From Methanosarcina vacuolata Z-761 (GTDB lineage: Archaea > Halobacteriota > Methanosarcinia > Methanosarcinales > Methanosarcinaceae): 64,000 nucleotides of DNA. Below the pieces are notes generated by a model, which made no database searches, was not told the DNA's origin, and saw only the letters and a list, made by a program, of their open reading frames with translations. The position numbers and the translations under genes were made by a program. The DNA lies in NCBI RefSeq assembly GCF_000969905.1, contig NZ_CP009520.1, positions 2,046,001 to 2,110,000 on the forward strand. The letters are read 5' to 3'. Each line of letters starts with the position of its first letter. Position 1 is the stretch's first letter. Below, one piece after another: positions 1-64,000 of this stretch.

Positions 1-407
1 TGAATCCCTACGTGATAGAAAGTGTTGATTCGTACGAACTTGCAGAAAAGATAAACAACGCCGCAAAAGAAAAAAAAAGGGTCCAGAAAATCCTCATACA
101 GATGAAGACAGACGAAAAAAAACACACTGGATTAGATCCCGGTGACCTCTTAAAGCTTATAGACCAAATCTCAACCCTCGAATACTTAAGTTTTGAAGGC
201 CTGATGACAATCCCGCCAAAAAACGAAGACCCCGAAGATTCAAGAAAATATTTCAAAGAATTAAAAGACCTGAAAGACAAAGCAGAGAAGCACTTAAAAA
301 AACATCTTCAGTATCTCTCAATGGGAATGACAGACGATTATCAAATAGCAATAGAAGAAGGTGCAAGCATCGTCCGCGTCGGTAGAAAAATTTTCGATGT
401 ATTATGA
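1..407 (+). CDS. YggS/PROSC-family PLP homeostasis protein (3' part)
   Basis: The reading frame is open from the first bases of the window, so the true start lies upstream; the GTG at 12 is internal. The product is the C-terminal ~130 residues of the YggS/PROSC family, single-domain alanine-racemase-like barrels that bind pyridoxal phosphate and buffer the free cofactor in the cytoplasm. The frame opens with an ESVDSYELAEKIN stretch and ends with SMGMTDDYQIAIEEGAS followed by VRVGRKIFD, the family's phosphate-binding C-terminal signature. The central LSFEGLMTIPP also fits. The stop is TGA at 405-407. The PLP-binding lysine would lie in the missing N-terminal half. Confidence 0.9.
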   Translation, partial: NPYVIESVDSYELAEKINNAAKEKKRVQKILIQMKTDEKKHTGLDPGDLLKLIDQISTLEYLSFEGLMTIPPKNEDPEDSRKYFKELKDLKDKAEKHLKKHLQYLSMGMTDDYQIAIEEGASIVRVGRKIFDVL

Positions 408-939
408 CAACGTAGAATCATTCTCATTTTCGAAAGTTTTGATAATAAAATAATCCTTTCCGGGCAGAGTTTTACACAAATGCCTATGTCTTTGTTTTCT
501 CGAGTATTTCATGATCTAAAAATATGCTTGTTTCCTTCTGTCAAGAGAATATCAAATGCAAAAATAATGCAAGAAACATATAGGTACTTTTCTCAGTGTC
601 TATTCTTGATGATAAAAAAGATAGTTTTTAGGTGTAAGAGTCCTGCAGCGTCTTGTTGACTCTGATGGTATTGTCAAATTTCTTTTTAAAATTCAGCTGA
701 AAACTTCCCTCCACGCCCGCATGCTCAAGAGGTGAGCATATATCGGGTGAACAATGGGGAAAAAGCCACTGGCAAAAAAGAGGGGCAGAACCCAAAAACA
801 CAACCATGAAATAATACACAGATTTTATGGTAAAACCTACGCACAAAAACAAATTGAGTTTCAATCTCTCTAAAACTCAATGGTATAAAGCAAATTTTGA
901 AAATTAAGCATATTACTCGATCAGACAGTTTTCTACGCT
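408..939. other. intergenic region with part of a dispersed repeat
   Basis: No convincing gene. The stretch 671-741 matches 3174-3245 closely (shared core cttccctccacgcccgcatg). A minus-strand ORF at 628-864 exists only because of this repeat and has no recognisable family. The rest is AT-rich with no feature I can name. Confidence 0.5.
671..741. repeat. dispersed repeat R1, copy 1
   Basis: About 71 bp matching 3174-3245 in the same orientation with roughly 85-90% identity by eye. The two copies bracket the hicBA pair and the IS66 element. Differences between copies change the encoded residues in the minus-strand frame (for example Gln-Leu versus Lys-Met), so it does not look like a protein gene. 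It is probably the remnant of an element end. Confidence 0.65.
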
Positions 940-949
940 AATATAAATA
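940..949 (+). promoter_or_regulatory. TATA box, probable hicBA promoter
   Basis: The sequence aatataaata lies about 56-65 bases before the hicB ATG at 1005, in a spacer without genes. It fits an archaeal TATA box, with a transcript start expected about 25 bases downstream and a short leader. No other TATA-like box lies closer to the gene. Confidence 0.45.
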
Positions 950-1004
950 GAATCGCAACAAATATTTTGAAGAAAAACATGTAAAAACTAGGCTTGGAGT
1001 GACC

Positions 1005-1220
1005 ATGAGACAATTTCTCGTAGCTATAACAAAAGAAGATGACTTCTTTATTGCAAGATGTCCTGAACTCAATGTGACTTCTCAGGGTAAGACCCTTGAA
1101 GAAGCCGAAAAAAATATTAAAGAAGCTATAGAACTGTACATTGAGAGTTTCGGGACTGAAGATCTTCCGCAACAAGTTTCCAAACCTTATCTGACTCTTG
1201 TGGAAGTCGCCCATGTCTAA
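1005..1220 (+). CDS. hicB: HicB-family antitoxin
   Basis: A 71-residue protein with the HicB N-terminal fold (pseudo-RNase-H-like): MRQFLVAITKEDDFFIARCP, then a GKTLEEAEKNIKEAIELYI helix. It ends soon after the domain and carries no C-terminal DNA-binding extension. HicB proteins neutralise the HicA mRNA interferase and usually repress their own operon; without a DNA-binding tail, autoregulation may be weak. I prefer the ATG at 1005 to the GTG at 999, because ggag at 996-999 then sits 5 bases before the start. The stop overlaps the hicA start by 8 bases, so the two are translated together in the order antitoxin then toxin. Confidence 0.85.
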   Translation: MRQFLVAITKEDDFFIARCPELNVTSQGKTLEEAEKNIKEAIELYIESFGTEDLPQQVSKPYLTLVEVAHV

Positions 1221-1440
1221 ATTGCCAGTTGTATCCGGAAAAGAACTTGTAAATGCATTAGAGAAGGTTGGGTTTGTTGTTGTAAGGCAAAAAGGAAGCC
1301 ATGTATCACTTCAAAAGATAACCAGTGAAGGAACTTACAGAACAGTTGTTCCTTTACATACAAAACTTGCTAAGGGGACACTTCTTGATATTCTTCATCA
1401 AACTGGATTAAGCAAAGAAGAATTGATAGATTTACTCTAA
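1213..1440 (+). CDS. hicA: HicA-family mRNA interferase toxin
   Basis: A 75-residue HicA toxin, a small double-stranded-RNA-binding-like fold that cleaves mRNA. The family core is visible as SGKELVNALEKVGF, then RQKGSH with the catalytic histidine at about residue 30, then VPLHTKLAKGTLLDILHQTGLS. The ATG at 1213 lies inside the end of hicB, giving an 8-base overlap. Its length is normal for HicA and no defect is visible, so the pair looks functional. The IS66 copy begins 65 bases after the stop and has not damaged the module. Confidence 0.9.
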   Translation: MSKLPVVSGKELVNALEKVGFVVVRQKGSHVSLQKITSEGTYRTVVPLHTKLAKGTLLDILHQTGLSKEELIDLL

Positions 1441-1505
1441 ACGTCATAAATGGAGCAAAAGACAGTGCACTGGGTCCATAGTGCATCTAAAAAGATTGAT
1501 TTTTT

Positions 1506-3033
1506 GTAACTATTCAGGTAGCCTTGTTAAGGCTACACAATTTTTCCTCGTTCCGAGGAAAAATTGGATATAAAATGAACCATTTTCTTCCTTGATGAAA
1601 CGTGAAGAGATTCTTGCTTTGTGTGCTTCAAACCCTGAAGTTATTGCTTATATTATAAGTCTTGAATCTCAAATTAAAGACCTCACTGAAAGATTGCAAG
1701 TTTTAGAATTTCGCTTAAATCAAAACAGCCGAAACAGCAGTAAACCTCCTTCTAGTGACTATATTTCCAAAGGAAAACCTAATCCAAAGAGTCTCCGTAA
1801 ACAGAGTGGCAAGAAACCTGGAGGTCAAGAAGGTCATCCCGGGACAACTCTCGAAATGGTTGATAATCCTGATTAGGTAATAGAGCATTCTTTGAACTGT
1901 TGCGAAGAATGTGGACATAATCTTAATAATGTTGAAGTTAAAGCTTATGAGAAAAGACAGGTTTTTGATATTCCCCCTGTAAATCTTATTGTTACAGAAC
2001 ATCAAAGTCAGATTAAGATCTGTCCTTGCTGTGGAAGGTTAAATAAAGCTGAATTTCCAGAATCAGTAAATTCCCCAGTTCAATATGGTCCTAATATCGT
2101 AGCTTCAGCAATTTACTTTAAAAATCACCATTTCATTCCTTATAAAAGGATTTCTGAATTGTTTCATGATGTAATGGGGATAAAAATCAGTTCTGCTACC
2201 ATTATTGAAGCAGAAAGAGAATGTTTCCAGAACCTTGAAGAATTTGAAAACGTAATTCGAGAAAAGTTACTCTCTTCTCCTGTTATCCATTGTGATGAAA
2301 CTGGAATGAAAGTTCACGGAAAAAGACATTGGCTTCATGTAGCTTCTACTGACAAATACACTTGTTATTTTGCTCATCCGAAAAGAGGATCAGAAGCTAT
2401 TGATGCTATGGGAATTCTTCCAGAGTTTAAAGGGGTAGCAGTTCATGATGGATGGAAACCTTACAACGGTTATAATTGTGATCATGCTCTTTGCAATGCT
2501 CATCTCCAAAGAGAACTTATTGGAATTGAGGAGAGTTATAAACAGCAATGGGCTAAAGATATGAATGAGCTGTTATCTGAAATGAAAAAGTATACTGATG
2601 AGTGCAAAGAGCAGGGCAAATATCTGGATTTTGAACAAGTTAAGGCATTAGAAAAAAGGTTCGATACTGTAGTCGCGAAAGGAATTGAAGAAAATCCACC
2701 TTCTCTAAATCCTGAAAGACAAGGAAAACGTGGTATGTATCCAAAAACCAAAGCAAGGAATCTGCTTGATAGGTTTATAGAACATAAAGAAAAGATTCTG
2801 AGATTCCTGAAAGACTTGAAAGTTCCGTTTGAGAATAATCAAGCAGAAAGAGATGTCAGGATGATGAAACTACAGCAGAAAATATCAGGAACTTTCAGAA
2901 CTACACGGGGAGCGGAAGCTTTCTGCAGAATTAGAGCATATATTTCCACAATAAGAAAGAATGGTTTACCTGTTTTAGAGGGTATTCTTGCGGCGCTCAA
3001 AGGAGCGCCGCTAGCTATACCCTGAATAGTTAC
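1506..3033 (+). mobile_element. IS66-family insertion sequence, complete
   Basis: A 1528-bp element. The left inverted repeat is gtaactattcaggta (1506-1520) and the right one is its complement with one extra base (3018-3033). Just inside the left end are two back-to-back perfect hairpins, 1518-1536 and 1538-1566 (13-bp stem, 3-base loop). Another 9-bp-stem hairpin lies near the right end at 2990-3011. Such hairpins upstream of a transposase commonly block read-in transcription or sequester the start region. It contains a single transposase frame with a TAG, without the accessory orfs of proteobacterial IS66. Flanking 8-bp duplications are present. Confidence 0.88.
1595..3025 (+). CDS. IS66-family transposase with one in-frame TAG
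   Basis: DDE transposase. The N-terminal part (1595-1873) has the coiled-coil, then the NSSKPPSSD motif and KKPGGQEGHPG. After a TAG at 1874-1876 the same frame continues without a gap through the zinc-finger region (CCEECGHNL, later ICPCCGRL) and the catalytic core. Acidic residues appear in VIHCDETGMK, AVHDGWKPY and NNQAERDVRM. The amber replaces a residue in a VDNPD-x-VIEH context where relatives usually have Glu, a single-base change from GAG. In Methanosarcina a UAG can be decoded as pyrrolysine, so the gene may be functional through read-through, or may be a simple nonsense mutant. Confidence 0.85.
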
Positions 3034-3173
3034 GATTTTTTAAACTATTTTTCTTATTGGTTGATGGGTACTGTATGGTTTCAAATGATTGAAAATTTAC
3101 TTGCTCAACCGTAGATGGAGAAATTCTTATCCCCCATAACTACACAAAATCTATTTTTCTGATAGGCTTTGAG

Positions 3174-3245
3174 TTGCCAAATTTCTTTTTTAAATTCATC
3201 TTAAAACTTCCCTCCACGCCCGCATGCTCAAGAAGTGAGCAAATA
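3174..3245. repeat. dispersed repeat R1, copy 2
   Basis: Direct copy of 671-741; see there. It lies about 130 bases beyond the right end of the IS66 copy. Confidence 0.65.
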
Positions 3246-3341
3246 TTAGAAGGTTGCTGGCAAGAAGCAAAGGCTGCCATAAAAAGTGTTTTATTAAGGG
3301 CTCTTCGCCGTTCTCTATGGATAAAAATGAAGAGAAATTGA

Positions 3342-3437
3342 ATGCAAAAATACACCTGTAAGAGAGGCAGGAATTGTGGACTCAATATGGACTTTCAGAG
3401 GACTGTTGACATTCATGTGTTTTAAACATCAATCGAA
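3342..3437. repeat. dispersed repeat R2, copy 1
   Basis: About 96 bp that recur in direct orientation at 20868-20964, sharing blocks such as atgcaaaaatacacctg, agagaggcaggaatt and aacatcaatc. No coding capacity is conserved. It is probably the end of an old insertion element or a MITE. Confidence 0.7.
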
Positions 3438-3653
3438 TAAAGATAGACCATTAATAATATAGTCCACTTCGAAAATCGGTAGATGAAAAGCAAGATAAAT
3501 GTGTTTTTATCATTTGGAAGTCAGTCTGATAGAAACTATTGAATATAGAGACGTTCCAGAATATTAGAGTCGATGTACTAGATTTCCAGAAAGATGTTTA
3601 TATTTTCAGATAAAGATATAATTATACTACTTTTTGTTCAGGAGGGGTAAAAT

Positions 3654-5135
3654 ATGACTGATTTTAAGAAAAACTTGGGAAAAGAAGAGATTTCTGACGA
3701 AAATACCTCTATCAAAGCTAAAGACAAAGATCCAGAGGAAGAAATTAAAAAGGGAACAGGAAAAGAAATAGAAATCGAAACAAAAAATCACAGAACTCTA
3801 TTTGAAAGGTACGAACAGCGCCTGAAAGATCTGGATCCGGAGCTTATCACCCCTGAAGATGAGATTGCTTTAAAGGAAGCTTTTATACATGCAAAGGAGA
3901 TTTTTGAGCCAGAGGAACTGGTAAGCTGGTTCACAGTTAAAGCCGAGCCTTTTTACAGGTCCGTATCATGGAAAGTGCTCCTTCCCCTCTATGAAGAACT
4001 GCTTGGTATTGTGGAAAAAAACACTGGACCCGAAAGTCCGGAAACTGCTTCTGTACTGAATGGGCTTGCAGGAATCTACCGATATATGGAGAATTATGAA
4101 GAAGCCCTCAAGTTTTTTTTAAGGGCCTTAAAAATTCGTGAAAATCTCCCAGACCAGCCCAGACCTGAAACCGGGAATACGCTCAGTGAGCTTGGAATTC
4201 TTTATACTCTCATGAATCGGCGTGAAGAAGCTCTTTCGTTCTATACCCGGGCACTGGAGATCCAGAAAAAATTCCTTAACCCTAGAAATCTCGGTGCTGT
4301 CAGGACCCTGAACAGGACGGCTTTTTTTTATAAGGGGCTGGAAAAACCCGAGAAAGCTGAAGAATGCTTCATGCAGGCTCTCAAACTTCTTGAAAAGCTT
4401 CAGGAGCAGGAACCGGACAACCGCGTGGTTATGGGATACAGAGCCGGGACCCTGAATAACATGGGTGTTCTGCTCTCGGAAATGGGCAAACTTGACGAAG
4501 CTGAAGACAGGTATGGGCAGGCTTTAAAGCTTCAGGAAAAGGTTTACGGTCCTGAACACCCGCAAGTGGCCCAGACTTTGAACAACCTTGCCCTGCTTTA
4601 TTTCCAGACCACAAGGTATGAGAAAGCCTTGATCCTCTATACACAGTCCCTCGAAATTATGGAAAAACTCGGAAAAACCGAGCATACTGGCTTTGCTACA
4701 ACCCTGAACAACCTGGCAGGTGTATACGTCCAGAAAGGCCGCAACGAAAAAGCCCTGGAACTCTATACAAGAGCTCTCGAAATCCGGGAACGTGTCCTTG
4801 GCCCTGACGACCCTGACGTTGCCAAGACTCTAAACAACATGGGCGAACTCTACAGGATCCTCGGACAGCACAAAAAAGCACTTCCTCTCTACACCCGCGC
4901 CCTCAAGATCTACGAAACGACCCTGGGCCCGACACATCCAGATGTCGGCACAACCCTGAACAATCTCGCAGGCCTCCACGAAAGCATGGGTGAATACGAA
5001 ACCGCAATCAATATCTACGAAAAAGCCCTCGATATAATCGAAAAAGAGTACGGACCTGAACATCCTTATTTCAAAATCACACGGAATAATTTAATTGGCC
5101 TGTATGAGAAAATGGAGAGAAGCTGGCGGAAATAA
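3654..5135 (+). CDS. tetratricopeptide-repeat protein (kinesin-light-chain type)
   Basis: A 493-residue soluble protein. Residues ~1-45 are charged and probably disordered. From ~residue 110 to the end it is made of about eight 42-residue TPR units with the signature TLNNLAxLYxxxGxYEKALxLYTRALEI and intervening ExxxGPxHPDV, the TPR_12/kinesin-light-chain pattern. Such repeats form a superhelical scaffold for protein binding; no enzymatic domain is fused, so the partner is unknown. It has no signal peptide. The start has a strong ribosome-binding site (caggaggggt). It stands alone, with a long gap after it. TPR proteins of this kind are numerous in Methanosarcina. Confidence 0.85.
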   Translation: MTDFKKNLGKEEISDENTSIKAKDKDPEEEIKKGTGKEIEIETKNHRTLFERYEQRLKDLDPELITPEDEIALKEAFIHAKEIFEPEELVSWFTVKAEPFYRSVSWKVLLPLYEELLGIVEKNTGPESPETASVLNGLAGIYRYMENYEEALKFFLRALKIRENLPDQPRPETGNTLSELGILYTLMNRREEALSFYTRALEIQKKFLNPRNLGAVRTLNRTAFFYKGLEKPEKAEECFMQALKLLEKLQEQEPDNRVVMGYRAGTLNNMGVLLSEMGKLDEAEDRYGQALKLQEKVYGPEHPQVAQTLNNLALLYFQTTRYEKALILYTQSLEIMEKLGKTEHTGFATTLNNLAGVYVQKGRNEKALELYTRALEIRERVLGPDDPDVAKTLNNMGELYRILGQHKKALPLYTRALKIYETTLGPTHPDVGTTLNNLAGLHESMGEYETAINIYEKALDIIEKEYGPEHPYFKITRNNLIGLYEKMERSWRK

Positions 5136-5473
5136 AAAAACTTAATCATTTTATCTCGATTTGTAAGCTTCAATTTTTTAGACACGGAATTTCTTAAGGC
5201 TTCGTAAGTAACCGTCATAAAATTAATTAGGTAAATTATTCCTAAAGTTAATTTTTAATTGGCGACATTAATCTTGAAAATCAAGGTGTGCAATCAAAAT
5301 TTATGTATCGTTTATTCTGTGACAACTCCTGAACAGAAGGAAATTGCCTGTTTTTGATAGTTGTTAATATGCAAATAAAGTTAATAAAATCAGATACTAA
5401 ATAATTTTATTAAGCTGAGCTAACAGGCTGTCCGACAATTACTGATAGTAATGCAAAATTTCTTCTTTTTTAA

Positions 5474-5505
5474 TTTAAACTTTGCTTTCAAAGATGAGTG
5501 ATTTT
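5474..5505. repeat. solo inverted-repeat end of an IS1634-type element
   Basis: The sequence tttaaactttgctttcaaag and its continuation match both ends of the IS1634-type element at 28.2-30.15 kb (left end 28211-28243, right end 30121-30152 in reverse). No transposase follows here, so this is a leftover end. Confidence 0.6.
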
Positions 5506-5520
5506 CCATTATCTTGTGGC

Positions 5521-5645
5521 TGTTGTATCCTGAAATAATTTCGCAGATTCAAAATCCGTTAAAAGTTTAATGCCCAATACAACAGCAGGCGACGCAAAGA
5601 GTTAAACGTTGAGTAAGTACAATTCCATTTTGGTATTGTGGAATA
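5521..5645 (+). repeat. dispersed repeat R3, copy 1
   Basis: 125 bp that recur in reverse orientation at 38617-38741, from tgttgtatcctgaaat to ttggtattgtggaat, at about 75-80% identity by eye. No ORF is conserved. Confidence 0.7.
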
Positions 5646-6106
5646 ATCATGTAAAATGAAACAAGTTCGAAATTGGAGTAAAATAGTGGGTCAACTGTAT
5701 ATGATATATGATTAAAATAAAAAATATTAAAAAAGCGAAATTATTTTGGGATGAAATAGTAAAACAGAATTATCTTTAGGAAATGAAAATCTTTGAATTT
5801 ATATTTTTGTCATTCCTTAGCATTACAGCAGTTGCAAAAACACCTTCAAATTTGGGAGTAATTCATAGACGTTCTTTTGATCACCGGTTTAGTTACTGGA
5901 GGAAATGACCTCAAGTGCGTAAAGAATGTATATTATTAATGAACTATTAATATTAATGGGAAAACTCATGGGGGTAATCGAGAAAGGAAACTTACATACT
6001 TAAGTCTGGAATGGAGAACTGACAGGCGAAAAGAATGTAATGCTTCTCAGTACGTTTGAAATTAATAAAATACAATAAGTGAATAATACATTAGGAGCTG
6101 AAGTAT

Positions 6107-6478
6107 ATGGGAATAAATGAAGAACTGTACGTTGCAAAAAAAATGAATTTTGTACCGGCAACTAGAATAAAAGGATCTAAGGTCTTAACTATTAACGATG
6201 AAGAACTTGGAAAGATTGAAGAAGTCATGATTGATTCTGAAAGGGGAAGAATAGCATACGTAGTACTTGCTTGTGATTGTTTTATTGGTATGTCCTGTAA
6301 ATTATTTGCCATTCCTTGGGAAGCTCTTAAAGCAAGTCGAGGTGATTATATCCTTGGAGTTGAGAAAGGAGCATTTAAAACGGCAGAAGATCTGGGTGAC
6401 AACGTGTGGTCTTTAACTCATAATGATTTGACTAGCATATATGAAAAGTATAATGTTCCTCCTTACTGGAAAGTTTAA
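6107..6478 (+). CDS. PRC-barrel domain protein
   Basis: A 123-residue protein. Residues ~17-95 form a PRC-barrel: a first strand with ATRIKGSKVLTINDEELGKI, then EVMIDSERGRIAYVVLAC and a final KLFAIPWEAL. PRC-barrels are small beta barrels found in photosystem reaction-centre H subunits, RimM and many archaeal stand-alone proteins, where the role is often RNA or protein binding and is mostly undefined. There are no membrane segments. A ribosome-binding site (aggagctga) precedes the ATG. It stands alone. The family is clear but the function is not. Confidence 0.85.
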   Translation: MGINEELYVAKKMNFVPATRIKGSKVLTINDEELGKIEEVMIDSERGRIAYVVLACDCFIGMSCKLFAIPWEALKASRGDYILGVEKGAFKTAEDLGDNVWSLTHNDLTSIYEKYNVPPYWKV

Positions 6479-6722
6479 AAGCTCATTTTCGAGTAATGAG
6501 ATGAAAATTGTTGTTTCCAATCCGATTTTCTTACAGAAGAATACAGGAAAGACTTGAGGTTATCAAAAACCTTACTATTTTTGAGAATATGCCCTCTTTT
6601 ATTGAATAATTTATTTCAGATTTGGAAAAAGAAAATAGCACAACTGGCTAATGTAAACATTTAAACATCAGCCAGTTAGGATTTTTTTATTTAGATTCAA
6701 CTTTCAATATGCTTATACGTTT

Positions 6723-7046
6723 TTACTTCCAGTACCAGTAGCCAGGAATCCAGTATTTTTCAGAGGTATACCAGAGAGATTTGTGTTTGCTATCCTTGTT
6801 GTGCTTTACTTTTTTATATCCCCAATGACCTTTCATAAAGTATTTTTTCTTGCCATAATGGTTATCGTACTTGTTCTTACTATCGTACTTGTCCTTACTA
6901 TCGTACTTGTTCTTAGCATCGTACTTTTGCTTACTATCGTAATTGTTCTTAACATTGTTCTGAGTCGCACTTACTGCTGCAGCTGTCACTGACAGCACAA
7001 AACAGAGTGCCAGCAAAATACCCAGTATTTTTCTCATTTTCATCAT
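6723..7046 (-). CDS. small secreted Lys/Tyr/Asp-repeat protein
   Basis: A 107-residue protein with a signal peptide: MRKILGILLALCFVLSVTAAAVSA, cleavage expected near residue 28. The mature part begins with a degenerate 6-residue repeat of the type KYDSKN/KYDSKD (about six units), then a Trp/Tyr-rich tail (GHWGYKK, SEKYWIPGYWYWK). It is strongly basic and aromatic with no known domain. It could be a cell-surface or extracellular matrix peptide; the family is unknown to me. Upstream (7158-7190) is a TATA-like run sharing 13 bases with the region upstream of the cysteine-repeat gene at 19693. Confidence 0.7.
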   Translation of the reverse strand: MMKMRKILGILLALCFVLSVTAAAVSATQNNVKNNYDSKQKYDAKNKYDSKDKYDSKNKYDNHYGKKKYFMKGHWGYKKVKHNKDSKHKSLWYTSEKYWIPGYWYWK

Positions 7047-7609
7047 TTACCTACCCCAAAATATTTGCTGTCCTTGTAGCCTTAGTTTGTAGCCTTAGTT
7101 TATTATCTAAATTATCTCGCTGACTATTCGCAGCTTGACAATTCCGATATACGCCGGTTAAAATATAAACATACTTATAAATAAAAAAATATAAAAATAA
7201 GCTAATTATTAAAATGAGTGTTTTAAAAGGATTAATTGAAAAAAGACAAGTTATAAAAAGTATTTATAAGAAGATAATGAGTTAAACCAGTTATTTACTA
7301 AAATAAAGGTTTTAAAAAGTTTATTTTACCTGCGCCCATAAATAAGACATTAAGTCACGATACTACTCTTTTAAAGTTGTATATTTTAAAAAGAAAACTC
7401 ATTCTAAGCCAATTCTATTTCTAAGTCCATAATATTTCAGAATTGTTCTTATGAGCAGAAACTCGATTGAGGATTCAAAATATGAAATCCAGAAGAGCAA
7501 TTGGAGTTTCGGAATCAGTTCACAGGCAATTTTAGAAAAGTCGGTTTCTATGTCATACTTAAATTTCATATAGAAGGGCCTTTTAGTACTTATTGACAGG
7601 CGAGTAAAA
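7047..7609. other. AT-rich intergenic region
   Basis: Promoter DNA for the secreted protein on the minus strand (TATA-like aaatataaacatact near 7160) and for the transglutaminase gene on the plus strand. I see no gene, repeat or strong hairpin here. Confidence 0.4.
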
Positions 7610-8224
7610 ATGTATACTGAAAGCGATAATCTTCAGGATTACCTTAAAAAGAGTGAAGTCATAGACTTTGATAACAGGCTGATCGTTGATAAGTGCCTCG
7701 AACTACAGAAAGGCACCGGCGACGAAATCAGCCTGATCAAGAAGGTTTATGAATTTGTTCGGGATGAGATTCATCACACCGGTGATATCGGAGAAATGAG
7801 CGTTACCTGCAAGGCATCAGAAGTTCTGGAAGCCGGCCACGGGATATGTTGTGCCAAAGCCCATCTGTTTGCAGCCATGTTGAGATATTTCGGGGTTCCG
7901 GCCGGGTTCTGTTATCAGAAACTATCTTCAAGTCGTGACATAAACATAAAATTCCTGCATGGCTTAAACGCGGTATATTTAAAAGATCTGGATAAATGGA
8001 TAAGATTGGATGCAAGAGGCAACAAGCCAGGCCGTGATGCTCAGTTTTCCATATACGAAGAAAAGATTTCAAAGAAGGTAAATAAAGAACTTGGGGAAGA
8101 AGACAGTCCGGTAATCTTCACAGAGCCCAATCCTACTGTTATTGAAATATTAAAGACAAGTAAAGATATGAAAGAATTATGGGATCAATGGGATCTTGGG
8201 TTGAAAGACCTGTTTAAAACTTAA
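7610..8224 (+). CDS. transglutaminase-like cysteine protease-fold protein
   Basis: 204 residues. The transglutaminase-like core runs from ~residue 40 to 145. It contains EAGHGICCAKAHLFAAMLRYFGVPA with the probable catalytic Cys80, His117 in FLHGLNAVYL and Asp134 in WIRLDARGN, the Cys-His-Asp triad of the family. It has no signal peptide or membrane helix, so it is probably cytoplasmic. Archaeal members are mostly thought to be peptidases or amide hydrolases rather than cross-linking enzymes; the substrate is unknown. It stands alone and is followed by a repeat-rich gap before a convergent phosphatase gene. Confidence 0.85.
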   Translation: MYTESDNLQDYLKKSEVIDFDNRLIVDKCLELQKGTGDEISLIKKVYEFVRDEIHHTGDIGEMSVTCKASEVLEAGHGICCAKAHLFAAMLRYFGVPAGFCYQKLSSSRDINIKFLHGLNAVYLKDLDKWIRLDARGNKPGRDAQFSIYEEKISKKVNKELGEEDSPVIFTEPNPTVIEILKTSKDMKELWDQWDLGLKDLFKT

Positions 8225-8247
8225 AAATTGATCAAGCGAGCCTGAGA

Positions 8248-8296
8248 GGAGCTTTGAGAAGAGCTTTGAGAAGAGCTTTGAGAAGAGCTTTGAGGA
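8248..8296. repeat. 12-bp tandem repeat downstream of the transglutaminase gene
   Basis: Four near-perfect copies of gagctttgagaa begin 24 bases after the stop codon. They are followed to about 8400 by decayed gagcttcagag-type repeats. It is a short variable-number array in a convergent intergenic gap. Confidence 0.8.
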
Positions 8297-8429
8297 GCCT
8301 TAAGATAAATAGGAAAGCTTTAGGGGAGCTTCAGAGGAGTTTCAGAGCTTCAGAGGAGCTTCAGAATAATCTCAGAGAGATTCAAGGAAAACTCATAGGG
8401 TTCAGGGAAGGCAGTGAAGATAGAGTTTT

Positions 8430-9110
8430 TTAAATCCAACCCTTTGATTCAAGAAACTCAAGGGCTTCTACGGCTCCGTCCCCATATGAGGCTTCTGTCA
8501 CATAATCCGCGGCTTCCTTTATTATTTCATCCCCGTTTCCGACAGCAATCCCGAAACCTGAGACTTCAAACATTTCTAAGTCGTTTTCTGAATCTCCTAT
8601 AGCTACGAAATTTTTGGATTTCAGGTCCATCATGCCTGCAAGCTTCTGAAGGCCGACCCCTTTATTGATTTTCGTGCTCTTGAGATGGATGGCATATTTA
8701 GTATCAACCATCTCGATGTCCAGATCCAGGGTCTTGAGAAGGTATCGAGCTTTTTCGAGATTAAAGTCTCTCCTGAGAGCGATCTCGGTTTTTCGGTATA
8801 AAGGGTCAAGTTTGGTGAGCTTGAAATAGTTGGAAAGAACAGAATAGGCTTTCTCGCATTCCTCAAGGCTTTCCTCAAAAGTGCCCTGCAAATCGAAGCG
8901 GGAAGTAATAGCCCCTCCGTTTTCTGCGATTACCGCTCCATTCAGGCCGATAAGCCTTGAAGCTGTCCTCGCATAACACAGAGTATTTCCTGTGGCAAGC
9001 ACGACAGGAATTTTAAGAGAACGGATCTTTTTCATGGCTCCCAGATGAAGTTCCCTTTTCTCGCAGGTGATTGTACCGTCTATATCGGCTACAATAGCTT
9101 TGAATTTCAT
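8430..9110 (-). CDS. archaeal phosphoglycolate phosphatase (HAD superfamily, Cof type)
   Basis: 226 residues from the ATG at 9108-9110, which places the nucleophile motif VADIDGTIT at residues 7-15 (Asp9 and Asp11). A longer frame reaches 9194, but its first ~28 residues are not family-like. The C2-type cap follows (DLEMVDTKYAIHLKS), with ATGN as motif II and IGDSENDLEMFEVSGFGIAVGNG as the Mg-binding end. Archaeal relatives hydrolyse 2-phosphoglycolate to glycolate, a detoxification step; other small phosphomonoesters remain possible. It lies downstream of radA on the same strand with a 134-base gap. Confidence 0.85.
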   Translation of the reverse strand: MKFKAIVADIDGTITCEKRELHLGAMKKIRSLKIPVVLATGNTLCYARTASRLIGLNGAVIAENGGAITSRFDLQGTFEESLEECEKAYSVLSNYFKLTKLDPLYRKTEIALRRDFNLEKARYLLKTLDLDIEMVDTKYAIHLKSTKINKGVGLQKLAGMMDLKSKNFVAIGDSENDLEMFEVSGFGIAVGNGDEIIKEAADYVTEASYGDGAVEALEFLESKGWI

Positions 9111-9244
9111 AAAAAAGATTGGGTATGGGTAGATAAAATGTTTCCCTACCCGGCTTTGAATATGTTTATCGGTAATGTATTTACCATTAAACATTTACCG
9201 TTAAATTTACAGTTAAAATTGTTTGTATCGTATGATTCACACGT

Positions 9245-10222
9245 TCACTGGTCTGTGAGTCCTGCTGTAGTAACTGCGATAACAGCTTCTCCTTCGGGCA
9301 GGTTGGGAGAGTCAACCAGACGTATGATCCTTTTGTCTCCTTTGGATTTCCGCAGGTAGAGCCTGAAAGTTGCTGTGTGCCCGACTACGTGCCCTCCAAC
9401 AGGTCTTGTGGGGTCACCGAAGAAAGCATCGGGTTTTGCCATAACCTGATTTGTTACAACCACGCAGGCGTTGAATAAATCCCCGAAGCGGAGCAAGCCG
9501 TGCATGTGCTTGTTGAGTTTTTGCTGCCGGTCGGCCAGGGTTCCCCTTCCCACATATTCAGCCCTGAAGTGAGCCATAAGCGAGTCAACAATCAGCAGGC
9601 GAACGGGTTTTCCCATATCCCTAAGCTCGTTTGCCAGGTCTGTTGCAGATTCAACAAGAAGGATCTGGTGATTGGAATTGTATGCTCTTGCGACATGGAT
9701 ATTCTGGAGGAACTCTTCTGGGTCAAGCTCCATGCCGTATTTCTCGGAAAGCCCTTTTACCATCTGGGCGACCCTTTCAGGTCTGAAAGTGTTTTCAGTG
9801 TCTATGATGATAACCGAACCGTTAAGCCCTCCATGTTCCCTGTCCATCTGGACATTGACTGCAAGCTGGTGGGCCAGCTGGGTCTTTCCTGAACCGAATT
9901 CTCCGTACAGTTCGGTAATTGCCTGGGTTTCTATGCCCCCACCCATCATTTCGTCAAATTCAGTACAACCGGTAGTCAACTTGCCTACCATTTTCCGCCT
10001 TTCAAGCACGATGTCTCCGGTCTCAAAACCTCCGATATCAGCAGCTTGCCTTGCGGCATTGATGATTTTTGCAGCCGTTGATTCCCCTATTTCGGCTGTA
10101 GTTGCAAGTTCAGAAGGAGAGGCAACAGCCACTGCTTCAATGGTATTAAATCCAGCTTCTTTGAGTTTTTCTGCGGTTGCAGGGCCAACTCCGGGCAACT
10201 CTTCGAGTGCTATTTGGCTCAT
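9245..10222 (-). CDS. radA: DNA repair and recombination protein RadA
   Basis: 325 residues, the normal length for archaeal RadA, the RecA/Rad51 homologue that forms filaments on single-stranded DNA and drives strand exchange. Visible parts are an N-terminal helix-hairpin-helix domain ([17 protein letters not shown]), the linker with GGFETG (~64-69), Walker A GEFGSGKT (107-114), Walker B RLLIVDS and the L2 region with [18 protein letters not shown]. All key motifs are intact. The ATG at 10222 is preceded by aggag. It is divergent from coaD across 318 bases. Confidence 0.98.
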
Positions 10223-10287
10223 TTACAAATTCTCCTAAGATGCACATGTTTGTATAAGGTGCATAACAGTTGCTCCACAATGGTTTT

Positions 10288-10300
10288 GCAGGTATAAATA
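10288..10300 (+). promoter_or_regulatory. TATA-like box in the radA-coaD spacer
   Basis: The sequence gcaggtataaata fits an archaeal TATA box reading to the right. It would give coaD a leader of roughly 215 bases, or drive a small transcript. No transcription evidence is available from sequence alone. Confidence 0.3.
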
Positions 10301-10540
10301 ACTAGAGGAAGCGAGGTGAAAGTGTTCTACAATGCCTCTAAAACGCGGTTATATTACCGGGAAACCAGGTAAATGGAGGAAAAAAGAAGGTTTTTTCTGG
10401 CAGTCATATTTAAGAAAGTAGAAGAAAACAGAGGAAATGAAAATGAAAGAGAAAGAAGGAAAGGAGAAAAATGAGTGAAAATTTCCAAAAAGCCGAAAAA
10501 AAACCAAAAATTCTTTTTACTTGGTAGATTATCACCCATC

Positions 10541-11011
10541 ATGCCAAAGGTCGCAGTCGGCGGTACGTTTCAGTATTTTCATGACGGTCACGCCAAACTG
10601 ATTGAAAAAGCATTTGAGATAGCAAAGGATGGAAAAGTCCACATAGGGCTTACCTCGGACGAGATGCTAAGTAAAAGTCACAGCGTCGATAACTATGAGA
10701 AAAGGAGAACCTGGCTGCTGCAATACATAAAAGAAATGGGAATCCCAGATGATAGATACGAAATTACAAAGCTGAATAACCCCTACGGCCCTGCTCTAGA
10801 AGAGGATTTCGATTATATAATTGTCTCTCCTGAGACTTATCCGGTCGCCCTCAAAATGAATCGTATCAGGGAAGAAAAAGGAAAGAAGCTCCTTAAAATC
10901 GAATACGTTGAGTATGTAATGGCTGAAGATGGAATCCCTATTTCCTCGACAAGGATTGCAAAAGGGGAGATTGACAGGCACGGCAGATTGAAACAGAACA
11001 CTAAGAATTGA
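10541..11011 (+). CDS. coaD: phosphopantetheine adenylyltransferase, archaeal type
   Basis: 156 residues from the ATG at 10541 (MPKVAVGGTFQYFHDGH). An upstream GTG at 10475 would add 22 lysine-rich, unfamiliar residues. The enzyme makes dephospho-CoA from 4'-phosphopantetheine and ATP. The nucleotidyltransferase HxGH motif is HDGH (residues 14-17), with LTSDEML and a C-terminal ISSTRIAKGEI as the second nucleotide-binding element. The last four residues (NTKN) and the stop are encoded by the first unit of a 14-bp tandem array, so the tail probably differs between strains. It is monocistronic and divergent from radA. Confidence 0.9.
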   Translation: MPKVAVGGTFQYFHDGHAKLIEKAFEIAKDGKVHIGLTSDEMLSKSHSVDNYEKRRTWLLQYIKEMGIPDDRYEITKLNNPYGPALEEDFDYIIVSPETYPVALKMNRIREEKGKKLLKIEYVEYVMAEDGIPISSTRIAKGEIDRHGRLKQNTKN

Positions 11012-11135
11012 ACACTAAGAATTGAACACTAAGAATCGAACACTAAGAATTGAACACTAAGAATCGAACACTAAGAATCGAACACTAAGAATTGAACACT
11101 AAGAATTGAACACTAAGAATTGAACATTAAGTAGT
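10996..11135. repeat. 14-bp tandem array overlapping the coaD stop codon
   Basis: Nine good copies of gaacactaagaatt (with t/c variation at one position) plus a decayed tenth. The coaD TGA is formed at the junction of units one and two, and further copies repeat the same stop in that frame. A copy-number change would therefore not extend the protein. Confidence 0.95.
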
Positions 11136-11216
11136 TTCACTAACACTATACAATTAGACTTTATTATAATTAGATTAAAGTAGCTATAAATCAGGATAGA
11201 GCCATAAAGTGATAAT

Positions 11217-11549
11217 ATGCCCAGAGAATTTACACAGAAGGACATTGAGATTTTTAACAAGCTTGCGCCTGAAGCCAAAGGAAACTTAACTTCCAGGGAA
11301 GCAGGGCACCAGTTTCCCTTTATCCTGCGCCCGGTATCACACAAGTTTGCCGAGTCTTCTGAAGATTTCAGGAAAAGGCTGGAGAGGCTGAACCCTGAGG
11401 AACTTGATTACCTTGTAGGGCTTGCCCTTGAAGGAAAGGAGGATGTTCAATCCCTGGACGAAGATCTTGAAGAGCTGGTTGCGGTAGTTTCCGAAAAGCT
11501 GTCTCCTGAGAGGGCAAAGCAGTTAAAAGATTTTGTGGGAATTTTCTAA
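11217..11549 (+). CDS. conserved hypothetical protein, 110 residues
   Basis: A soluble, mostly helical, acidic protein starting MPREFTQKDIEIFNKLAPE and ending KQLKDFVGIF. No domain is recognised. Its composition and codon use resemble neighbouring genes. It is followed after 14 bases by the endonuclease-IV-like gene, so the two probably share a transcript and the small protein may work with that enzyme; this is inference from position only. The ATG at 11217 is preceded by a weak gtgat ribosome-binding site. Confidence 0.75.
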   Translation: MPREFTQKDIEIFNKLAPEAKGNLTSREAGHQFPFILRPVSHKFAESSEDFRKRLERLNPEELDYLVGLALEGKEDVQSLDEDLEELVAVVSEKLSPERAKQLKDFVGIF

Positions 11550-11563
11550 AAGGATAGTTGAAA

Positions 11564-12397
11564 ATGCCCTCAAAAGATCTACTTTTCGGAACCGCAGGAA
11601 TCCCGAGAAGCACAAAAGGAACAGGCAGTGTCTCAGGAATCAAAAGGATCCGGGAACTTGGCCTTGACTGTATGGAGCTTGAATTTGTTCAGGGAGTGCG
11701 CATGAGCGAAAAAGGGGCAAAAAACGTCCTGGAAGCTGCAAATAACGAAGAAGTGGCCCTGAGCGTCCATGCCCCGTATTACATCAACCTGAATTCTTGT
11801 GAAGAGGAAAAATTAAAAGCCAGCCTGGAAAGGATTTACAATGCCGCAAAAATAGGCAACCTCTGCGGAGCTGAATCAATCGTATTGCATGCCGGATTTT
11901 ATCAGAAAAGTACCAAAAAACACACCTTTGAGAGCATATCAAAAGCTCTAAAAGAACTTACCGGACAATTCCGGGATGAAGGAATCCCTGCAGTCCTGCG
12001 GCCTGAAACGATGGGCAAGCGTACGCAATTTGGAACGCTTGAAGAAGTACTTGCGCTAAGTGCAGAGATCGAAGGGGTCATGCCTTGCCTTGATTTTTGT
12101 CATCTGCATGCAAGGGAAGGTAAAGAAAATTCTTATTCCGAGTTTATGGAAATTCTATCAAAAGTAGAGGAAAGCCTTGGAAAGGAAGGGCTCTCGAACA
12201 TGCACATGCATGTCTCAGGAGTTGAGTACGGCACGAGCGGAGAAAAAAGGCATCTGACTCTGAAAGAATCCGACTTAAATTATCCCGAGCTTCTGAAGGC
12301 CTTAAAAGAATTCAAAGCCAGAGGAAGGGTCATACTTGAGAGTCCTATTCTTGAAGAAGACGCACTTATGCTGAGGATGCTTTATAACGAAATATAA
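11564..12397 (+). CDS. endonuclease IV-like TIM-barrel protein
   Basis: 277 residues of the AP-endonuclease-2/xylose-isomerase-like TIM barrel. Probable metal ligands are visible in order: His in SVHAPYYIN, His in IVLHAGF, Glu in LRPETMG, Asp and His in CLDFCHLHA, His in NMHMHVSGVEYG and Glu in VILESP. This matches the endonuclease IV layout, in which three metal ions cut DNA 5' of abasic sites, so a base-excision-repair role is likely. It is near radA but not in one operon with it. The ATG at 11564 has agga 9 bases upstream; a TTG at 11558 is the alternative. Confidence 0.85.
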   Translation: MPSKDLLFGTAGIPRSTKGTGSVSGIKRIRELGLDCMELEFVQGVRMSEKGAKNVLEAANNEEVALSVHAPYYINLNSCEEEKLKASLERIYNAAKIGNLCGAESIVLHAGFYQKSTKKHTFESISKALKELTGQFRDEGIPAVLRPETMGKRTQFGTLEEVLALSAEIEGVMPCLDFCHLHAREGKENSYSEFMEILSKVEESLGKEGLSNMHMHVSGVEYGTSGEKRHLTLKESDLNYPELLKALKEFKARGRVILESPILEEDALMLRMLYNEI

Positions 12398-12544
12398 TTT
12401 TGATTTTAATTTTATAGTTCTTTAAATTTACCTGGACGCCCATAGCCCAAAAAAATGTATCTGAGATTTCAGATAAGACTATCTAATATAGTTCTTATTT
12501 TTTTGCTTAAGCTTTTTAGAAAAATAGCTGCAGGTAAAAGGGAT

Positions 12545-12576
12545 TAATATGTGCTTGGTATTGCAAGCACATATTA
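12545..12576. terminator. perfect 13-bp hairpin between convergent genes
   Basis: The arm taatatgtgcttg (12545-12557) pairs with its exact complement at 12564-12576 around a 6-base loop. It sits between the ends of the endonuclease-IV-like gene and the convergent DUF378 gene. There is no T-run after it, so it may be an RNA-stabilising end or an element remnant rather than a classical terminator. Confidence 0.5.
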
Positions 12577-12651
12577 TTCAAGATACTATTAAGGACGCAT
12601 TCTAAGCAAATCCGATTAAGCAAATCCGATTGATAAAGCAATTCCTGTATT

Positions 12652-12942
12652 TTATTGAATGCCGCTCCAACTGTATTGCTTACCGCTATATTGGCGCTTA
12701 CCCTTTTTAGCCTCGCGCTTTGCTAAATACGTTGCCTTGTATTTTATCACTATGTAAACTCCAGCCAGGCCCACAAGAATGTAGACCAACCGCGAGAGAA
12801 TGGATTTTTTTCCAAATATAGCCGCTACCAGATTAAAGTTCAGGAGCCCTACAAGACCCCAGTTAAGAGCCCCGATTATCGTTAGCAGCTTAGCCGGAAT
12901 GTATAGAGTATTATCCATAAGCATTCTATGCATTTTACACAT
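12652..12942 (-). CDS. DUF378 family small membrane protein
   Basis: 96 residues from the ATG at 12940-12942, which has a perfect upstream ggaggt. A longer frame to 12978 is not needed. Two membrane helices are visible: LLTIIGALNWGLVGLLNF, carrying the family's GALNWGLVG motif, and LSRLVYILVGLAGVYIVI. A basic tail follows (KYKATYLAKREAKKGKR). DUF378 proteins are short two-helix membrane proteins of unknown function found in bacteria and archaea. It stands alone. Confidence 0.88.
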   Translation of the reverse strand: MCKMHRMLMDNTLYIPAKLLTIIGALNWGLVGLLNFNLVAAIFGKKSILSRLVYILVGLAGVYIVIKYKATYLAKREAKKGKRQYSGKQYSWSGIQ

Positions 12943-12974
12943 CTTTATCAAACCTCCCCGCTGAAATAGAGCAC

Positions 12975-13196
12975 TCACAAAGGACAGATCATCTTTTTCT
13001 GACTTTTTCTGACTTGGAAATAACTCCAGGCTTTTGGATGATCAATCACTTGCTCTCGTAAACAATGTTGGAGATAAGATATTATGAATCTATTCCTTAA
13101 CCTGGATATCGAGTGTAAAAAATGAGTTTCTATATACTCCTCGATTGAAGCGTACTCAAAAAGGGATAGTAAAGCTGTAGGATTAACCTCAAATAA
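12975..13196 (-). other. orphan coding-like fragment next to an intron fragment
   Basis: An ORF on this strand runs from 13265 to 12975, but its first ~23 residues are encoded by group II intron sequence. The rest (EVNPTALLSLFEYASIEEYI then RLRNRFIISYLQHCLRE) reads like protein, yet I recognise no family. It is probably the relic of a gene or transposase cut by the intron fragment. Confidence 0.3.
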
Positions 13197-13540
13197 CGTG
13201 AATACATTAGAAACCATCTTAAACCGATAATCATTTGTCCATTTGTCACATAATGTCACAAACACATTACAGCCTGATTCTGTTCCTTTTGGTTAAAGTG
13301 TATCAACCTGCTTTCGCTTATTTCACTTCACGATTCTTACGATGGTTCACTTTACGTTCCTCATGGTATCTTGACCCTAACAATTATCAAAGCCAGGTTC
13401 CTTGAGTTCTTGATATTGTCATATGAGCTTCACACACAAACATTACCAGTTTTGAATGTCACAGTATGATTGCCTCAAATGGAAAAGGTAGCGCGTATGA
13501 CGCAATTCGCAGTATATCTTCTTGCCGCACTTGCCTTGCC
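13197..13540 (-). mobile_element. group II intron fragment (5' domain only)
   Basis: On the minus strand this begins gtgcggcaagaag and matches the 5' region of the complete intron at 33640-36048 and the fragment at 58195-58580 over about 340 bases, including ccatttgag, the gtgaagc stretch and ggacaaatg. No reverse transcriptase or domains V/VI follow. It is a 5' fragment, left by deletion or incomplete retrohoming-like events. Confidence 0.75.
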
Positions 13541-13907
13541 GCACTTGCGGAAAGTTAAACAAAATAAAAAAGTTCATTGAGTGAAAATTGAGGGATTACC
13601 GCTCAATTTGAATAGGATACCCTTTTTTAGAGAACCTACTATCAAAAACATGAAACTTTCTGTCTATTTGCACCTGAGGGATTATAATTTCCTAAGATTT
13701 ATATGCAATTACCCCAATTCTCTGATACATTTCAGGAACCATTATGCTTAGCTACAGACTTACCTTATCCATGAGCTCCCACCTATGGTTTCTGTTACGA
13801 AAAAAGTTTACTAAAATAGCTTGCCTTTATAAAAAATTTATTAACCCAATTATTTAATATGGTGTTTTATAAGCCTTAAACTTTAATTTAATGATAATTA
13901 TTTCAGG
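13541..13907. other. intergenic region with a repeat shared with 42.2 kb
   Basis: Contains repeat R5 at 13565-13620, which recurs inverted at 42178-42232 beside a transposase remnant. Within it, gttcattgagtgaaaattgag and its partial complement form an imperfect palindrome. No gene is seen. Confidence 0.5.
13565..13620. repeat. dispersed repeat R5, copy 1
   Basis: About 56 bp, roughly 85% identical in reverse orientation to 42178-42232. It is semi-palindromic (ttcattgagtg versus cgctcaatttg). Because the other copy abuts a transposase C-terminal remnant, it is probably that element's terminus. Confidence 0.65.
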
Positions 13908-14135
13908 ATGGATCGGAAAATGGGCAGGGATACTGGAAAAGCTTTAGGAGGCCCGGCAATAGCCTTGGTGGGCATTGGAGCAATAATAGATATCATTTTA
14001 TTTTACTTCATGTTCAAGTTTGCTGATGAGGAAAACTTGTTTATGGTTCTCTTAACCGCAGCGCTAATAGGAATTATCGCACTGGGGATTGCAAAAGGTC
14101 TTGTTTCCCTTTCCAGGCGCAACTATGAAAAATAA
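13908..14135 (+). CDS. small two-helix membrane protein
   Basis: 75 residues with an N-terminal charged stretch (MDRKMGRDTGKALGG), one helix ALVGIGAIIDIILFYFMF and a second LFMVLLTAALIGIIALGIA, ending in RRNYEK. The positive-inside rule puts both ends in the cytoplasm. No family is recognised. The start has tcagg upstream, a weak site. It is followed by a 12-bp tandem array. Confidence 0.6.
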   Translation: MDRKMGRDTGKALGGPAIALVGIGAIIDIILFYFMFKFADEENLFMVLLTAALIGIIALGIAKGLVSLSRRNYEK

Positions 14136-14740
14136 CTGAATGAATGAGTAACTTTGAAGATTTAGATGAAATACGACTAAATGGTAACTGAGTAATTTTA
14201 GATAACTGCTAAGCACTAACATAAACACTAACAGACGCACTAACATAAACACTAACATAAACACTAACTAATGAGAACAACCGATATCCTGGAAGTAAAA
14301 ATTACTATTCCAGTTTAATTTGTTCCCATTAATCTCTATTCTTTCTTTACTCAAGATCAATTTAAACTATAAAAAAATCTTTTTTTTCAAAATTTTTTGA
14401 ATTTACTGAAGATACCCGGCAGAAGTTGAAAAGTATATTCCAGTCATAATTACAAATTTTTTTTAATAGTACTCATTTTAATCTCTTTATTCTTGTTTCT
14501 TAAGTTTTTTGCGGAATTATTTTAAAATAATATGAAGGTCAATATGTCACCTCAGTTTAGCATTTACAATTTACTCTACTACTCATATTTACTACTCATA
14601 CTATTGATCTACCTGGTTTTTTCAGGCTGAACTGTCAGTTTTTCAAATAGAGAAACAAACAGAAAGTATGGATTCCAGGGAAACAAATTTCAGTCACAGA
14701 TTTACACTTATAACAAGAACGAAACGGGAGGAGTTTACTC
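14136..14740. other. intergenic region with a tandem array and deoA leader
   Basis: Holds the 12-bp array at 14215-14270, then about 450 AT-rich bases with T- and A-runs. The end (14725-14732, gggaggag) is the strong ribosome-binding site of AMP phosphorylase. No other gene is seen. Confidence 0.45.
14215..14270. repeat. 12-bp tandem array
   Basis: Four and a half copies of actaacataaac (one unit reads actaacagacgc), 80 bases after the stop of the small membrane protein gene. Confidence 0.9.
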
Positions 14741-16261
14741 ATGCAATTGAAGTTAGAACATTTTAGCATAAAAATAGGGCAGCACAAGGTATTACTAAAT
14801 ATTGTCGATGCCAAGGAACTGGGGGTTAATCCGGGGGACAGGGTCCGTATTCGCGGGCGTGAAAGCCTTTCCGCAATTGCGGATACAACAGATGATATGG
14901 TTCCTCCAGGCACGCTGGGTGTTTTTTCCGAGGTATATGAACACTTTGTAACCTGGGACAAGCCGGTCGAAGTTGTTCCGGCATTCCGTTCAAAATCAGC
15001 GTCCGTGATCAAGAAAATGATGGATAAAAGACCTGTTGCGCAGGATGAGATTAAAACACTCGTAAACGATATCGTAGAAGAAAATCTCAGTGAGATCGAA
15101 CTCTCGGCTTTTATAACATCTTCGTATATTCACGGAATGACCGATGACGAGGTTGAATGGCTTACCAGGGCTATGATTGAGAGTGGAGACACAATTGAAT
15201 TTGACACTCACCCTATAATGGACAAACATTCTATAGGAGGAGTGCCTGGAAACAAGATTTCTCTCCTTGTTGTGCCTATTATCGCTGCAAACGGCCTTCT
15301 TATTCCAAAGACAAGTTCCAGGGCGATTACAGGAGCAGGCGGAACTGCTGACCTTATGGAAGTGCTCTGTCCGGTAGAGTTCAGTTCTCAAGAAGTAAAA
15401 GAGATAACCGAAAAAGTCGGGGGTGCACTTGTCTGGGGTGGAGCCACAAACATAGCACCTGCCGATGACAAGCTCATAAGGGTTGAATACCCCCTCTCCA
15501 TTGACCCTTACTACCAGATGCTTGCCTCGATTATGGCAAAAAAAGGAGCTATCGGAGCAGACAATGTGGTAATGGACATTCCGGTCGGGCCAAGCACAAA
15601 AGTTCCAACTATTCAGGAAGGGCAAAAACTTGCGAGAGACCTTATTAACCTCGGGCACAGGCTTGGAATGAACGTTGAATGTGCAATTACCTATGGTTCC
15701 TCTCCAATTGGAAGAAAAGTAGGTCCCTCGCTGGAAGTCAGGGAAGCCCTGAAAGTGCTGGAAAGTATGGAAGGCCCTAACAGCCTTATTGAAAAGAGTG
15801 CGGCTCTTGCAGGTATCCTGCTTGAGATGGGAGGTGCGGCTCCAAGGGACCGTGGAAAGGAAGTTGCACTGGAAACACTCAGGAGCGGAAAGGCCCTTGA
15901 GAAGATGAAACAGATTATTGAGGCCCAGGGCGGAGATCCGAAGATTACCTCGGCTGACATCCAGGTAGGGCAATATACTGCCGACATTCTCGCTTCTGCG
16001 GACGGATATGTAATCGAGTTTGACAATAAGTGGATAATTGAAATTGCCAGGCTTGCAGGAGCTCCTAATGATAAAGGAGCCGGGGTCGCTATTCACAAGA
16101 AAATGGGAGAATCCGTTAAGAAGGGAGACCCTATCCTTACAATTTATGCTGAAAAAGAGTTCAAACTAGATACCGCATTGACAACGGCCCAGAGGACAAA
16201 CCCGATAGTTGTTGAGGGCATGCTTCTTAAGAGAATTCCCGGAATCTACGGGTTCCAGTAA
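14741..16261 (+). CDS. deoA: AMP phosphorylase
   Basis: 506 residues, the length typical of archaeal AMP phosphorylases rather than the ~440 of bacterial thymidine phosphorylase. The enzyme releases the base from nucleoside 5'-monophosphates with phosphate to give ribose-1,5-bisphosphate, the first step of the archaeal AMP pathway that feeds the isomerase and form III RuBisCO. The N-terminal ~85 residues form the archaeal extension. The catalytic core shows the phosphate-binding KHSIGGVPGNKISLL and the SSRAITGAGGTADLMEVL signature. A strong ribosome-binding site lies at 14725-14732. The trm56 gene follows on the same strand after 58 bases. Confidence 0.95.
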   Translation: MQLKLEHFSIKIGQHKVLLNIVDAKELGVNPGDRVRIRGRESLSAIADTTDDMVPPGTLGVFSEVYEHFVTWDKPVEVVPAFRSKSASVIKKMMDKRPVAQDEIKTLVNDIVEENLSEIELSAFITSSYIHGMTDDEVEWLTRAMIESGDTIEFDTHPIMDKHSIGGVPGNKISLLVVPIIAANGLLIPKTSSRAITGAGGTADLMEVLCPVEFSSQEVKEITEKVGGALVWGGATNIAPADDKLIRVEYPLSIDPYYQMLASIMAKKGAIGADNVVMDIPVGPSTKVPTIQEGQKLARDLINLGHRLGMNVECAITYGSSPIGRKVGPSLEVREALKVLESMEGPNSLIEKSAALAGILLEMGGAAPRDRGKEVALETLRSGKALEKMKQIIEAQGGDPKITSADIQVGQYTADILASADGYVIEFDNKWIIEIARLAGAPNDKGAGVAIHKKMGESVKKGDPILTIYAEKEFKLDTALTTAQRTNPIVVEGMLLKRIPGIYGFQ

Positions 16262-16319
16262 TCTTCTCTTCTTTTTTTCAGTGAAACCCTTTAATACCTT
16301 GCAGGGTTTTAGCACGAGC

Positions 16320-16853
16320 ATGAAAAGAATTGTTTTGCTGCGTCTGGGGCACCGCCCTGAAAGGGATAAAAGAATCACAACTCACGTAGGCTTAACTGCC
16401 CGGTTGCTTGGTGCAGAAGGTATGCTCCTTGCCTCGAATGACCCCGGAATAGTAAAAACTCTTGAAGACGTTGTCAGCCGCTGGGGCGGAAATTTCTATA
16501 TTAAAAATAATGTCAATTACAAGCAGGAAATCAAGGAATGGAAAACTGCCGGTGGAAAAGTCTGCCATCTTTCAATGTATGGGGTCAATCTGCCCGATAT
16601 TACAGACGAGCTTAAAAGCTGTGAGAATCTTATGATCGTGGTAGGTGCAGAGAAGGTGCCTCCTGAAATTTATCAGCTTGCGGACTGGAATGTTGCAGTT
16701 GGAAGCCAGCCCCATTCCGAGGTTGCAGCAGTCGCAATTACTCTGGACAGGATTGCAGACGGCGAGCCACTTGAAAGAGAGTTTCCCAATGCTGAGCTGA
16801 CAATTGTGCCAGCAGAAAGGGGCAAACAGGTTATAGAAAATTACAAGGATTAA
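16320..16853 (+). CDS. trm56: tRNA (cytidine(56)-2'-O)-methyltransferase
   Basis: 177 residues from the ATG at 16320 (MKRIVLLRLGHRPERDKRIT). A longer frame from 16209 overlaps AMP phosphorylase and is not family-like. Trm56 is an archaeal SPOUT-class methylase that 2'-O-methylates C56 in the T-loop of tRNA using S-adenosylmethionine. The family pattern is clear: HVGLTARLLGAEG, the CHLSMYG strand, then VVGAEKVPPEIYQLADWNVAVG followed by SQPHSEVAAVAI, which forms the SAM-binding knot. It is probably co-transcribed with deoA; the link is positional. Confidence 0.95.
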   Translation: MKRIVLLRLGHRPERDKRITTHVGLTARLLGAEGMLLASNDPGIVKTLEDVVSRWGGNFYIKNNVNYKQEIKEWKTAGGKVCHLSMYGVNLPDITDELKSCENLMIVVGAEKVPPEIYQLADWNVAVGSQPHSEVAAVAITLDRIADGEPLEREFPNAELTIVPAERGKQVIENYKD

Positions 16854-16975
16854 GTTTATTCCCCTTTAACTTTTCTTCGCAGCCTGTGTCTTCTATTTTT
16901 CAGGATCTTTTATTTTTTTCATGACCTTACTTTTGGCCTGGGTTTTTAATTTTCAGATTTTTTTCTTTTTATATT

Positions 16976-18436
16976 TTAATGAAGATTCCCATCCTCATTA
17001 AGAATCTTCAGGAGCTCAATGATCGAATACGAAGCTCGGGTAATTCCCATGCTGCGCTTGTCAGTATCGGTACCAGCTACATAGAGGTTCTGAACCGGGG
17101 TTCGAATATTTGCGAACTTTCCATTAATTGCGACTGCAGCCTTTTCTGGAATCATTGTTTGTTCGTGTTGCATATCGATATATTTCTCGATTTCTGGATG
17201 GGCACGGAAAATTGTATCATAGGCTTTTTTAATCTCCTGCTCTTCACTTTTATTTTCGTCGATTACGAAGGAAAAGCCTATAAGCTGCTTATCCTTTGGG
17301 GCTAGCGAAGGATCATAGTTACTTATAGGAGTTGCCCAGTAGGCGAAATCCTTGAACCAGATCTCTGAGCCTGTATAATTAAAATTGGGAAACTCTTTTT
17401 CCAGTCCAAGCCAGATGGTCAGGCTTTTACTGTGGACAATTTCCTTGAGGTCTTTAACATACTCTGTGGGAAGATCCTTTATCATCATGGGAATCTCGGT
17501 TGCAAAACCTGTGTAGATGACAAGGCCAGACAAATAAATTTCATCGGCTTCCACGCCTGAAACCTTTCCGTCCTGTACAAGAATGGCTTTAACCTCACAT
17601 TCTGTTTTGATCTCAACAGTTTCGGGAAGGGAATAAATGATGGCGTTGAGAATGGCTTTTAACCCCTTTCTGGGATAGCCCTGAGAGTTGTTTACGTCAT
17701 TTGTTGCAAGCCTTTCCAGGGATGTAAACGGCTGAGTAACCTTGGTCATTCTTGCATGAAGAGAAGCATGGAGATGATACGGAAGGATGGAGGCAAGGAT
17801 AGATTCTGTGGACTGGGATTTTTTCGATTCCAGTTTCCCTATCATGGCATCAAATTGTTCCTGGGTAATGCTGTCTCTGACAAAATTGCTGCCATACAGG
17901 ATACGTTTAGCTGAGGTCTCTTTCATAGATTTCCCAGAAAGGGAAATTGACATTGTGTCCACAAAATCATAGGTATCCTTTGAAAGGCTCTTTGGCAGAA
18001 AATCATAAACTGCTCGGTCTGAGAGGTCTATGCCAAATGAGGAAAGGGTAAAGGCTTTGGTGAGAGTCTGAGAGAGTATAAGCCTGTCTTTTCTCGGAAG
18101 TATGTCAAAAGTCACGAAATCTTTCAGGTTTGAAGGAACTTTGACAAAAGCATTTTCAGTCCGAATGTAGTAATGCCCATAGTCCTCAAATACAGGCAAA
18201 AAATCAAAGTAATTATCCATTAACCTCTTCAGAGGTCCTTTACTCAAGTGGGTGATCGCGTGTACCCCTGTATCTACCTGATAGCCATCTACCATGTAGC
18301 TATTGCAATTTCCTCCAATATGCTGATTTTTCTCAAGAACAAGGACTTTTTTCCCGTGTTTGGAAAGCGTTAGAGCTGCTAAAAGCCCGCTTATGCCTGC
18401 CCCGACAACAACTGCGTCATACTTTTTCATTTCCAA
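16976..18436 (-). CDS. CrtI/phytoene-desaturase-like FAD oxidoreductase
   Basis: 486 residues. The N-terminus has the dinucleotide-binding signature YDAVVVGAGISGLLAALTLSK and the conserved end of the fold, KVLVLEKNQHIGGNCNS. The C-terminus has the second FAD contact VQNLYVAGTDTDKRSMGITRA. This is the amine-oxidase/CrtI superfamily, which saturates or desaturates isoprenoids and also includes bacterial FAD proteins of unknown role. In methanogens a role in isoprenoid lipid or carotenoid-like metabolism is possible, but no terpenoid gene lies beside it. The start is the ATG at 18434-18436. It is convergent with trm56 across a T-rich 120-base gap that probably holds both terminators. Confidence 0.8.
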   Translation of the reverse strand: MEMKKYDAVVVGAGISGLLAALTLSKHGKKVLVLEKNQHIGGNCNSYMVDGYQVDTGVHAITHLSKGPLKRLMDNYFDFLPVFEDYGHYYIRTENAFVKVPSNLKDFVTFDILPRKDRLILSQTLTKAFTLSSFGIDLSDRAVYDFLPKSLSKDTYDFVDTMSISLSGKSMKETSAKRILYGSNFVRDSITQEQFDAMIGKLESKKSQSTESILASILPYHLHASLHARMTKVTQPFTSLERLATNDVNNSQGYPRKGLKAILNAIIYSLPETVEIKTECEVKAILVQDGKVSGVEADEIYLSGLVIYTGFATEIPMMIKDLPTEYVKDLKEIVHSKSLTIWLGLEKEFPNFNYTGSEIWFKDFAYWATPISNYDPSLAPKDKQLIGFSFVIDENKSEEQEIKKAYDTIFRAHPEIEKYIDMQHEQTMIPEKAAVAINGKFANIRTPVQNLYVAGTDTDKRSMGITRASYSIIELLKILNEDGNLH

Positions 18437-19007
18437 AACGACCTCTCTTTTTACGACCTATATTTTTTCCGTGAGGCAAGTTTCTAGCCAGTGTAACTGT
18501 TTTAATTGTTACGACTCAAAACTTGATCATAATTTTAGACTCTCTCCTTTGAATTTTAACTTTGTGGAGCTCTTTAATTAACAAAAATTTGTACAGGGGC
18601 ACAGATATATCTCTAAATAAATCTCTGATAACCAGATAATATTTTTATTTATTATTACTATTTGTGAGAAAAGTATTAAATATAAGTTATAGATTGGGTA
18701 AAATGTCTACAAACAGACCAGTTCCTCCTGCGGTATTCAGCTTAGCCCTCATATATTCCATTAAATACTCTCCAGGATCTCTTGTTATTATCATATTTTT
18801 ACTCTGAACCTATCCCAAAAGCTCATTTACTCTGAACTTGTCCCAAAAAGGCTCACATTCAATTATGCGGAATCAATTATATCCAGCATCAATATCCAGC
18901 ATCACAAAACCTGTGTTCTATCTTTCTATTATCTATCTTTCTATTATCTATCTTTCTGTTATTGAAAAGCCGCTTGTAGTTATTCTCAGTAGTTCTACCG
19001 AAGCTGT

Positions 19008-19115
19008 GCCAGGATCATTAGGGTCAGGGAGACTGTTGAGCCTCCGGTAACAGAAGAGGAAATTAAAATTATGTCTGAGGAAGGAGCTTTATACCTGAAA
19101 GTGCCTAAGTCCTGA
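19008..19115 (+). pseudogene. C-terminal fragment of an unidentified protein
   Basis: The frame reads ARIIRVRETVEPPVTEEEIK followed by IMSEEGALYLKVPKS and a TGA stop. The composition is protein-like, but no start and no upstream frame exist, so I take it as the relic of a gene end. Family unknown. Confidence 0.3.
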
Positions 19116-19390
19116 AGCTTCTCGAGTAGTTTAAGGAAACCGGAGGCATATTGCTTTTATAATGCACATTCCGAACAACTGCCAATTTGGGATAATCATT
19201 AATGGCTCTTCTCGGTTCTGTGCGAATATCCTCATGATGTCATCATAAAAATCAATGCGATTTTGGATTAAAATTATCTTAATCCATGGGGAATGACGAA
19301 GAGCCATAAAATGGACTTAAATAATAATAACATAAACATCAAAAAACGAAAGGCTAAAACATCATGTAAATTAAAAAAGGAACTAAACAA

Positions 19391-19543
19391 GCTGTCTCAA
19401 AACGATATTTGATTCTACAAATAGGATAATATGCTGTACTTTAAGGAAAATACATAACTGAATTTCAGAGTAACTTTCGATCTGAATTGAAAGTCAACAA
19501 TTCCAATTATCCAATTGTAGAAATGGGTCGATTTTTGAAACAA
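19391..19543. mobile_element. MITE-like element with ~40-bp terminal inverted repeats
   Basis: Left end gctgtctcaaaacgatattt and right end (reverse complement ttgtttcaaaaatcgaccca) align for about 40 bases including tctacaa and ggataat, at about 70% identity. No ORF lies inside. Single related ends appear near 20700-20730 and 40491-40502 (ttttgagacagc). Confidence 0.5.
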
Positions 19544-19692
19544 CATGAAAGAGAATTTCGATAAATCATAAGTGATATTGGGAAATATATAATTACCAAG
19601 ATAAAGTACTCGAAATTCTCCTCTTGTTTTTATCAAACTTGAATCATGACAGGGTTTTTAAAAGGTTTATTTTTGCATGTGTTCTTTTAATT

Positions 19693-20202
19693 TCATGCGC
19701 AATCTTGGTCGCAGATGACTATGCAGTCGGCAGAGAAGTCGTTTGCGAAATCGTCATCGTCACAGTTTTCACATTCAGAACAGTTTTCACATTCGGAACA
19801 GTTTTCACATTCAGAACAGTTTTCACATTCGGAACAGTTTTTACAGCACTCAGCACAGTTTTCACATTCGGAACAGTTTTTACAGCACTCAGCACAGTTT
19901 TCACATTCAGAACAGTTTTTACAGCACTCAGCACAGTTTTCACATTCGGAACAGTTTTTACAGCACTCACCATTGCAACTCTGGCCACAGACATCTGCAC
20001 ATTCGTCACAGCAGTTTCCTTCACACTCTGCGCTGTTACAGTTGCCATTGGATGAGATATATTGATAATTATAATCAGTAGAGTCAGCAGTGGATTTCGT
20101 AGCTGGACATGCCGAAGCTGCAGAAATTCCTAATATCAACAACATTAATACAACAGAAACAGATGCCGTAATTTTCCATATTGACTTTCTATTATGATTC
20201 AT
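19693..20202 (-). CDS. secreted cysteine-repeat protein
   Basis: 169 residues from the ATG at 20200-20202, which has an ideal aggagg 6 bases upstream. Residues ~1-35 are a signal peptide (SVVLMLLILGISAASA). After a variable section with Cys pairs (CEGNCCDECADVCGQSCNGE), four 13-residue repeats ECCKNCSECENCA run in tandem. Then come several six-residue ECENCS units and an acidic tail DDDDFANDF. About a third of the mature protein is Cys. Candidate roles are metal binding (soft or Fe-S-forming metals) or a disulfide-linked surface polymer; the CxxC spacing resembles metallothionein-like and small Fe-S binding repeats. No known family. The repeats are also repeated at DNA level, so copy number may vary. 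Confidence 0.8.
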   Translation of the reverse strand: MNHNRKSIWKITASVSVVLMLLILGISAASACPATKSTADSTDYNYQYISSNGNCNSAECEGNCCDECADVCGQSCNGECCKNCSECENCAECCKNCSECENCAECCKNCSECENCAECCKNCSECENCSECENCSECENCSECENCDDDDFANDFSADCIVICDQDCA

Positions 20203-20996
20203 TTTTTTCCTCCTTATTCCATTGTAAATAACCACAACAATAATAACTGGATAAATTAATATATAAACATACTTTCTTATTTATACTTTTATAAAACTCA
20301 AAAATGGAATTTAAAGCTTTATAACTCTTCATTTTAGTACATGAAAGAGTATAATGTTGTAGATTGTGCGTATCTATACTTTTTATTAGTTAAAAACAAA
20401 ATAGAGGTCTTTCTGGAGAGTCTTATCTCCTAAAAAGTTAATATAGTTCACCATATTCAAAAAAACCGGTAGGATACTATTTTTTTTACACATGCATGTG
20501 TTATTAAGACCACATACCCTTTTTAAAGCTATAATTGTCTTTTTTTAATTAAAAGGTGGCATAATAGCTGCAATATGTGTCTCTTTATTATATTGCCCGT
20601 TTATTTTACTTGGAGTCCGTGTAAAGCCAAGCCTTACTCACGCCATGTTGAAATAAATTTAAATATTTAGTTGTATGGTCAGATATTTTAACAGGTCACA
20701 TCAAAACAGTTTTGATTTCTACAATTGGGTGATTTTCTATCTCAATATTCCTCTCGTATACAGAATTCATTAATTTTCATTAATCAAAATATCTTATTTG
20801 CTATATTCTCGCTATAATTCCTCTTTCGTTACAGCTCTGATTTCCTCCTCTAGTGTTGAGTCAAGAAATGCAAAAATACACCTGCAAGAGAGGCAGGAAT
20901 TGCAGAGTCAATATGGACTTTAAAGGAACTGCTGACATCAGGTGTTTTAAAACATCAATCAAATACAAATTGGCCATAGGTACATTTATACGTACA
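20203..20996. other. AT-rich intergenic region with repeat R2
   Basis: The promoter of the cysteine-repeat gene probably lies near 20255-20270 (tatgtttatatatt on the minus strand). R2 copy 2 lies at 20868-20964. A MITE-end-like stretch occurs near 20700-20730. No gene is recognised. Confidence 0.45.
20868..20964. repeat. dispersed repeat R2, copy 2
   Basis: Direct copy of 3342-3437 with about 85% identity; see there. Confidence 0.7.
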
Positions 20997-21416
20997 TTAT
21001 TTATTTAATGATATAGTTGTAAGTTTTGAAAATTTGACTCCTTTCAAGGCTATTATGGATTCAGCAAGTTCTGCAATATCTTCACCTTTTCCATTGATAA
21101 AAATTAGCTCAAAACAATTTTCATGATCAAGGTAAACATGAACTGAAGATCTTATCAGGTGAGAATAATTGTGCTGAATATTTGTTAAAATATTTGAAAG
21201 CCCTTTTTTTGTGTTGTCATAGATAACCGCAATTGTTCCTATACGATCGCCTTTAACATCATTTATCCATTCATAATGGGAAATATAACTCTTGATAGCA
21301 TCTCTCATGCCTTCCGAGCGGGAAGAATAACCCCTTTTCTCAACAATCTCATCAAATTTACTCAGAAGGGTGTCTGGAAGAGAGACCCCTATCCTCATAA
21401 GTTCAGTTTCTATCAT
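20997..21416 (-). CDS. NikR-like nickel-responsive regulator
   Basis: 139 residues from the ATG at 21414-21416; a frame to 21449 adds 11 unfamiliar residues. The ribbon-helix-helix DNA-binding domain is [20 protein letters not shown] with [14 protein letters not shown]. The C-terminal ACT-like metal domain follows from ~residue 57. Aligning to the Ni site of E. coli NikR, His82, His93 and Cys101 correspond to three of the four ligands, but the position of the second HxH histidine is Tyr95 ([11 protein letters not shown]). NikR represses nickel uptake genes when Ni is abundant; no nickel transporter lies in this window. The altered site may change metal preference. Confidence 0.85.
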
Positions 21417-21544
21417 ATCACCCACCAGACAGTTTAACTTTAATCGCAAATATTACAGTATTTATTGTATGTATTACCATATATGCTTTTTTCACATATA
21501 TATTAATATAAAATAGTTATATTAATTAAAAAATTATGGTTGAA

Positions 21545-21682
21545 GAACGCTTTAGTAATGGGATAAAACAGGAAAAGGACACTTTAGTAATAGAAAACAG
21601 CAGAAAAAAGACACTTTAGTAATAGAAAACAGCAGGAAAACGCTTTAGTGGAAAACGCTTTAGTAATAGAAAACAAGCATAA
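21545..21682. repeat. degenerate tandem repeat
   Basis: Five to six irregular copies built from acgctttagtaat / cactttagtaat and gaaaacagcagga. Unit length varies, indicating internal duplication and decay. Confidence 0.7.
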
Positions 21683-21900
21683 ACTAGCATAGCCATTTTT
21701 GTATAACAAAGTGATCTTTTTGTAAAGCAAATTGACACAAAAGTACCGATATCTATTTTGGGAGTTAGAAAAGTTGGGACTAAACAAAATTATTTACTTT
21801 GATCACACTAATATGGCATTCAATCTTCAATTACAAAAATTTGGTTTTCATTCATTAAAAGCCTCTTAAAAATGTTGGTGAACAAAATAACTTATTTAGG

Positions 21901-22011
21901 ACTTACGCAGTTGAAATGAAAAATCAACAGCATCAGACCGCCAACTGTTTAAAACGTGACTTTAATTCACAGTCTTTGCTGTAATTGATTTTGTTCCTCA
22001 AGTGCGTAAGT
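21901..22011. mobile_element. 111-bp MITE-like element
   Basis: The terminal sequence acttacgcagttga (21901-21914) matches the inverted end tcaagtgcgtaagt (21998-22011) with one mismatch in 14. No ORF lies inside. The same end motif (tcaagtgcgtaa) occurs alone near 5912-5923. Flanks share cttatt, but the exact target duplication is unclear. Confidence 0.55.
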
Positions 22012-22089
22012 CTTATTATTCTCCAAATAACACGCATCCACATTTTTTCAATTTTTTCATTTTCACTCATATTTATAATTTTCAAAACT

Positions 22090-23694
22090 TCAAATTCCCA
22101 GGACTCGATGGTCATATACCTTCTTTCCTGCTACCCAGGTTTCAGAAACAACAGGAGGGTTTTTAGGATCAAGATTACCTTCAAGGACTACAAGATCCGC
22201 AACCATACCTTTTTTCAACATACCACGCTCTTTTTCCTGTCCACCGGCGTAAGTGCCCCCTGCGGTATACATCCAGAGCCACTGCTCAAAAGGAAGCACT
22301 TGATCCGGAAAGATGACATTGCCTGCTCCATCGCTCATAGTTGATCCCATCACAGAACCCTCAATCGGGTCGCGAGCATCCATAAATCCTCCGGGGTTGT
22401 CACTACCTGAGGCCACAGTCACTCCTCCCTTCACAAGATCACCATAGGCATACCACTTTCCATCATCTAACACAACCTGTTTTGTATTTTGCGCCCTGGA
22501 CAGAAATTGAGGTTGGATACACGCACATCCGCCCATGGCGGCAAGGCGTTTGATCTGAGATGTACTTATGAGGGTTACATGTTCAAGGCGTGGGCGCATT
22601 TCAAATCCAGCCGGTGCTCGAGTAACAGCATTTTCAAATGCCGTAAGCACCGCATCAGTTGTTGCATTCCCAAAAGAATGGACACATACTCGGAATCCCT
22701 TTTCTGTCGCTGCAAAGAGCATTTCCTCAAAGTCATCCCGGTAGTTACCGCTGTTTATAGTCTGCCCTCCGATTTTAAGAGAAAAGGCTACTGTTTCTGC
22801 GGTTGCACCGTCAGCGAATAATTTGACAGGACCTACACGCAGCTTTTCATCACCCACTCCGGTGACCGGTCCATGAAGCCTATAACCCAGCTGATTGTCC
22901 AGAACGGTCTCTCCATGTGGCATCATAAGTACCGATACCGGAAGCCGTTCTTCATCGTGAAGCTTTTGATATGCCGCCTCAGCAGCCGGTGTGACGCCGG
23001 GGTCGTGGACCGCAGTGATACCGAATTTGAGAAGCTCTTTAGCACGCGCCTCTATGAGGTTCGCAAGTGTTTCCGTGTCCGCTTCCATTACCAGTCGGAA
23101 CACCGGAACCTGTGCATATTCCACAAGCACGCCTGTTGGCATTCCGTTACTTTCCCGGAGAATAATTCCGCAACGAGGCTCCGGAGTTGAGCGGGTGATG
23201 CCCACAAGTTCCAGCGCCTGGCTGTTTACTACACTCTGATGGAAGGTAGCCTGGATAAGAAGAACCGGCCTGTCGGAAATAATCTCATCCAGATCGTTTT
23301 TCGTCAGGTCGAACCCGCCAATCTTGGCATCGAACCAACCGAAGCCGACAATCCATCCTTTTCCCGGTTTTTTTCGGGCATGCAGTTGAATTTCCTCCAT
23401 TACGGATTCCTTTTCAGTCAAGCCTATCAGGTTCGCCCAGGTAGGAAAAAAACAACCGAATGAAGATAGGTGGTTATGTGAATCAATGAAAGCAGGAAGT
23501 AGAACCCGACCTTTCAGGTCATGAATTTCCGCATCAGGATAAGCTTTAAGGAGACTCCTATCACCAACGTCTACAATATGACTTTCCTTGATAACTACGG
23601 TTTCCACGTATTTTTGCTCGGAGTCCATAGTAAGTATCTGCCCACCCGTGAATGCAATCATCGAATCGTTCTTTGCGTCAATATTATTTTTCAT
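22090..23694 (-). CDS. amidohydrolase family protein (YtcJ-like)
   Basis: 534 residues of the amidohydrolase-3 group. Metal-binding HxH is seen in FIDSHNHLSSFG. Later conserved elements are AVHDPGVT, LFADGATAETVAF, VCVHSFGNATTD, RLEHVTLIS and VASGSDNPGGFMDARDP with the catalytic Asp. The C-terminal composite beta domain ends in MVADLVVLEGNL. These enzymes hydrolyse amide or related C-N bonds, and the substrate cannot be told from sequence. The gene lies 64 bases downstream of a methyltransferase on the same strand, probably one operon, divergent from a TetR regulator. There is no signal peptide. Confidence 0.88.
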   Translation of the reverse strand: MKNNIDAKNDSMIAFTGGQILTMDSEQKYVETVVIKESHIVDVGDRSLLKAYPDAEIHDLKGRVLLPAFIDSHNHLSSFGCFFPTWANLIGLTEKESVMEEIQLHARKKPGKGWIVGFGWFDAKIGGFDLTKNDLDEIISDRPVLLIQATFHQSVVNSQALELVGITRSTPEPRCGIILRESNGMPTGVLVEYAQVPVFRLVMEADTETLANLIEARAKELLKFGITAVHDPGVTPAAEAAYQKLHDEERLPVSVLMMPHGETVLDNQLGYRLHGPVTGVGDEKLRVGPVKLFADGATAETVAFSLKIGGQTINSGNYRDDFEEMLFAATEKGFRVCVHSFGNATTDAVLTAFENAVTRAPAGFEMRPRLEHVTLISTSQIKRLAAMGGCACIQPQFLSRAQNTKQVVLDDGKWYAYGDLVKGGVTVASGSDNPGGFMDARDPIEGSVMGSTMSDGAGNVIFPDQVLPFEQWLWMYTAGGTYAGGQEKERGMLKKGMVADLVVLEGNLDPKNPPVVSETWVAGKKVYDHRVLGI

Positions 23695-23758
23695 AATAAA
23701 GCTCCGAAAAGTCTCATTTTCTACTGTCTACGATTGTTTGGCAGTAGCTGATAAGATT

Positions 23759-24694
23759 TTATTCCACTATTGCATAGGCGAAGTGTGACAGGTAACATAC
23801 TGGTCGTTTTTCATTAATTCCCTGAAAATAGATCTTTTTATAATCCTCAGTGGTCACATTGCAAACTTGAGAAAAACCGCTCTGAACAATGAATGTTTCT
23901 AACATCCCGTCCTTGACGCCGAACTTATAAGGTTCCCCCTGTTGTGCCATGCCTTTTTTAGCATCCATTATTGCAATCTGGTCGCATGCCGTACACTGCA
24001 CGCCGCATATTCCATTTGTTCTATCAATACTGGACTCATAGACATAATCGAAGATAATGGCACTCCCGACGCCCGAATTCTTTGCAATAAAGCACAACAT
24101 CTCATCCACGGTTTTTGGCGGAAGGTAGTAGATGAGTCCTTCCATGATAAAGACGGTCTTCTGCGACCTTTCATATCCATGTTCTAACAGCCGATGACTG
24201 AAATCTTCGCTCTCAAAATCAACCGAAACATACTCGACGTGATCCGGGAGTGAGCCGAAGATATCTTTGATTTTTTCGATTTTCATGCTTTGAGTTTCAG
24301 GGTGGTCAACCTCAAAAATTCTAATCTTACCCCCGAGTCCTTCGATTCTGTATGCCCGGGTATCGTACCCTGCACCCAGAATGACAAGCTGTTCAAGCCC
24401 TTCATCAATAAACTTTTTTACGAAATCATCAAAATATCTGACTCTTGCTGAAAGTGAGTTGTGTATTCCGGGGAATGGGGTTTTAGAGGAATCACGAGCT
24501 GCCATTTCCAAAAACGTCAAATATTGCTGACTAAGAAAGCGGACGGCGAATGGGTCATAACAGATGCGTTCGCCCTCTGGCTTGAGCGATTCAAGGGCTC
24601 TGACGAATGCTACATTCTCAGCTGTAATACTTGATCCTTTTCTCTTTCCGCTAGCCTCAAGAATTCTGTTTTCGGTATTTTCCGGTTTTTCCAT
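23759..24694 (-). CDS. SAM-dependent methyltransferase (leucine carboxyl methyltransferase-like)
   Basis: 311 residues of the LCMT/TIGR00027 group. Residues ~20-30 show the ENVAFVRALES start typical of the group. SAM-binding motif I is QLVILGAGYDTRAYRI, with FEVDHPETQ as motif II and FIMEGLIYYLPPKTVDEML downstream. Relatives methylate carboxyl groups of small molecules or polyketide-like compounds; the substrate here is unknown. It is first in an apparent two-gene operon with the amidohydrolase and divergent from the TetR gene, with a strong palindrome in the shared promoter. Together they suggest a regulated small-molecule response or modification pathway. Confidence 0.87.
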   Translation of the reverse strand: MEKPENTENRILEASGKRKGSSITAENVAFVRALESLKPEGERICYDPFAVRFLSQQYLTFLEMAARDSSKTPFPGIHNSLSARVRYFDDFVKKFIDEGLEQLVILGAGYDTRAYRIEGLGGKIRIFEVDHPETQSMKIEKIKDIFGSLPDHVEYVSVDFESEDFSHRLLEHGYERSQKTVFIMEGLIYYLPPKTVDEMLCFIAKNSGVGSAIIFDYVYESSIDRTNGICGVQCTACDQIAIMDAKKGMAQQGEPYKFGVKDGMLETFIVQSGFSQVCNVTTEDYKKIYFQGINEKRPVCYLSHFAYAIVE

Positions 24695-24826
24695 GAAAAT
24701 CCAGCCTCTTACATATGTTTATGCTTTTCTTGATCCTAATCTTGGTTATCCCGATTTTATCCAGGTTTTAATCTTTTCCTTCATGGCTGACAAGGATTTA
24801 CAATACCAATAATACGTTATAGTAAT

Positions 24827-24850
24827 TAAAGTTACTTATTAGTAACTTTA
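24827..24850. promoter_or_regulatory. 24-bp palindrome, probable TetR operator
   Basis: A perfect inverted repeat taaagttac-ttatta-gtaacttta lies midway between the divergent methyltransferase and TetR genes. A further related half-site (gtaagtta) follows at about 24862. Its size and symmetry suit a TetR-dimer operator that could control both directions. Confidence 0.7.
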
Positions 24851-24906
24851 GTGTTTTATTGGTAAGTTATATATAAATTGACACCAAAACATGAAAGGGT
24901 GATTGT

Positions 24907-25563
24907 TTGTCAAAGATGCTTCCGGAGTACAGAGAAGAAGCAAAAAAAAGAATTGTTGAAGCAGGGCTGGAGGTAATGTATGAGAAAGGATACTGTAACA
25001 CTACAATGGAAGATATCGCTCGCCGCCTTGATGTCAGCAAACCAGCCCTCTATCGATACTTTAAAAATAAGGATGAATTAATCATAGAAAGTGCAAATTA
25101 TCTGCAGGCACAATACCGTGATATAAAAACAGGCTGTAATTCTGACATCTGCCCGGTTGATGCGTGGATAGGAATCTTCGATCAGATAATGTCACCTGAT
25201 ATTAAAATACATGCATTATATTTTGAAATTCTGGGAATGACAGTACACAAACCTGAGGTCCAGAAAAGATCAATCGAAGGCATGAAGCATGGTCTTGACC
25301 AGCCAACTCATGAAATTGAAGAACAGCAGCAGAAAGGCCTTATTCCATCCGAAACCGATCCGCGTACCCTTGCAATCGCTCTTGTATCATTGTTTAATGG
25401 AATGCGGGTTCTGATCCTTCTTGGCGTTGATTGGAAAGAAGTCCGCTCTCGATGGATCGAAACACTACAAAATTTATTTGGAATTATAAAAAAAGGAAAG
25501 CAGGCAGAGTGCCCCAGGGATTGTAAAAGATTTGAAGCTTGCAACATTGCACCAAAAGCATGA
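24907..25563 (+). CDS. TetR/AcrR-family transcriptional regulator
   Basis: 218 residues. The N-terminal helix-turn-helix domain has the standard pattern: KRIVEAGLEVMYEKGYCNTT, then MEDIARRLDVSKPALYRYFKNKDEL. The C-terminal half is the ligand- and dimerisation domain and ends with a cysteine-bearing tail (CPRDCKRFEACN) that might bind metal. Start: TTG at 24907 with gggtgat just upstream; an ATG at 24916 is possible. Bacterial-type TetR regulators are uncommon in archaea and point to transfer. The gene is divergent from the methyltransferase-amidohydrolase pair and probably represses itself and them through the palindrome at 24827-24850. Confidence 0.9.
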   Translation: MSKMLPEYREEAKKRIVEAGLEVMYEKGYCNTTMEDIARRLDVSKPALYRYFKNKDELIIESANYLQAQYRDIKTGCNSDICPVDAWIGIFDQIMSPDIKIHALYFEILGMTVHKPEVQKRSIEGMKHGLDQPTHEIEEQQQKGLIPSETDPRTLAIALVSLFNGMRVLILLGVDWKEVRSRWIETLQNLFGIIKKGKQAECPRDCKRFEACNIAPKA

Positions 25564-25591
25564 ATGTAATCTTCTCAGGAAAAGTTCCTAC

Positions 25592-26887
25592 TTAAGTATA
25601 GTAGTCCCATTGAAAAACTCCCCTGAAGATATCGCAAATGTAATGTCTTATTTGGGTAGAGAGGCTTTCTGATGTACTTCCATATCCAACACTTTCTCCA
25701 TTTGCAGATTCAATATTCTTGCCACTCTCATAGTCAGTATCCTTCCCGTCATCAGACTCAGTGTTTTTTCCACCTTCATACTCAGTGCCTTCTCTATTAT
25801 TCGCCAACTTAACTAACCATGCGTTCCCGTTTTTAACGCCCGCAGCTACATATCCACCATCTGAAGTCTGTTGAACGGAATATAGCGTGCAATTAGAAAA
25901 TATTTTCATCCACTCCTGATTACCTTCACTGTCTGTCTTAAGTATGAAAGCAGCACCTTCAGTACCATAGGAACAGAATTCGGTGTACCTACCAGTCAAT
26001 AAATAGCCATCATCAGAAGTCACCGAAAGAGAAAACGCAGAATCATCCAGTGGTCCACCAAAGGTCTTGTTCCATTGCTCTTGACCATATTCATCAGTCT
26101 TGATAAGCCATATGTCATAATTACTGTTTGTTTCATTTAGATTGACTTCACTGGCAACTACATATCCGCCATTTGGAGCCTGTTTGGCAGAACTTAACAA
26201 CGGATCTAACGTTTCGGAACTATTCTTTTTACCAAAAGTATTATTCCACTGCTGGATACCATTTATGTCATATTTAGTTAATCTGATATCAGCATCAATT
26301 ATAAGCAAATCGAATTCACTTCCAACTTCATACTCAACCATATCCCCAACTATGTATCCTCCATCAAAGGTACGTTCAGCTCTATACTGAAGGTAATCTT
26401 CGTGAGTAATATTATCAGAAATTTTATCCCACATTTTATTTCCATTCTTGTCGGTCTTAATCAGCCAGGGTTCACCATAACCAGAAGGAAATGTGTAACC
26501 TGAGAGCACGTAACCACCATCTGAAGTTTGTCGGGTGAAATATCCTCCATCAAAATAAGTTCCCCCGTAAGTTTTATTCCACTGCATATTCCCACTTTTA
26601 TCAACCTTGATAAGCCAGGCGTCCGGACAACCTTCTGTACCTTTGCCGTATGAAGCCGTTGTGCCTGCCACTATATACCCTCCCTCTGAAGTCTGTTGAA
26701 TGCACCAGGCACTATCTTCACCATTTCCACCAAAAGATCTGTTCCATTGTTCTGCAGGTTCTTCTACAGCTGCCACATTTGATACCTGTAAAAACAGAAC
26801 TAAAAAAAGAAAAATTTGAAAGATTATATATTCAACATTTTTAATCACTGTGCTTCCCTCAAAAAACAACTGTAACAGATAAGTCAT
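25592..26887 (-). CDS. secreted repeat protein (QTSDGGYIVAG repeats)
   Basis: 431 residues with an N-terminal hydrophobic segment (IIFQIFLFLVLFLQVSNVAA), a probable signal peptide or anchor. The body has about six ~50-residue repeats of the type WNKTFGGxxxDxGxxxxQTSDGGYIVAGxT, each containing WLIKTDKNGN, a propeller-like blade family common in Methanosarcina surface proteins. The C-terminal part is a low-complexity DDGKDT/ESGKNIE linker ending in a short hydrophobic tail. It is probably extracellular and its ligand is unknown. It is convergent with the TetR gene, separated by 28 bases. Confidence 0.8.
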   Translation of the reverse strand: MTYLLQLFFEGSTVIKNVEYIIFQIFLFLVLFLQVSNVAAVEEPAEQWNRSFGGNGEDSAWCIQQTSEGGYIVAGTTASYGKGTEGCPDAWLIKVDKSGNMQWNKTYGGTYFDGGYFTRQTSDGGYVLSGYTFPSGYGEPWLIKTDKNGNKMWDKISDNITHEDYLQYRAERTFDGGYIVGDMVEYEVGSEFDLLIIDADIRLTKYDINGIQQWNNTFGKKNSSETLDPLLSSAKQAPNGGYVVASEVNLNETNSNYDIWLIKTDEYGQEQWNKTFGGPLDDSAFSLSVTSDDGYLLTGRYTEFCSYGTEGAAFILKTDSEGNQEWMKIFSNCTLYSVQQTSDGGYVAAGVKNGNAWLVKLANNREGTEYEGGKNTESDDGKDTDYESGKNIESANGESVGYGSTSESLSTQIRHYICDIFRGVFQWDYYT

Positions 26888-27310
26888 GACTTTTGATTAA
26901 ATATTTAAAGAGTTTTCTCTAAATATGAATGTTGCGGATTATTAATATATTAATATTAAGGGAAAACTTAGGTTTAGAGACCTGTTCCAGACCTATGGAT
27001 CGGGTAATTTTCAGAGTGTTGTCAAAACTGGACTTTGAGACATAAAACTTAAGCTCCACAACCAAAAACCTGCCATCAAGTTTAAGGTGGAAAGCAATTT
27101 AGAAGAGAAAGAATGCAAACCAATGTTATACATTTTTAAATTTGAGCATATTATTCTAATACATAGTCATATTTGTTTAAAATATAATATATTTAGATAA
27201 ACAGAGCATTTATAAAAATACTTATTTAGCACTAAATTCCTGTACACATAAGTACATCAAAGGACAGATTAATAACAGAAAAGCAATTATTGTGGAATTC
27301 GGTAGATAAG
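26888..27310. other. intergenic region
   Basis: About 420 AT-rich bases between divergent genes. I see no repeat, hairpin or further ORF of note. A TATA-like run (aatataatatatttagat, ~27181-27198) could serve the methyltransferase gene. Confidence 0.35.
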
Positions 27311-28108
27311 ATGGATTACGTACACGGATATTCTAATAGAGAGAATTCTAGACTTTGTGATCAGGCAAATGCACTCACTGAGCTATTACATCATGATACT
27401 ATATACCCTCCAGGAAGTAAAGTGCTTGAAGCTGGCTGCGGTGTGGGCGCACAAACAGTCATACTTAGCAGAAATAGCCCCGAAGCCAGCATTACATCAA
27501 TTGATATTTCAGATGAATCAGTTGAAAAAGCAAGACAATTGGCTGAAAAAGAGGGGGTGAAGAATGTTGATTTTCAGGTAGCTAGTATCTTCGATCTACC
27601 CTATGAAGACGAGACTTTCGACCATATTTTCATATGCTTTGTACTTGAACACCTTAAAAATCCTCTTGATGCCTTATTGTCAGTTAAGAGGGTACTTAAA
27701 AAAGAGGGTACGATAACTGTCATAGAGGGTGATCACGGTTCAAGCTATTTCTACCCCAGGAGCGATGAAGCTATGCAAGCAATAAAGTGTCTGATTGATT
27801 TTCAGGAACTTTTGGGGGGCAATTCTCTTATAGGCAGAGAAATTTATCCGCTATTAAATCGGACTGGTTTTAAAAACGTAATTGTCTCCCCCAGAATGGT
27901 ATATGTTGATTCGAGTAAACCCGATCTGGTAGAGGGATTTACGAAAAATACTTTCACTGCGATGGTCGAGGGTGTCAGGAAGCAGGCGCTGGAACTAAAG
28001 ATGATCGACGAAAAAACGTGGAATAAAGGCATTAACGACCTCTACCGGACAGCCGGGCAAGAAGGCACGTTTTGTTATACCTTTTTTAAAGGCACAGCTA
28101 TTAAATAA
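27311..28108 (+). CDS. class I SAM-dependent methyltransferase
   Basis: 265 residues from the ATG at 27311 (MDYVHGYSNRENSRLCDQAN); a TTG at 27290 would add seven residues. Motif I is VLEAGCGVGAQTVIL, followed by ITSIDISDESVEKAR, FQVASIFDLPYEDETFDHI, the post-I acidic loop, and CFVLEHLKNPLDAL. This is the UbiE/Methyltransf_11/25 fold. The N-terminal MDYVHGYS start is shared with a methyltransferase group in methanogens whose substrate is undefined. No operon partner; an IS1634-type element begins about 100 bases downstream. Confidence 0.87.
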   Translation: MDYVHGYSNRENSRLCDQANALTELLHHDTIYPPGSKVLEAGCGVGAQTVILSRNSPEASITSIDISDESVEKARQLAEKEGVKNVDFQVASIFDLPYEDETFDHIFICFVLEHLKNPLDALLSVKRVLKKEGTITVIEGDHGSSYFYPRSDEAMQAIKCLIDFQELLGGNSLIGREIYPLLNRTGFKNVIVSPRMVYVDSSKPDLVEGFTKNTFTAMVEGVRKQALELKMIDEKTWNKGINDLYRTAGQEGTFCYTFFKGTAIK

Positions 28109-28210
28109 TCTCGCCATAGGTCTGTGCTTTCTTGACTCTTTTTGCCAGTATGAAGTCGATCAACTAAGAGATTGTGCAAGGTTTTTAACCAGGCAAACTT
28201 ATAATTGTTT

Positions 28211-30152
28211 ATTTAAACTTTACTTTCAAAGAAGTGCGATTTTTGCTTGGATTTCTCCTCAAAACCACTATCAGATGCCTTTTCATTTCTCTTTAATTTG
28301 TTGATCCTAACTACTAAATTCACTTTAAAAGGTCTAATACTAACGATTTAATTGGAAAAGTATTTATAAATGTTGATCCTAATTAAAGAGTATGGTATTT
28401 TTGAGAAAGAAACTTATCAAAGGCAAACCTTACTGGTACATTGTAGAAGCTGCCAGGGTTAACGGAAAGGTAAAGACTGTTTTTCAGATTTATCTGGGTA
28501 GTGCAGAAAAAATACTTGAAATGAAAAAACAATGTGAATCGATGCCTTATGATAAACTTAAGTCTTTTGAGTACGGCAAGCTTGCCGCACTCCTTCATGT
28601 AAATGAAGAACTTGGATTCATTGACATAGTAAACAAGCATACTGACAAAAAATTAATAGATGGATTGAGTGTTGGAGAATACCTTTTACTCGATATAATT
28701 GGGAAAAGTCACGGCATTTTAAGTGAAAACGGGATCGAAGACTGGTTCAAAAAATCCCCAATATCTTTCATGTGGAAGTTTCCTCACAAACTAAATTGCC
28801 AGAATTTCCTGAACCAAATGAGTTACATTGATTCAGATACGATGAAAAAGATTGAAGACGACCTTTGTCGGGTTCTTGTTGAGAAGGGGTTAACTCCATC
28901 AATAATGTTTGTTGATGAATCAAACTGGTTTACCTTTGCCACTAATTATGATGAAAAAAGTGAACTGCTTCATAAAGGATATAACAAAAAGCATCGTAAA
29001 GACAAAAATCAAATTTGTGTATCACTGGCTGTAAATGAAAACAATATACCCTTTATTCACGAAACTTATCCTGGAAATGTTCCTGATTCGGAAGAATTTT
29101 CGGGCATTGTAGACAAAATCATAAATCGACTGACTGAATTAAATATCTGTTCTGAAGATCTTGTTCTTGTTTTCGATAAAGGTAACAACTCTAAGGATAA
29201 CATTGAAAAGGTAATCTCAAAAATGAGTTTTGTAGGAGCCGCAAAAGCAAATCAGGCTGAGGAACTCCTTGATGTTCCACTTTCAAGGTATAATTACTTG
29301 TATAAAAACACAAAAGGTAACGAGATTTTTGGATATAGGACAAAACATCAGTTCTACGGAACAGAATTCATAACCGTAATTACCTATAATGAAGGGACTT
29401 ACAAACTTCAAAAAAGCACTTATGAAACAAACAAATCAAAAATAATTGATCAACTCCAAGACCTGCAGAGAAGATTAGAAAGCAGTAAAGGAAAAGAGAG
29501 AAACAGAAGCAGTGTCGAAAATGAAGTTTCAGAAATTATTCTGAAAAAATTCAGGACTGTCATAAAATACGAAATAATTGAAGCTCCTGAAGGTAAGAAA
29601 AAACCTCAGTTGAAGTTCTGGGTTGATGAGGAAAACGAAAAAAGGTGTGAAAAAACGTTTGGTAAGAATATTCTGTTTACGGATAAGCAGGAGTGGCATA
29701 CTAAAAAGATAGTGAAAACATATAACAGTAAAAATCTTGTTGAAGACGATTTTAAGCTGTTGAACGATCATTTACTTGTCCCTGTAGGACCAGTGTATCA
29801 CCACAAGGATGAAAATATAAGGGTTCATGTATTTTTGGCTATGATTGGCCTGCTTTTCTACAGATATTTGGCCTGGGAAGCAAAGATATATGGGTTTTCT
29901 ATGAAACAACTGATTGAAAAACTGTCTGAAATTAAGATTGCAGTAGTTCAGGAAAAAGAATCCAAAAAAAGCAAAATTATTGTGGAAGAAATGGACACTA
30001 AACAAGCATCGTTATTTTCTTTTCTGAATCTGGAGAAATATCTGCCATCGTAATAGAATCGTTATTGGTAGGATTATTCTTTTATTAGGCATACACAGAT
30101 AAAGCCGCAGGATAACGTAAAATCAGTCATCTTTGAAAGCAAAGTTAAAATT
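28211..30152 (+). mobile_element. IS1634-type insertion sequence
   Basis: About 1.94 kb. The left end tttaaactttactttcaaag (from 28213) and the reverse complement of the right end (tttaactttgctttcaaaga, 30129-30148) form ~30-bp imperfect inverted repeats around one long transposase gene. Size and gene layout fit the IS1634 branch of the IS4 superfamily. I could not fix the exact outer bases or a target duplication. A solo end of the same type lies at 5474-5505. Confidence 0.7.
28392..30053 (+). CDS. IS1634-family transposase
   Basis: 553 residues, full length for the family. DDE-type residues are expected in MFVDESNWFTF and LVLVFDKGNNSKDN, and the C-terminal core has VFLAMIGLLFYRYLAWEAK. Other family features are the N-terminal KLIKGKPYWYIVEAARVNGKV and SVGEYLLLDIIG. 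The frame is uninterrupted, so the element may be mobile. It is preceded by AT-rich DNA with a TATA-like sequence near 28365. Confidence 0.85.
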   Translation: MVFLRKKLIKGKPYWYIVEAARVNGKVKTVFQIYLGSAEKILEMKKQCESMPYDKLKSFEYGKLAALLHVNEELGFIDIVNKHTDKKLIDGLSVGEYLLLDIIGKSHGILSENGIEDWFKKSPISFMWKFPHKLNCQNFLNQMSYIDSDTMKKIEDDLCRVLVEKGLTPSIMFVDESNWFTFATNYDEKSELLHKGYNKKHRKDKNQICVSLAVNENNIPFIHETYPGNVPDSEEFSGIVDKIINRLTELNICSEDLVLVFDKGNNSKDNIEKVISKMSFVGAAKANQAEELLDVPLSRYNYLYKNTKGNEIFGYRTKHQFYGTEFITVITYNEGTYKLQKSTYETNKSKIIDQLQDLQRRLESSKGKERNRSSVENEVSEIILKKFRTVIKYEIIEAPEGKKKPQLKFWVDEENEKRCEKTFGKNILFTDKQEWHTKKIVKTYNSKNLVEDDFKLLNDHLLVPVGPVYHHKDENIRVHVFLAMIGLLFYRYLAWEAKIYGFSMKQLIEKLSEIKIAVVQEKESKKSKIIVEEMDTKQASLFSFLNLEKYLPS

Positions 30153-30233
30153 TCCTAATGTATTCACAATGTATTGGTGAATTCTGTCTTTGTTGGTAAA
30201 CTCTGTCTTAACTCCACACGCCGAGGCTAAACC

Positions 30234-31127
30234 ATGAGAAATATTGTAAAACATGCAATTTTTTTAGTTGGAGCTCTTTTTTTGCTGACATTAAACGCTT
30301 TAGCACTGCCCGATCCTTCAAATGACACTTTCAAACCCGAAAACAATAGTGAAGAACCCATTGGTGTTGACATATGTATAGATTTCGTACCATACAACCA
30401 TGAGGAGTTGAGAAATTATTCCGACATGATTGTAATAGGCACCGTTAAAGAAATACTTCCGTCCAAATGGAATACCATAGATGGGAAACAACCTGATAAA
30501 CCAATTTCTGAACTCTACTTTGAAAATATTATTTACACTGACATCGTTATAAGTGTTGATGAGTACCTGAAAAACCCGCTATCATCCAGAGATGTTATTG
30601 TGAGAGTTACTGGTGGGACAGTTGGAAATGTCAAAATGACTACAGATGCTGATCCAAGCTTCAAAACGGGTGAGAAAGTTTTGATTTACCTGAACAAGGA
30701 CAATAATTCAAATACAAAGGATTTTGGCCCTGAACATTTTACAGTTACAAATTTTTATCGGGGAAAATATACATTAACTGACGATGGAAAAGCTATAACA
30801 CTATATGAAAATACTACTCTTAATGAGTTGCTTCGTACGATTAATAAAACCAAAAATAAGGCAAATGATGCTGGAATATCAAATGATGCTGGAATATCAA
30901 ATGATGCTGGAATATCAAATGATGCTGGAATATCAAATGATGCTGGAATATTAAATGATATCGGAATATTAAATACCGGAATATTAAATGATACGGAAAC
31001 GGCGAGCAAGCAGGAACAAAATTCCAGTTCTACTCAGGAACCAAAAAGTGCTCCTTTCCTGAGCTCTTTCTGGGCGTTTGCAGCAGTGATCGGAGTAATC
31101 ATATATCAAAGAAAGAAAAAACAATAA
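30234..31127 (+). CDS. surface-anchored protein with NDAGIS repeats
   Basis: 297 residues. A signal peptide is visible at the start (FLVGALFLLTLNALALP) and a C-terminal membrane helix with basic tail at the end (FWAFAAVIGVIIYQRKKKQ), a topology typical of archaeal surface proteins. The globular part (~50-200) contains DMIVIGTVKEILPSKW and a TGEKVLIYLNKDN segment and may form a beta-rich domain; I do not know its family. A low-complexity spacer (~210-250) contains five NDAGIS repeats plus decayed copies. Role unknown, outside the cell. Confidence 0.75.
   Translation: MRNIVKHAIFLVGALFLLTLNALALPDPSNDTFKPENNSEEPIGVDICIDFVPYNHEELRNYSDMIVIGTVKEILPSKWNTIDGKQPDKPISELYFENIIYTDIVISVDEYLKNPLSSRDVIVRVTGGTVGNVKMTTDADPSFKTGEKVLIYLNKDNNSNTKDFGPEHFTVTNFYRGKYTLTDDGKAITLYENTTLNELLRTINKTKNKANDAGISNDAGISNDAGISNDAGISNDAGILNDIGILNTGILNDTETASKQEQNSSSTQEPKSAPFLSSFWAFAAVIGVIIYQRKKKQ
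30864..30998 (+). repeat. 18-bp in-frame tandem repeat
   Basis: Five near-perfect copies of aatgatgctggaatatca followed by three decayed ones, all in frame in the surface-protein gene (NDAGIS). They lengthen the spacer between the globular domain and the membrane anchor. Confidence 0.9.
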
Positions 31128-31416
31128 CTGTGTATGTTCTTTCTTCGATTTATTGATTTTTGATTCAGATTTGGGAAGAAAATAGAAAAGTGAGTGTTCA
31201 TATTAATGGCATTCTTTTATTCAGGTTCAGGAATGAGAGACTTGAAGTAATGCTAGTTCACTCGGGTGGACCAATCTGATCAAAAAAACTATGGAGTGGG
31301 GTCAAACCCAAAGGGCTATCCGGTGTAAGAAAATCGGAAAGTAATACAGAATACCCGGCAGAAAGTTTATCCTGAAAAGATAAATTCTTTATAGCTTGAA
31401 ACTAAACTAATTTACA
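31128..31416. other. intergenic region
   Basis: 289 bases between two co-oriented genes. A possible TATA box (ttctttatagc) lies near 31385. Nothing else is recognised. Confidence 0.35.
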
Positions 31417-32973
31417 ATGTTTGTGACCGTCCGAAAACCCCACTCCTTTTCAGTTCTATTTATTCTTTTAACGCTTATTGTCTTTTTCATTTTTCCAGTT
31501 CCTGCCTCCGGACTGACCGAAGTGGAGGTAAATCCTGTTAACACACCTCAGGGCGCAGTCGTGCTGATTGTAGACGGGCTAAGTGCACCTTTTATCTATC
31601 CTGAACTTACACCGCATGCGCTTGACGGGGCATCCCTTGAAAAAGCCGAACTTGAAAATCTACCCGAAATAAGTAAGGAAAGTATCAGAGTTCTGGAATT
31701 CCGAGCACCTCAGACCTTTACCGAAGGAGGGCATTCAGTACTTGTCACGGGAAACCCGGGTGCAGACAGTGAACTTGTAAGCTTCAAAGATGCCACTATT
31801 TTCGATATTCTACACAGGGAAGGCTATCTCTGTATTGCAGTTATGGAAAGAGGGGATTCCTGGTCAATCCGTGCCGAGCAGGATGTCATTCTCAGGGATG
31901 AAAATAACTCTATAAATAAAATAAAAATTGTTCTCGAGCAACCCGAACCTTCCTCTGACAGGTTGGAGGTGCCTGAAGGGCTTTTACAGGTTATGGGAGA
32001 AGCAGTTGACAAAGCTCCCGGATATGTCACATCAAAAGAGACACGGGAAAAGTATAGCGGATATAACCGATGGGGAGTCGAGACTGCGTGCAATATTGTT
32101 AAGTATATGGCTAGAAACAGGCCGGAACAAAAATACATGCTCACTATCAACGTAGGCGCTGTAGATTCAAGCGGGCACCACCGGGATAATTATGGGTATG
32201 TAGACTGCATTGAATGTCTTGATACTGATATTTACCCTCTTTATGAGCTCTGCAAGAAAAATGACCTTGCCTTTGTACTAACAGCAGACCATGGAATGGG
32301 TTTTTCCAAAGACGATTCCAAGGGCGGTCATCAGTCAGAGAAATTTACGGAGACTTATGAAGCACAACTCATTCCCCTTATAGTGCATGCCCAGGATGTT
32401 GAAAGCGGAATTATCAAGGGAAAGCATGGTCAGGAAGACTTTGCTCCAACGCTGCTTGGAATTCTGGATATCCCAGACAGGCCAAGATTTGCAGAAGGAA
32501 AGCAGATTCTTCTGACAGGCCATGTAAACCTGAAAGTGGAACTTCCGGAAAAGGGCTCTGTAGAACTAAGAAAGAATGGGGATGGAAAAGACGGAAACGT
32601 GCAGGACGGAAATATTGTAGCTTCCCTGCAACATGATGACGAGTTTCTCTTCCTGGGGCTTGATCCAGAAAGCACCTATACGGTCAGTGCTGTTCTTGAT
32701 TCCGGAAACAGCCTTGAAGGGCAGGAAAAAGAGCTCACTCTTGAAACCGACTCGGTACTGGAATTCACTGAAAAAGGGCAGAAAATCGAAGAAAGTAGTG
32801 AAGAAAATTCAGAATCAGTATCAAGTTCAGGAAAAAACTCTACTGCTAGTTTCTTGAAAAAGGAATCTGGAAAATCTAATTCGAGCTTAACGCACCTGAT
32901 AGGATACTTTGTAATAGGATTGGTCAATCTTGTAGGAATTGTGATTATTGCAAAGATCCTGAAAAAAAGCTGA
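31417..32973 (+). CDS. membrane-anchored alkaline-phosphatase-superfamily protein
   Basis: 518 residues. Signal peptide at residues ~10-32 (FILLTLIVFFIFPVPASG) and a C-terminal helix (LIGYFVIGLVNLVGIVIIAKIL). The catalytic region fits the alkaline phosphatase/sulfatase/cofactor-independent phosphoglycerate mutase superfamily: metal Asp in VVLIVDGLSAP, the TEGGHSVLVTGN loop, VGAVDSSGHHRD, then LTADHGMGFSKDD and a final GGHQSEK histidine. The fold is clear; the substrate (phosphate, phosphonate or sulfate ester, perhaps on surface glycans) is not. A Ser/Glu-rich linker precedes the anchor. Confidence 0.8.
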   Translation: MFVTVRKPHSFSVLFILLTLIVFFIFPVPASGLTEVEVNPVNTPQGAVVLIVDGLSAPFIYPELTPHALDGASLEKAELENLPEISKESIRVLEFRAPQTFTEGGHSVLVTGNPGADSELVSFKDATIFDILHREGYLCIAVMERGDSWSIRAEQDVILRDENNSINKIKIVLEQPEPSSDRLEVPEGLLQVMGEAVDKAPGYVTSKETREKYSGYNRWGVETACNIVKYMARNRPEQKYMLTINVGAVDSSGHHRDNYGYVDCIECLDTDIYPLYELCKKNDLAFVLTADHGMGFSKDDSKGGHQSEKFTETYEAQLIPLIVHAQDVESGIIKGKHGQEDFAPTLLGILDIPDRPRFAEGKQILLTGHVNLKVELPEKGSVELRKNGDGKDGNVQDGNIVASLQHDDEFLFLGLDPESTYTVSAVLDSGNSLEGQEKELTLETDSVLEFTEKGQKIEESSEENSESVSSSGKNSTASFLKKESGKSNSSLTHLIGYFVIGLVNLVGIVIIAKILKKS

Positions 32974-33010
32974 AGAGATATTTACCACGCCTTTTTCCTG
33001 CTTTTTCGTT

Positions 33011-33033
33011 CAAGCCTTTTTTCAAAAGGCTTG
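33011..33033. terminator. hairpin at the end of acyP and the phosphatase-like gene
   Basis: Stem caagcctttt (33011-33020) pairs with aaaaggcttg (33024-33033) around a 3-base loop, overlapping the acyP stop codon. It lies between two convergent genes and could end both transcripts. The same stem core recurs after dinB at 44666-44692. Confidence 0.55.
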
Positions 33034-33300
33034 GTAAACATTTCCAAGGGCTTCTTTAAAAGTGACATCGACATCTTCCACATGAGCAAACATGGGCCCT
33101 TTCCTGAGTTCAGCAATATAAAGTTCCACAGATTCAGGTCTTCCTTCGGCAATGACAAAAACCCTGCCGTCCCTTAAATTTTTAGGGTTAGATTCTACGC
33201 CCAGACGCTCGGCAGCATTTCTAGCAAATCTTCGAAAACCCACACCCTGCACCCTTCCGGATACAAGGATTTCTGCCCGTACAGTTTCTCCAGAGGTCAC
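33022..33300 (-). CDS. acyP: acylphosphatase
   Basis: 92 residues, the standard length. Acylphosphatase hydrolyses the carboxyl-phosphate bond of acyl phosphates. The active-site loop VSGRVQGVGFRRFARNAAERLG carries the catalytic Arg, and the catalytic Asn lies in the following strand (ESNPKNLRDGRVFVIAEG). It is a small cytoplasmic alpha/beta fold. The start is the ATG at 33298-33300. It is convergent with the phosphatase-like gene, with a shared hairpin at the end. Confidence 0.95.
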   Translation of the reverse strand: MTSGETVRAEILVSGRVQGVGFRRFARNAAERLGVESNPKNLRDGRVFVIAEGRPESVELYIAELRKGPMFAHVEDVDVTFKEALGNVYQAF

Positions 33301-33534
33301 AAGTGGCTATTTTGAATAACCCTGATTTATAGTTATGGTTATTTCTGATGGGGAAGTTCGAAGGGAGGTGGTTTTTGAGATCTAACAAGAGGCGAAATAT
33401 AAGGGAAATAAAGAAAGTTTTCTTAACGCAAATTTGTAATTCAGCATAGTGTCAAGGCCGATTTTTCTTCATTTTAGCCGGATTACTTTTCCCCATCTTT
33501 TGATATGAATTTTACTCAATTTTTCATAAACTTG
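33301..33534. other. intergenic region before the istB remnant
   Basis: About 230 bases with no gene. On the minus strand the istB frame, past its TAG stop, continues for 21 codons (QVYEKLSKIHIKRWGKVIRLK) before TGA. This is probably chance, but is noted because TAG can be sense in this genus. Confidence 0.35.
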
Positions 33535-33679
33535 CTATAAATTATTGACAAATATATTTCCTGTTTTAATTCCCTGCATCTTCTTTTCTTTCAGCCTGTA
33601 ACTTTCTCCTTTGATGTTAATCGTCGCACTATGCTGAAGGTCAGCTAAGTCGGGGAGATTACTCTCCCTTTCTCGCCTA

Positions 33680-33714
33680 AGAACTGTACGTGAGACTTTC
33701 ACCTCATACAGCTC
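33680..33714 (-). ncRNA. group II intron domain V
   Basis: A 34-35-base hairpin with the conserved internal loop gaggtgaaagtctc and a 3' ...acgtacagttct pairing to the 5' gagctgtatg. This is the catalytic heart of the ribozyme; it begins about one base after the TGA of the reverse transcriptase gene. Confidence 0.88.
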
Positions 33715-35521
33715 AAGCATCTCCTAACCCTTGTGTTGGGCAGCAGTTATTTGATTTGGAGTTAGTTGCGTGGTATTGTCTATGACAGTGTGCATGCAAA
33801 TAGATTAAGTTGGATGTTCTGTTATCTTCGTGGCTTCCATTCTTGTGATGTAGAGGTCTTTCTACTGCATCAGTATTAATGTCAATTGGAAAATTGCAGA
33901 TAGGACATATGCCTTCTTGGTTATCCCACACTTTCTTGAATTTTCCTGAAAGCTTTCTTAAGCCTTGATTGTATTTGCGTTCAGAATAGTATCCTTTGTC
34001 GAGGTAAGGATTTATACCTAATGTTAGTTTGATGTGTCTAACTATCTTTTTATTTGATAAAAGCTTCAGTTGGTTTGTTTCAGTTGAAAATACCCAATGT
34101 CTTGCTCCCTTGGTATGCCAGTATTTCCGACTTATCCAGTGATGGGATCTACCTGGGTGTCTTCTCTTGGCCCACTTCCATGTCATACTCCAGATTCTTT
34201 TATCCATTTCAGAGAATATTTCTTTGGATACCACGCCTTGATGGTAATTAGACCATCCAGTTATGATTGGGTTAAGAGTTTGGATTAATTTTTCTTGTGT
34301 CCAAGGTTTGCCATTCTTAATGACATCACTGATTTTCTCAGTGACTTTCTGAATGGATTTTTTGGATGGTTTGATAAGAAGCTTTCCTTTGTATTTTCTG
34401 AAATTCCAGCCTAAAAAGTCAAAACCATCGTTAATATGGGTAATTAGTGTTTTTTCTTCCGATAATTCCAGACCTTTATCCTTTAGGAATATTTTAATCA
34501 GTTCTTTGGCTTCTTCCGCTATTTCCTCAGTTTTTGCAGTAACAATGAAGTCATCTGCATACCTTACAAAATTTACGTTATGTTTATCACGTTGAAATTT
34601 TGTTATTCTTCCACTTTTTCCGCGATGATATTTATTTGCCAATATACCTTCAATCCCATCTAAGGTCATGTTGGCAAGAATTGGGGATATGATACCACCT
34701 TGCGGTGTACCTTTTTTGGTCGGAAAGAGGTTTTGTTTAAAAACGAAGCCTGCTTTAAGGAATTGTTTAAGAACTGATTTGTCCATTGGAATATTGTCAA
34801 GTAACCATTGGTGACTAATGTTATCGAAGCAACCTTTTATATCTCCTTCCAGTATCCAGGATGCAGAGAACTTTTGACATGTGCATCCAAATATTTGTTC
34901 GCATGCGTCATGTGTACTTCTGAATTTTCTAAATCCAAAGGAGTGTTTGTCTGCCGTAGCTTCTGAAATCGGGTTAAGTGCTAATGCATATAATGATTGC
35001 ATAGCTCTGTCGTACATGGTTGGGATACCTAAAGGTCGTTTCTTTGACTTCCCATATTTTTCAATATGAACTCTTTTTAATGGTTTGGCTTTATATCTTC
35101 TGTTAGTTAGACTAAGGGAGGCTTTCATCTTGGCGTCGGGAGTTTTCCACAATTCACCATCGATTCCTGCCGTTTTCTTACCTTTGTTCTGAATTACCTT
35201 TCTGACAGCTAACAATTTGGCGTAGAAAGAGTGGGTTAACAAATAGCTTAATCTTTTAACTAAGTTCCATTTGCCTTTAAAAACCGCTTTCGTAATCCTG
35301 ACTTGTAGCCTATTAACATGTGTTTCAACTGCTTTCCAATTGATATTGTTCCATCGAAATTTCAGTTGTTTGTTAGTGAGCTTCTCGTTGATTGGTTCAG
35401 CTTGTTCACTATAACAGCCAGTCTCTCTGTTTGTTTTATTCCATAAGAGATTGACAGCAAGTGTTTCTGCTTTCTGAATCAGCGTATTTGAATGACTCCC
35501 TTTCATAGGACATACTTTCAT
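33713..35521 (-). CDS. ltrA: group II intron reverse transcriptase/maturase with HNH endonuclease
   Basis: 602 residues, full length. The reverse transcriptase domain shows KKRPLGIPTMYDRAMQ, EGDIKGCFDNISH, KGTPQGGIISPILANM and the catalytic VRYADDFIV. The maturase X domain follows (GWSNYHQGVVSKEIF). The C-terminal HNH endonuclease has CPICNFPI, RPLHHKNGSHEDN and LIYLHAHCHRQYH. It assists splicing of its own intron RNA and performs target-primed reverse transcription. All key motifs are intact, so the intron may be mobile. The start is the ATG at 35519-35521. Confidence 0.95.
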   Translation of the reverse strand: MKVCPMKGSHSNTLIQKAETLAVNLLWNKTNRETGCYSEQAEPINEKLTNKQLKFRWNNINWKAVETHVNRLQVRITKAVFKGKWNLVKRLSYLLTHSFYAKLLAVRKVIQNKGKKTAGIDGELWKTPDAKMKASLSLTNRRYKAKPLKRVHIEKYGKSKKRPLGIPTMYDRAMQSLYALALNPISEATADKHSFGFRKFRSTHDACEQIFGCTCQKFSASWILEGDIKGCFDNISHQWLLDNIPMDKSVLKQFLKAGFVFKQNLFPTKKGTPQGGIISPILANMTLDGIEGILANKYHRGKSGRITKFQRDKHNVNFVRYADDFIVTAKTEEIAEEAKELIKIFLKDKGLELSEEKTLITHINDGFDFLGWNFRKYKGKLLIKPSKKSIQKVTEKISDVIKNGKPWTQEKLIQTLNPIITGWSNYHQGVVSKEIFSEMDKRIWSMTWKWAKRRHPGRSHHWISRKYWHTKGARHWVFSTETNQLKLLSNKKIVRHIKLTLGINPYLDKGYYSERKYNQGLRKLSGKFKKVWDNQEGICPICNFPIDINTDAVERPLHHKNGSHEDNRTSNLIYLHAHCHRQYHATNSKSNNCCPTQGLGDA

Positions 35522-36213
35522 TCTTACGTTTTGATACCATAGAGTAAGTCAGCATCCTTTCGGATTAGGGCAAATTTGGAACCCTTATACAATTGATTAC
35601 AAATTGTCATTCGCTTGCTACTCCCTTCCTCTACCCTCTATGTCATTGTTATCCTTTGCAGGATTCCTACCCTAGGGAACATATAGGGCTTACCAAGTTC
35701 TATAACATGAATAATTATGAATACCTTAGAAGCCATCTCTAAGCCGAGAGTTCTTTGTCCATTTCCCATTACGTCGAATAAGCCATAATGGTCTGACTCT
35801 TCACCTTTTGGTTCAAGTGTATCAGTCTAATTTCACTTGTCACTTGTTACGACTCTTACAATGGTTCACATTACGTTCTTCATAGTATTCTTATCCTAAC
35901 AGATGATTTAGATTAGACTTCCAAATTTCTCCATATTGTCCTATGAGCTTCACACCTTGACGTTATCATCAACGCATGTCATAGTAGGATTATCCCAAAT
36001 GGAAGGGATAGCATTTCTGCAATTCATGCTTTAGCTTTCTTGTCGCACAGTCCTATCAAGTACAGCGACCGCTATCACATGGTCCTTAAATATCTCCCCA
36101 CATTCTCCCAATGACTTATTCGATGTTAAGGTCGTTTGCTTCTTTTCATAACGTCTTGAGATCAGCTGAAATAGGCAGTGATCTCCTTCTTCGTCAAATG
36201 GGAGATATTTAGG

Positions 36214-36634
36214 TATTCAATTATTACTTGCCACAGAAAAATTGAGTTCAGTATTGGAAACGGCTTTTCAAACGACAGTATATTTATATTAAGTTATTCT
36301 TTTAATTGGCAAGTTGCTCTTGGGTTTGAATTGCCTTTCGCTAGAGAGGTATTTCTGTATCACACGATGCAAATGTCATAATAAACAAAGGCAAATCTCC
36401 ATCGAAATTTAACCTAAGTTTGAGACTTCTACGAAAACCTAAAATTGTCCCGTTATTTAGAGTCTATTCGAAAAGTGGTTATCTACTGCAACTTTTACAG
36501 TAATAGGATGAACAATAAAGATGAACAATAACAGGATGAAAAACCAAAGCAGCTACTCTGATTATAGACTTATTGTGACTTTTCAACATATATCATAGAT
36601 TTTCGGCAGACTTTTAAAAACAGAAGGAAGTACA
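36214..36634. other. intergenic region holding a repeat related to 37.8-38.15 kb
   Basis: From about 36277 to 36480 the sequence matches 37815-38145 in the same orientation, but lacks the ~115-base hairpin segment found in the second copy. The ORF at 36178-36381 has no family. No independent gene is seen. Confidence 0.55.
36277..36480 (+). repeat. dispersed repeat R6, copy without hairpin insert
   Basis: Shares with 37815-38145 the blocks atttatatta, ctagaraggtat, aggyaaatct and gaaaacctaaaattg, then cgaaaagtg. Comparison shows the second copy carries an extra ~115 bases including the hairpin element, so this copy approximates an empty site. Confidence 0.6.
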
Positions 36635-37303
36635 TTGATGAAAATCGGAAAGAGAGAAAAAAGAAGAAAACAACATCACCTTATTACTGAAATATTTAAA
36701 ATTGTGCTATATCTTTTTCTAAAATTAATAAAGCTACTGTTTAGTTTCCCAATTTACTTACTGAAAGCAATGAGGTTATTGTTTAGTTTCTCACTTCATT
36801 TACTGAAAGCAATGTGGCGACTATTCAGTCTCTCAATGCATTTACTGAAATCTTTATGGCTACTCTTCAGTTTCTTAATTCACTTACCGCATAGGCTTGT
36901 AAAACAATTCCTTAAAAAACCATCAAAACCAGTACTACCCACATTAGCCGAAATTGATGAAATGAACGGATACAAATTTGAAGAGTTTATGAAATGCGTT
37001 TATGAACAGTTAGGGTATTCAGTCTATCACACTCCATTTTCAGGTGATCAGGGTGCAGATCTGATTCTGACGTCAAAAGAAAAAACGAGAATCGCTGTTC
37101 AGGTCAAACGATACTCGGGTAAGGTATCAAACAGTGCAGTACAGGAAGTTGTAGCTGCAAAAGGCTTTTACAAATGTACCGAAGGCATAGTAGTTACGAA
37201 TAGTTATTTCACTGATTCTGCCAGAAAATTAGCTGAAGCAAATCTTATTGATTTAGTTGATAGAAATGAACTTGAAAAACTGATTAATACTATCCTGAAT
37301 TAA
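36635..37303 (+). CDS. membrane-attached Mrr-type restriction endonuclease-like protein
   Basis: 222 residues. The N-terminal ~22 residues are basic (MMKIGKREKRRKQHH). Residues ~33-90 are a hydrophobic stretch made of four 14-residue repeats of the type LFSFSLHLLKAMWR. The C-terminal ~115 residues are the Mrr_cat/restriction-endonuclease-like nuclease: EIDEMNGYKFEEFMKCVYEQLGY, then the catalytic GDQGADLIL with Asp and VQVKRYSGKV with Gln-x-Lys, and GIVVTNSYFTDSARKLA. Such proteins cut foreign or modified DNA or act in DNA quality control. The repeats would tether the nuclease to the membrane. It stands alone among mobile-element remnants. Confidence 0.85.
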   Translation: MMKIGKREKRRKQHHLITEIFKIVLYLFLKLIKLLFSFPIYLLKAMRLLFSFSLHLLKAMWRLFSLSMHLLKSLWLLFSFLIHLPHRLVKQFLKKPSKPVLPTLAEIDEMNGYKFEEFMKCVYEQLGYSVYHTPFSGDQGADLILTSKEKTRIAVQVKRYSGKVSNSAVQEVVAAKGFYKCTEGIVVTNSYFTDSARKLAEANLIDLVDRNELEKLINTILN

Positions 37304-37814
37304 GCTTTGAAAATGGATCAAGCTTGAATGTGAACTGCTTGCTTTTGTGTGACCTTTTGTCTGACCTTTTGTGTGACTTCGTTAAGTAACTATCTGCTCA
37401 TTCTTCCGGTTTAACTAACCTCTAATTAAACCTTAGTTTGACAGATTCTGTTACTTAATACATTATTTTTTACAAAAAACGCCTCGCGTTGATACATCAT
37501 TTTGTGGAACAGTAAAATATGTTAAAACTCTTTAAACACAAAGAATAAATTTGAATTGTATAAACAAAACCGAAGTCTGAAGTCAATTTATACATTATGA
37601 AATATATGTTTTTGTCAATTTTGGGATATTAAATAATATATATATTTTCCGATGTCTTCTATTCTACTCAGTAAAGAATAATTAGATTTAGAAAGGATAG
37701 ATGGAAAAAATACCCAAAAATAAGAGAACTTTCCAATGGATATATTGTCAGAATTCCATCACAATTTATTATTTTTAGATAGTAACATTGAGTAATATCA
37801 TCTCAAATGGTATG

Positions 37815-38145
37815 ATATTTATATTAAATTGCTCATTTAATTAGTAAGTCGCCCTCAGATTTGAGTTCCTTTTCACTAGAAAGGTATGTGTGTTGTTAGA
37901 CTACGCAGATATTATACTAAACCGATGCGTGCCATACTAAACAGAGGTCTGTCGTACTAAAAACGAACATGAGATTCTTTGAATAACATGCACAACCAAT
38001 GAAAATGCTTGCAGATGGCAGCATTTTCATGCTAAATAGAGGTAAATCTCATAGAAATTTAAACAAAGTCCGAGAATTTCATGAAAACCTAAAATTGCTC
38101 TGTGACTTAGAGCCTGTACGAAAAGTGATTATCCACTGTTGCTTT
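37815..38145 (+). repeat. dispersed repeat R6, copy with hairpin insert
   Basis: Matches 36277-36480 at both ends but carries about 115 extra bases near 37916-38034 that include the hairpin element. The ORF crossing it (37999-38202; GKSHRNLNKVREFHENLKLL) looks protein-like but has no valid start outside the insert; its family is unknown. Confidence 0.6.
37961..38034 (+). repeat. hairpin element H1, copy 1
   Basis: A 74-bp unit: aaacgaacatgagattcttt, then gaataacatgcacaa, and a perfect 9-bp-stem hairpin gaaaatgct...agcattttc. Three more copies in the opposite orientation lie at 47927-48000, 48000-48073 and 48384-48457. Confidence 0.85.
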
Positions 38146-38370
38146 GAAAATATGCAAGATGTAAAACCGAAGCTGATAAAAGAATATTTAGATCGATTGT
38201 AATTTTTACAACATTCGATTACTGACTTTTCGGATAGCTCTATTACCTAATAAATCAAAATCAATATCTGTTACCCCTGGCAATGGTACCAATATTCAAT
38301 ACTAATTAGGCATATGATTACATAGTAGGCATATGGTTACATAGCCAAAAATTTCGTGGAGTTGAACTAC

Positions 38371-38508
38371 GTGAACCCACTACGGCTAAGAAAGAAAGTA
38401 GATGTGCTCAAAAAAGCAATAAACCCATTTACCGTTATATTTTGGATATTTGCATCTGTGACTGTAGCCTTTACGTTGCTGGTTTTGAGACGAAAGAAGT
38501 CACCTTGA
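38371..38508 (+). CDS. possible 45-residue single-helix membrane protein
   Basis: GTG start with ggag nine bases upstream (in-frame TTG 38362 and GTG 38356 are alternatives). The protein starts MNPLRLRKKVDVLKKAINPF and has one membrane helix (VIFWIFASVTVAFTLLVL) and a basic end RRKKSP. It resembles many short one-helix archaeal proteins. It could also be the detached C-terminal anchor of a lost surface protein. Confidence 0.4.
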   Translation: MNPLRLRKKVDVLKKAINPFTVIFWIFASVTVAFTLLVLRRKKSP

Positions 38509-38616
38509 TGAAAAATAATTTTATTTTTTTCTTTTTATCCTGAATTGGCAAAAATCCTGATCTCAATTGTTCCTGGATGAAGACTCCAACTTTGAATTTG
38601 TTTCTTTTACTTAATC

Positions 38617-38741
38617 ATTCCACAATACCAAAATGGAATTGGAATTTATTCAACGTTTAACCTTTTGTATCGCAGGCTGTTGTATTATGAATTAGACTTC
38701 CAAATGATTTTGAGTCTGCGAAATCATTTCAGGATACAACA
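38617..38741 (-). repeat. dispersed repeat R3, copy 2
   Basis: Inverted copy of 5521-5645, 125 bp; see there. Confidence 0.7.
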
Positions 38742-38910
38742 AAATCTAAAATATGTCAGTTTATTATATAAGATCAGTTAAATAATAATATGACACCATC
38801 CGTTATAAAATGATGTTCTGTTTTCTATAGTGACGTTCTTTTTCCCTTTATCTAATTGTGAACTCTTACAAAAAATTCATGTGGAATAAACTCCTAAACT
38901 ATACATTACT

Positions 38911-40371
38911 ATGAGACAGTTAGCGGGAATATGGTTATTTATAGTACTGGGTCTGCTTTTCGGCCTGTTTGTAGATTTGGGGGCTGCAGATCCTGTTGCC
39001 TCGGGCGGGGACGTAAATATTTCAGAACTCAGAGCTTTTGACCTGCTCTGCAGATGTGAAACAGGATGTATAGTTAATACGGTTTCTCTTTCTTCTGACG
39101 GAAATTATCTTGCAGTTGGGGATTTTAATCATAATGTTTCTCTTTTTAATTTCGAGGGGAAGAAACTCTGGAATTATACTACTGGAGATATTGTTTACAC
39201 TGTATCGATCTCTCCCGATGGAACTGGCGTAGCTGCAGGAAGCAATGATAAGAAGGTATACTTTTTTAACAGGGAAGGGAAAGTGCTATGGAGTTACAAA
39301 ACCGGGGGCAACGTGAATTGTGTTGTGATCTCTTCCGATGGTTCATATGTAGCAGCAGGCAGTGACGACGGCAAGATTTACTTCTTTAATAAAGAAGGCA
39401 AGCTGTTATGGAATTTCGATTCCGGGGCTTCCGTCCGCAGTATAGCCCTCTCCAGAGAAGGCCCTTACGTTACAGCCGGAGGTTCTAATTATTGCATTTA
39501 TCTCTTTGACAAAGAAGGGAATAAAATCTGGGAACGAAGGACAGGTAGTGTAATCAATTGTGTATGCATTACTCCACAGGCCCATTATGTGGCTGCCGGA
39601 GGGTCCAATTATAATGTATATTTCCTTAACCAGAAAGGAGATTTTTCCTGGATACACAACCCTGCTTACTGGATCAGCAGCGTTTCCCTGACAAACAACG
39701 GTTCATATCTGGCAGCAGGAAGTTTTGACGATAAAGTATATCTGTTTAACAGCACAGGCACAAAACTCTGGGATTATAAGGTAAAAGATGATGTCTACAG
39801 TGTTGCAATTTCGCCGGATTCATCATTCATTGCAGCCGGAAGCTGGGACGATACGCTTTATGTCCTCGATCTCGATGGGAAGGAATTCTGGAACTACAGT
39901 TGCGGAGGAAATATTAATGACGTGTCCATTTCTCGCGATAGCTCGGCCCTTGCTGCAGCGAGTGATAACGGAGCAACATATCTTTTTGAGCGAAATTCCA
40001 CGGTTTTTGCACGGCTCTTTAAAGATTCGCGTTTCCTTTCAGGAGACGGGCTCGGACTGCCTTTAAAAGAAGGTACGGCAGTAACGGGAGGCATTGAAAA
40101 TGTAGTTGAGATTGCTTCAGCCTCTTCAGGTAAAGTGCCAGGTGATACAAAAAGTGAAAATGATCATGCTACGGAGAGTTCAGCTTCTACAGAAAGTTCA
40201 TCAAGGCTTCAGGGACTACTTAATTTCTTTAAATATCCAATATTCCTTTTACTGGCAGTTTTAATAGTGGCGATCTACCTGAAAAACCGAGCCTTTAAAA
40301 AACGGGCAAGAGAAGAAACTACGGAAGACTTTGAGAACCTTGATGATGAAAAACACAGGCCTGAAAACTAA
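38911..40371 (+). CDS. surface-anchored WD40/PQQ-like beta-propeller protein
   Basis: 486 residues. An N-terminal signal or anchor segment (GIWLFIVLGLLFGLFVDLGAAD) is followed by about eight ~41-residue blades with the repeated pattern VxSVSISxDGSYVAAGSxDxKVYLFNxEGKLLWNYxxG. A Ser/Glu-rich linker and a C-terminal helix (YPIFLLLAVLIVAIYLK) with charged tail complete it. The number of blades suits a closed 7-8-bladed propeller, a protein- or ligand-binding platform. Archaeal relatives are often enzyme-less surface proteins. It stands alone. Role outside the cell is inferred. Confidence 0.85.
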   Translation: MRQLAGIWLFIVLGLLFGLFVDLGAADPVASGGDVNISELRAFDLLCRCETGCIVNTVSLSSDGNYLAVGDFNHNVSLFNFEGKKLWNYTTGDIVYTVSISPDGTGVAAGSNDKKVYFFNREGKVLWSYKTGGNVNCVVISSDGSYVAAGSDDGKIYFFNKEGKLLWNFDSGASVRSIALSREGPYVTAGGSNYCIYLFDKEGNKIWERRTGSVINCVCITPQAHYVAAGGSNYNVYFLNQKGDFSWIHNPAYWISSVSLTNNGSYLAAGSFDDKVYLFNSTGTKLWDYKVKDDVYSVAISPDSSFIAAGSWDDTLYVLDLDGKEFWNYSCGGNINDVSISRDSSALAAASDNGATYLFERNSTVFARLFKDSRFLSGDGLGLPLKEGTAVTGGIENVVEIASASSGKVPGDTKSENDHATESSASTESSSRLQGLLNFFKYPIFLLLAVLIVAIYLKNRAFKKRAREETTEDFENLDDEKHRPEN

Positions 40372-40534
40372 TAAGAAAATTCGGAAATCTGAAATTTCAG
40401 CTCTGGAGGCTTAAACTTCCAGTTCTGCAGATTTAAGTTATGGAATTTGAATTCATTTGGGCTCGGTTAGGGAACAAAAACTAAGAATAGTTTTGAGACA
40501 GCCTGTTGACATCTCTTCATTTTCATCCATTTTC
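40372..40534. other. intergenic region with a solo MITE end
   Basis: 160 bases between convergent genes. The sequence ttttgagacagc near 40491-40502 is the complement of the left end of the 19391-19543 element. No terminator hairpin is obvious. Confidence 0.35.
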
Positions 40535-41242
40535 TCAATCTTTCTCAATCTCCGCATGGCTCCCATCGCAGAACGGTTTATTTCTGGATTTCCCGCACCT
40601 GCAGAGAGTGACCCTGTTTCTGATCTCGTACTGTTTGCCGTCGGCATATTTTATCGGGATGCCCCCACGTACCCATAGAGGACCGTGCTCGCCCTGGTGA
40701 AGCCCTTCCACAACAACAATCGATTTTTCAAGCTCAGGATCAATCGTTTTTCCTGTGGCATTGTCAATAATTACCAACCTGCCTGAAGGGCAGTTACTTG
40801 CTTCTTCTATAGCAATGTCTCGAGCTTCCGAGTTTTCGGGTTGCTGGACAAGGTTCCATATTTTCCCTGCCTGTGTGCAAAATCCTGCATGGACACATAG
40901 ATGCTTATTGTCAATAAGAGTCAGCAAAGAGCCAGTGATAACATTAGTTTCACTAAAGGGCGCAAAGTCTCCTGACTCGGTTCCGTCAAAGTGGATCTTT
41001 GAATGTGTCCCATCACAGAAAGGCTTATTCCCTGACTGGCCACATCGGCACAGAGCATACCGGTTCCTTATAGGGTATTTCTTGACTTCACGCCATATTA
41101 GACGTTCAGTGTCTTCATCTTTACAAATTTCCCAGGTCATAAGAGGAACTCTACCTGTCACCATATATGGACCGTTCTTAAACACAGTGATCTTCATGGA
41201 GTCATTGAGTAAATTTGATTTTTTTTCCATTTCTTCGACCAT
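40535..41242 (-). CDS. double CDGSH iron-sulfur protein
   Basis: 235 residues from the ATG at 41240-41242, with ggagg at the right distance; an ORF to 41347 is longer but unfamiliar. It has two CDGSH [2Fe-2S] sites: LCRCGQSGNKPFCDGTH (Cys65, Cys67, Cys76, His80) and CRCGKSRNKPFCDGSH (Cys214, Cys216, Cys225, His229). Between them lies a ferredoxin-like divergent Fe-S domain (LCVHAGFCTQAGKIW and NCPSGRLVI). The N-terminal part (ITVFKNGPYMVTGRVPL) repeats in the C-terminal half (GLHQGEHGPLWVRGGIPI). CDGSH clusters act in redox sensing or cluster transfer; the exact job is unknown. Followed upstream by a 16-bp tandem array. Confidence 0.9.
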   Translation of the reverse strand: MVEEMEKKSNLLNDSMKITVFKNGPYMVTGRVPLMTWEICKDEDTERLIWREVKKYPIRNRYALCRCGQSGNKPFCDGTHSKIHFDGTESGDFAPFSETNVITGSLLTLIDNKHLCVHAGFCTQAGKIWNLVQQPENSEARDIAIEEASNCPSGRLVIIDNATGKTIDPELEKSIVVVEGLHQGEHGPLWVRGGIPIKYADGKQYEIRNRVTLCRCGKSRNKPFCDGSHAEIEKD

Positions 41243-41365
41243 CTTGCAGCCTCCTATGTGTCTCAGTTTCTCACAATTTTCTATGGCAGAATCACCAATC
41301 ATTTTCAATATTTTCAAAAAAAGATTGTGAAGATTTATCATCTTCATGACAAGAAAATCATAAAC

Positions 41366-41491
41366 TTATGGATTGGCTAAATTATGGATTGGCTAAATTA
41401 TGGATTGGCTAAATTATGGATTGGCTAAATTATGGATTGGCTAAATTATGGATTGGCTAAATTATGGATTGACTAAATTATGGATTAAGCT
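41366..41491. repeat. 16-bp tandem array
   Basis: Seven copies of ttatggattggctaaa (one gactaaa variant) and a partial eighth lie between the divergent-free 5' side of the CDGSH gene and the 3' end of the flavin protein gene at 41502. It covers the promoter side of the CDGSH gene, so copy number might affect its expression. Confidence 0.95.
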
Positions 41492-41501
41492 TTAAGCGGG
41501 A

Positions 41502-41915
41502 TCAAAGCAGTTTCTGTCCTGGCTCTGCCCCAGCCCCGGGTTTGCACTCATAAACATCAGTAATTTTCATAACTGCAAGGGCTTTTGCAGGGAACCTGTC
41601 TCCTTTGCTCTTGACCATTTTATACATTTTCTCGTAATCTTCCCCTTCAGTCTTAATCTCAATATCTCCTTTTATCTGGTAGCAGCTTTTGATTTCCGGG
41701 CCCCATACATAGATCGCTCCCCTGGGGTTTTCATCAAGATTGTTGCGAGTTTTATTAAAATAGTTGTCTGCGATCCAGATTGTTTCTCCATCTTCCTGTA
41801 GGTCACACATGCCTATTGGTATGACATTTGGTTCTCCACCTTTAGATGCAGTTGCAAATGGAAAAATTTTCATCTTTGCAAAGTCTTCCTTCATTTCATC
41901 AGTTAACTTCACCAT
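41502..41915 (-). CDS. pyridoxamine 5'-phosphate oxidase-like flavin protein
   Basis: 137 residues of the PNPOx-like split-barrel fold that binds FMN. The pattern is ATASKGGEPNVIPIGMCDL, TIWIADNYFNKTRNNLDENP and a C-terminal VMKITDVYECKPG. Small members of the family are flavin reductases or oxygen- and F420-linked enzymes; catalytic residues are not diagnostic here. Stand-alone, on the same strand as the CDGSH gene and upstream of it, so a shared transcript is possible despite the tandem array between them. Confidence 0.85.
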   Translation of the reverse strand: MVKLTDEMKEDFAKMKIFPFATASKGGEPNVIPIGMCDLQEDGETIWIADNYFNKTRNNLDENPRGAIYVWGPEIKSCYQIKGDIEIKTEGEDYEKMYKMVKSKGDRFPAKALAVMKITDVYECKPGAGAEPGQKLL

Positions 41916-42206
41916 TTATTTCACCCCTTATTGAATTGGTTTTTATTAATATGGTTACAATCCTTATATAACTTTGAAGGTCTCAAATATATAAAAAGTC
42001 CCGGTGATTTTTGTTCCTTTTTTGTGGCTATAAGAAAGCGTACTGGAAGGCATAGAAATATCTGCCGGACTCGACAATCTGAGGTCACCTAATCTCAGCT
42101 ATTGTCATATTTGATAAACAATCCCCACACCCCTTTAACCTCAATCTTTTTTATCGTTTTTAATCTTGAGGATTATTGTATCCTCTTCAAATTGAGTGGA
42201 AGTCCC
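41916..42206. other. intergenic region with repeat R5
   Basis: About 290 bases, ending in R5 copy 2 (42178-42232), the probable terminus of the adjacent transposase remnant. No gene. Confidence 0.45.
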
Positions 42207-42232
42207 TCAATTTCCGCTCAATGAACTTTTTT
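42178..42232. repeat. dispersed repeat R5, copy 2
   Basis: Inverted copy of 13565-13620, overlapping the end of the transposase remnant. Confidence 0.65.
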
Positions 42233-42479
42233 CACTGATGAGTTGAGCCAGAGGGGCCATAGATGGTATCTCGAATTTGTTGGCGACTCTATCACATATG
42301 TACTGATATGCATTTACACCCAGTTTCTTTGCTGTCTGAACAATCGTCATAAATGTGTCATTTGTTTTTGTTCCTTCCTCTGTTATGGTCTGAAGGCTCA
42401 CATCCTTTTTTCTGACCTTTGCTCTCGACGCCAGTTTCGCTGCATTGTTATGCAGTGGACTCTCTGGAAAAATCAGCAC
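42207..42479 (-). pseudogene. transposase C-terminal remnant (IS66-like)
   Basis: 90 residues resembling the C-terminus of an IS66-like transposase: LHNNAAKLASRAKVRKKDVS then TEEGTKTNDTFMTIVQTAKKLG and YQYICDRVANKFEIPSMAPL. In intact relatives the HNNAAE motif carries the catalytic Glu, replaced here by Lys. The N-terminal catalytic residues are absent. It is different from the intact IS66 copy at 1506-3033. Clearly dead. Confidence 0.65.
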
Positions 42480-42786
42480 CTTTAACAGCTATTCCTTGTT
42501 CTCCTTCGTTTTGGTGATTCTTTCATCCAGCTGTTCATATCTTGTTTAGAAATATTCAAAAAATAACTTCATGTTTTTACATTGGAAATTGCTTTATAAC
42601 TTCACTTCCACAAATAATCATCAAATACAATTTTCATTTTTTCCTTGAAGGTCTCACTTTTTAGCCGCAATCTTGTGCCGGGCAAAGAAGGCACCGAGGT
42701 GATGTCAGGTCTGTCTCTGGATAATGTCAGCCAGTAGCAGCAGTGTCACCCTGTGAATACGAATTCAACGAACAAAAATAAAGAGG
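42480..42786. other. intergenic region
   Basis: About 300 AT-rich bases; the upstream part is probably decayed transposon DNA. The region ends at the lipoprotein gene start, with gaggatga just upstream. No other feature is seen. Confidence 0.35.
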
Positions 42787-43482
42787 ATGAGTAAAGTGAA
42801 AATAAAGAAAATATTCAAGTCAATGCTCCTGTTAATTTTCATAACTCTGGCTCTTTTTACTTCAGGCTGCACGGAAAAAAACCTGAGTGCCGAAGATATT
42901 GCAACCCAGATGCTGGAGAAACAGGACAGCATTCAAGATTATTCGTATACAATGCATTCTACTTACTACACCGGGGAAAAGGCCATAGAAACCGAATTTA
43001 AAACCATATACAAGAAACCTCATATGATTAAGAACTTTATACAGGAACCAGGAAAAGAGGAAGAGACGCTTGTACTTTCAGATGGAGAATTCCGGTGGAC
43101 CTATACCCCCGGCACAAATACAGTAATGAAAACAAAGCTCCCCAAAACTTCTGAACTAACTAAAAGTGACTATCTGACCCTAATAGGAATTACCCTTAAT
43201 GATACGAATGTCTCTTTACTGGGAGTTGAGAAACTTGACAATAGGGAAACGTATCTGCTGAAAACAAGTCCTAAAGAAACCGGAGAAAGTGCTGCACAAT
43301 ACTATACAAAAGTCTGGGTAGATAAAGAAACATGGATGCCTCTTAAGTACGAGATGTACGACAGTAGTGGAAACCTGACAGCAAAAGTCGAAATATGGGA
43401 TCTTAAGGTTAATTCCGGAATTCCAGATTCTGAATTTGTGTTCAATATTCCTGATGGCGCTGAAATAAAAACAACAGGTTAA
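42787..43482 (+). CDS. LolA-like outer-surface lipoprotein
   Basis: 231 residues. The signal peptide ends in a lipobox: SMLLLIFITLALFTSGC, with Cys28 the lipidation site. The mature domain is a LolA/LolB-like lipoprotein-localisation fold: MLEKQDSIQDYSYTMHSTYY, TLVLSDGEFRWTYTPG, VWVDKETWMPLKYEMYDSSG and VFNIPDGAEI. Archaeal members of this family (DUF-like, related to outer-membrane carrier proteins) bind hydrophobic ligands in a half-barrel; the ligand is unknown. It lies 54 bases upstream of dinB on the same strand, but a regulatory link is only positional. Confidence 0.82.
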   Translation: MSKVKIKKIFKSMLLLIFITLALFTSGCTEKNLSAEDIATQMLEKQDSIQDYSYTMHSTYYTGEKAIETEFKTIYKKPHMIKNFIQEPGKEEETLVLSDGEFRWTYTPGTNTVMKTKLPKTSELTKSDYLTLIGITLNDTNVSLLGVEKLDNRETYLLKTSPKETGESAAQYYTKVWVDKETWMPLKYEMYDSSGNLTAKVEIWDLKVNSGIPDSEFVFNIPDGAEIKTTG

Positions 43483-43536
43483 TACTTTCACTCGACTTCC
43501 TCAAACCTTTTTTATATTTTTTTCTATCTAAGAGTA

Positions 43537-44640
43537 ATGCCTATTTCCATTTCGAAAATAAATCCCCCTGAAAGGCGAATTACCTTCCACGCAGATATGG
43601 ACAGTTTCTTTGCGTCTGTTGAGGTAAGAGAGAGGCCAGAACTAAAAGGTCTGCCTGTAGTTGTGGGATCTGACCCAAAAGGAGGCTCAGGAAGGGGAGT
43701 TGTAAGCACTTGCTCGTACGAGGCGCGGAAATACGGAATTCACTCCGCAATGCCCATTTCACAGGCTTACAGGCTCTGTCCGAATGCGTTTTTTCTGCCT
43801 GTGAACATGAAACTCTACGCAGGCGTTTCGGAAAAAATAATGGAACTTTTGAAAGGATTTGCAGACAGGTTCCAGCAGGTCAGCGTGGATGAAGCCTATC
43901 TTGTACCAGGGCCCGAGATCACGAGTTTTGAAGAGGCTGCCCTTTACGCTCTCAGGATCAAGGATGAAGTACAGAAACAGGAAGGAATTACCTGTTCAGT
44001 CGGAGTCGGGCCGAATAAGTTAATCGCAAAAATCGCGTCTGGTTTCCAGAAGCCTGATGGGCTTACCGTTGTCAGGCCCGAAGAGGTGAGGAAATTTCTT
44101 TTTCCGCTGCCGGTTTCAAAAATTCCCGGAATAGGAGAAAAAACGGCTGATACACTGAAATCGATGGGCTTAAACAGGGTAGAAGAACTTGCAACCTGTG
44201 ATGTACAGCTTCTTTCTGAAAAGTTCGGAAAAATGGGACTTCGCATGAAGCAACTGGCAAACGGACTTGATTTTGGGGAGGTTCGGGAAAAGGAAAGTGT
44301 AAAATCAATCAGCAGGCACGGAACTTTTGCTGAAGACACCAGCGACCCTGTAAAAATCGCCTGTTCTCTTGACCTGCTTGCTGAAAGTGTGCATAAATCC
44401 CTTCTCAAAAACAGGTTCCTTTTCAAAACCGTAACCCTTACCGTGCGGTTTGAGGATTTCTCTACCTATACACGCTCAAAAACCATCCCTATCTGGACTT
44501 CGGACATCTTTGTGATCAAAAGGACATCCATGCAGCTTCTTTCCGAATTTATAGGGAATCAAAAACTCAGGCTAGTAGGCATAGGAGTCACCAAACTCCG
44601 CGAAAGGGACGAAAAGCAAACCCTGATAACGGATTTTTGA
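43537..44640 (+). CDS. dinB: DNA polymerase IV (Y-family, translesion)
   Basis: 367 residues. Y-family motifs are complete: catalytic Asp20 in RITFHADMDSFFASVE, Tyr/Arg contacts in CSYEARKYGIHSAMP, and Asp118/Glu119 in SVDEAYL. The two helix-hairpin-helix motifs appear in CSVGVGPNKLIAKIAS and IPGIGEKTADTLKSMGL. The little-finger domain follows and the protein ends QTLITDF, a fit to the sliding-clamp-binding PIP box QxxIxxF. The enzyme copies damaged DNA. A strong hairpin at 44666-44692 follows. Confidence 0.95.
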   Translation: MPISISKINPPERRITFHADMDSFFASVEVRERPELKGLPVVVGSDPKGGSGRGVVSTCSYEARKYGIHSAMPISQAYRLCPNAFFLPVNMKLYAGVSEKIMELLKGFADRFQQVSVDEAYLVPGPEITSFEEAALYALRIKDEVQKQEGITCSVGVGPNKLIAKIASGFQKPDGLTVVRPEEVRKFLFPLPVSKIPGIGEKTADTLKSMGLNRVEELATCDVQLLSEKFGKMGLRMKQLANGLDFGEVREKESVKSISRHGTFAEDTSDPVKIACSLDLLAESVHKSLLKNRFLFKTVTLTVRFEDFSTYTRSKTIPIWTSDIFVIKRTSMQLLSEFIGNQKLRLVGIGVTKLRERDEKQTLITDF

Positions 44641-44665
44641 TAACTTTGAATATTTTTAGTTCAAT

Positions 44666-44692
44666 CTCAAGCCTTTTGAAAAAAGGCTTGAG
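44666..44692 (+). terminator. hairpin after dinB
   Basis: A perfect 12-bp stem, ctcaagcctttt / aaaaggcttgag, with a 3-base loop gaa, begins 26 bases after the dinB stop. Its stem core matches the hairpin at 33011-33033. There is no T-run after it. Confidence 0.6.
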
Positions 44693-44715
44693 CGAAAAAC
44701 CCAAGCAACGACAGG

Positions 44716-44823
44716 TCGGCGTGATCAACCGGCGCAACGGTTGATCGAAAACTCCTGGCAACGTTTTAATTTGAGTTCCTTATCCCCGCACCCTATCGGC
44801 GTGATCAACCGGCGCAACGGTTG
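44716..44823. repeat. pair of identical 28-bp GC-rich repeats
   Basis: The sequence tcggcgtgatcaaccggcgc plus aacggttg occurs at 44716-44743 and again at 44796-44823 without a mismatch. Each can fold (gatcaaccg with cggttgatc in the first copy, caaccg with cggttg in the second). The GC content is far above that of the surrounding DNA. Confidence 0.9.
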
Positions 44824-44885
44824 CGGGCCAACGGTTTATTTGGAACAGTCGTAATTATATTTTAATAATAGAAAGCCAATTAAGT

Positions 44886-45929
44886 TTGATGAAAAAAGCT
44901 GTAAAGATGACTTTGGCCCTTCTCATAATTGTTGTTCTGACTGTGCTTATTGCTTATGCTACACTTCCTTTTTTAAATTATATTTTTGGGGCCCTGATCC
45001 TTTTCGTTATATTTCGTCCTTTATATCATTTTCTCGTAAGAAAACTAAGGCTCCAGAAGCAATTAGCAGCCATACTTGTAATAATAATTTCTATCTTTGT
45101 TGTACTGGTCCCTCTTTACTTTCTTTTGAATACAGTCATCGACGAAATTGAACAGCTTTTAGTTAATCAGGCATCTATTCTCACGTCTATTGAGGCTGGA
45201 GGCCACTTTTTAACTGATTCTCTCTCAAGGTTGAATATTCCTGTAGATATATTCCAGAAAAAAATTGAAGAAAAAGCAATGGAACTTGCTTCGCGGGCCG
45301 TTAATTACACAAGCCTGTTCATTGTGGGGTCAATCCAGAGTATAAGCCAGCAGTCCATCGGGCTATTGATAATGTACTTCATGCTCTATTACCTCTTTAC
45401 TGGAGAAGACTCGGATTTTATGCGTCAAGTCTCTGTTGCAGTTCCTTTCAATGAAGAAAATACAGCCACTCTTCTGGATGAATTCCGGAGAATGGTTCGG
45501 ACGACTCTTATCGCCAGCGGGGCAGTTGCTCTTGTCCAGGGTGGAATTCTGACTATAGTATTTGTTATCTTTAATATCCAGGGAGCTTTCCTCTGGGGCT
45601 TCATTGCAGCAATTCTATCCTTCTTGCCTGTTGTCGGAGCGCCTGTTGTCTGGGTTCCTGCAACTATTGTCCAGTTTTTCCAGGAAGACTATACTGCAGC
45701 GCTTGCTATACTTGCAGCCGGGATTTTTATAAGTGTTATTGACAACTTCCTCAGGCCCATTATCCAGAAAAGAGTTGGAGAAATCCATCCATTTCTGTCC
45801 CTGCTTGGGGTTGTTATAGGAGTATCCCTTTTCGGACTGTTAGGAATCGTTATAGGCCCCCTCTTGCTCTCCTACTTTGTTCTGACCGTACAGATGTTTT
45901 CCAGAGAATACCTTTCTGGAAAGGAGTGA
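44886..45929 (+). CDS. AI-2E-family (PerM-type) membrane permease
   Basis: 347 residues with about eight membrane helices and the family layout: N-terminal helix pair (LLIIVVLTVLIAYATLPF), a large extracytoplasmic loop with coiled-coil-like residues (~95-160), and GAFLWGFIAAILSFLPVVGAPVVWVP, the family signature, followed by IDNFLRPIIQKR and HPFLSLLGVVIGVSLFGLLGIVIGPLL. Members are putative permeases or exporters; the name autoinducer-2 exporter is historical and unproven here. It ends 4 bases before the next gene, so they are co-transcribed. Confidence 0.88.
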   Translation: MMKKAVKMTLALLIIVVLTVLIAYATLPFLNYIFGALILFVIFRPLYHFLVRKLRLQKQLAAILVIIISIFVVLVPLYFLLNTVIDEIEQLLVNQASILTSIEAGGHFLTDSLSRLNIPVDIFQKKIEEKAMELASRAVNYTSLFIVGSIQSISQQSIGLLIMYFMLYYLFTGEDSDFMRQVSVAVPFNEENTATLLDEFRRMVRTTLIASGAVALVQGGILTIVFVIFNIQGAFLWGFIAAILSFLPVVGAPVVWVPATIVQFFQEDYTAALAILAAGIFISVIDNFLRPIIQKRVGEIHPFLSLLGVVIGVSLFGLLGIVIGPLLLSYFVLTVQMFSREYLSGKE

Positions 45930-45933
45930 AAAT

Positions 45934-46842
45934 GTGCAGATCGAAATACTCGGGTGTGAGTCTTTTGGAGCAAGATCTCTTGCCTGCGTTGTAAAGACGG
46001 ACGATAGGACGATCCTGATCGATCCCGGAGTTGCGCTTGCACGCTTACGTTCAGGCCTGCTTCCCCACCCAATAGAAGTTGCTGCTGCTTTCAGGATAAG
46101 AGAAAAAGTTCTTTCTGCATTTGGGCAGGCGACAGATGTTGTTATCAGCCATTTTCACGGTGACCATATGCCAATGAGGGCTGAAGATCCGTATCAGCTC
46201 CCGATGGAATCCCTCCCTTCGCTTGACGGGATAAACTTCTGGTGCAAAGGCCCGGAAAAAATCTCAGGTCTGTCTTCAAAGCGGAGGCGTGAACTTTCGG
46301 ATTTTCTGGGTTTTCCTCTCCCGGCTTCGGAAGGCGTGAAGTCTGGCAATATGGAATTTTCTTCTCCTGTTCCTCATGGTGCCAGAGAAAAAGGCTTCGG
46401 GACTGTAATGATGACCCGGATCTGCGAGGGAGATGATGTTTTTGTCCATAGTTCTGACATCCAGCTTCTGGACAGGGAAACCGTCCTTAAGGTGCTTGCC
46501 TGGGAACCTACAATTGTTTTTGCCTCAGGCCCTCCTCTTTATCTTTCACACCGCGTTCCTGAGGCAGGAAAACAGGCCTTGGAAAATGCTCTCCTTCTAG
46601 CCAGGCGTGTTGATACTCTGATTCTGGACCACCATTTGCTCAGGTCTTTTGAAGGGTACAACTGGTTAAAAGAACTGGATGGAATGGTTGAAACCCGCGT
46701 CCTCTGTGCTGCAGAGTTTATGGGAAAGACCCCGAATCTTCTTGAGGCTCAGAGGAAAAACCTTTATGAAAAAATGCCCGTACCTCCGGGCTGGCACGAA
46801 GAATATTCAAAAGGTAAAGCAGGTTTTGAAGAATATCTCTGA
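45934..46842 (+). CDS. UPF0282 metallo-beta-lactamase-fold hydrolase
   Basis: 302 residues. The MBL fold has the metal-binding VVISHFHGDHMPMR (HxHxDH), plus TILIDPG at the start and FVHSSDIQLLD and LILDHHLLRS later, the pattern of the archaeal UPF0282 group. These are predicted hydrolases of unknown substrate, conserved in methanogens. GTG start with aaggag seven bases upstream; an overlapping ATG at 45932 is in another frame. It is 4 bases downstream of the AI-2E permease gene. Confidence 0.85.
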   Translation: MQIEILGCESFGARSLACVVKTDDRTILIDPGVALARLRSGLLPHPIEVAAAFRIREKVLSAFGQATDVVISHFHGDHMPMRAEDPYQLPMESLPSLDGINFWCKGPEKISGLSSKRRRELSDFLGFPLPASEGVKSGNMEFSSPVPHGAREKGFGTVMMTRICEGDDVFVHSSDIQLLDRETVLKVLAWEPTIVFASGPPLYLSHRVPEAGKQALENALLLARRVDTLILDHHLLRSFEGYNWLKELDGMVETRVLCAAEFMGKTPNLLEAQRKNLYEKMPVPPGWHEEYSKGKAGFEEYL

Positions 46843-46959
46843 AAGGCGGCTGGAAGAAATAGAAACACCCCTTTTTCCCTGGAGCATATAGGCTCACAGG
46901 TTGGTTTTTAAAATTCCAATTTTATTCGGTCAGGGGACGCCGGTATAATTATTGATATT

Positions 46960-47040
46960 CTGCATTGGATGCGATTGTCTATATTACACGTGGGTGTAAT
47001 TGTCTATATTTACGCTTGGGTGTAATTGTCTATATTCTTA
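46960..47040. repeat. short direct repeats between convergent genes
   Basis: Three imperfect copies of tgggtgtaattgtctatatt (variation in flanks) lie at the 3' end of the FilR1-type regulator gene, which overlaps them in part. Confidence 0.7.
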
Positions 47041-47813
47041 ATTTGTTCAGAGTGCTGTTCATAGTAGTCATAGAGTTCTTTTCCCCAGGCCAGAGCTCCT
47101 GGCTCAAAGCAGATCACATATTTTCGGTCAAAGACCGTGCTTTTCGGGAAAAGGGCCAATGCCATAAAATTATCCGCGGCTACAACCGCAGATATCCTTT
47201 CGCAGTCCGTGCAGACAAAAAGTTTAGCATTTTCCTTTTTCAGGTATTGTTCGGTCTGTTCCCTGTAATCTTCGATCCATCTTTTCAGGATGGACTCGGG
47301 GAGTAACAGCGATATAGGGATTCCTTTTTCGGCAATTTCCAGGTAAAAAGAAGGGAAAAGCGGGTGGAAATATGAAATTGCAACCCTTAGCTCTTTTGCC
47401 ATCCGGACATTTCTGACGTATTCCGGGATCATCTCAAACATATAGTCTACCTGAGGTTCGATTATAGTGCAGTGCCCAAGCTCGCAAATTCTTTGCAGGA
47501 GAAAAGGTGGAATCTCATTCACTTCCCTTTCTGCCCAGTAATTCGCGTTCTCTTCTAGAACAGCAAGCGTGTCCACAAGAGGCTTCATCTTCTCAACCAC
47601 AACTCTGCCTATCTCGCTAAGCTTATAGAGGTTTTTTTCCTGGACTATCAGGTGCTGCTCTTTGAGCTTTTTTACCTGGGGCTGGACTGCGGTTGCACTG
47701 GCACTGAGAGCTTTTTTTATTGTTTCAATATCCTTTGGTCCTTCAAGCAGAAGAAGCAGTACATTCTTTCTTTTTTCAGAGAGGAGGATCAGATCGAGTA
47801 GATTGTTTTCCAT
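47010..47813 (-). CDS. FilR1-type winged-helix regulator (DUF1724)
   Basis: 267 residues from the ATG at 47811-47813, with aaggtgc six bases upstream; an ATG three codons earlier at 47822 is less likely. The N-terminal winged helix is ILLSEKRKNVLLLLLEGPKDIETIKKAL, with a recognition helix in SASATAVQPQVKKLKEQHL. The C-terminal ~180 residues are the methanogenesis-regulator FilR1/DUF1724 domain, common in Methanosarcina regulators of methyltransferase and filament genes (YVRNVRMAKELRVAISYFHP; FEPGALAWGKELYDYYEQHS). Its targets are unknown. It is convergent with the UPF0282 gene. Confidence 0.88.
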   Translation of the reverse strand: MENNLLDLILLSEKRKNVLLLLLEGPKDIETIKKALSASATAVQPQVKKLKEQHLIVQEKNLYKLSEIGRVVVEKMKPLVDTLAVLEENANYWAEREVNEIPPFLLQRICELGHCTIIEPQVDYMFEMIPEYVRNVRMAKELRVAISYFHPLFPSFYLEIAEKGIPISLLLPESILKRWIEDYREQTEQYLKKENAKLFVCTDCERISAVVAADNFMALALFPKSTVFDRKYVICFEPGALAWGKELYDYYEQHSEQIKNIDNYTQA

Positions 47814-47926
47814 ATTATGCACCTTGACCGACTGCCTGCAGGCTTGTAAATGTATAGATGTTTCGTAAATTAGAAGAAGATTCGCAATAAGGAATCTTCA
47901 CACTAAAAACTGGATTATACTAATGT

Positions 47927-48000
47927 TAGCATGAAAATGCTGCCATCTGCAAACATTTTCATTGTTTGTGCATGTTATTCAAAGAGTATCATGTTCGTTT
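47927..48000 (-). repeat. hairpin element H1, copy 2
   Basis: 74-bp unit with the stem gaaaatgct/agcattttc (one variant base: aacattttc) and aaagagtatcatgttcgttt. Directly followed by copy 3. Confidence 0.85.
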
Positions 48001-48073
48001 AGCATGAAAATACTGCCATCTGCAAGCATTTTCATTGTTTGTGCATGTTATTCAAAGAGTATCATGTTCGTTT
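48000..48073 (-). repeat. hairpin element H1, copy 3
   Basis: Tandem neighbour of copy 2, 73-bp period, with one stem mismatch (gaaaatact). Confidence 0.85.
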
Positions 48074-48115
48074 TCTATAAAGTTCGTTTTCTATAAAGTT
48101 CGTTTTCTATAAAAT
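48067..48115. repeat. 16-bp tandem triplet
   Basis: Three copies of gttcgttttctataaa abutting H1 copy 3. Confidence 0.85.
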
Positions 48116-48383
48116 TTGAAAATTTATAGTTAATATATTTTTCTCTTAAATTTATGAACGTAGTGCATTTTTATCCATTTTTTTCCAAGTAAGTGCTTTT
48201 TTCCTGAGAAAAACTCAACTCAGAAACTCAATTTCAAAATGCATATTTGTTCAACGAATTATGTTTATTGAGGTGAAACTCCCAAATCGAGCTACCCAAA
48301 TTTCACTCTGGAACTTAGAGATCAGGTTAATGGATTCCAGAAACCATTGATAATAATCCCATAAAATTTGGAAACCAAATAAT

Positions 48384-48457
48384 TAGCATGAAAATGCTGC
48401 CATCTGCAAGCATTTTCATTGGCTGTGCATGTTATTCAAAGAATATCATGTTTGTTT
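48384..48457 (-). repeat. hairpin element H1, copy 4
   Basis: 74-bp unit with a perfect stem (gaaaatgct / agcattttc) and variant tail (ggctgtgcatg, aagaatatcatgtttg). Confidence 0.85.
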
Positions 48458-48545
48458 TTTAAGGAATTAGTTTGCTGCGAAGAATAGATATTTGTCATTA
48501 AGAGATACTGTTAATATGAATTAATATGAATTACTTTTTAAACTT

Positions 48546-49472
48546 TCAGAACAGTTTCGCTGAGCCGTCATTATAGGCTTTATAGTACTTACTATAGTAC
48601 ACATTGTCCAGCCAATATGATTTACTTCCGGTTCCAAAAAATTTAGCAACTTTGGTTTCTGCGTTTTCATATCCATCTACTTGATGTCCAGGAATAATGA
48701 GAACACTGTCATCGTGGTGGGCATTTGAAACGACGTTTCCATTTGGTAGTTTCCAGAGCCGTAAATGATAGCCACCGAGAAGTCTGTATTTATTGTCTGC
48801 CATTCCGTCTCCAGCAACCCAATTTCCATTAGGATATGATATATAATGAGTGTATTCTACGGGATTGTCAATCCATTTTTTCTTAAGGATCGTATTTTTA
48901 ACTGTCTTTAGACTTTTCTGTTTCCATATTAAATTTATGGGGTCTGCCACTACGTAATAAGTATTCTGTCCCGAGGTAATCTTTGAGAAAGTCCATTGGG
49001 GGTAGGAAATAGAGGCTAAAGAAGAACTGTTCCACCACTCAAAAGGATCATTGCTAGTTGTAATCACTACAGATTTTTGGGTTACAAATTCTTTCTTATC
49101 TCCTGGTTTCAGTTTCAAACTATCGCTTTTTGTACTAAGAGCGATCTCTTTTCCGTCAGAGACTGGAAAAGTCTGAGATCTTGTTAGTTCATTTTCCTTA
49201 AATTTAGACTTAAGTCCTATTCCCGAATAAGTTTCAGTGATTTTGAGTGTGCCATCTGTTTTATAATCATAAACCGTTGTCACTTCAACTTCCATGGTAT
49301 GAGACTGTTGCCATTCACTCCATTGTAAATCATCAACAGATTTCTGTTCACTCTCTTCTTTCTCTGTGACTGGTTCTTCCGAAGTGGCATTTGCCACCGG
49401 GCCAAGCACTATCCCAAAAAACAGGGCCACTAAAAGCATAACTATAAGCTTTAATCTTTTGTTCTTGTTCAT
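48546..49472 (-). CDS. secreted protein of unknown function
   Basis: 308 residues from the ATG at 49470-49472; a frame to 49601 adds a shorter-looking extension. Signal peptide: LKLIVMLLVALFFGIVLGPVANA, cleavage near residue 28. The mature part begins acidic (SEEPVTEKEESEQKSVDDLQW) and includes VEVTTVYDYKTDGTLKITET and a distinctive C-terminal part (GGYHLRLWKLPNGNVVSNAH, GHQVDGYENAETKVAKFF). I know no family. It is probably a surface or extracellular protein. Upstream lies a long region with hairpins but no gene. Confidence 0.75.
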   Translation of the reverse strand: MNKNKRLKLIVMLLVALFFGIVLGPVANATSEEPVTEKEESEQKSVDDLQWSEWQQSHTMEVEVTTVYDYKTDGTLKITETYSGIGLKSKFKENELTRSQTFPVSDGKEIALSTKSDSLKLKPGDKKEFVTQKSVVITTSNDPFEWWNSSSLASISYPQWTFSKITSGQNTYYVVADPINLIWKQKSLKTVKNTILKKKWIDNPVEYTHYISYPNGNWVAGDGMADNKYRLLGGYHLRLWKLPNGNVVSNAHHDDSVLIIPGHQVDGYENAETKVAKFFGTGSKSYWLDNVYYSKYYKAYNDGSAKLF

Positions 49473-50429
49473 TTGCTCTACTCCGGGTAATTTCATAGAG
49501 TGATATGAATAAAGAGCTAGTCTTTTATAGAAACTTGGACACGTATATAACTTTACTAATTTCTCATTTCGTATATATTTATATACTATCAATTGCAGCA
49601 TTTCGAGAACTTGCAGTCCTTTTCATTGCCTGAGTCCTGTCTCGGGAAGACGGTGTCCTTTTCGCTACGCTGCACTTCGCTCAAAAGGACTGTTTTCGGG
49701 AAAGTTTCAAAATTGTATTGTCACGCACGCAGTGTGGCCTTTCAGAAAAAATTAAAAAACATGACAAGTATTTTTGTTTTTTAAAAAACATACATGATAT
49801 TCTTCGAAAAATGAAGTAACTATTCAGCGTAGGAAAAACACTCTCAATAGGCATCTTCTTAAATTTAAAATGGGCAAAATTCTATTGTCCAATTTTTCAT
49901 AACTGTTGTTACTGATCGCGCTTTTTGGTTTTATACAGTTGGTAATTCTATGCTTATGAAACATTAAAATCAATAGCAATAAACCTGTTTTTTGTACGCT
50001 GAATAGATGCCAATAAATTACCATTTTTCTTGTATTTTTCCTATATGGGAGAAGAGAATCAAACCATTAAAGTAATCAATACAGGTTAAAACAACACAAA
50101 GAGTCATTGTTTAAAAACCGGATTCAAGATGTATATCTAAAATATTTTTTTATAAAAATATTATTTGACTTGATGAAGTTAGTTGTTATTTGTTTCATGA
50201 AACTATATTTATAACGGAAAAATTATACTTCACGGTTGGGCGTGGAAAGGAAATGTGACAAAGTCAAGATAGAAAGCCCGTTTAAATAAGCTGGAATTGA
50301 TCTCGATAAAAAACTACCCCTGAAAATAATCTGATTCCAAAAAAATAATCTGATTCCGATTACTTATTTTCCCAATAATGATAAACGTAATCGGAATAGG
50401 CGTGAAATCTTTAAAAAGCAACTTTCAAA
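49473..50429. other. long intergenic region with hairpins
   Basis: Holds a 36-base region near 49669-49704 where gtcctttt pairs with aaaaggac, and the sod hairpin at 50353-50397. Near 50326-50360 a short duplication (aataatctgattcc) occurs. No gene is recognised. Confidence 0.45.
50353..50397 (-). terminator. hairpin after the superoxide dismutase gene
   Basis: The arm attccgattac (50353-50363) pairs with gtaatcggaat (50387-50397) around a 23-base loop, 33 bases after the sod stop on the minus strand. It may end or stabilise the transcript. Confidence 0.45.
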
Positions 50430-51041
50430 TTATTTCTGGACTTTCGCGAAGTATTTATCGATTTCTTCCCAGTCGATTATATTCCAGAATCCTTCAATGA
50501 ACTTACCTCTATTGTTTTTGTAATCGACATAGTAAGCATGCTCCCACACATCGAGCGCCATGAGGATAGGGTAATCCGGAGCTATATTTACATTGTGCTT
50601 TTCGATCTGCATTATCATAAGTCTATTTGTATCATTACAGAAGGTTAAGGCTGCCCATCCGGAACCCTCAACGCTTGATGCAACCTGGGTAAACTCCTTT
50701 TTAAACCTGTCAAAACTTCCAAAGTTATCTTTGATCACCTCGGCCAGTTCACCCACGGCCTCTTTGCTCGCATTGCTCTCAGGGGTCATCTCCCACCAGA
50801 AGTAATTGTGAAGGATATGTCCACCCAGGTTGAAAGACAGGGCTTTTGCAGTTGCCTTGTAATCAAAGTCAGTTCCTTCTTTCCTTGCCTTGTCCATCAT
50901 TTCTATAGCTGCATTTGCGTTAGTAACATAAGCCTGGTGGTGCTTGTCATGATGTAACTTGAGTTGTTCTTCGGAAATATAAGGTGCCAGGTCGTCATAT
51001 CCATATTTCAAATCCGGTAATTTGTATAATCCTTTATCCAT
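50430..51041 (-). CDS. sod: iron/manganese superoxide dismutase
   Basis: 203 residues. Metal ligands sit in LHHDKHHQAYVTN (first His of the pair), ILHNYFWWEM (His), and DVWEHAYYVDYKNN (Asp and His), the Fe/Mn-SOD signature DVWEHAYY. The enzyme disproportionates superoxide; in methanogens it is part of the oxygen response. Sequence alone does not tell iron from manganese. gagggt precedes the ATG at 51039-51041. A hairpin follows the stop. Confidence 0.97.
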   Translation of the reverse strand: MDKGLYKLPDLKYGYDDLAPYISEEQLKLHHDKHHQAYVTNANAAIEMMDKARKEGTDFDYKATAKALSFNLGGHILHNYFWWEMTPESNASKEAVGELAEVIKDNFGSFDRFKKEFTQVASSVEGSGWAALTFCNDTNRLMIMQIEKHNVNIAPDYPILMALDVWEHAYYVDYKNNRGKFIEGFWNIIDWEEIDKYFAKVQK

Positions 51042-51850
51042 GTTGTTTTACCCTCTTACTGATCGCCGGTTTTGCAAAATTTGTTTGAAACTTAATCTGA
51101 AATTTAATTTGTTTGAAGCTCATGTATCGAACTCAAGCTTTAAGACTCGGTTCAATAAAACTCCATTACAAATTCTGCTAACCAGTTCTCCCCTTAACGA
51201 TATTAACAGAAATCTGTCACTTAAACGATTCTGCTTAAGGCAATTCTAAGGTGAATCTAAAGTGACTCAAAGGTCACTATGCCTTTTTATCTCGTCAATT
51301 ACATACTAAATTGCCGCATGACAATTCCAGATGTAAAATATAGTTATACGCCACATCTATTTAAAGGTAAAAGATGAAAACTAATAAAATATTTTTGTAA
51401 TTATTCATCTGGGATTAATATTAAAATTTTGAATATTAAAATAACGATGATTATTTTCTTATGTTTCCAGTACTTAGCAAATTTATATATACCAGAACAT
51501 TTCGCTACAAAATACAGAATTAAAAATTAATAAATGAAATTTTTGTTAACATTTATAGTTTCCAGTACTGGAGTACCATAAATTTTGTAAGAGAGGCAAA
51601 ACTCAATTGAATTAATACAAAGCTGCAAGAATATATCTGCATTGAATTATATAATTAACAGCGGCTCAAAAACGTATTTTAAAATTAGGCTCAAAAACGT
51701 ATTTTAAAGTTAATAAGTACATCCATTAGCTTCCTGTTGGGATTTTTTGGGATAATTGGTACCTAATTATGGGTTTCATTAATTGTTCTGAATCTGTAGT
51801 TTAAATTAAATTTATTGATAATCGTTTTTAGGATCTAGAGTAAATAGGGG
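51042..51850. other. AT-rich intergenic region
   Basis: About 800 bases. A short direct duplication (ggctcaaaaacgtattttaaa, 51664-51684 and 51688-51708) occurs; otherwise nothing is recognised. The sod promoter must lie in the first part. Confidence 0.4.
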
Positions 51851-52294
51851 ATGATGGGAGTGACAGTAGAAGAAAACCTGCAACTGATGGTGACTCTGGA
51901 TGATGCATGGAATTCACAGGACTGGGATACCTTCAAGAAACGTCATGCTGAAGAAGTTGCTGTGTACTGGCCGGGTCAACCGGAACCGACAAGAGGAAAA
52001 AATGCACATCATGAAGAAGCCGTGCAATTTTTTCAGACATTTCCGGACAACCATGTCGAGAACAGGCCGTATAAGGTGCTTTTTGGCCAGGGCGACTGGA
52101 CATGTTCAGTAGCCACATTCACAGGTACCATGAAAGGACCTATGAAAGGGTCCAATGGAAAAGAAATCCAGCCTACTAATAAGAAATTCAAAGTGGAATT
52201 CTGTACAGTTGCTCACTGGAAAGATGGTGAGATCATCGAAGAGAAGCTTTTCTATGACCTTGTGGGATTGATGAAGCAGATTGGCCTGATGTGA
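51851..52294 (+). CDS. SnoaL-like (NTF2-fold) protein
   Basis: 147 residues of the NTF2/SnoaL fold: LMVTLDDAWNSQDWDTFKKRHA, then PGQPEPTRGKNAHHEEAVQFF, FPDNHVENRPYKVLFGQGDW, ATFTGTMKGP and VAHWKDGEIIEEKLFYDLVG. Relatives include polyketide cyclases and ester-cyclase-like proteins with an unknown small-molecule substrate. The protein starts at ATG 51851, with tagggg seven bases upstream. It stands alone. Such genes in methanogens are often shared with bacteria, suggesting transfer. Confidence 0.85.
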   Translation: MMGVTVEENLQLMVTLDDAWNSQDWDTFKKRHAEEVAVYWPGQPEPTRGKNAHHEEAVQFFQTFPDNHVENRPYKVLFGQGDWTCSVATFTGTMKGPMKGSNGKEIQPTNKKFKVEFCTVAHWKDGEIIEEKLFYDLVGLMKQIGLM

Positions 52295-52459
52295 GGAAAA
52301 AATAATCATTTATTCAAATCTACCCTGGAGTTTCTGGTATTTTCTGTTTTTGATATTTCTTCATTTTTTATTTCTCCTATTCTGGCAGATTTTTGCAAGT
52401 CCATTCAATTAAACATATATATTTTAACAGTTTTCTTCTTTAATTAAGGGAGAAAGCAA

Positions 52460-53512
52460 ATGGTAAATACACTTTCCCACCTGGGGATCGGTCTTCTGAT
52501 TGCCCTAGCCTTTGGCTTCAAAGGAAAAAAACGAAATTCTCTCGGGTTTCTGGCAATCCTTCCTGACCTGGATTTTATCCCATACATCCTGTTTGCTCTC
52601 ATCAGCGGCAGTGTAAGCCACGAGACACGAAACCAGCTCTTCTACCTGCTTGGCCACAGGGAATTCCTGCACTCAATCCTCTTCATCCTGCTTGTCACAC
52701 TTTTCATCTGGTTTAAAACAAAAGACCACCTGTTCACAGCAGCCGGCTTTGCAGCCATATTTTCCCACATCTACCTTGATTATGTGACAAGCTGGAAAAT
52801 GCGTCCCTTCTACCCTTTCAGTACCGAGACGTCTACTCTCGGAGCTATTTATTTCTTCGATCCTCTGGCAAATATTCTTCCCCTGCTGCCCGTTTTCGTT
52901 TTAGTTATAGCATACATGAAAAGCCGCGGAAAATGGAAAGGAAAATTCAATGATTTCTGTGCCTTTGTCACGAAAAAACGGAGTAAACTCTATCCCGCGC
53001 TTTTAATTGTGCTTTTGGTATGGCTTGCAGTCCTGCCGGTGGTAAAATTATTTTTTGTGAATTATATTTCCGGCGCTGAAGGCGCAAAAATCAGCTATCA
53101 GGACACCTATCCGTCTTCTGTAGGGAAGTTTATTTCCGCGTATTCGTATAACTCCACTCATTACAGGATTATGGAAGTTAGCTACTGGTCCGGGATCGAA
53201 AGAAACAATTACATCGAAAAAGTCAACGTGATCGGCGCTGTTCCGGATGCCTCCGTGTATATTGAAAGAACCGGAAAACTTTATAGTACAGCCGTTCCTC
53301 AGGAAATCGATTATCCTGTTTACAGCGTTTCGGAAGAAAATGGCTCGGTAACTGTTACGCTGAGCGATGCAAGGGATCAGTATGTTAAATACTGGGCTTA
53401 TTTCAAAGCGGTTTACAGGTTCGTTTTTGAGAAGGAAAGCGAGGAATATATTGCTTATGCAAGTGAACCGGGGGAAAGGGAGAAAAGATTGGAGAAGAAT
53501 TGGTTTGAGTAA
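52460..53512 (+). CDS. YdjM-like membrane-bound metal-dependent hydrolase
   Basis: 350 residues with about five membrane helices in the first ~200 residues. Conserved features of the YdjM/LexA-binding membrane hydrolase family are NTLSHLGIGLLIALA at the start, LPDLDFIPY, HREFLHSILFILLV and SHIYLDYVTSWKMRPFYPF with probable metal ligands. A ~150-residue C-terminal part is probably extracytoplasmic (TYPSSVGKFISAYSYNSTHY). Roles are unknown. Start: ATG 52460 with gggag upstream. Confidence 0.82.
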   Translation: MVNTLSHLGIGLLIALAFGFKGKKRNSLGFLAILPDLDFIPYILFALISGSVSHETRNQLFYLLGHREFLHSILFILLVTLFIWFKTKDHLFTAAGFAAIFSHIYLDYVTSWKMRPFYPFSTETSTLGAIYFFDPLANILPLLPVFVLVIAYMKSRGKWKGKFNDFCAFVTKKRSKLYPALLIVLLVWLAVLPVVKLFFVNYISGAEGAKISYQDTYPSSVGKFISAYSYNSTHYRIMEVSYWSGIERNNYIEKVNVIGAVPDASVYIERTGKLYSTAVPQEIDYPVYSVSEENGSVTVTLSDARDQYVKYWAYFKAVYRFVFEKESEEYIAYASEPGEREKRLEKNWFE

Positions 53513-53687
53513 AAAACCTATAGAAACATAACAATTTTTGAATATTTTTAGGTCCTTCGTTTTTTTGTGGATAATAACCCCTAGTGCATCGACCCTTATT
53601 TTAATATATAATTAAACATTATATTAATTATATAACATTGCTTATGCCTCGTATAAGTCATCGTCCTAAATGAGGAAATTAAGATAG

Positions 53688-53767
53688 TGTCGAGTCAATC
53701 ATCAAGGATTCAATGGCTCTGAATAATTGCAATTGATTTTATACGACATTTTGCGGTTGACTCGACA
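53688..53767. repeat. 80-bp inverted-repeat unit
   Basis: The arm tgtcgagtcaa (53688-53698) pairs exactly with ttgactcgaca (53757-53767). A related flank (atag) is on both sides. It is probably a MITE or shrunken IS630 remnant, next to an IS630-like transposase fragment. Confidence 0.55.
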
Positions 53768-53783
53768 ATAGTGATTATTTCCT

Positions 53784-53888
53784 ATGTTGAAAAACCAGGT
53801 ATTCAGGCAATTGGAAATGTTTAACGCTTCGTGGCTGAATATCATCGAAAGTTTTTTCAGTAAAATGGTGAGAGGCGTGTTGAGATGA
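53784..53888 (+). pseudogene. IS630-type transposase C-terminal fragment
   Basis: 34 residues: MLKNQVFRQLEMFNASWLN then IIESFFSKMVRGVLR. The NASWLNxxExFFSxxxRxxLR pattern is the conserved C-terminal DDE region (with Glu) of IS630/Tc1-type transposases. The remainder of the gene is absent. Confidence 0.6.
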
Positions 53889-53980
53889 ATAAAAATATAC
53901 TCAATAACAAAATTAAAAGAACAATTTAGTCAATATATACCCCAGTTTAACGAGATCCCTCTTTTAGAAAACAAAACTGT

Positions 53981-54403
53981 TTAACAGTCCCCGAGAATCT
54001 GCAGTACGATTCTTCTTACTTTTTCAATCCTGTCAAAGTTAATGTACACAATCTGTTGCCAGGTTCCAAGAGTAAGGTTTTTTTCAACAAAAGGCACTGT
54101 AAGGCTCGGACCGATAAGCATAGCTCTTAAATGCGAGCCTCCATTATAATCTCCCCAAGTTTCGTGATGGTGATAGTCCCTGTCAAGAGGAATTAGCTGA
54201 TCAAGCGTTTCAGAGACGTCTTTTGAGAGATTAGGCTCAAATTCCATCGTGGTTATTGCTCCGGTTGACCCAATACAAAAGATCGTAACCGTTCCATTTC
54301 TTATTTTTGATTTTCTTATTTCTTCTGAGATTATTTTGGTAATATCAACAATTCCGCAGTCCTCTTTTCCGGTTACAGAGATATCCCTTGTTTCCACTGG
54401 CAT
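53981..54403 (-). CDS. YjbQ/UPF0047 family protein
   Basis: 140 residues of the YjbQ family, annotated in places as secondary thiamine-phosphate synthase, because some members show that activity. Signature elements are GTVTIFCIGSTGAITTMEFEP, DYHHHETWGDYNGGSHLRAM, IGPSLTVPFVEKNLTLGTWQQIVYINFD. The histidines and acidic residues form the conserved site. Genes of this family are widespread and the physiological role in methanogens is not settled. It stands alone. Confidence 0.88.
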   Translation of the reverse strand: MPVETRDISVTGKEDCGIVDITKIISEEIRKSKIRNGTVTIFCIGSTGAITTMEFEPNLSKDVSETLDQLIPLDRDYHHHETWGDYNGGSHLRAMLIGPSLTVPFVEKNLTLGTWQQIVYINFDRIEKVRRIVLQILGDC

Positions 54404-54564
54404 GAAAAGATGATTGGTGAGTTGTATTGATAAATTTTTCTAAGTATCTGAGAAATCTCCTGTTAGTCTTGCTATTTTGCACTGCTTCTAAAGAGTAGAA
54501 TCGATGCAAAAATCAGGAAAAAGTATGGAGATATCCATTTTTTGATTATATAACGCCAATTGCA

Positions 54565-55080
54565 TTAACTTTCACTCTTGAAGCTAATTTGGCGACCCTG
54601 TTTTGTTTCACTGCTCGCGCTGGTTTCAGTGTTCGTTCTGGTTTCACTATTCGCGCTGGTTTCACTATTCGCGCTGGTTTCACTATTCGCGCTGGTATTA
54701 GCTTTGCTGGTTTCATTATTCTTGCTGGTTTCGAGAGCCTGGCTGTTTTCGAGAGCCTGACTGTTTTCGAGAGTCTGGCTTGTTCCATGTCCCTCTTGGC
54801 CTCCAAGGTCTAGTTGACCATCGGGGTAACCTTCATCATAACCGTGTATGTAACCTTCGTTATAGCTACTATTCTCACCTAAGCCACCTTTTACATCATA
54901 ATATTTGCCATTGAAAGCAGTCTGATAGCTGTCTCGGTAGCCATCTTCGTAGCCATGCTGGTAGTCGGGAGACCTCATGCCCGACATTCTTACTCCTAGT
55001 ATCAAAGTTAGTATGACAAAGACTGCCAGCAAAACTACACTCACTTTAATCCAGTTTCTATTATTCGATTCGTTTATCAA
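54565..55080 (-). CDS. membrane-anchored repeat-containing small protein
   Basis: 171 residues. An N-terminal membrane anchor (VSVVLLAVFVILTLILGVRM) is followed by a Gly/Tyr-rich segment with repeated YxDGY-type motifs (YQHGYEDGYRDSYQ, YNEGYIHGYDEGYPDG). Then come Ser/Asn/Glu low-complexity repeats (SANSET, about four copies; TLENSQALENSQALE) encoded by an 18-bp DNA repeat. It is probably a secreted, partly disordered surface protein; no known family. The GYxxGY pattern resembles short extracellular spacer repeats. Gene start ATG 55078-55080. Confidence 0.65.
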   Translation of the reverse strand: MINESNNRNWIKVSVVLLAVFVILTLILGVRMSGMRSPDYQHGYEDGYRDSYQTAFNGKYYDVKGGLGENSSYNEGYIHGYDEGYPDGQLDLGGQEGHGTSQTLENSQALENSQALETSKNNETSKANTSANSETSANSETSANSETRTNTETSASSETKQGRQISFKSES

Positions 55081-55558
55081 TCAACTTTCCCTCGGCAGAT
55101 TATTAATAATAGATATTCACACTTATTTCTCTAAATAATATTAAGTAAATAATATTAAGTAGTATTATTATGTCAATTCCGGGCAAAATCTTTTAGGTTA
55201 TATACAGAAGATTTACATGTGTTTAAAGGTCTTATAAAGAGCTAGTTTGTTTTGTGTTACTTCTTAATGTGTATATTTCTTTTGATTTTATTCTCTTAAC
55301 CAGCTCATTTATATCTGTTTAAATCTTATTTTTTAATATAAGTTATGAAATAAAATCATACTGGTAATTTTGATCTGGAATTCCAGGACATCAGAATATC
55401 CACCAAAAGCTTCAAATTCTGGAATTAACTCATGAAATAGCTTAATTAATTCTAATTAAATTATCCTGTATATGAATTTTTATTTTTTTGTTTAATGGTT
55501 ATGACAAAAGTACTTGTAGCAAGTGCCTTTAAGAATAATATCTACCCTACATTTTATG

Positions 55559-55757
55559 GACTCAGTACCAAAATCCAGTGATAAACGTGAAATTGAAAAT
55601 CACTAGATTTTATAATTGGTTATAATCCATTAAATACGTCCTCTCGATGGAAGTCTTTCGATATCAAATATTGAGTTTGATTGAAGAACGAATTCTTCCT
55701 GCAAGTTCATGATTTCAATCGAAAAATACAAAAATCACTAGATTTTGGACCAGAGTC
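55559..55757. mobile_element. 199-bp MITE with 8-bp target duplication
   Basis: The left end gactcagtaccaaaatccag (55559 on) and the reverse complement of the right end (gactctggtccaaaatctag) match at 20 of 24 bases. The octamer attttatg flanks both sides: 55551-55558 and 55758-55765. It has no ORF and a second inner inverted match (aaaatcactagatttt). These are the hallmarks of a miniature inverted-repeat element mobilised in trans by a transposase making 8-bp duplications. Confidence 0.8.
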
Positions 55758-55898
55758 ATTTTATGTCTTTAATTCTAAAAATATAAGGCATGCGAATGTA
55801 AGGAGTAAATAAAAAACCTTTGTTTTTGGGCGAAAAGATATTATGCCAGTACAGCAGGACTTTATGTTGATATTGCAGGATTCGATGTCACTCTTGCA

Positions 55899-55968
55899 GG
55901 ATTTTAGTCCACTCCTGTGGAATTTTAGTCCACTCCTGTGGAATTTTAATCCACTCCTGCAGGATTCT
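55899..55968. repeat. 21-bp tandem array before the HAD gene
   Basis: Three copies of ttttagtccactcctgtgga and flanks (variation gcaggattttag / ttttaatccactcctgc). It ends about 30 bases before the ATG of the next gene and covers its promoter region. Confidence 0.85.
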
Positions 55969-55999
55969 CTATCAACAGCAGGACTCAAGGCGGGAGAGT

Positions 56000-56641
56000 A
56001 TGAAATATAGTACTGTTATTTTTGATTTTGATTACACATTAGCCGATGCAACGAGTGGTATTGTGTCAAGTTTCAATTATGCCTTCAGCAAGCTGGACAT
56101 TCCCTGCTTTGACCGTGAAAGTATAAAAAAAACTGTTGGACTACCACTCGACAAAGCATTTATTCAGCTAACAAAGAACGAAAACGAAGTTTTGATAAAT
56201 CAGTTTCTAAGCTTGTTTCGGGAAAAGGCTAACGAGGTAATGTCCAGAGATACAGTGCTGTATGCCGACACAGTAAATACTTTAGAACGATTAAAACGGA
56301 GTGGGCTCAATACAGGTATTGTAACCACAAAATATCATTTTAGAATCGATGAGACCTTAAACATGCATGGGGTCCTGGATTTAATAGATATTATTGTTGG
56401 AGGAGAGGATGTTAAAGTCCCCAAACCGTCTCCAGAAGGATTATTCCTTGCAATTGACAGCCTTAGTGAACAACTTGATAATGTGCTATATATTGGAGAT
56501 AGTCTGATTGATGCTAAAACGGCCCTGGCAGCAAATGTTGATTTTGCGGCTGTGACAACAGGAACGACAATGGGAACTGAGTTTTTACAATATCCTTATG
56601 TAAAGATAGTGAAAAGTTTGTCCGAACTTTTTAATGAGTAA
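56000..56641 (+). CDS. HAD-family phosphatase (phosphoglycolate-phosphatase-like)
   Basis: 213 residues. Motif I is VIFDFDYTLADA (Asp9, Asp11) near the start, the cap domain follows, motif II is GIVTTKYHF, motif III is VGGEDVKVPKPSPEG with the Lys, and motif IV is YIGDSLIDAKTALAANVDF. This is the Gph/PGMB-like HAD group, whose members hydrolyse phosphomonoesters or transfer phosphoryl groups. The substrate is unknown. The 21-bp tandem array lies immediately upstream. The gene appears intact. It differs in sequence and cap type from the phosphatase at 8430-9110. Confidence 0.88.
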   Translation: MKYSTVIFDFDYTLADATSGIVSSFNYAFSKLDIPCFDRESIKKTVGLPLDKAFIQLTKNENEVLINQFLSLFREKANEVMSRDTVLYADTVNTLERLKRSGLNTGIVTTKYHFRIDETLNMHGVLDLIDIIVGGEDVKVPKPSPEGLFLAIDSLSEQLDNVLYIGDSLIDAKTALAANVDFAAVTTGTTMGTEFLQYPYVKIVKSLSELFNE

Positions 56642-56864
56642 AGACTATTTCTTTTATTTTTGGATCAGCGTATACTTAAAATAACGTAGTCCCAACATTC
56701 AGCTGCGGATACACTGCAGACAGGAGAAGAAGAATGCAGAGTTTTGTATCAGGCGTACAAAACCTGGCTGAGAGTGTAGGTGCTCCAATTGAGGCCACAG
56801 AAGTGGCCCTGTAACCGTAATTGAAACGCTAAGAACCATGAACCCGAAAGTTATGTAATCCCTT

Positions 56865-57297
56865 TTGCCAGGCGAGGAGAAAATGAAGGACGTGATGTCC
56901 GGCATAGATGCGGTAGGTTATCAGGTCATGGAGAGGGCTGATCCCTTAAAAAACCGGGTGATAAGTAACCTTGTAAGGTTAGTAAACCCTACAAGCCTTC
57001 CTGGAATTACAGGACTCTTTACTGAGGACGATCTGGACAGCGTCAATGAACATGCTAAAAAACGGGTATATTCTGCCTTTTGGGCAGTTGTGGGAAAAAG
57101 GCTTAACAATTGGAACAGTCCCTACCCCAGTGAATAAAATCATTTTGATGCTCAGGGATACAATAATTGCAGGTGAGGCAAAGCCAGGCTTTATTGTAGG
57201 CCACAGTATCTCTATTGAGGACGCGACTGCCGCCTACAGGGAGTTTTCTCAGCGTGCAGAAGGTTATACGAAAGTGGCAATTAAATATGAATATTAA
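56865..57297 (+). pseudogene. broken formaldehyde/alcohol dehydrogenase (zinc-dependent) 3' part
   Basis: Frame 1 (56865-~57080) reads MSGIDAVGYQVMERADPLKN, then LVRLVNPTSLPGITGLFTED and NEHAKKRVY. After a frameshift near 57060-57090, frame 2 gives LPFGQLWEKGLTIGTVPTPV and IIAGEAKPGFIVGHSISIED then AAYREFSQRAEGYTKVAIKY. Together these are the C-terminal half of a glutathione-independent formaldehyde dehydrogenase/zinc alcohol dehydrogenase. The N-terminal, zinc-binding half is absent upstream. It is a dead gene copy. Confidence 0.8.
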
Positions 57298-57669
57298 AAA
57301 ATTTAGATATAACTACCATGAATATAAGTTTAAAGTTAATAATTATGAACAGTGAGGTTTTTAAAACTCATTTTTCATTTTCCCGGGCTAATGAATGTAA
57401 AATGTCTCTCTATATGGTTTTGAATGATCTTATGGGATCTAAGTTTCTAATAAATATGAAGTTCATGAGAAAGGCTCTGAGACAGTTTTTATCCATTCTC
57501 ATAAATAATAAATACAATGGATTTTATTTGTATAATTGTATGAGCCAATCTGATAATGAATTTTAAATAACGCTTGTCTTTATGCTGATGAATCAATCTG
57601 AAACAAAGTGTTTGAAACGAACCGAGCAAAATAAATATATTATTGAAGTTACAACTTATTGATTATATT
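57298..57669. other. intergenic region
   Basis: About 370 AT-rich bases. An ORF at 57318-57566 has no recognisable features or ribosome-binding site and is probably spurious. Confidence 0.4.
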
Positions 57670-58092
57670 ATGTCAGTTGAAAACCAAAATGAGACTGTTT
57701 GCCCAAATCCTGAATGTAAGTATTATCTCAGGATAGAAGGGAAAGCTATTATAAAACGAGGAAAGTATAAAACCGGCCATCAGCGGTACTACTGTAAGCA
57801 CTGTGGAAAATTTTTTATGGATACGAAAGGTACCGCTGTTTATCGCAAGCATCTATCTGCAGATGAGATAAGACTGATATATCGGCTATTCCTTGAAAAA
57901 AACGGGATAAGAAGTATTGAACGAATAACAGGGCATCATAGGGATACAATAAGCCACTTGATAAAAGACACAGTAAAGAACCAGAAAACGGAAGAATACT
58001 TTGTCAAGCAGATCGGGCTTACAGCCAGTGAATGTGAAAAATTATGGGGACTTCTTGAAAAAAAAAGAGAAACTTCTCGAAATAAACTCTGA
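57670..58092 (+). pseudogene. IS1-like transposase N-terminal fragment
   Basis: From ATG 57670 the protein starts MSVENQNETVCPNPECKYYL, then GKYKTGHQRYYCKHCGKFFM and a helix-turn-helix part with HLSADEIRLIYRLFLEKNGI and HHRDTISHLIKD. This is the InsA-like zinc-ribbon plus helix-turn-helix of IS1-family transposases (two CxxC-type clusters). The downstream catalytic InsB part is missing; the frame ends soon after (SRNKL) before intron-fragment DNA. The element has been truncated. Confidence 0.7.
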
Positions 58093-58829
58093 AATAGCAG
58101 TCATATGTTTATTTTCCTGAGTATAGGCAGACCGATGCATAGTGTCCGAAAGTATATAGCCTTGCAAAAAGAAATATCCGACACTTATGGAAGCATTTAG
58201 GGCTTACCAAGTTTCTATACTGCATAATGTGAATACCTTAGAAGCTATCTATAAACCGAGAATCATTTGTCCACTTGCCATAATGTCCGCAGACACATTA
58301 CAGCCTGATTTCGTACCTTTTGGTTTAAGCATCAACCTGTTTTCGCTTATTCCACTTCACGATTCTTACGATGGTTCACTTTACGTTCTTCATAGGGGTT
58401 CACCCTACGTTCTTCATAGTATTCTTATCCTGACCAATTATCAAAGCCAGATTCCTTGAGTTATTGATATTGTCATGTGAACTTCACAAAAAAGTTACCA
58501 TTTGTGAATGTCACACTAAGATTACCTCAAATGGAAAAGGTAGCCTATAACGCAATTCATAGTATAGCTTCTTGTCGCACCTGCAGAATGTGGGATTCTA
58601 TTTATCAACAACATTTATCAACATTTGTCAACAGTTTATATTTATTTCATAAATACTCCGTTGCTTGCAGCGGAGTGCGTTAGTGCAAATTTGATTTCTA
58701 AATGCAAGCAGTCTGACGGTTCTTACTCCCGAAAGTAATTCTATGTTGACAAAAGATATATATGATAGATATAATTTCTGTATTTCATTTTTCAAAAGAA
58801 ATTACAGCAGGCAGTAGAAGATAGATAGC
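58093..58829. other. intergenic region with an intron fragment
   Basis: Holds the group II intron fragment at 58195-58580. Beyond it is an AT-rich stretch with a TATA-like run (gatatatatgatagatat) near 58756-58775 that may belong to azlC. Confidence 0.5.
58195..58580 (-). mobile_element. group II intron fragment (5' domain only)
   Basis: On the minus strand it starts gtgcgacaagaag and matches the first ~385 bases of the complete intron at 33640-36048, including the ccatttgag block. The reverse transcriptase and domains V/VI are absent. Its 5' exon flank ends in ...attctgcag. Confidence 0.78.
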
Positions 58830-59579
58830 ATGGTCAGAAATGGGGAGTACAAAAGGGAAGCAGGCGAGCAAAATAAAGATCTTTTAACCATCGCTTTCAA
58901 AACCACAATTCCTGTGCTTCTTGGGTACATACCTCTTGGAATGGCTTTTGGGTTTCTTCTTGACGGTGCAGGATATCACTGGATCTATGCTTTTATTATG
59001 AGCCTTTTTGTCTACGCAGGTTCTGGCCAGTTTCTGGCAGTAGCTTTACTTTCTGCCGGCGCAGGACTAACTGAGTTTGCCATAGCCACATTACTTCTGA
59101 ATTTCAGGCATGCTTTTTACGGTTTGTCCCTGCTTGAGAAGTTTTCCGGTATCGGAAAGGTTAAACCTTATCTTATCTTTGCACTAACCGACGAGACATA
59201 TGCTCTCCTGACCACAACAGATGTCCCGCAGGGCAGCTCAAAATCAAAGTTTTACTTTTATATTGCAGCCCTTGACCACCTCTACTGGATCGCAGGTTCA
59301 GTTATGGGAGCTGCACTTGGTTCTGTACTGGATCTTAATCTTGAAGGCATGAGTTTCGTTCTGACCGCGCTATTTGTAGTGTTGACCATAGAGCAATATT
59401 TCAGTTCAGAGGCGCGTTTTCCCTTCATAGCCGCAGTTGGTGCGGGGGCCCTGTCTCTTATTCTGTTCAGCTCTGACAACATGTTGCTTGCTTCAATCAT
59501 TCTTGGGACTCTGATTCTGATTGGCAGGGAAAAGTCAATGCAGAGAGCACAAAGAAAGCAGAAAACACAGGAAACATAG
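58830..59579 (+). CDS. azlC: AzlC-family branched-chain amino-acid exporter subunit, ending in TAG
   Basis: 249 residues to the TAG at 59577-59579. AzlC with AzlD forms an exporter for branched-chain amino acids or analogues. About seven membrane helices are visible, with the family motifs FKTTIPVLLGYIPLGMAFGFLL, YAGSGQFLAVALLSAGAG, LLNFRHAFYGLSLLEKF and LTDETYALLTT. The last helix ends near LILIGREKS. After the TAG the frame stays open for 78 codons (eight perfect ETEKTQ units, then 30 more residues) and ends in TGA overlapping the azlD ATG. Read-through of the amber codon would give a 328-residue form. Normal AzlC proteins end near residue ~240, so the tail is extra. Confidence 0.88.
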   Translation: MVRNGEYKREAGEQNKDLLTIAFKTTIPVLLGYIPLGMAFGFLLDGAGYHWIYAFIMSLFVYAGSGQFLAVALLSAGAGLTEFAIATLLLNFRHAFYGLSLLEKFSGIGKVKPYLIFALTDETYALLTTTDVPQGSSKSKFYFYIAALDHLYWIAGSVMGAALGSVLDLNLEGMSFVLTALFVVLTIEQYFSSEARFPFIAAVGAGALSLILFSSDNMLLASIILGTLILIGREKSMQRAQRKQKTQET

Positions 59580-59723
59580 GAAACGGAGAAAACACAGGAA
59601 ACGGAGAAAACACAGGAAACGGAGAAAACACAGGAAACGGAGAAAACACAGGAAACGGAGAAAACACAGGAAACGGAGAAAACACAGGAAACGGAGAAAA
59701 CACAGGAAACGGAGAAAACACAG
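59580..59723 (+). repeat. eight perfect 18-bp repeats after the azlC TAG
   Basis: Unit gaaacggagaaaacacag, eight exact copies, in frame with azlC and encoding ETEKTQ if the TAG is read through. A degenerate unit upstream contains the TAG itself (gaaacatag in place of gaaacggag), so the stop may have arisen by a G-to-T change within a repeat. Confidence 0.97.
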
Positions 59724-59815
59724 AAAATGCAGGGCATTTCACAAATAAAGAAAGAAATTCGGTTGATTAATACATCCATGCAGTCTGTTGAAGATAAAAT
59801 AAAGGAGGAAAACTG

Positions 59816-60154
59816 ATGCTGAGCGCTCTTCAAATGTTCATTACCATTGCAGTCATAGCGCTTGCAACCTTTGCAACCAGAGCTCTTCCATTCCTGTTTT
59901 TTGGCTCAAGGGAACCCCCTGAAATGCTTGCGGTTATTGAAAAAAACCTGCCTCCTATGATTCTCCTGCTGCTTGTTATCTACTGCTTAAAAGACGTTCA
60001 ATGGCTTACAGCTCCTTACGGGATTCCGGAATTTGTCACCACAGGTGTCGTTGCCGGGCTGCATTTCTGGAAAAGAAATGCCATGCTTAGCATCTTTATA
60101 GGAACAGCGCTTTATATGGTACTCGTGCAGTTCAACGTTTTTTCATTTCTCTGA
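59816..60154 (+). CDS. azlD: AzlD-family transporter subunit
   Basis: 112 residues with four membrane helices (AVIALATFATRALPFLFFG, MILLLLVIYCLKDV, FVTTGVVAGLHFW, LSIFIGTALYMVLVQF), the usual AzlD size. AzlD is the small partner of AzlC in branched-chain amino-acid export. Its start ATG at 59816 overlaps TGA of the azlC read-through frame (TGATG). A strong ribosome-binding site, aaaggagg, lies 7 bases before it, so it can also start independently. Confidence 0.88.
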   Translation: MLSALQMFITIAVIALATFATRALPFLFFGSREPPEMLAVIEKNLPPMILLLLVIYCLKDVQWLTAPYGIPEFVTTGVVAGLHFWKRNAMLSIFIGTALYMVLVQFNVFSFL

Positions 60155-60372
60155 ATTTTTCTCCTGTCTTTCATTGATCCAGTTTTCTTGCCTGTATTTG
60201 ATAAAAATCTCCTGTTTTCTCTGGTACAGGTATGTTTCCAAATTATTTACATCTCAAGGTTCGGTTAAAGCTGCAATCTTTAAAAAGCCGAAATCTATTA
60301 AAAAAGCCAACTGAAAAAAGACAAAAATATTTATATAGGTCAATAATAATGCCTTTGCATAAGTGACCTTAT
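60155..60372. other. short intergenic region
   Basis: 218 bases. A TATA-like box (ttatatagg, ~60328) lies about 45 bases before the next ATG. Nothing else is seen. Confidence 0.4.
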
Positions 60373-61230
60373 ATGAATGATAAAAAAATCGATGTGTCTT
60401 TACTAAAAAGTAAAGGATTTCTGCCTCAGAGGCAGGAAAACATGTTTTCAATGCGTCTGAAGGTCGTGAGTGGGAATCTGGATGTCGAAAAACTGCGGGC
60501 AATTGCAGATGCAGCCGAGAAGTATGGCTCTGGCTATGTTCACATAACCTCAAGGCAGCAGATTGAGGTTCCTTTTGTTAAACTTGAAGATGCGGAAGCA
60601 GCAAACAACGAACTTGAAAAGCAGGGTATTTTTGGAGGCTCTGCCGGAAAAAGGGTAAGAGCCGTGGTTGCCTGCCAGGGAGATAGGGTCTGTAGAAACG
60701 GGTTAATTAACTGCGAAAGCATAGCTTGCAAGATCGATGAAAAATACTTTGGGGAAGCTGTCCCTAAAAAACTCAAGATTGCAGTAACAGGCTGCCCTTC
60801 AGCATGTGTAAGACCTCAGGAAAATGATTTTGGAGTCATGGGTACTGTAAGTCCCAAAACCGTCGAAGAAAATTGCGTCGGCTGCAAGCGCTGTGAAAAG
60901 GCTTGTAAAGTGGGAGCAATAAAAGTCCAGGAAGATAAAGCTTCTATAGATACTGAAAAGTGCATCCTCTGCGGGGCATGTATTGCAGCCTGCCGGAAAG
61001 ATGCCCTGAGAGCAGAAAAAACCGGATGCACGATCTTCGTTGGAGGCAAGGCCGGACGCCAACCCATGCAGGGGATAAAGCTTCTTGAGCTTGCAGACGA
61101 AGAGCAGCTTTTCTCAGTCCTTGAAAAAACCTTTGAGTACTACAGGAGAGAAGGTCTTGACGGGGAGAGATTAGGAGAGCTCATTGAAAGGCTCGGTATT
61201 GATAAGTACAGGGAAGAAGTCCTTTCCTGA
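60373..61230 (+). CDS. Dsr-like siroheme protein with two ferredoxin clusters (sulfite/nitrite reductase-like)
   Basis: 285 residues. The N-terminal part (MRLKVVSGNLDVEKLRAIAD, YVHITSRQQIEVP) is the nitrite/sulfite reductase ferredoxin-like half domain. The siroheme-[4Fe-4S] ligands are Cys101 and Cys107 (ACQGDRVCRNG) and Cys141 and Cys145 (VTGCPSACVRP). Two [4Fe-4S] ferredoxin motifs follow: Cys168/171/174/178 and Cys197/200/203/207. It resembles the small Dsr-like proteins of methanogens, probably cytoplasmic, whose reaction (sulfite reduction, siroheme-linked or otherwise) is not settled. The C-terminal ~60 residues (RQPMQGIKLLELADEEQLF) are common in this group. Confidence 0.85.
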   Translation: MNDKKIDVSLLKSKGFLPQRQENMFSMRLKVVSGNLDVEKLRAIADAAEKYGSGYVHITSRQQIEVPFVKLEDAEAANNELEKQGIFGGSAGKRVRAVVACQGDRVCRNGLINCESIACKIDEKYFGEAVPKKLKIAVTGCPSACVRPQENDFGVMGTVSPKTVEENCVGCKRCEKACKVGAIKVQEDKASIDTEKCILCGACIAACRKDALRAEKTGCTIFVGGKAGRQPMQGIKLLELADEEQLFSVLEKTFEYYRREGLDGERLGELIERLGIDKYREEVLS

Positions 61231-62162
61231 GCTTTGTAGAAATTCGTAGTTTCAGCTTAAATGAACTTACAATTTCTTTGTTTATTTTGTACCATCACTC
61301 TTAATTTTATTTTTTTTATTGATCTTCATCTCTTCTTTTTCTTCTGGTTTCTTGTATCCTCTTCAAATTTTATGGGCAAGAGTAAATTTCATGTATTTGA
61401 TGAAAATTTAATAATTAAACCAAGTTTAAAAAACAACCTCAAGTGATACATTCAACTTTTCAACTGGATTATAAAATTGTGCACATTTTTTGAGTTGGAA
61501 AATTCGACATTGAATTTGAATATGATACGATTTATTTTGTTTAATGGTGTATTAATGATAAGCATATGATAAACATCAGATTTTTAATGATAGACAGTAA
61601 TTCTTGTCGAATAAAAGAAGCTTTGAGCCTTTCCAGAAGGGGGAAAGGACTTTAATCTTTGAGGAAATATTTTATCCGATATATAGCTGGATTATTTCAT
61701 ATTCCCAAAGAGAAAAACAATCATGTTATGCCTTCGTAACTCTTTCCCAAATCTTACTAAAAATTTTTCTTTTTGTGTGCAGCCTTCTTTGAGTTACAGG
61801 TCAATACCTGTAAGTACACTCAGTCAGACTTGGCTTCCATTTAACGGAAGCTATATTTATAAGTTTAATATCAGTATGTTTGATATTTCATATTTAATAT
61901 TTGTAAGCTTAATATCAGTATATTTAATATTTGCAGGTTTAATATTTTATTTAACATGGGTTTGATTATAATTTAAACTCAGACTTAATAATCATTTAAA
62001 ACGCGCTTAACTTTAACCGCATATAACTATAATCGCACTTTACTTTAGTTGCAATTCGCTGCAACAGCACTTTACTTAAGGAGTAATCGATTGAAATCAT
62101 GCATAAGCGCAATTAACAATCAGAGATTTCTACATGTAAATCATACTCAGGAGCAGTAATCA
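61231..62162. other. long AT-rich intergenic region
   Basis: 930 bases without a convincing gene; ORFs at 61261, 61604 and 61723 lack family features. Near 61855-61950, irregular copies of taatatcagtatrtttgatatt and ttaatatttg occur (imperfect duplications). The htpX ribosome-binding site (aggagc, ~62150) is at the end. Confidence 0.4.
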
Positions 62163-63047
62163 ATGAAACGAAAGTGGGAACGGGATTTGGGACTTCAGGG
62201 ACGGATGATTTTCACGATGTTTCTTCTGGCAGCAGTTTACTTTTTTTTCCTGTTGTTTCTTTCGTACAACGGGACTCCGCCAGTGTTTATGATGCTTTTT
62301 GTAGGTTCTTTCATGGCTATCCAGTACTTTTACTCGGATAAACTGGTGCTGTGGTCAACAGGCGCACAAATCGTTTCTGAAAGCGAGGCCCCACAATTAC
62401 ATGGGATAATTACGCGTCTCTGCGCAATAGCTGACCTCCCGAAACCTAAGGTGGCAATTGTCAGGACTCAGGTCCCGAATGCTTTTGCAACAGGCCGAAA
62501 CCAGAACAACGCTGTTGTTGCAGTTACAACAGGAATTATGGACAAACTATCTCCAGCCGAACTCGAGGCCGTGCTTGCTCACGAACTTACCCATGTCAAG
62601 AACAGGGATATGGCTATCATGACAATTGCCAGTTTTATCTCAACGCTGGCTTTTTACTTTGTTCGTTACAGCCTCTACTTTGGAGATATGGGAGGAGACA
62701 GGAGAAAAGAAGGCGGAGGCATTTTGCTTGTTTGGTTAGTTTCACTTGCAGTCTGGGCTGTTAGTTTCCTACTTATTCGAGCCCTTTCCCGCTACAGGGA
62801 ATATGCCGCAGACAGGGGCGCAGCCATTATTACCGGACAGCCGTCGGACCTTGCATCGGCCCTAATGAAGATCAGTGGCGTCATGTCCAGAGTCCCGAGT
62901 GAAGACCTCAGGTCAGTAGAGGGGATGAATGCCTTTTTTATCATCCCTGCAATCTCAGGTTCTTCCATAATGGACATTTTTTCCACTCACCCTTCTGTGG
63001 AAAAAAGAATAGCCAAACTTGAAAAGATGCAGCAGGATCTGGGCTAA
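62163..63047 (+). CDS. htpX: HtpX zinc metalloprotease
   Basis: 294 residues. Membrane helices are at residues ~17-35 and ~43-58 and again at ~155-205. The zinc site HELTH is at ~140-144 (VLAHELTHVKNRDMAI), with the third ligand Glu in SRYREYAADRGAA. HtpX degrades misfolded membrane proteins and belongs to envelope quality control. It is followed by the pspAB-like gene, the usual arrangement in archaea. The active site faces the cytoplasm. Confidence 0.96.
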   Translation: MKRKWERDLGLQGRMIFTMFLLAAVYFFFLLFLSYNGTPPVFMMLFVGSFMAIQYFYSDKLVLWSTGAQIVSESEAPQLHGIITRLCAIADLPKPKVAIVRTQVPNAFATGRNQNNAVVAVTTGIMDKLSPAELEAVLAHELTHVKNRDMAIMTIASFISTLAFYFVRYSLYFGDMGGDRRKEGGGILLVWLVSLAVWAVSFLLIRALSRYREYAADRGAAIITGQPSDLASALMKISGVMSRVPSEDLRSVEGMNAFFIIPAISGSSIMDIFSTHPSVEKRIAKLEKMQQDLG

Positions 63048-63059
63048 CCTGGTGTACTG

Positions 63060-63126
63060 GCAAAATCCTGGTCACAGGATTAATCCCATTTACAGGACTA
63101 ATCCCATTTACAGGACTAATCCAGGT
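63060..63126. repeat. 17-bp tandem repeat after htpX
   Basis: Three copies of ggactaatcccatttaca-type units (ggattaatcccatttaca, ggactaatcccatttaca, ggactaatccaggtc) start about 14 bases after the htpX stop. Confidence 0.85.
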
Positions 63127-63197
63127 CATAAAATATTAGTTAACAGAAACAAATTCATAGCACGAATTAAGAACATGACTTAAAAAGGAGAAACTAA

Positions 63198-63797
63198 ATG
63201 GGTCTTCGCGATTTAGTGGACGCCGTTCTAGGGAAGAGTGCGCTTCCGAAAGCAAAAAGTGAGAAACTATTTGCAATGTCTACAGCCAGTATTACTCTGG
63301 AAAGCAATCTTGGCCTGAAGCCTTCAGGATCGGCAGGAATCTGTTTTAAGCCAATAGGGGCTTCAGCGTACGAATCTGCGCGAAAGGAAATTCAGGAGCT
63401 TCTGGAGTATAGTTCAAAGGAAACAGAAACCGAGTTCAGGCTGGAAAAAGATGAGTTCAATTTCCTGTGGGCTATTTTTAAAGACCCGGATTTAGAAGAT
63501 CTTGTTGCAAACATTCACCTTGTAAGTGAAACCCTTGAAGAACACGGCTTTGGCGGGCAGCTTCTCTGTGCCATTTACAGGTTTGACAGCGAACCCGAAG
63601 CCGGAAAATCCAGCCGTGGAGAAACCGTTTACTGGATCTACAATTTTAAGCAGGGAACTTATTATCCCTTTATCCCGCTTTCCGGCAAGCAGAGAGACAG
63701 CCCCTTTGAATTCAGGTTAAGGGCAGAAATGGAAAGGGAAATGCCTATCGAAGAAAATGTAGAAAAGTGGTATCCTCTATGGGGAATTCCATTCTAA
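63198..63797 (+). CDS. pspAB: PspA-associated protein PspAB
   Basis: 199 residues of the PspAB family, which in archaea and actinobacteria is usually next to htpX and PspA-type genes and is thought to act in membrane stress. Visible are GLRDLVDAVLGKSALPKAKS at the start, LFAMSTASITLESNLGLKPS and WIYNFKQGTYYPFIPLSGKQRDS near the end. No membrane helix. An ideal ribosome-binding site aaaaggag precedes the ATG. It is 150 bases after htpX and probably shares its regulation. Confidence 0.88.
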   Translation: MGLRDLVDAVLGKSALPKAKSEKLFAMSTASITLESNLGLKPSGSAGICFKPIGASAYESARKEIQELLEYSSKETETEFRLEKDEFNFLWAIFKDPDLEDLVANIHLVSETLEEHGFGGQLLCAIYRFDSEPEAGKSSRGETVYWIYNFKQGTYYPFIPLSGKQRDSPFEFRLRAEMEREMPIEENVEKWYPLWGIPF

Positions 63798-63840
63798 AAG
63801 ACTGCGGTGCCTATAAGTTCAACTTGGTTTTTGATCACGT

Positions 63841-64000
63841 TCAGGTTTTGATAAAGCTCAGCTTTAATCCTTGAGCTTTGAGCTCTTCCATAAGCTCTTT
63901 TGAATAATCAGGTACTGCACCTGCTTTTGATGCAACATACGTTCCAAGGATGCAGGCGATTGAAGCGGCTTTTGAAACTCCGTACCCTGAGAGGCAGGTG
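63841..64000 (-). CDS. PfkB-type carbohydrate kinase (3' part)
   Basis: The last 53 codons of a gene that continues beyond the window's right edge; its stop is TGA at 63841-63843 on the minus strand. The end of the protein reads GYGVSKAASIACILGTYVAS, then KAGAVPDYSKELMEELKAQG. This fits the C-terminal helix region of ribokinase/PfkB-like sugar or nucleoside kinases (anion-hole region just upstream not in the window). The family assignment is from this short end only. Confidence 0.5.
   Translation of the reverse strand, partial: TCLSGYGVSKAASIACILGTYVASKAGAVPDYSKELMEELKAQGLKLSFIKT

Follow-up and report, generated by a model that had tools for sequence, protein, structure and literature searches.

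A group II intron inside an IS21 istB gene of Methanosarcina, with signs of recent movement

A reverse transcriptase gene interrupts the remnant of an istB gene on the minus strand of the window, the whole 64,000-nucleotide stretch of Methanosarcina vacuolata Z-761 DNA that was analyzed. The locus raises the question of whether a group II intron sits in this insertion-sequence gene so precisely that its removal restores the protein, and, if so, whether such an intron targets dead mobile elements, as the initial annotation had offered as one possibility, or the istB sequence as such.

Rfam matches and comparison of copies show the interrupting element to be a complete group II intron, 2409 nucleotides long (33640..36048, minus strand), that begins with GTGCGAC and ends with GCTGAC. 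The start satisfies the 5' GUGYG pattern, and the sequence common to related copies begins at GTGCGAC and stops at the 3' end, with differing flanks on either side. Rfam model RF02012 matches the D1-D4 region (35851..36010, 63.5 bits), and RF00029, covering domains 5 and 6, matches with 60.8 bits against a cut-off of 40 and ends exactly at position 33640. Both boundaries proposed in the initial annotation (36048 and 33640) are therefore right. The conserved catalytic domain 5 is present at 33681..33714, and in the predicted fold of the last 42 nucleotides an A at -7 (position 33646) lies in an internal loop of domain 6, so that the folding agrees with the branch point assigned earlier, for which this A is the candidate.

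The intron-encoded protein (IEP; 33713..35521, minus strand) is an intact reverse transcriptase/maturase of 602 amino acids. It contains the Pfam domains RVT_N, RVT_1 and GIIM, matches TIGR04416 with 358.6 bits, and carries a C-terminal HNH-like segment that scores below threshold. The nearest relative of solved structure is the maturase in PDB entry 6me0 (E=2.2e-165), which presumably belongs to a CL-type cyanobacterial intron. The reading frame is open, and dN/dS is 0.16-0.17 against two Methanococcoides copies, measured over their longest open stretches (345 and 339 codons). In class, the element is an ordinary mobile group II intron.

The flanking DNA is istB. The 5' exon (36049..36207, minus strand) matches Pfam IstB_IS21 and loses its homology to the istB of another Methanosarcina genome, G094, at 36207; the 3' exon (33535..33639), delimited by the joined frame and by intronless copies, encodes the IstB C-terminus through the stop codon. 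It is followed by the right end of the IS21 element (..CCTTGACA; 33450..33534), placed by alignment to intact copies. When 36049 is joined to 33639, a single frame reads VAVLDRT+LQHSATINIKG. The joined exons (84 amino acids) match positions 167-237 of IstB_IS21 with E=2.6e-22 and 79.9 bits, compared with 45.5 bits for the 44 amino acids of the 5' exon by itself, and the two exons are contiguous in the profile. Excision in silico thus restores the IstB frame as had been claimed, and protein homology backs the splice sites. All 18 distinct intronless istB copies that span the junction, from related genomes and from the window genome, align across it without a gap (48 nucleotides displayed) and so run uninterrupted at the same place; five more distinct istB fragments stop short of the junction and lie outside this count.

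The host gene is truncated and the arrangement is one of an element within an element, a group II intron inside the istB of an IS21, both as first described. Homology to IS21 starts only at 36207, so that istA and about the first 173 IstB codons are missing; the end of istB and the right IS end (at 33450) are what remains, in place of full istA and istB with both terminal inverted repeats and a short target duplication. Nine matches to the IstB profile occur in the window genome, four of them above the cut-off. All are partial, so the profile search found no full-length IstB in this genome.

In G094, which is represented by one assembly, the same intron occurs in another copy of IS21, again at this position of istB. 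The two introns differ by 11 mismatches in 2409 nucleotides (99.54% identical), whereas the exons are about 83-84% identical. Identity shifts exactly at both intron ends, since the exons differ right from the junction on either side. Further out, the flanks of the two copies are unrelated. Over a 3.2-kb stretch of ordinary genes, the two genomes are 88-94% identical. Because the introns are so much more alike than either the exons or the genes, insertion in one or both places postdates the divergence of the species or of the IS copies. Insertion into intronless alleles is in this sense seen by comparison, as one intron in two diverged istB copies, and these identities indicate that the intron has been recently mobile with istB as its target. 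No common exon tract surrounds it, which would fit full reverse splicing and not repair with co-conversion.

The G094 copy has an intact host. The host reference picks up again after the 2409-nucleotide insert without gain or loss of a base. With the intron left out, the IS21 has complete istA and istB genes and TGTCAAC..GTTGACA terminal repeats, and GATGG stands on both sides as a 5-bp target duplication. This IS21 (locus L134) interrupts a transposase gene whose joined flanks match DDE_Tnp_ISAZ013 with E=7.6e-40, so that G094 holds three nested elements: the intron, within IS21, within an ISAZ013-type transposase gene. One of the four IstB-profile matches in G094 exceeds the cut-off, and it is the intron-bearing istB.

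The insertion in istB was seen in two genomes only, the window genome and G094. A genome search with 40 nucleotides of exon and 520 of intron, which revealed the G094 copy, gave matches in 20 of the genus's 30 genomes, in some of them to the exon only. A pattern for the istB-site junction matched G094 alone among 185 genomes; this first pattern missed the window copy owing to its ACT codon, a variant that the pattern by design does not cover. Genome G013 has 18 full-length copies of istB, all of them uninterrupted. No vehicle was seen in plasmid, phage and viral collections, which gave only more distant relatives of the reverse transcriptase: below 60% identity among the 5000 plasmid matches listed and in 36 phage records, and 45-48% in four viral contigs. 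The best archaeal plasmid match among those listed is to a Methanomethylovorans hollandica plasmid (59.7%).

How the intron could recognize istB is suggested by its exon-binding sequences (EBS), which were located by a covariation scan for intron positions that pair better with their own exon than with shuffled exons. For EBS1, the lone outstanding site starts at intron position 269 (269-275; z=12.7 in 36 copies, with the next best at 4.4) and corresponds to TATTCGA at 35774..35780. For EBS2, one cluster links intron positions 203-207 to exon positions -13 to -9 (z=10.6 in 30 copies, six of the 36 having been dropped as truncated or with short exons) and corresponds to CAAGT at 35842..35846. 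EBS3 is the G at 35739, intron base 310, which forms a Watson-Crick pair with the first base of the 3' exon in 18 of the 18 copies whose 3' end was judged known; the next best position reaches 14. Another candidate for EBS1, AGTCT near intron position 100, was rejected because the scan gives 269-275.

In the window, EBS2 pairs with IBS2 (ACTTG, 36057..36061) at 5/5 positions and EBS3 with IBS3 (C at 33639) at 1/1, but EBS1 pairs with IBS1 (TAGGACT, 36049..36055) at only 4/7, leaving -1 and -2 unpaired. The pairing check suggested by the initial annotation therefore comes out well for two of the contacts and poorly for EBS1. A mutated EBS1 does not explain this, because the EBS1 of G094 is identical and yet pairs at 6/7 with its own exon. 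Pairing of EBS1 is at least 6/7 in 24 of 30 copies, while one copy is as low as that in the window and one is lower; beyond these 30, four copies in cas1 pair at 6 or 7 of 7 and the Methanococcoides copy L151 at 4/7. Weak EBS1 pairing is thus unusual, not unique. The EBS1-IBS1 duplex is estimated at -0.2 kcal/mol in the window, -2.5 in G094 and -5.4 for an ideal partner; four copies with good pairing range from -5 to -11. An istB whose Asp-Arg-Ile codons, part of the conserved LDR motif, read GAT CGA ATA would carry the ideal IBS1, TCGAATA. With an EBS1 match of 4/7, the window copy probably splices poorly, and the frame restored in silico need not imply good splicing of this copy.

The two hosts also differ in their state of decay. 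In a comparison of six istB sequences, 21 changes are unique to the window remnant, of which 16 are nonsynonymous and 5 synonymous, compared with 0 and 6 in G094 and 0 and 3 in L056 (p=1.4e-4 by Fisher's test, window versus G094 and L056 together). Changes were counted base by base, L137 scores none owing to a near-identical copy in the set, and three further sequences were dropped because they mismatched the start pattern. The window host has thus lost constraint and the G094 host has kept it. Decay of the window istB amounts to about 8% of 252 nucleotides, far more than in the intron, which has changed at no more than 11 positions over its full length, so the intron probably arrived in an istB that was already decaying.

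The proposal that the intron targets, or survives in, dead elements therefore holds in part. The window istB has decayed, but targeting of dead elements does not fit the G094 host, with its full istA and istB, terminal repeats and 5-bp target duplication. What the intron targets is istB as a sequence, whether the element is alive or dead. A search of 185 genomes of the order for the 14-mer TACTTGATMGAATA gave 14 matches. Within the 30 genomes of the genus it has three matches, all in istB: in G094 (occupied), in G016 (degraded) and in the window genome at C2:3404590-3404603 (an empty relic). The other 11 matches are in other genera and none is in istB. A control pattern likewise has three matches within the genus, so the search is weak by itself, and what weight it has lies in all three genus matches being istB.

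Some of these observations could be read differently. It is scarcely conceivable that the restored frame is a coincidence and that the intron lies in noncoding DNA; 72 of the 79 related copies surveyed do lack an IS21 exon, but here both exons are IstB and the contiguous profile match refutes the idea. Vertical inheritance inside a single istB, in which only the exons diverged, would account for the shared istB position. We consider it very improbable and reject it, because an intron identical at 99.54% does not fit exons at 83-84% and sampled orthologous genes at 88-94%, and because the outer loci differ where a common chromosomal neighborhood would be needed.

A more serious possibility, which we hold to be somewhat less than even, is that the window insertion is weak or off-target, the real home being a better-matched istB such as that of G094. 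The intron would have landed in the window remnant through EBS2, EBS3 and a partial EBS1, and would hardly splice there. The EBS1 score of 4/7 against 6/7 in G094 and the lack of constraint on the host speak for this, as does the commonest empty site, TAGGATT (5 of 18 copies), which pairs at 5/7 by hand count with -1.2 kcal/mol. However, the codon boundary is the same as in G094, which points to a weak homing site and not to a random one, and the mismatch at -2 is an exon change seen only in the window (ATT to ACT) that may postdate insertion. It is also possible, though unlikely, that the intron settled first in the window and that the G094 copy was made from the one there. The polarized differences are nearly even (four on the window branch, five on the G094 branch and two unclear), which would allow such a direction. 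Had the intron resided for long in a decaying locus, its reading frame should have suffered, yet it is intact; this point is tempered in that a recent date is required for just one of the two insertions.

Very probably, then, this mobile group II intron has as its cognate target a fixed istB site in one Methanosarcinaceae IS21 family. The excised intron RNA, together with the reverse transcriptase, would recognize the istB coding strand through contacts of EBS2 with IBS2 (ACTTG), EBS1 with IBS1 (ideally TCGAATA) and EBS3 with IBS3 (C). This RNA would reverse splice precisely at the boundary of IstB codons 226 and 227, after which a DNA copy would be made. Given good pairing, removal of the intron from the istB transcript would restore IstB, and the IS could keep moving. 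We infer this retrohoming chemistry, and splicing in the cell, from sequence comparison. Given its poor EBS1 match and truncated host, the window copy is probably a weakly splicing resident, although its reverse transcriptase could still act.

The same IS21 family harbors other introns. Among 79 distinct 5' intron boundaries surveyed, seven lie in this family at five positions: istA codons 5 (in two genera), 23 and 188, istB codon 226 (in two genomes), and 41 nucleotides past the istB stop codon. All seven are inserted in the sense orientation, and the four coding sites (IS21 positions 103, 157, 652 and 2007) all fall between codons by hand arithmetic. Two of the boundaries, one of them in IS21, came from loci fetched as istB loci, and the survey includes a few doubtful or nested boundaries. 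Without those two, 6 of 77 are in IS21 (p=3e-5 for at least that many, with copies that are not independent); this value assumes that IS21 makes up 0.77% of a genome, a high estimate taken from the IS21-rich G013, where about 20 copies of the 2.2-kb element occur. None of this IS21 was found in the retrieved DNA of 41 loci from the search for relatives of the IEP.

At istA codon 5 (IS21 position 103), G005 and G061 carry introns that agree at 98.2% over 565 nucleotides, against 84.5% for their IS flanks. This is a second case like istB, in a separate intron lineage and across two genera. Repeated occupation of one IS site is thus seen twice, in two genomes at the istB site and in two at istA codon 5. 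Tentatively, one Methanosarcinaceae IS21 family might be a landing ground for several intron lineages, at least two of which would re-enter their sites across species or genus borders, with swaps of EBS1 and EBS2, such as between cas1 and istB, changing the host. The IS21 would then serve both as vehicle and as multicopy target and be kept alive by splicing, a reading to which we give rather less than even weight. The intron 41 nucleotides after the stop codon of an intact istB (L056, in G015) is of another lineage, with EBS1 pairing at 7/7 and EBS2 at 5/5. In G004 (L103, contig C50, minus strand from 1596), an istB fragment starts at IS21 base 2008, the first base past the intron site. The DNA before it is not the intron of the window, and the coincidence could reflect a scar, another insertion or chance.

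The closest IEP relatives found belong to introns that reside in cas1 in Methanococcoides (L159-L162, in M. vulcani and M. alaskense; around position 4476). Their IEPs are 75-77% identical in amino acids, and their 5' RNA part is about 86% identical to the window intron. They lie in four short C-terminal remnants of cas1, and their EBS1 and EBS2 match cas1, whereas those of the window intron fit istB. The IEP reading frames of L159 and L160, the two examined, are broken. A Pfam search did not recognize the Methanococcoides exon peptide as Cas1, but a PDB sequence search did; this identity rests on the match for the L161 exons and, for the other three, on similarity. The 3' ends of cas1 recur as repeated relics. 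In a further relative, L151 (Methanococcoides sp., 2189-4540), the joined exons form one frame (..FVNVTEV^IDGDTIVISSGERVRLIGVDTPE..) that looks nuclease-like by eye.

The closest functional parallel is RmInt1 of Sinorhizobium meliloti, described (PMC4238363, PMC5894124) as a mobile group II intron that naturally targets a site in the transposase gene of the multicopy ISRm2011-2; this intron occurs also in related IS copies, and its splicing is required for IS activity. The window intron likewise resides in an IS gene and appears to represent an RmInt1-like residence in archaea. The host of RmInt1 is an IS630-family element in a bacterium, whereas that of the window intron is an IS21-family element in an archaeon. 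The HNH-like end of the window IEP, although below threshold, is another difference, because RmInt1 is reported to be without a C-terminal endonuclease domain (PMC8914252). A further difference from RmInt1 is that pairing quality varies between the two istB copies. IStrons (PMC4227781) also combine an intron-like ribozyme with an IS, but theirs is a group I ribozyme fused to the IS, in contrast to the two separable elements here.

Archaeal group II introns that encode reverse transcriptases are known from Methanosarcina and relatives (PMC8919778). Along with the nests described in PMC4424553, they share the host group, the reverse transcriptase and nested copies with the intron studied here. 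The flanking exons of those nests are reported to be without coding reading frames, whereas the exons of the window intron are a coding gene that reads on. A search of titles and abstract openings in the open-access literature found no paper on an intron in an archaeal IS21, though earlier mention elsewhere is possible. As far as this literature goes, the targeting of istB and IS21 in archaea, the comparison that reveals movement and the retuning between cas1 and istB are new. Movement of an archaeal group II intron is here caught by comparison alone, all three exon contacts can be read from natural covariation, and the insertion preserves the frame of a protein gene. Two questions become testable in a tractable methanogen: how an intron adjusts its guide bases to fit a new gene, and whether it holds an IS in check or merely rides along.

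Other intron copies and unrelated features were also observed. Two copies of the same intron family lie on the minus strand of the window at 13157-13530 and 58177-58580. They match D1-D4 and are cut off on the 3' side, with no domain 5 or 6 found in either; they resemble the 3'-truncated fragment FRE652 described for S. meliloti (PMC5894124). By eye, several introns (L064/L029, L004, L006, L052, L053 and L071) lie in or directly behind the 5' end, reverse transcriptase gene or domain 5 of other introns, and intron-in-intron nesting of this kind is already known. In G023, the 3' part of a close relative (83%) adjoins a different reverse transcriptase gene, an arrangement that may be a mosaic or a misassembly. 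Elsewhere in the window, positions 1874-1973 of the plus strand match the Rfam family PYLIS_5, a pyrrolysine insertion sequence transposase element, with 96.8 bits, and a reading frame at 19693-20235 on the minus strand encodes tandem cysteine-rich repeats (CCKNCSECENCAE).

Follow-up and report, generated by a model that had tools for sequence, protein, structure and literature searches.

In archaea that decode pyrrolysine (Pyl), UAG serves globally as both a stop and a sense codon (PMC2933860). When an amber codon was introduced into uidA, 20-30% of it was read as Pyl in Methanosarcina acetivorans, the PYLIS element is not essential, and Thg1 of the same species carries a Pyl amber that is dispensable (PMC2933860). 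The absence of a cis element for Pyl decoding has also been described elsewhere (PMC8211752). A survey of conserved in-frame ambers, which left out species-specific ones by design, listed the methylamine methyltransferases and a TetR regulator, and not azlC (PMC1914089). A Ribo-seq paper on M. mazei makes no mention of pyrrolysine or readthrough (PMC11456600).

Here we describe an amber codon in azlC of M. vacuolata Z-761, found in a 64,000-nucleotide stretch of the genome (the window). The azlC and azlD genes encode the large and small subunits, respectively, of a branched-chain amino acid exporter. We argue that the amber arose in an ancestral coding tail and is probably tolerated by a cell in which UAG is sometimes a sense codon.

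Layout of the azlC-azlD locus

A Pfam scan places the AzlC domain directly 5' of the AzlD domain, as in an exporter pair, and the main body of azlC is 74-94% identical to its orthologues in Methanosarcinaceae. The features of the locus are as follows.

58830..59576, + strand: azlC main body, 249 codons (Pfam AzlC PF03591, E 2.3e-42)
58830-59579, + strand: azlC including the TAG
59562..59579, + strand: degenerate first repeat unit, AAAACACAG GAAACATAG, which holds the TAG
59577..59579, + strand: in-frame amber codon TAG (sequence and translation)
59580..59723, + strand: eight perfect 18-nt units, ETEKTQ x8 in the azlC frame (sequence, translation and tandem repeat finder)
59724..59813, + strand: 30-codon unique part that closes the azlC tail, KMQGISQIKKEIRLINTSMQSVEDKIKEEN (homologous to tails of intact azlC in related species)
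59804..59808, + strand: GGAGG, Shine-Dalgarno sequence of azlD, within the azlC tail (read from the sequence)
59814..59816, + strand: TGA closing the readthrough frame, in a TGATG overlap with the azlD ATG (same overlap in relatives)
59816..60154, + strand: azlD (Pfam AzlD PF05437, E 7e-24)

The initial annotation had described a TAG at 59577 followed by 78 open codons up to a TGATG overlap with azlD, and sequence and translation confirm every coordinate: past the TAG the azlC frame runs through 78 sense codons to a TGA whose A is the first base of the azlD ATG (59816).

UAG in the M. vacuolata genome

The genome has the gene set of a Pyl-decoding host, namely pylT (CUA), pylS and, by sequence, pylB, pylC and pylD, all in one cluster. 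The in-frame UAG of mtmB is a sense codon, and the two mtmB genes of this genome have one in-frame TAG each. The complete pyl set together with the TAG in both mtmB genes indicates that UAG is a sense codon in some genes of M. vacuolata, as the initial annotation had held for Methanosarcina in general. TAG also often acts as a stop in this genome: of 287 ORFs in a 400-kb sample, 17 end on it, and the next stop then lies a median of 5 codons away. A comparison of three genomes, each over 400 kb, yielded about 40-55 alignable genes per pair, too small a set for measuring a genome-wide enrichment of amber over TAA or TGA.

Two other in-frame ambers lie outside azlC. About 12 kb past the right end of the window, a GNAT-family acetyltransferase gene (L100:17706-18413, - strand; G000:C2:2121706-2122413) has a single in-frame TAG, at residue 132 of the read-through frame, and is otherwise intact. 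Its close relatives in three other genomes (G029, G023 and G028; 87-92% identity) show no stop in the matched stretch, making it a candidate for a second sporadic amber in the M. vacuolata genome. In G029, a 102-aa frame (L136:12568-12876, + strand; G029:C2:2654568-2654876) ends on TAG, and past it the same frame goes on for 353 codons; the whole resembles an IS66-type transposase with an amber inside it. Ambers in Methanosarcina transposases have been reported (PMC2933860).

The repeat array and the origin of the TAG

The array in the azlC tail has a period of 18, 8.7 copies and a 98% match by tandem repeat finder, and it occurs only once in the whole genome. Its sub-period is 9 nt ([GA]AAAC[AG]CAG and variants), and it can be described as a Lys/Thr/Gln minisatellite. 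Many other short tandem arrays, their period being 18 bp (or 39 bp), are scattered over the window; together with the azlC array they lie at 6863-6951, 19762-19969, 30862-30992, 54605-54784, 59572-59727 and 63074-63122. Because the azlC array is built of 9-nt pieces, changes in repeat number never shift the frame, as had been noted earlier, but frame retention of this kind is automatic and by itself no proof of translation. Openness of the repeat part is likewise automatic, since on either strand the 18-nt unit has several frames free of stops. For openness, the informative part of the tail is only the 30-codon unique stretch, and about 6% of its shuffled versions are open by chance. Nor is the length of the extension exceptional: in the 400-kb sample, 23 of 269 ORFs ending on TAA or TGA extend at least 50 codons past their stop.

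The TAG does lie in a degenerate unit, as the initial annotation had it, but GAG, which was expected at that place, is not favored over CAG. A single C-to-T step separates the 9-mer holding the TAG, GAAACATAG, from GAAACACAG, which occurs in a relative (L002), but two changes separate it from GAAACGGAG; CAG is therefore at least as likely as GAG to be the ancestral codon. Most simply, the TAG would have arisen from CAG by one C-to-T change within the 9-nt-period minisatellite.

The azlC tail in related species

Searching genomes and scanning named genome contigs provided azlC from 21 Methanosarcina species and from further members of the Methanosarcinaceae. The comparison proposed by the initial annotation shows that in 17 of these 21 species azlC is one open frame, free of amber, that passes through a tail of 72-261 nt into azlD at a TGATG or TAATG. 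The uninterrupted frame in so many species shows that the tail is an ancestral coding sequence and the TAG a later, lineage-specific interruption at a place where close relatives have a sense codon. Past the UAG the frame continues as homologous protein sequence, and it is this homology to intact frames, not openness or length, that makes the tail real. The tails differ in length and sequence between species and are poorly conserved. They end in a semi-conserved stretch (QPVEDKIKEEN type), which also carries the ribosome-binding site of azlD. Within Methanosarcina, the long repeat-rich tail is a trait of the M. barkeri-like clade; tails in other Methanosarcinaceae are shorter.

Three other species have ambers in the tail, and all of them carry pylS. 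In L016 (genome G008), a TAG stands after tail codon 14, and the tail then remains in frame and intact for another 21 codons up to TGATG. Residues 185-454 of the G008 PylRS are identical to PDB chain 2q7e, the crystal-structure chain of M. mazei PylRS, and G008 is M. mazei. In L013 (sp. Ant1), the tail has a TAG and a frame change before azlD. In L006 (genome G029), ATAG stands at the site of the window's TAG, with a 1-nt deletion just upstream and a second TAG further along the tail frame, and an early TGA cuts the predicted AzlC short. Except possibly for L006, the amber positions are unrelated among species, and across the azlC orthologues the position is not conserved. The azlC gene tree joins the window's copy (L001) and L006 at 81/88, which would fit common descent of their TAGs, but in genome samples G029 is nearer to G028, which is without the azlC TAG. 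The amber of L006 at the window's place may mean that the TAG is old.

Recurrence of TAG, with no TAA or TGA in the tails, might be taken as proof that UAG is tolerated. This argument fails because TAG makes up 43-62% of one-step nonsense outcomes in the CAG-rich tails; the recurrence of TAG only is therefore not significant, with P from 0.03 to 0.38 according to event count and transition bias.

Constraint on the tail, RNA signals and azlD

Over the last 30 codons, the window compared with L002 and L006 gives dN of about 0.03 and dS of 0.2-0.3. In this part the window's branch (G000) carries 3 synonymous changes and 0-1 nonsynonymous ones, where about 80% nonsynonymous would be expected without constraint (P about 0.02-0.045 for 1 of 4, a post hoc test on a signal of 4-6 substitutions only). 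The pattern is a hint of translation of the tail, now or until recently, but the counts are very small and the TAG could itself be younger than the branch. If the TAG of L006 is the same event as the window's, the TAG is old and the hint of translation becomes stronger.

No PYLIS-like element or RNA structure was found at the TAG: there are no Rfam matches near it, and the 116-nt stretch that surrounds and follows it has a minimum free energy of 0 kcal/mol. An AlphaFold model of the read-through AzlC has a mean pLDDT of 47 and was set aside. Frameshifts in the tails of L006 and L013 point to a dispensable tail. The initial annotation had the stop of the tail couple to azlD, but a dependence of azlD is unsupported; with a strong GGAGG (59804-59808) just 5' of its start, azlD is probably independent of coupling.

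Fate of the azlC amber

The initial annotation offered Pyl readthrough and recent nonsense mutation as alternatives. Both are probably true together, since the tail is ancestral with a lineage-specific TAG and UAG is read as Pyl elsewhere in the genome; what did not hold up is any programmed signal or conservation, there being no RNA element and no conserved amber. The azlC amber is probably nearly neutral, partly read as Pyl and mostly terminating. In this lineage the repeat-rich C-terminal tail of AzlC, which is ancestral and under weak constraint, has gained an amber, most simply by CAG to TAG. At the UAG, release factor and Pyl-tRNA would then be in generic competition without a dedicated signal, yielding mostly AzlC of 249 residues and a minor product of 328 residues with Pyl at position 250, the share of which might be higher under methylamine growth. 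Near-neutrality is expected of a change in a non-essential tail when azlD is served by a ribosome-binding site of its own. The amber is real but probably minor; it adds one more case to the sporadic ambers of Pyl-decoding archaea and is likely to be tolerated noise.

One competing explanation is a simple nonsense mutation, with UAG practically always terminating, so that AzlC is a protein of 249 residues and the downstream frame a recently orphaned relic, open by chance and repeat periodicity. The high variability and weak conservation of the tail fit this explanation, as do the ORFs closed by TAG with short extensions in the 400-kb sample and the lack of any structure or Rfam element near the TAG. 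The frameshifts around the ambers of L006 and L013 are also what would be expected if the tail were simply dying. However, the genome encodes tRNA-Pyl (CUA) and its synthetase, and in a relative the amber of a foreign reporter is read at 20-30% (PMC2933860). Moreover, the window's tail is still in frame with few nonsynonymous changes, and the amber at the same place in L006 suggests that the TAG may be old. On balance, pure termination appears rather unlikely, though it ranks second. An error of sequencing or assembly at the TAG might be suspected, a perfect repeat array being a risk for copy number in assembly, but the TAG sits in a unique degenerate unit at the edge of the array. The assembly is near-complete, in two contigs, and ATAGGAAAC stands at the same place in a related genome (L006). 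We regard such an error as extremely improbable.

At the other extreme, the amber could be a programmed switch, in which methylamine growth leads to UAG readthrough and a charged AzlC tail, termination is coupled to azlD initiation, and export is tuned to nitrogen-rich methylamine metabolism. In its favor, the genome has the Pyl machinery, the tail runs exactly to the azlD overlap, and M. mazei independently shows the same arrangement; were the switch real, M. mazei would have evolved it in azlC independently, with amino-acid export tuned by it. Against this, most orthologues are without the amber, its positions are unrelated apart from L006, there is no cis element, and the Shine-Dalgarno sequence of azlD is strong. 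Frameshifts in two amber-bearing relatives and low tail conservation also argue against a switch, as does the rank of TAG as the commonest one-step nonsense outcome in a CAG-rich tail, which leaves its recurrence without significance. A programmed switch is thus very unlikely, and we give equally little credence to its general form, that in several Methanosarcina the availability of Pyl sets the tail and termination at the azlD start.

Within a single genus, azlC forms a natural series that goes from a sense codon through an amber with an intact tail to one with a broken tail. The series bears on whether UAG readthrough buffers nonsense mutations in Pyl-decoding archaea. It is useful because one genus shows these states and because data already at hand may allow a check of the M. 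mazei case: M. mazei carries an independent azlC amber, and Ribo-seq and peptidomics of its strain Go1 are published.

Comparison with known systems

The window's pair has the same domain content and gene order as AzlC/AzlD (BrnFE-type) exporters, and differs from them in its long repeat-rich tail. With mtmB, mtbB and mttB, azlC shares a UAG inside a coding frame in the same genome (where mtmB was examined). However, in the methyltransferases the position is conserved, the residue is catalytic and readthrough is efficient, whereas the position of the azlC amber is not conserved, and for azlC a catalytic residue or efficient readthrough is at best doubtful. A close parallel is M. acetivorans Thg1 (tRNA-His guanylyltransferase), whose sporadic in-frame amber is read as Pyl (PMC2933860). 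Pyl has been physically observed in Thg1 and is predicted in AzlC, and the azlC amber, unlike that of Thg1, is in a terminal tail where truncation is likely harmless. In both genes the amber is found in one or a few lineages of a Pyl-decoding host, orthologues have a sense codon, and the residue itself is not needed.
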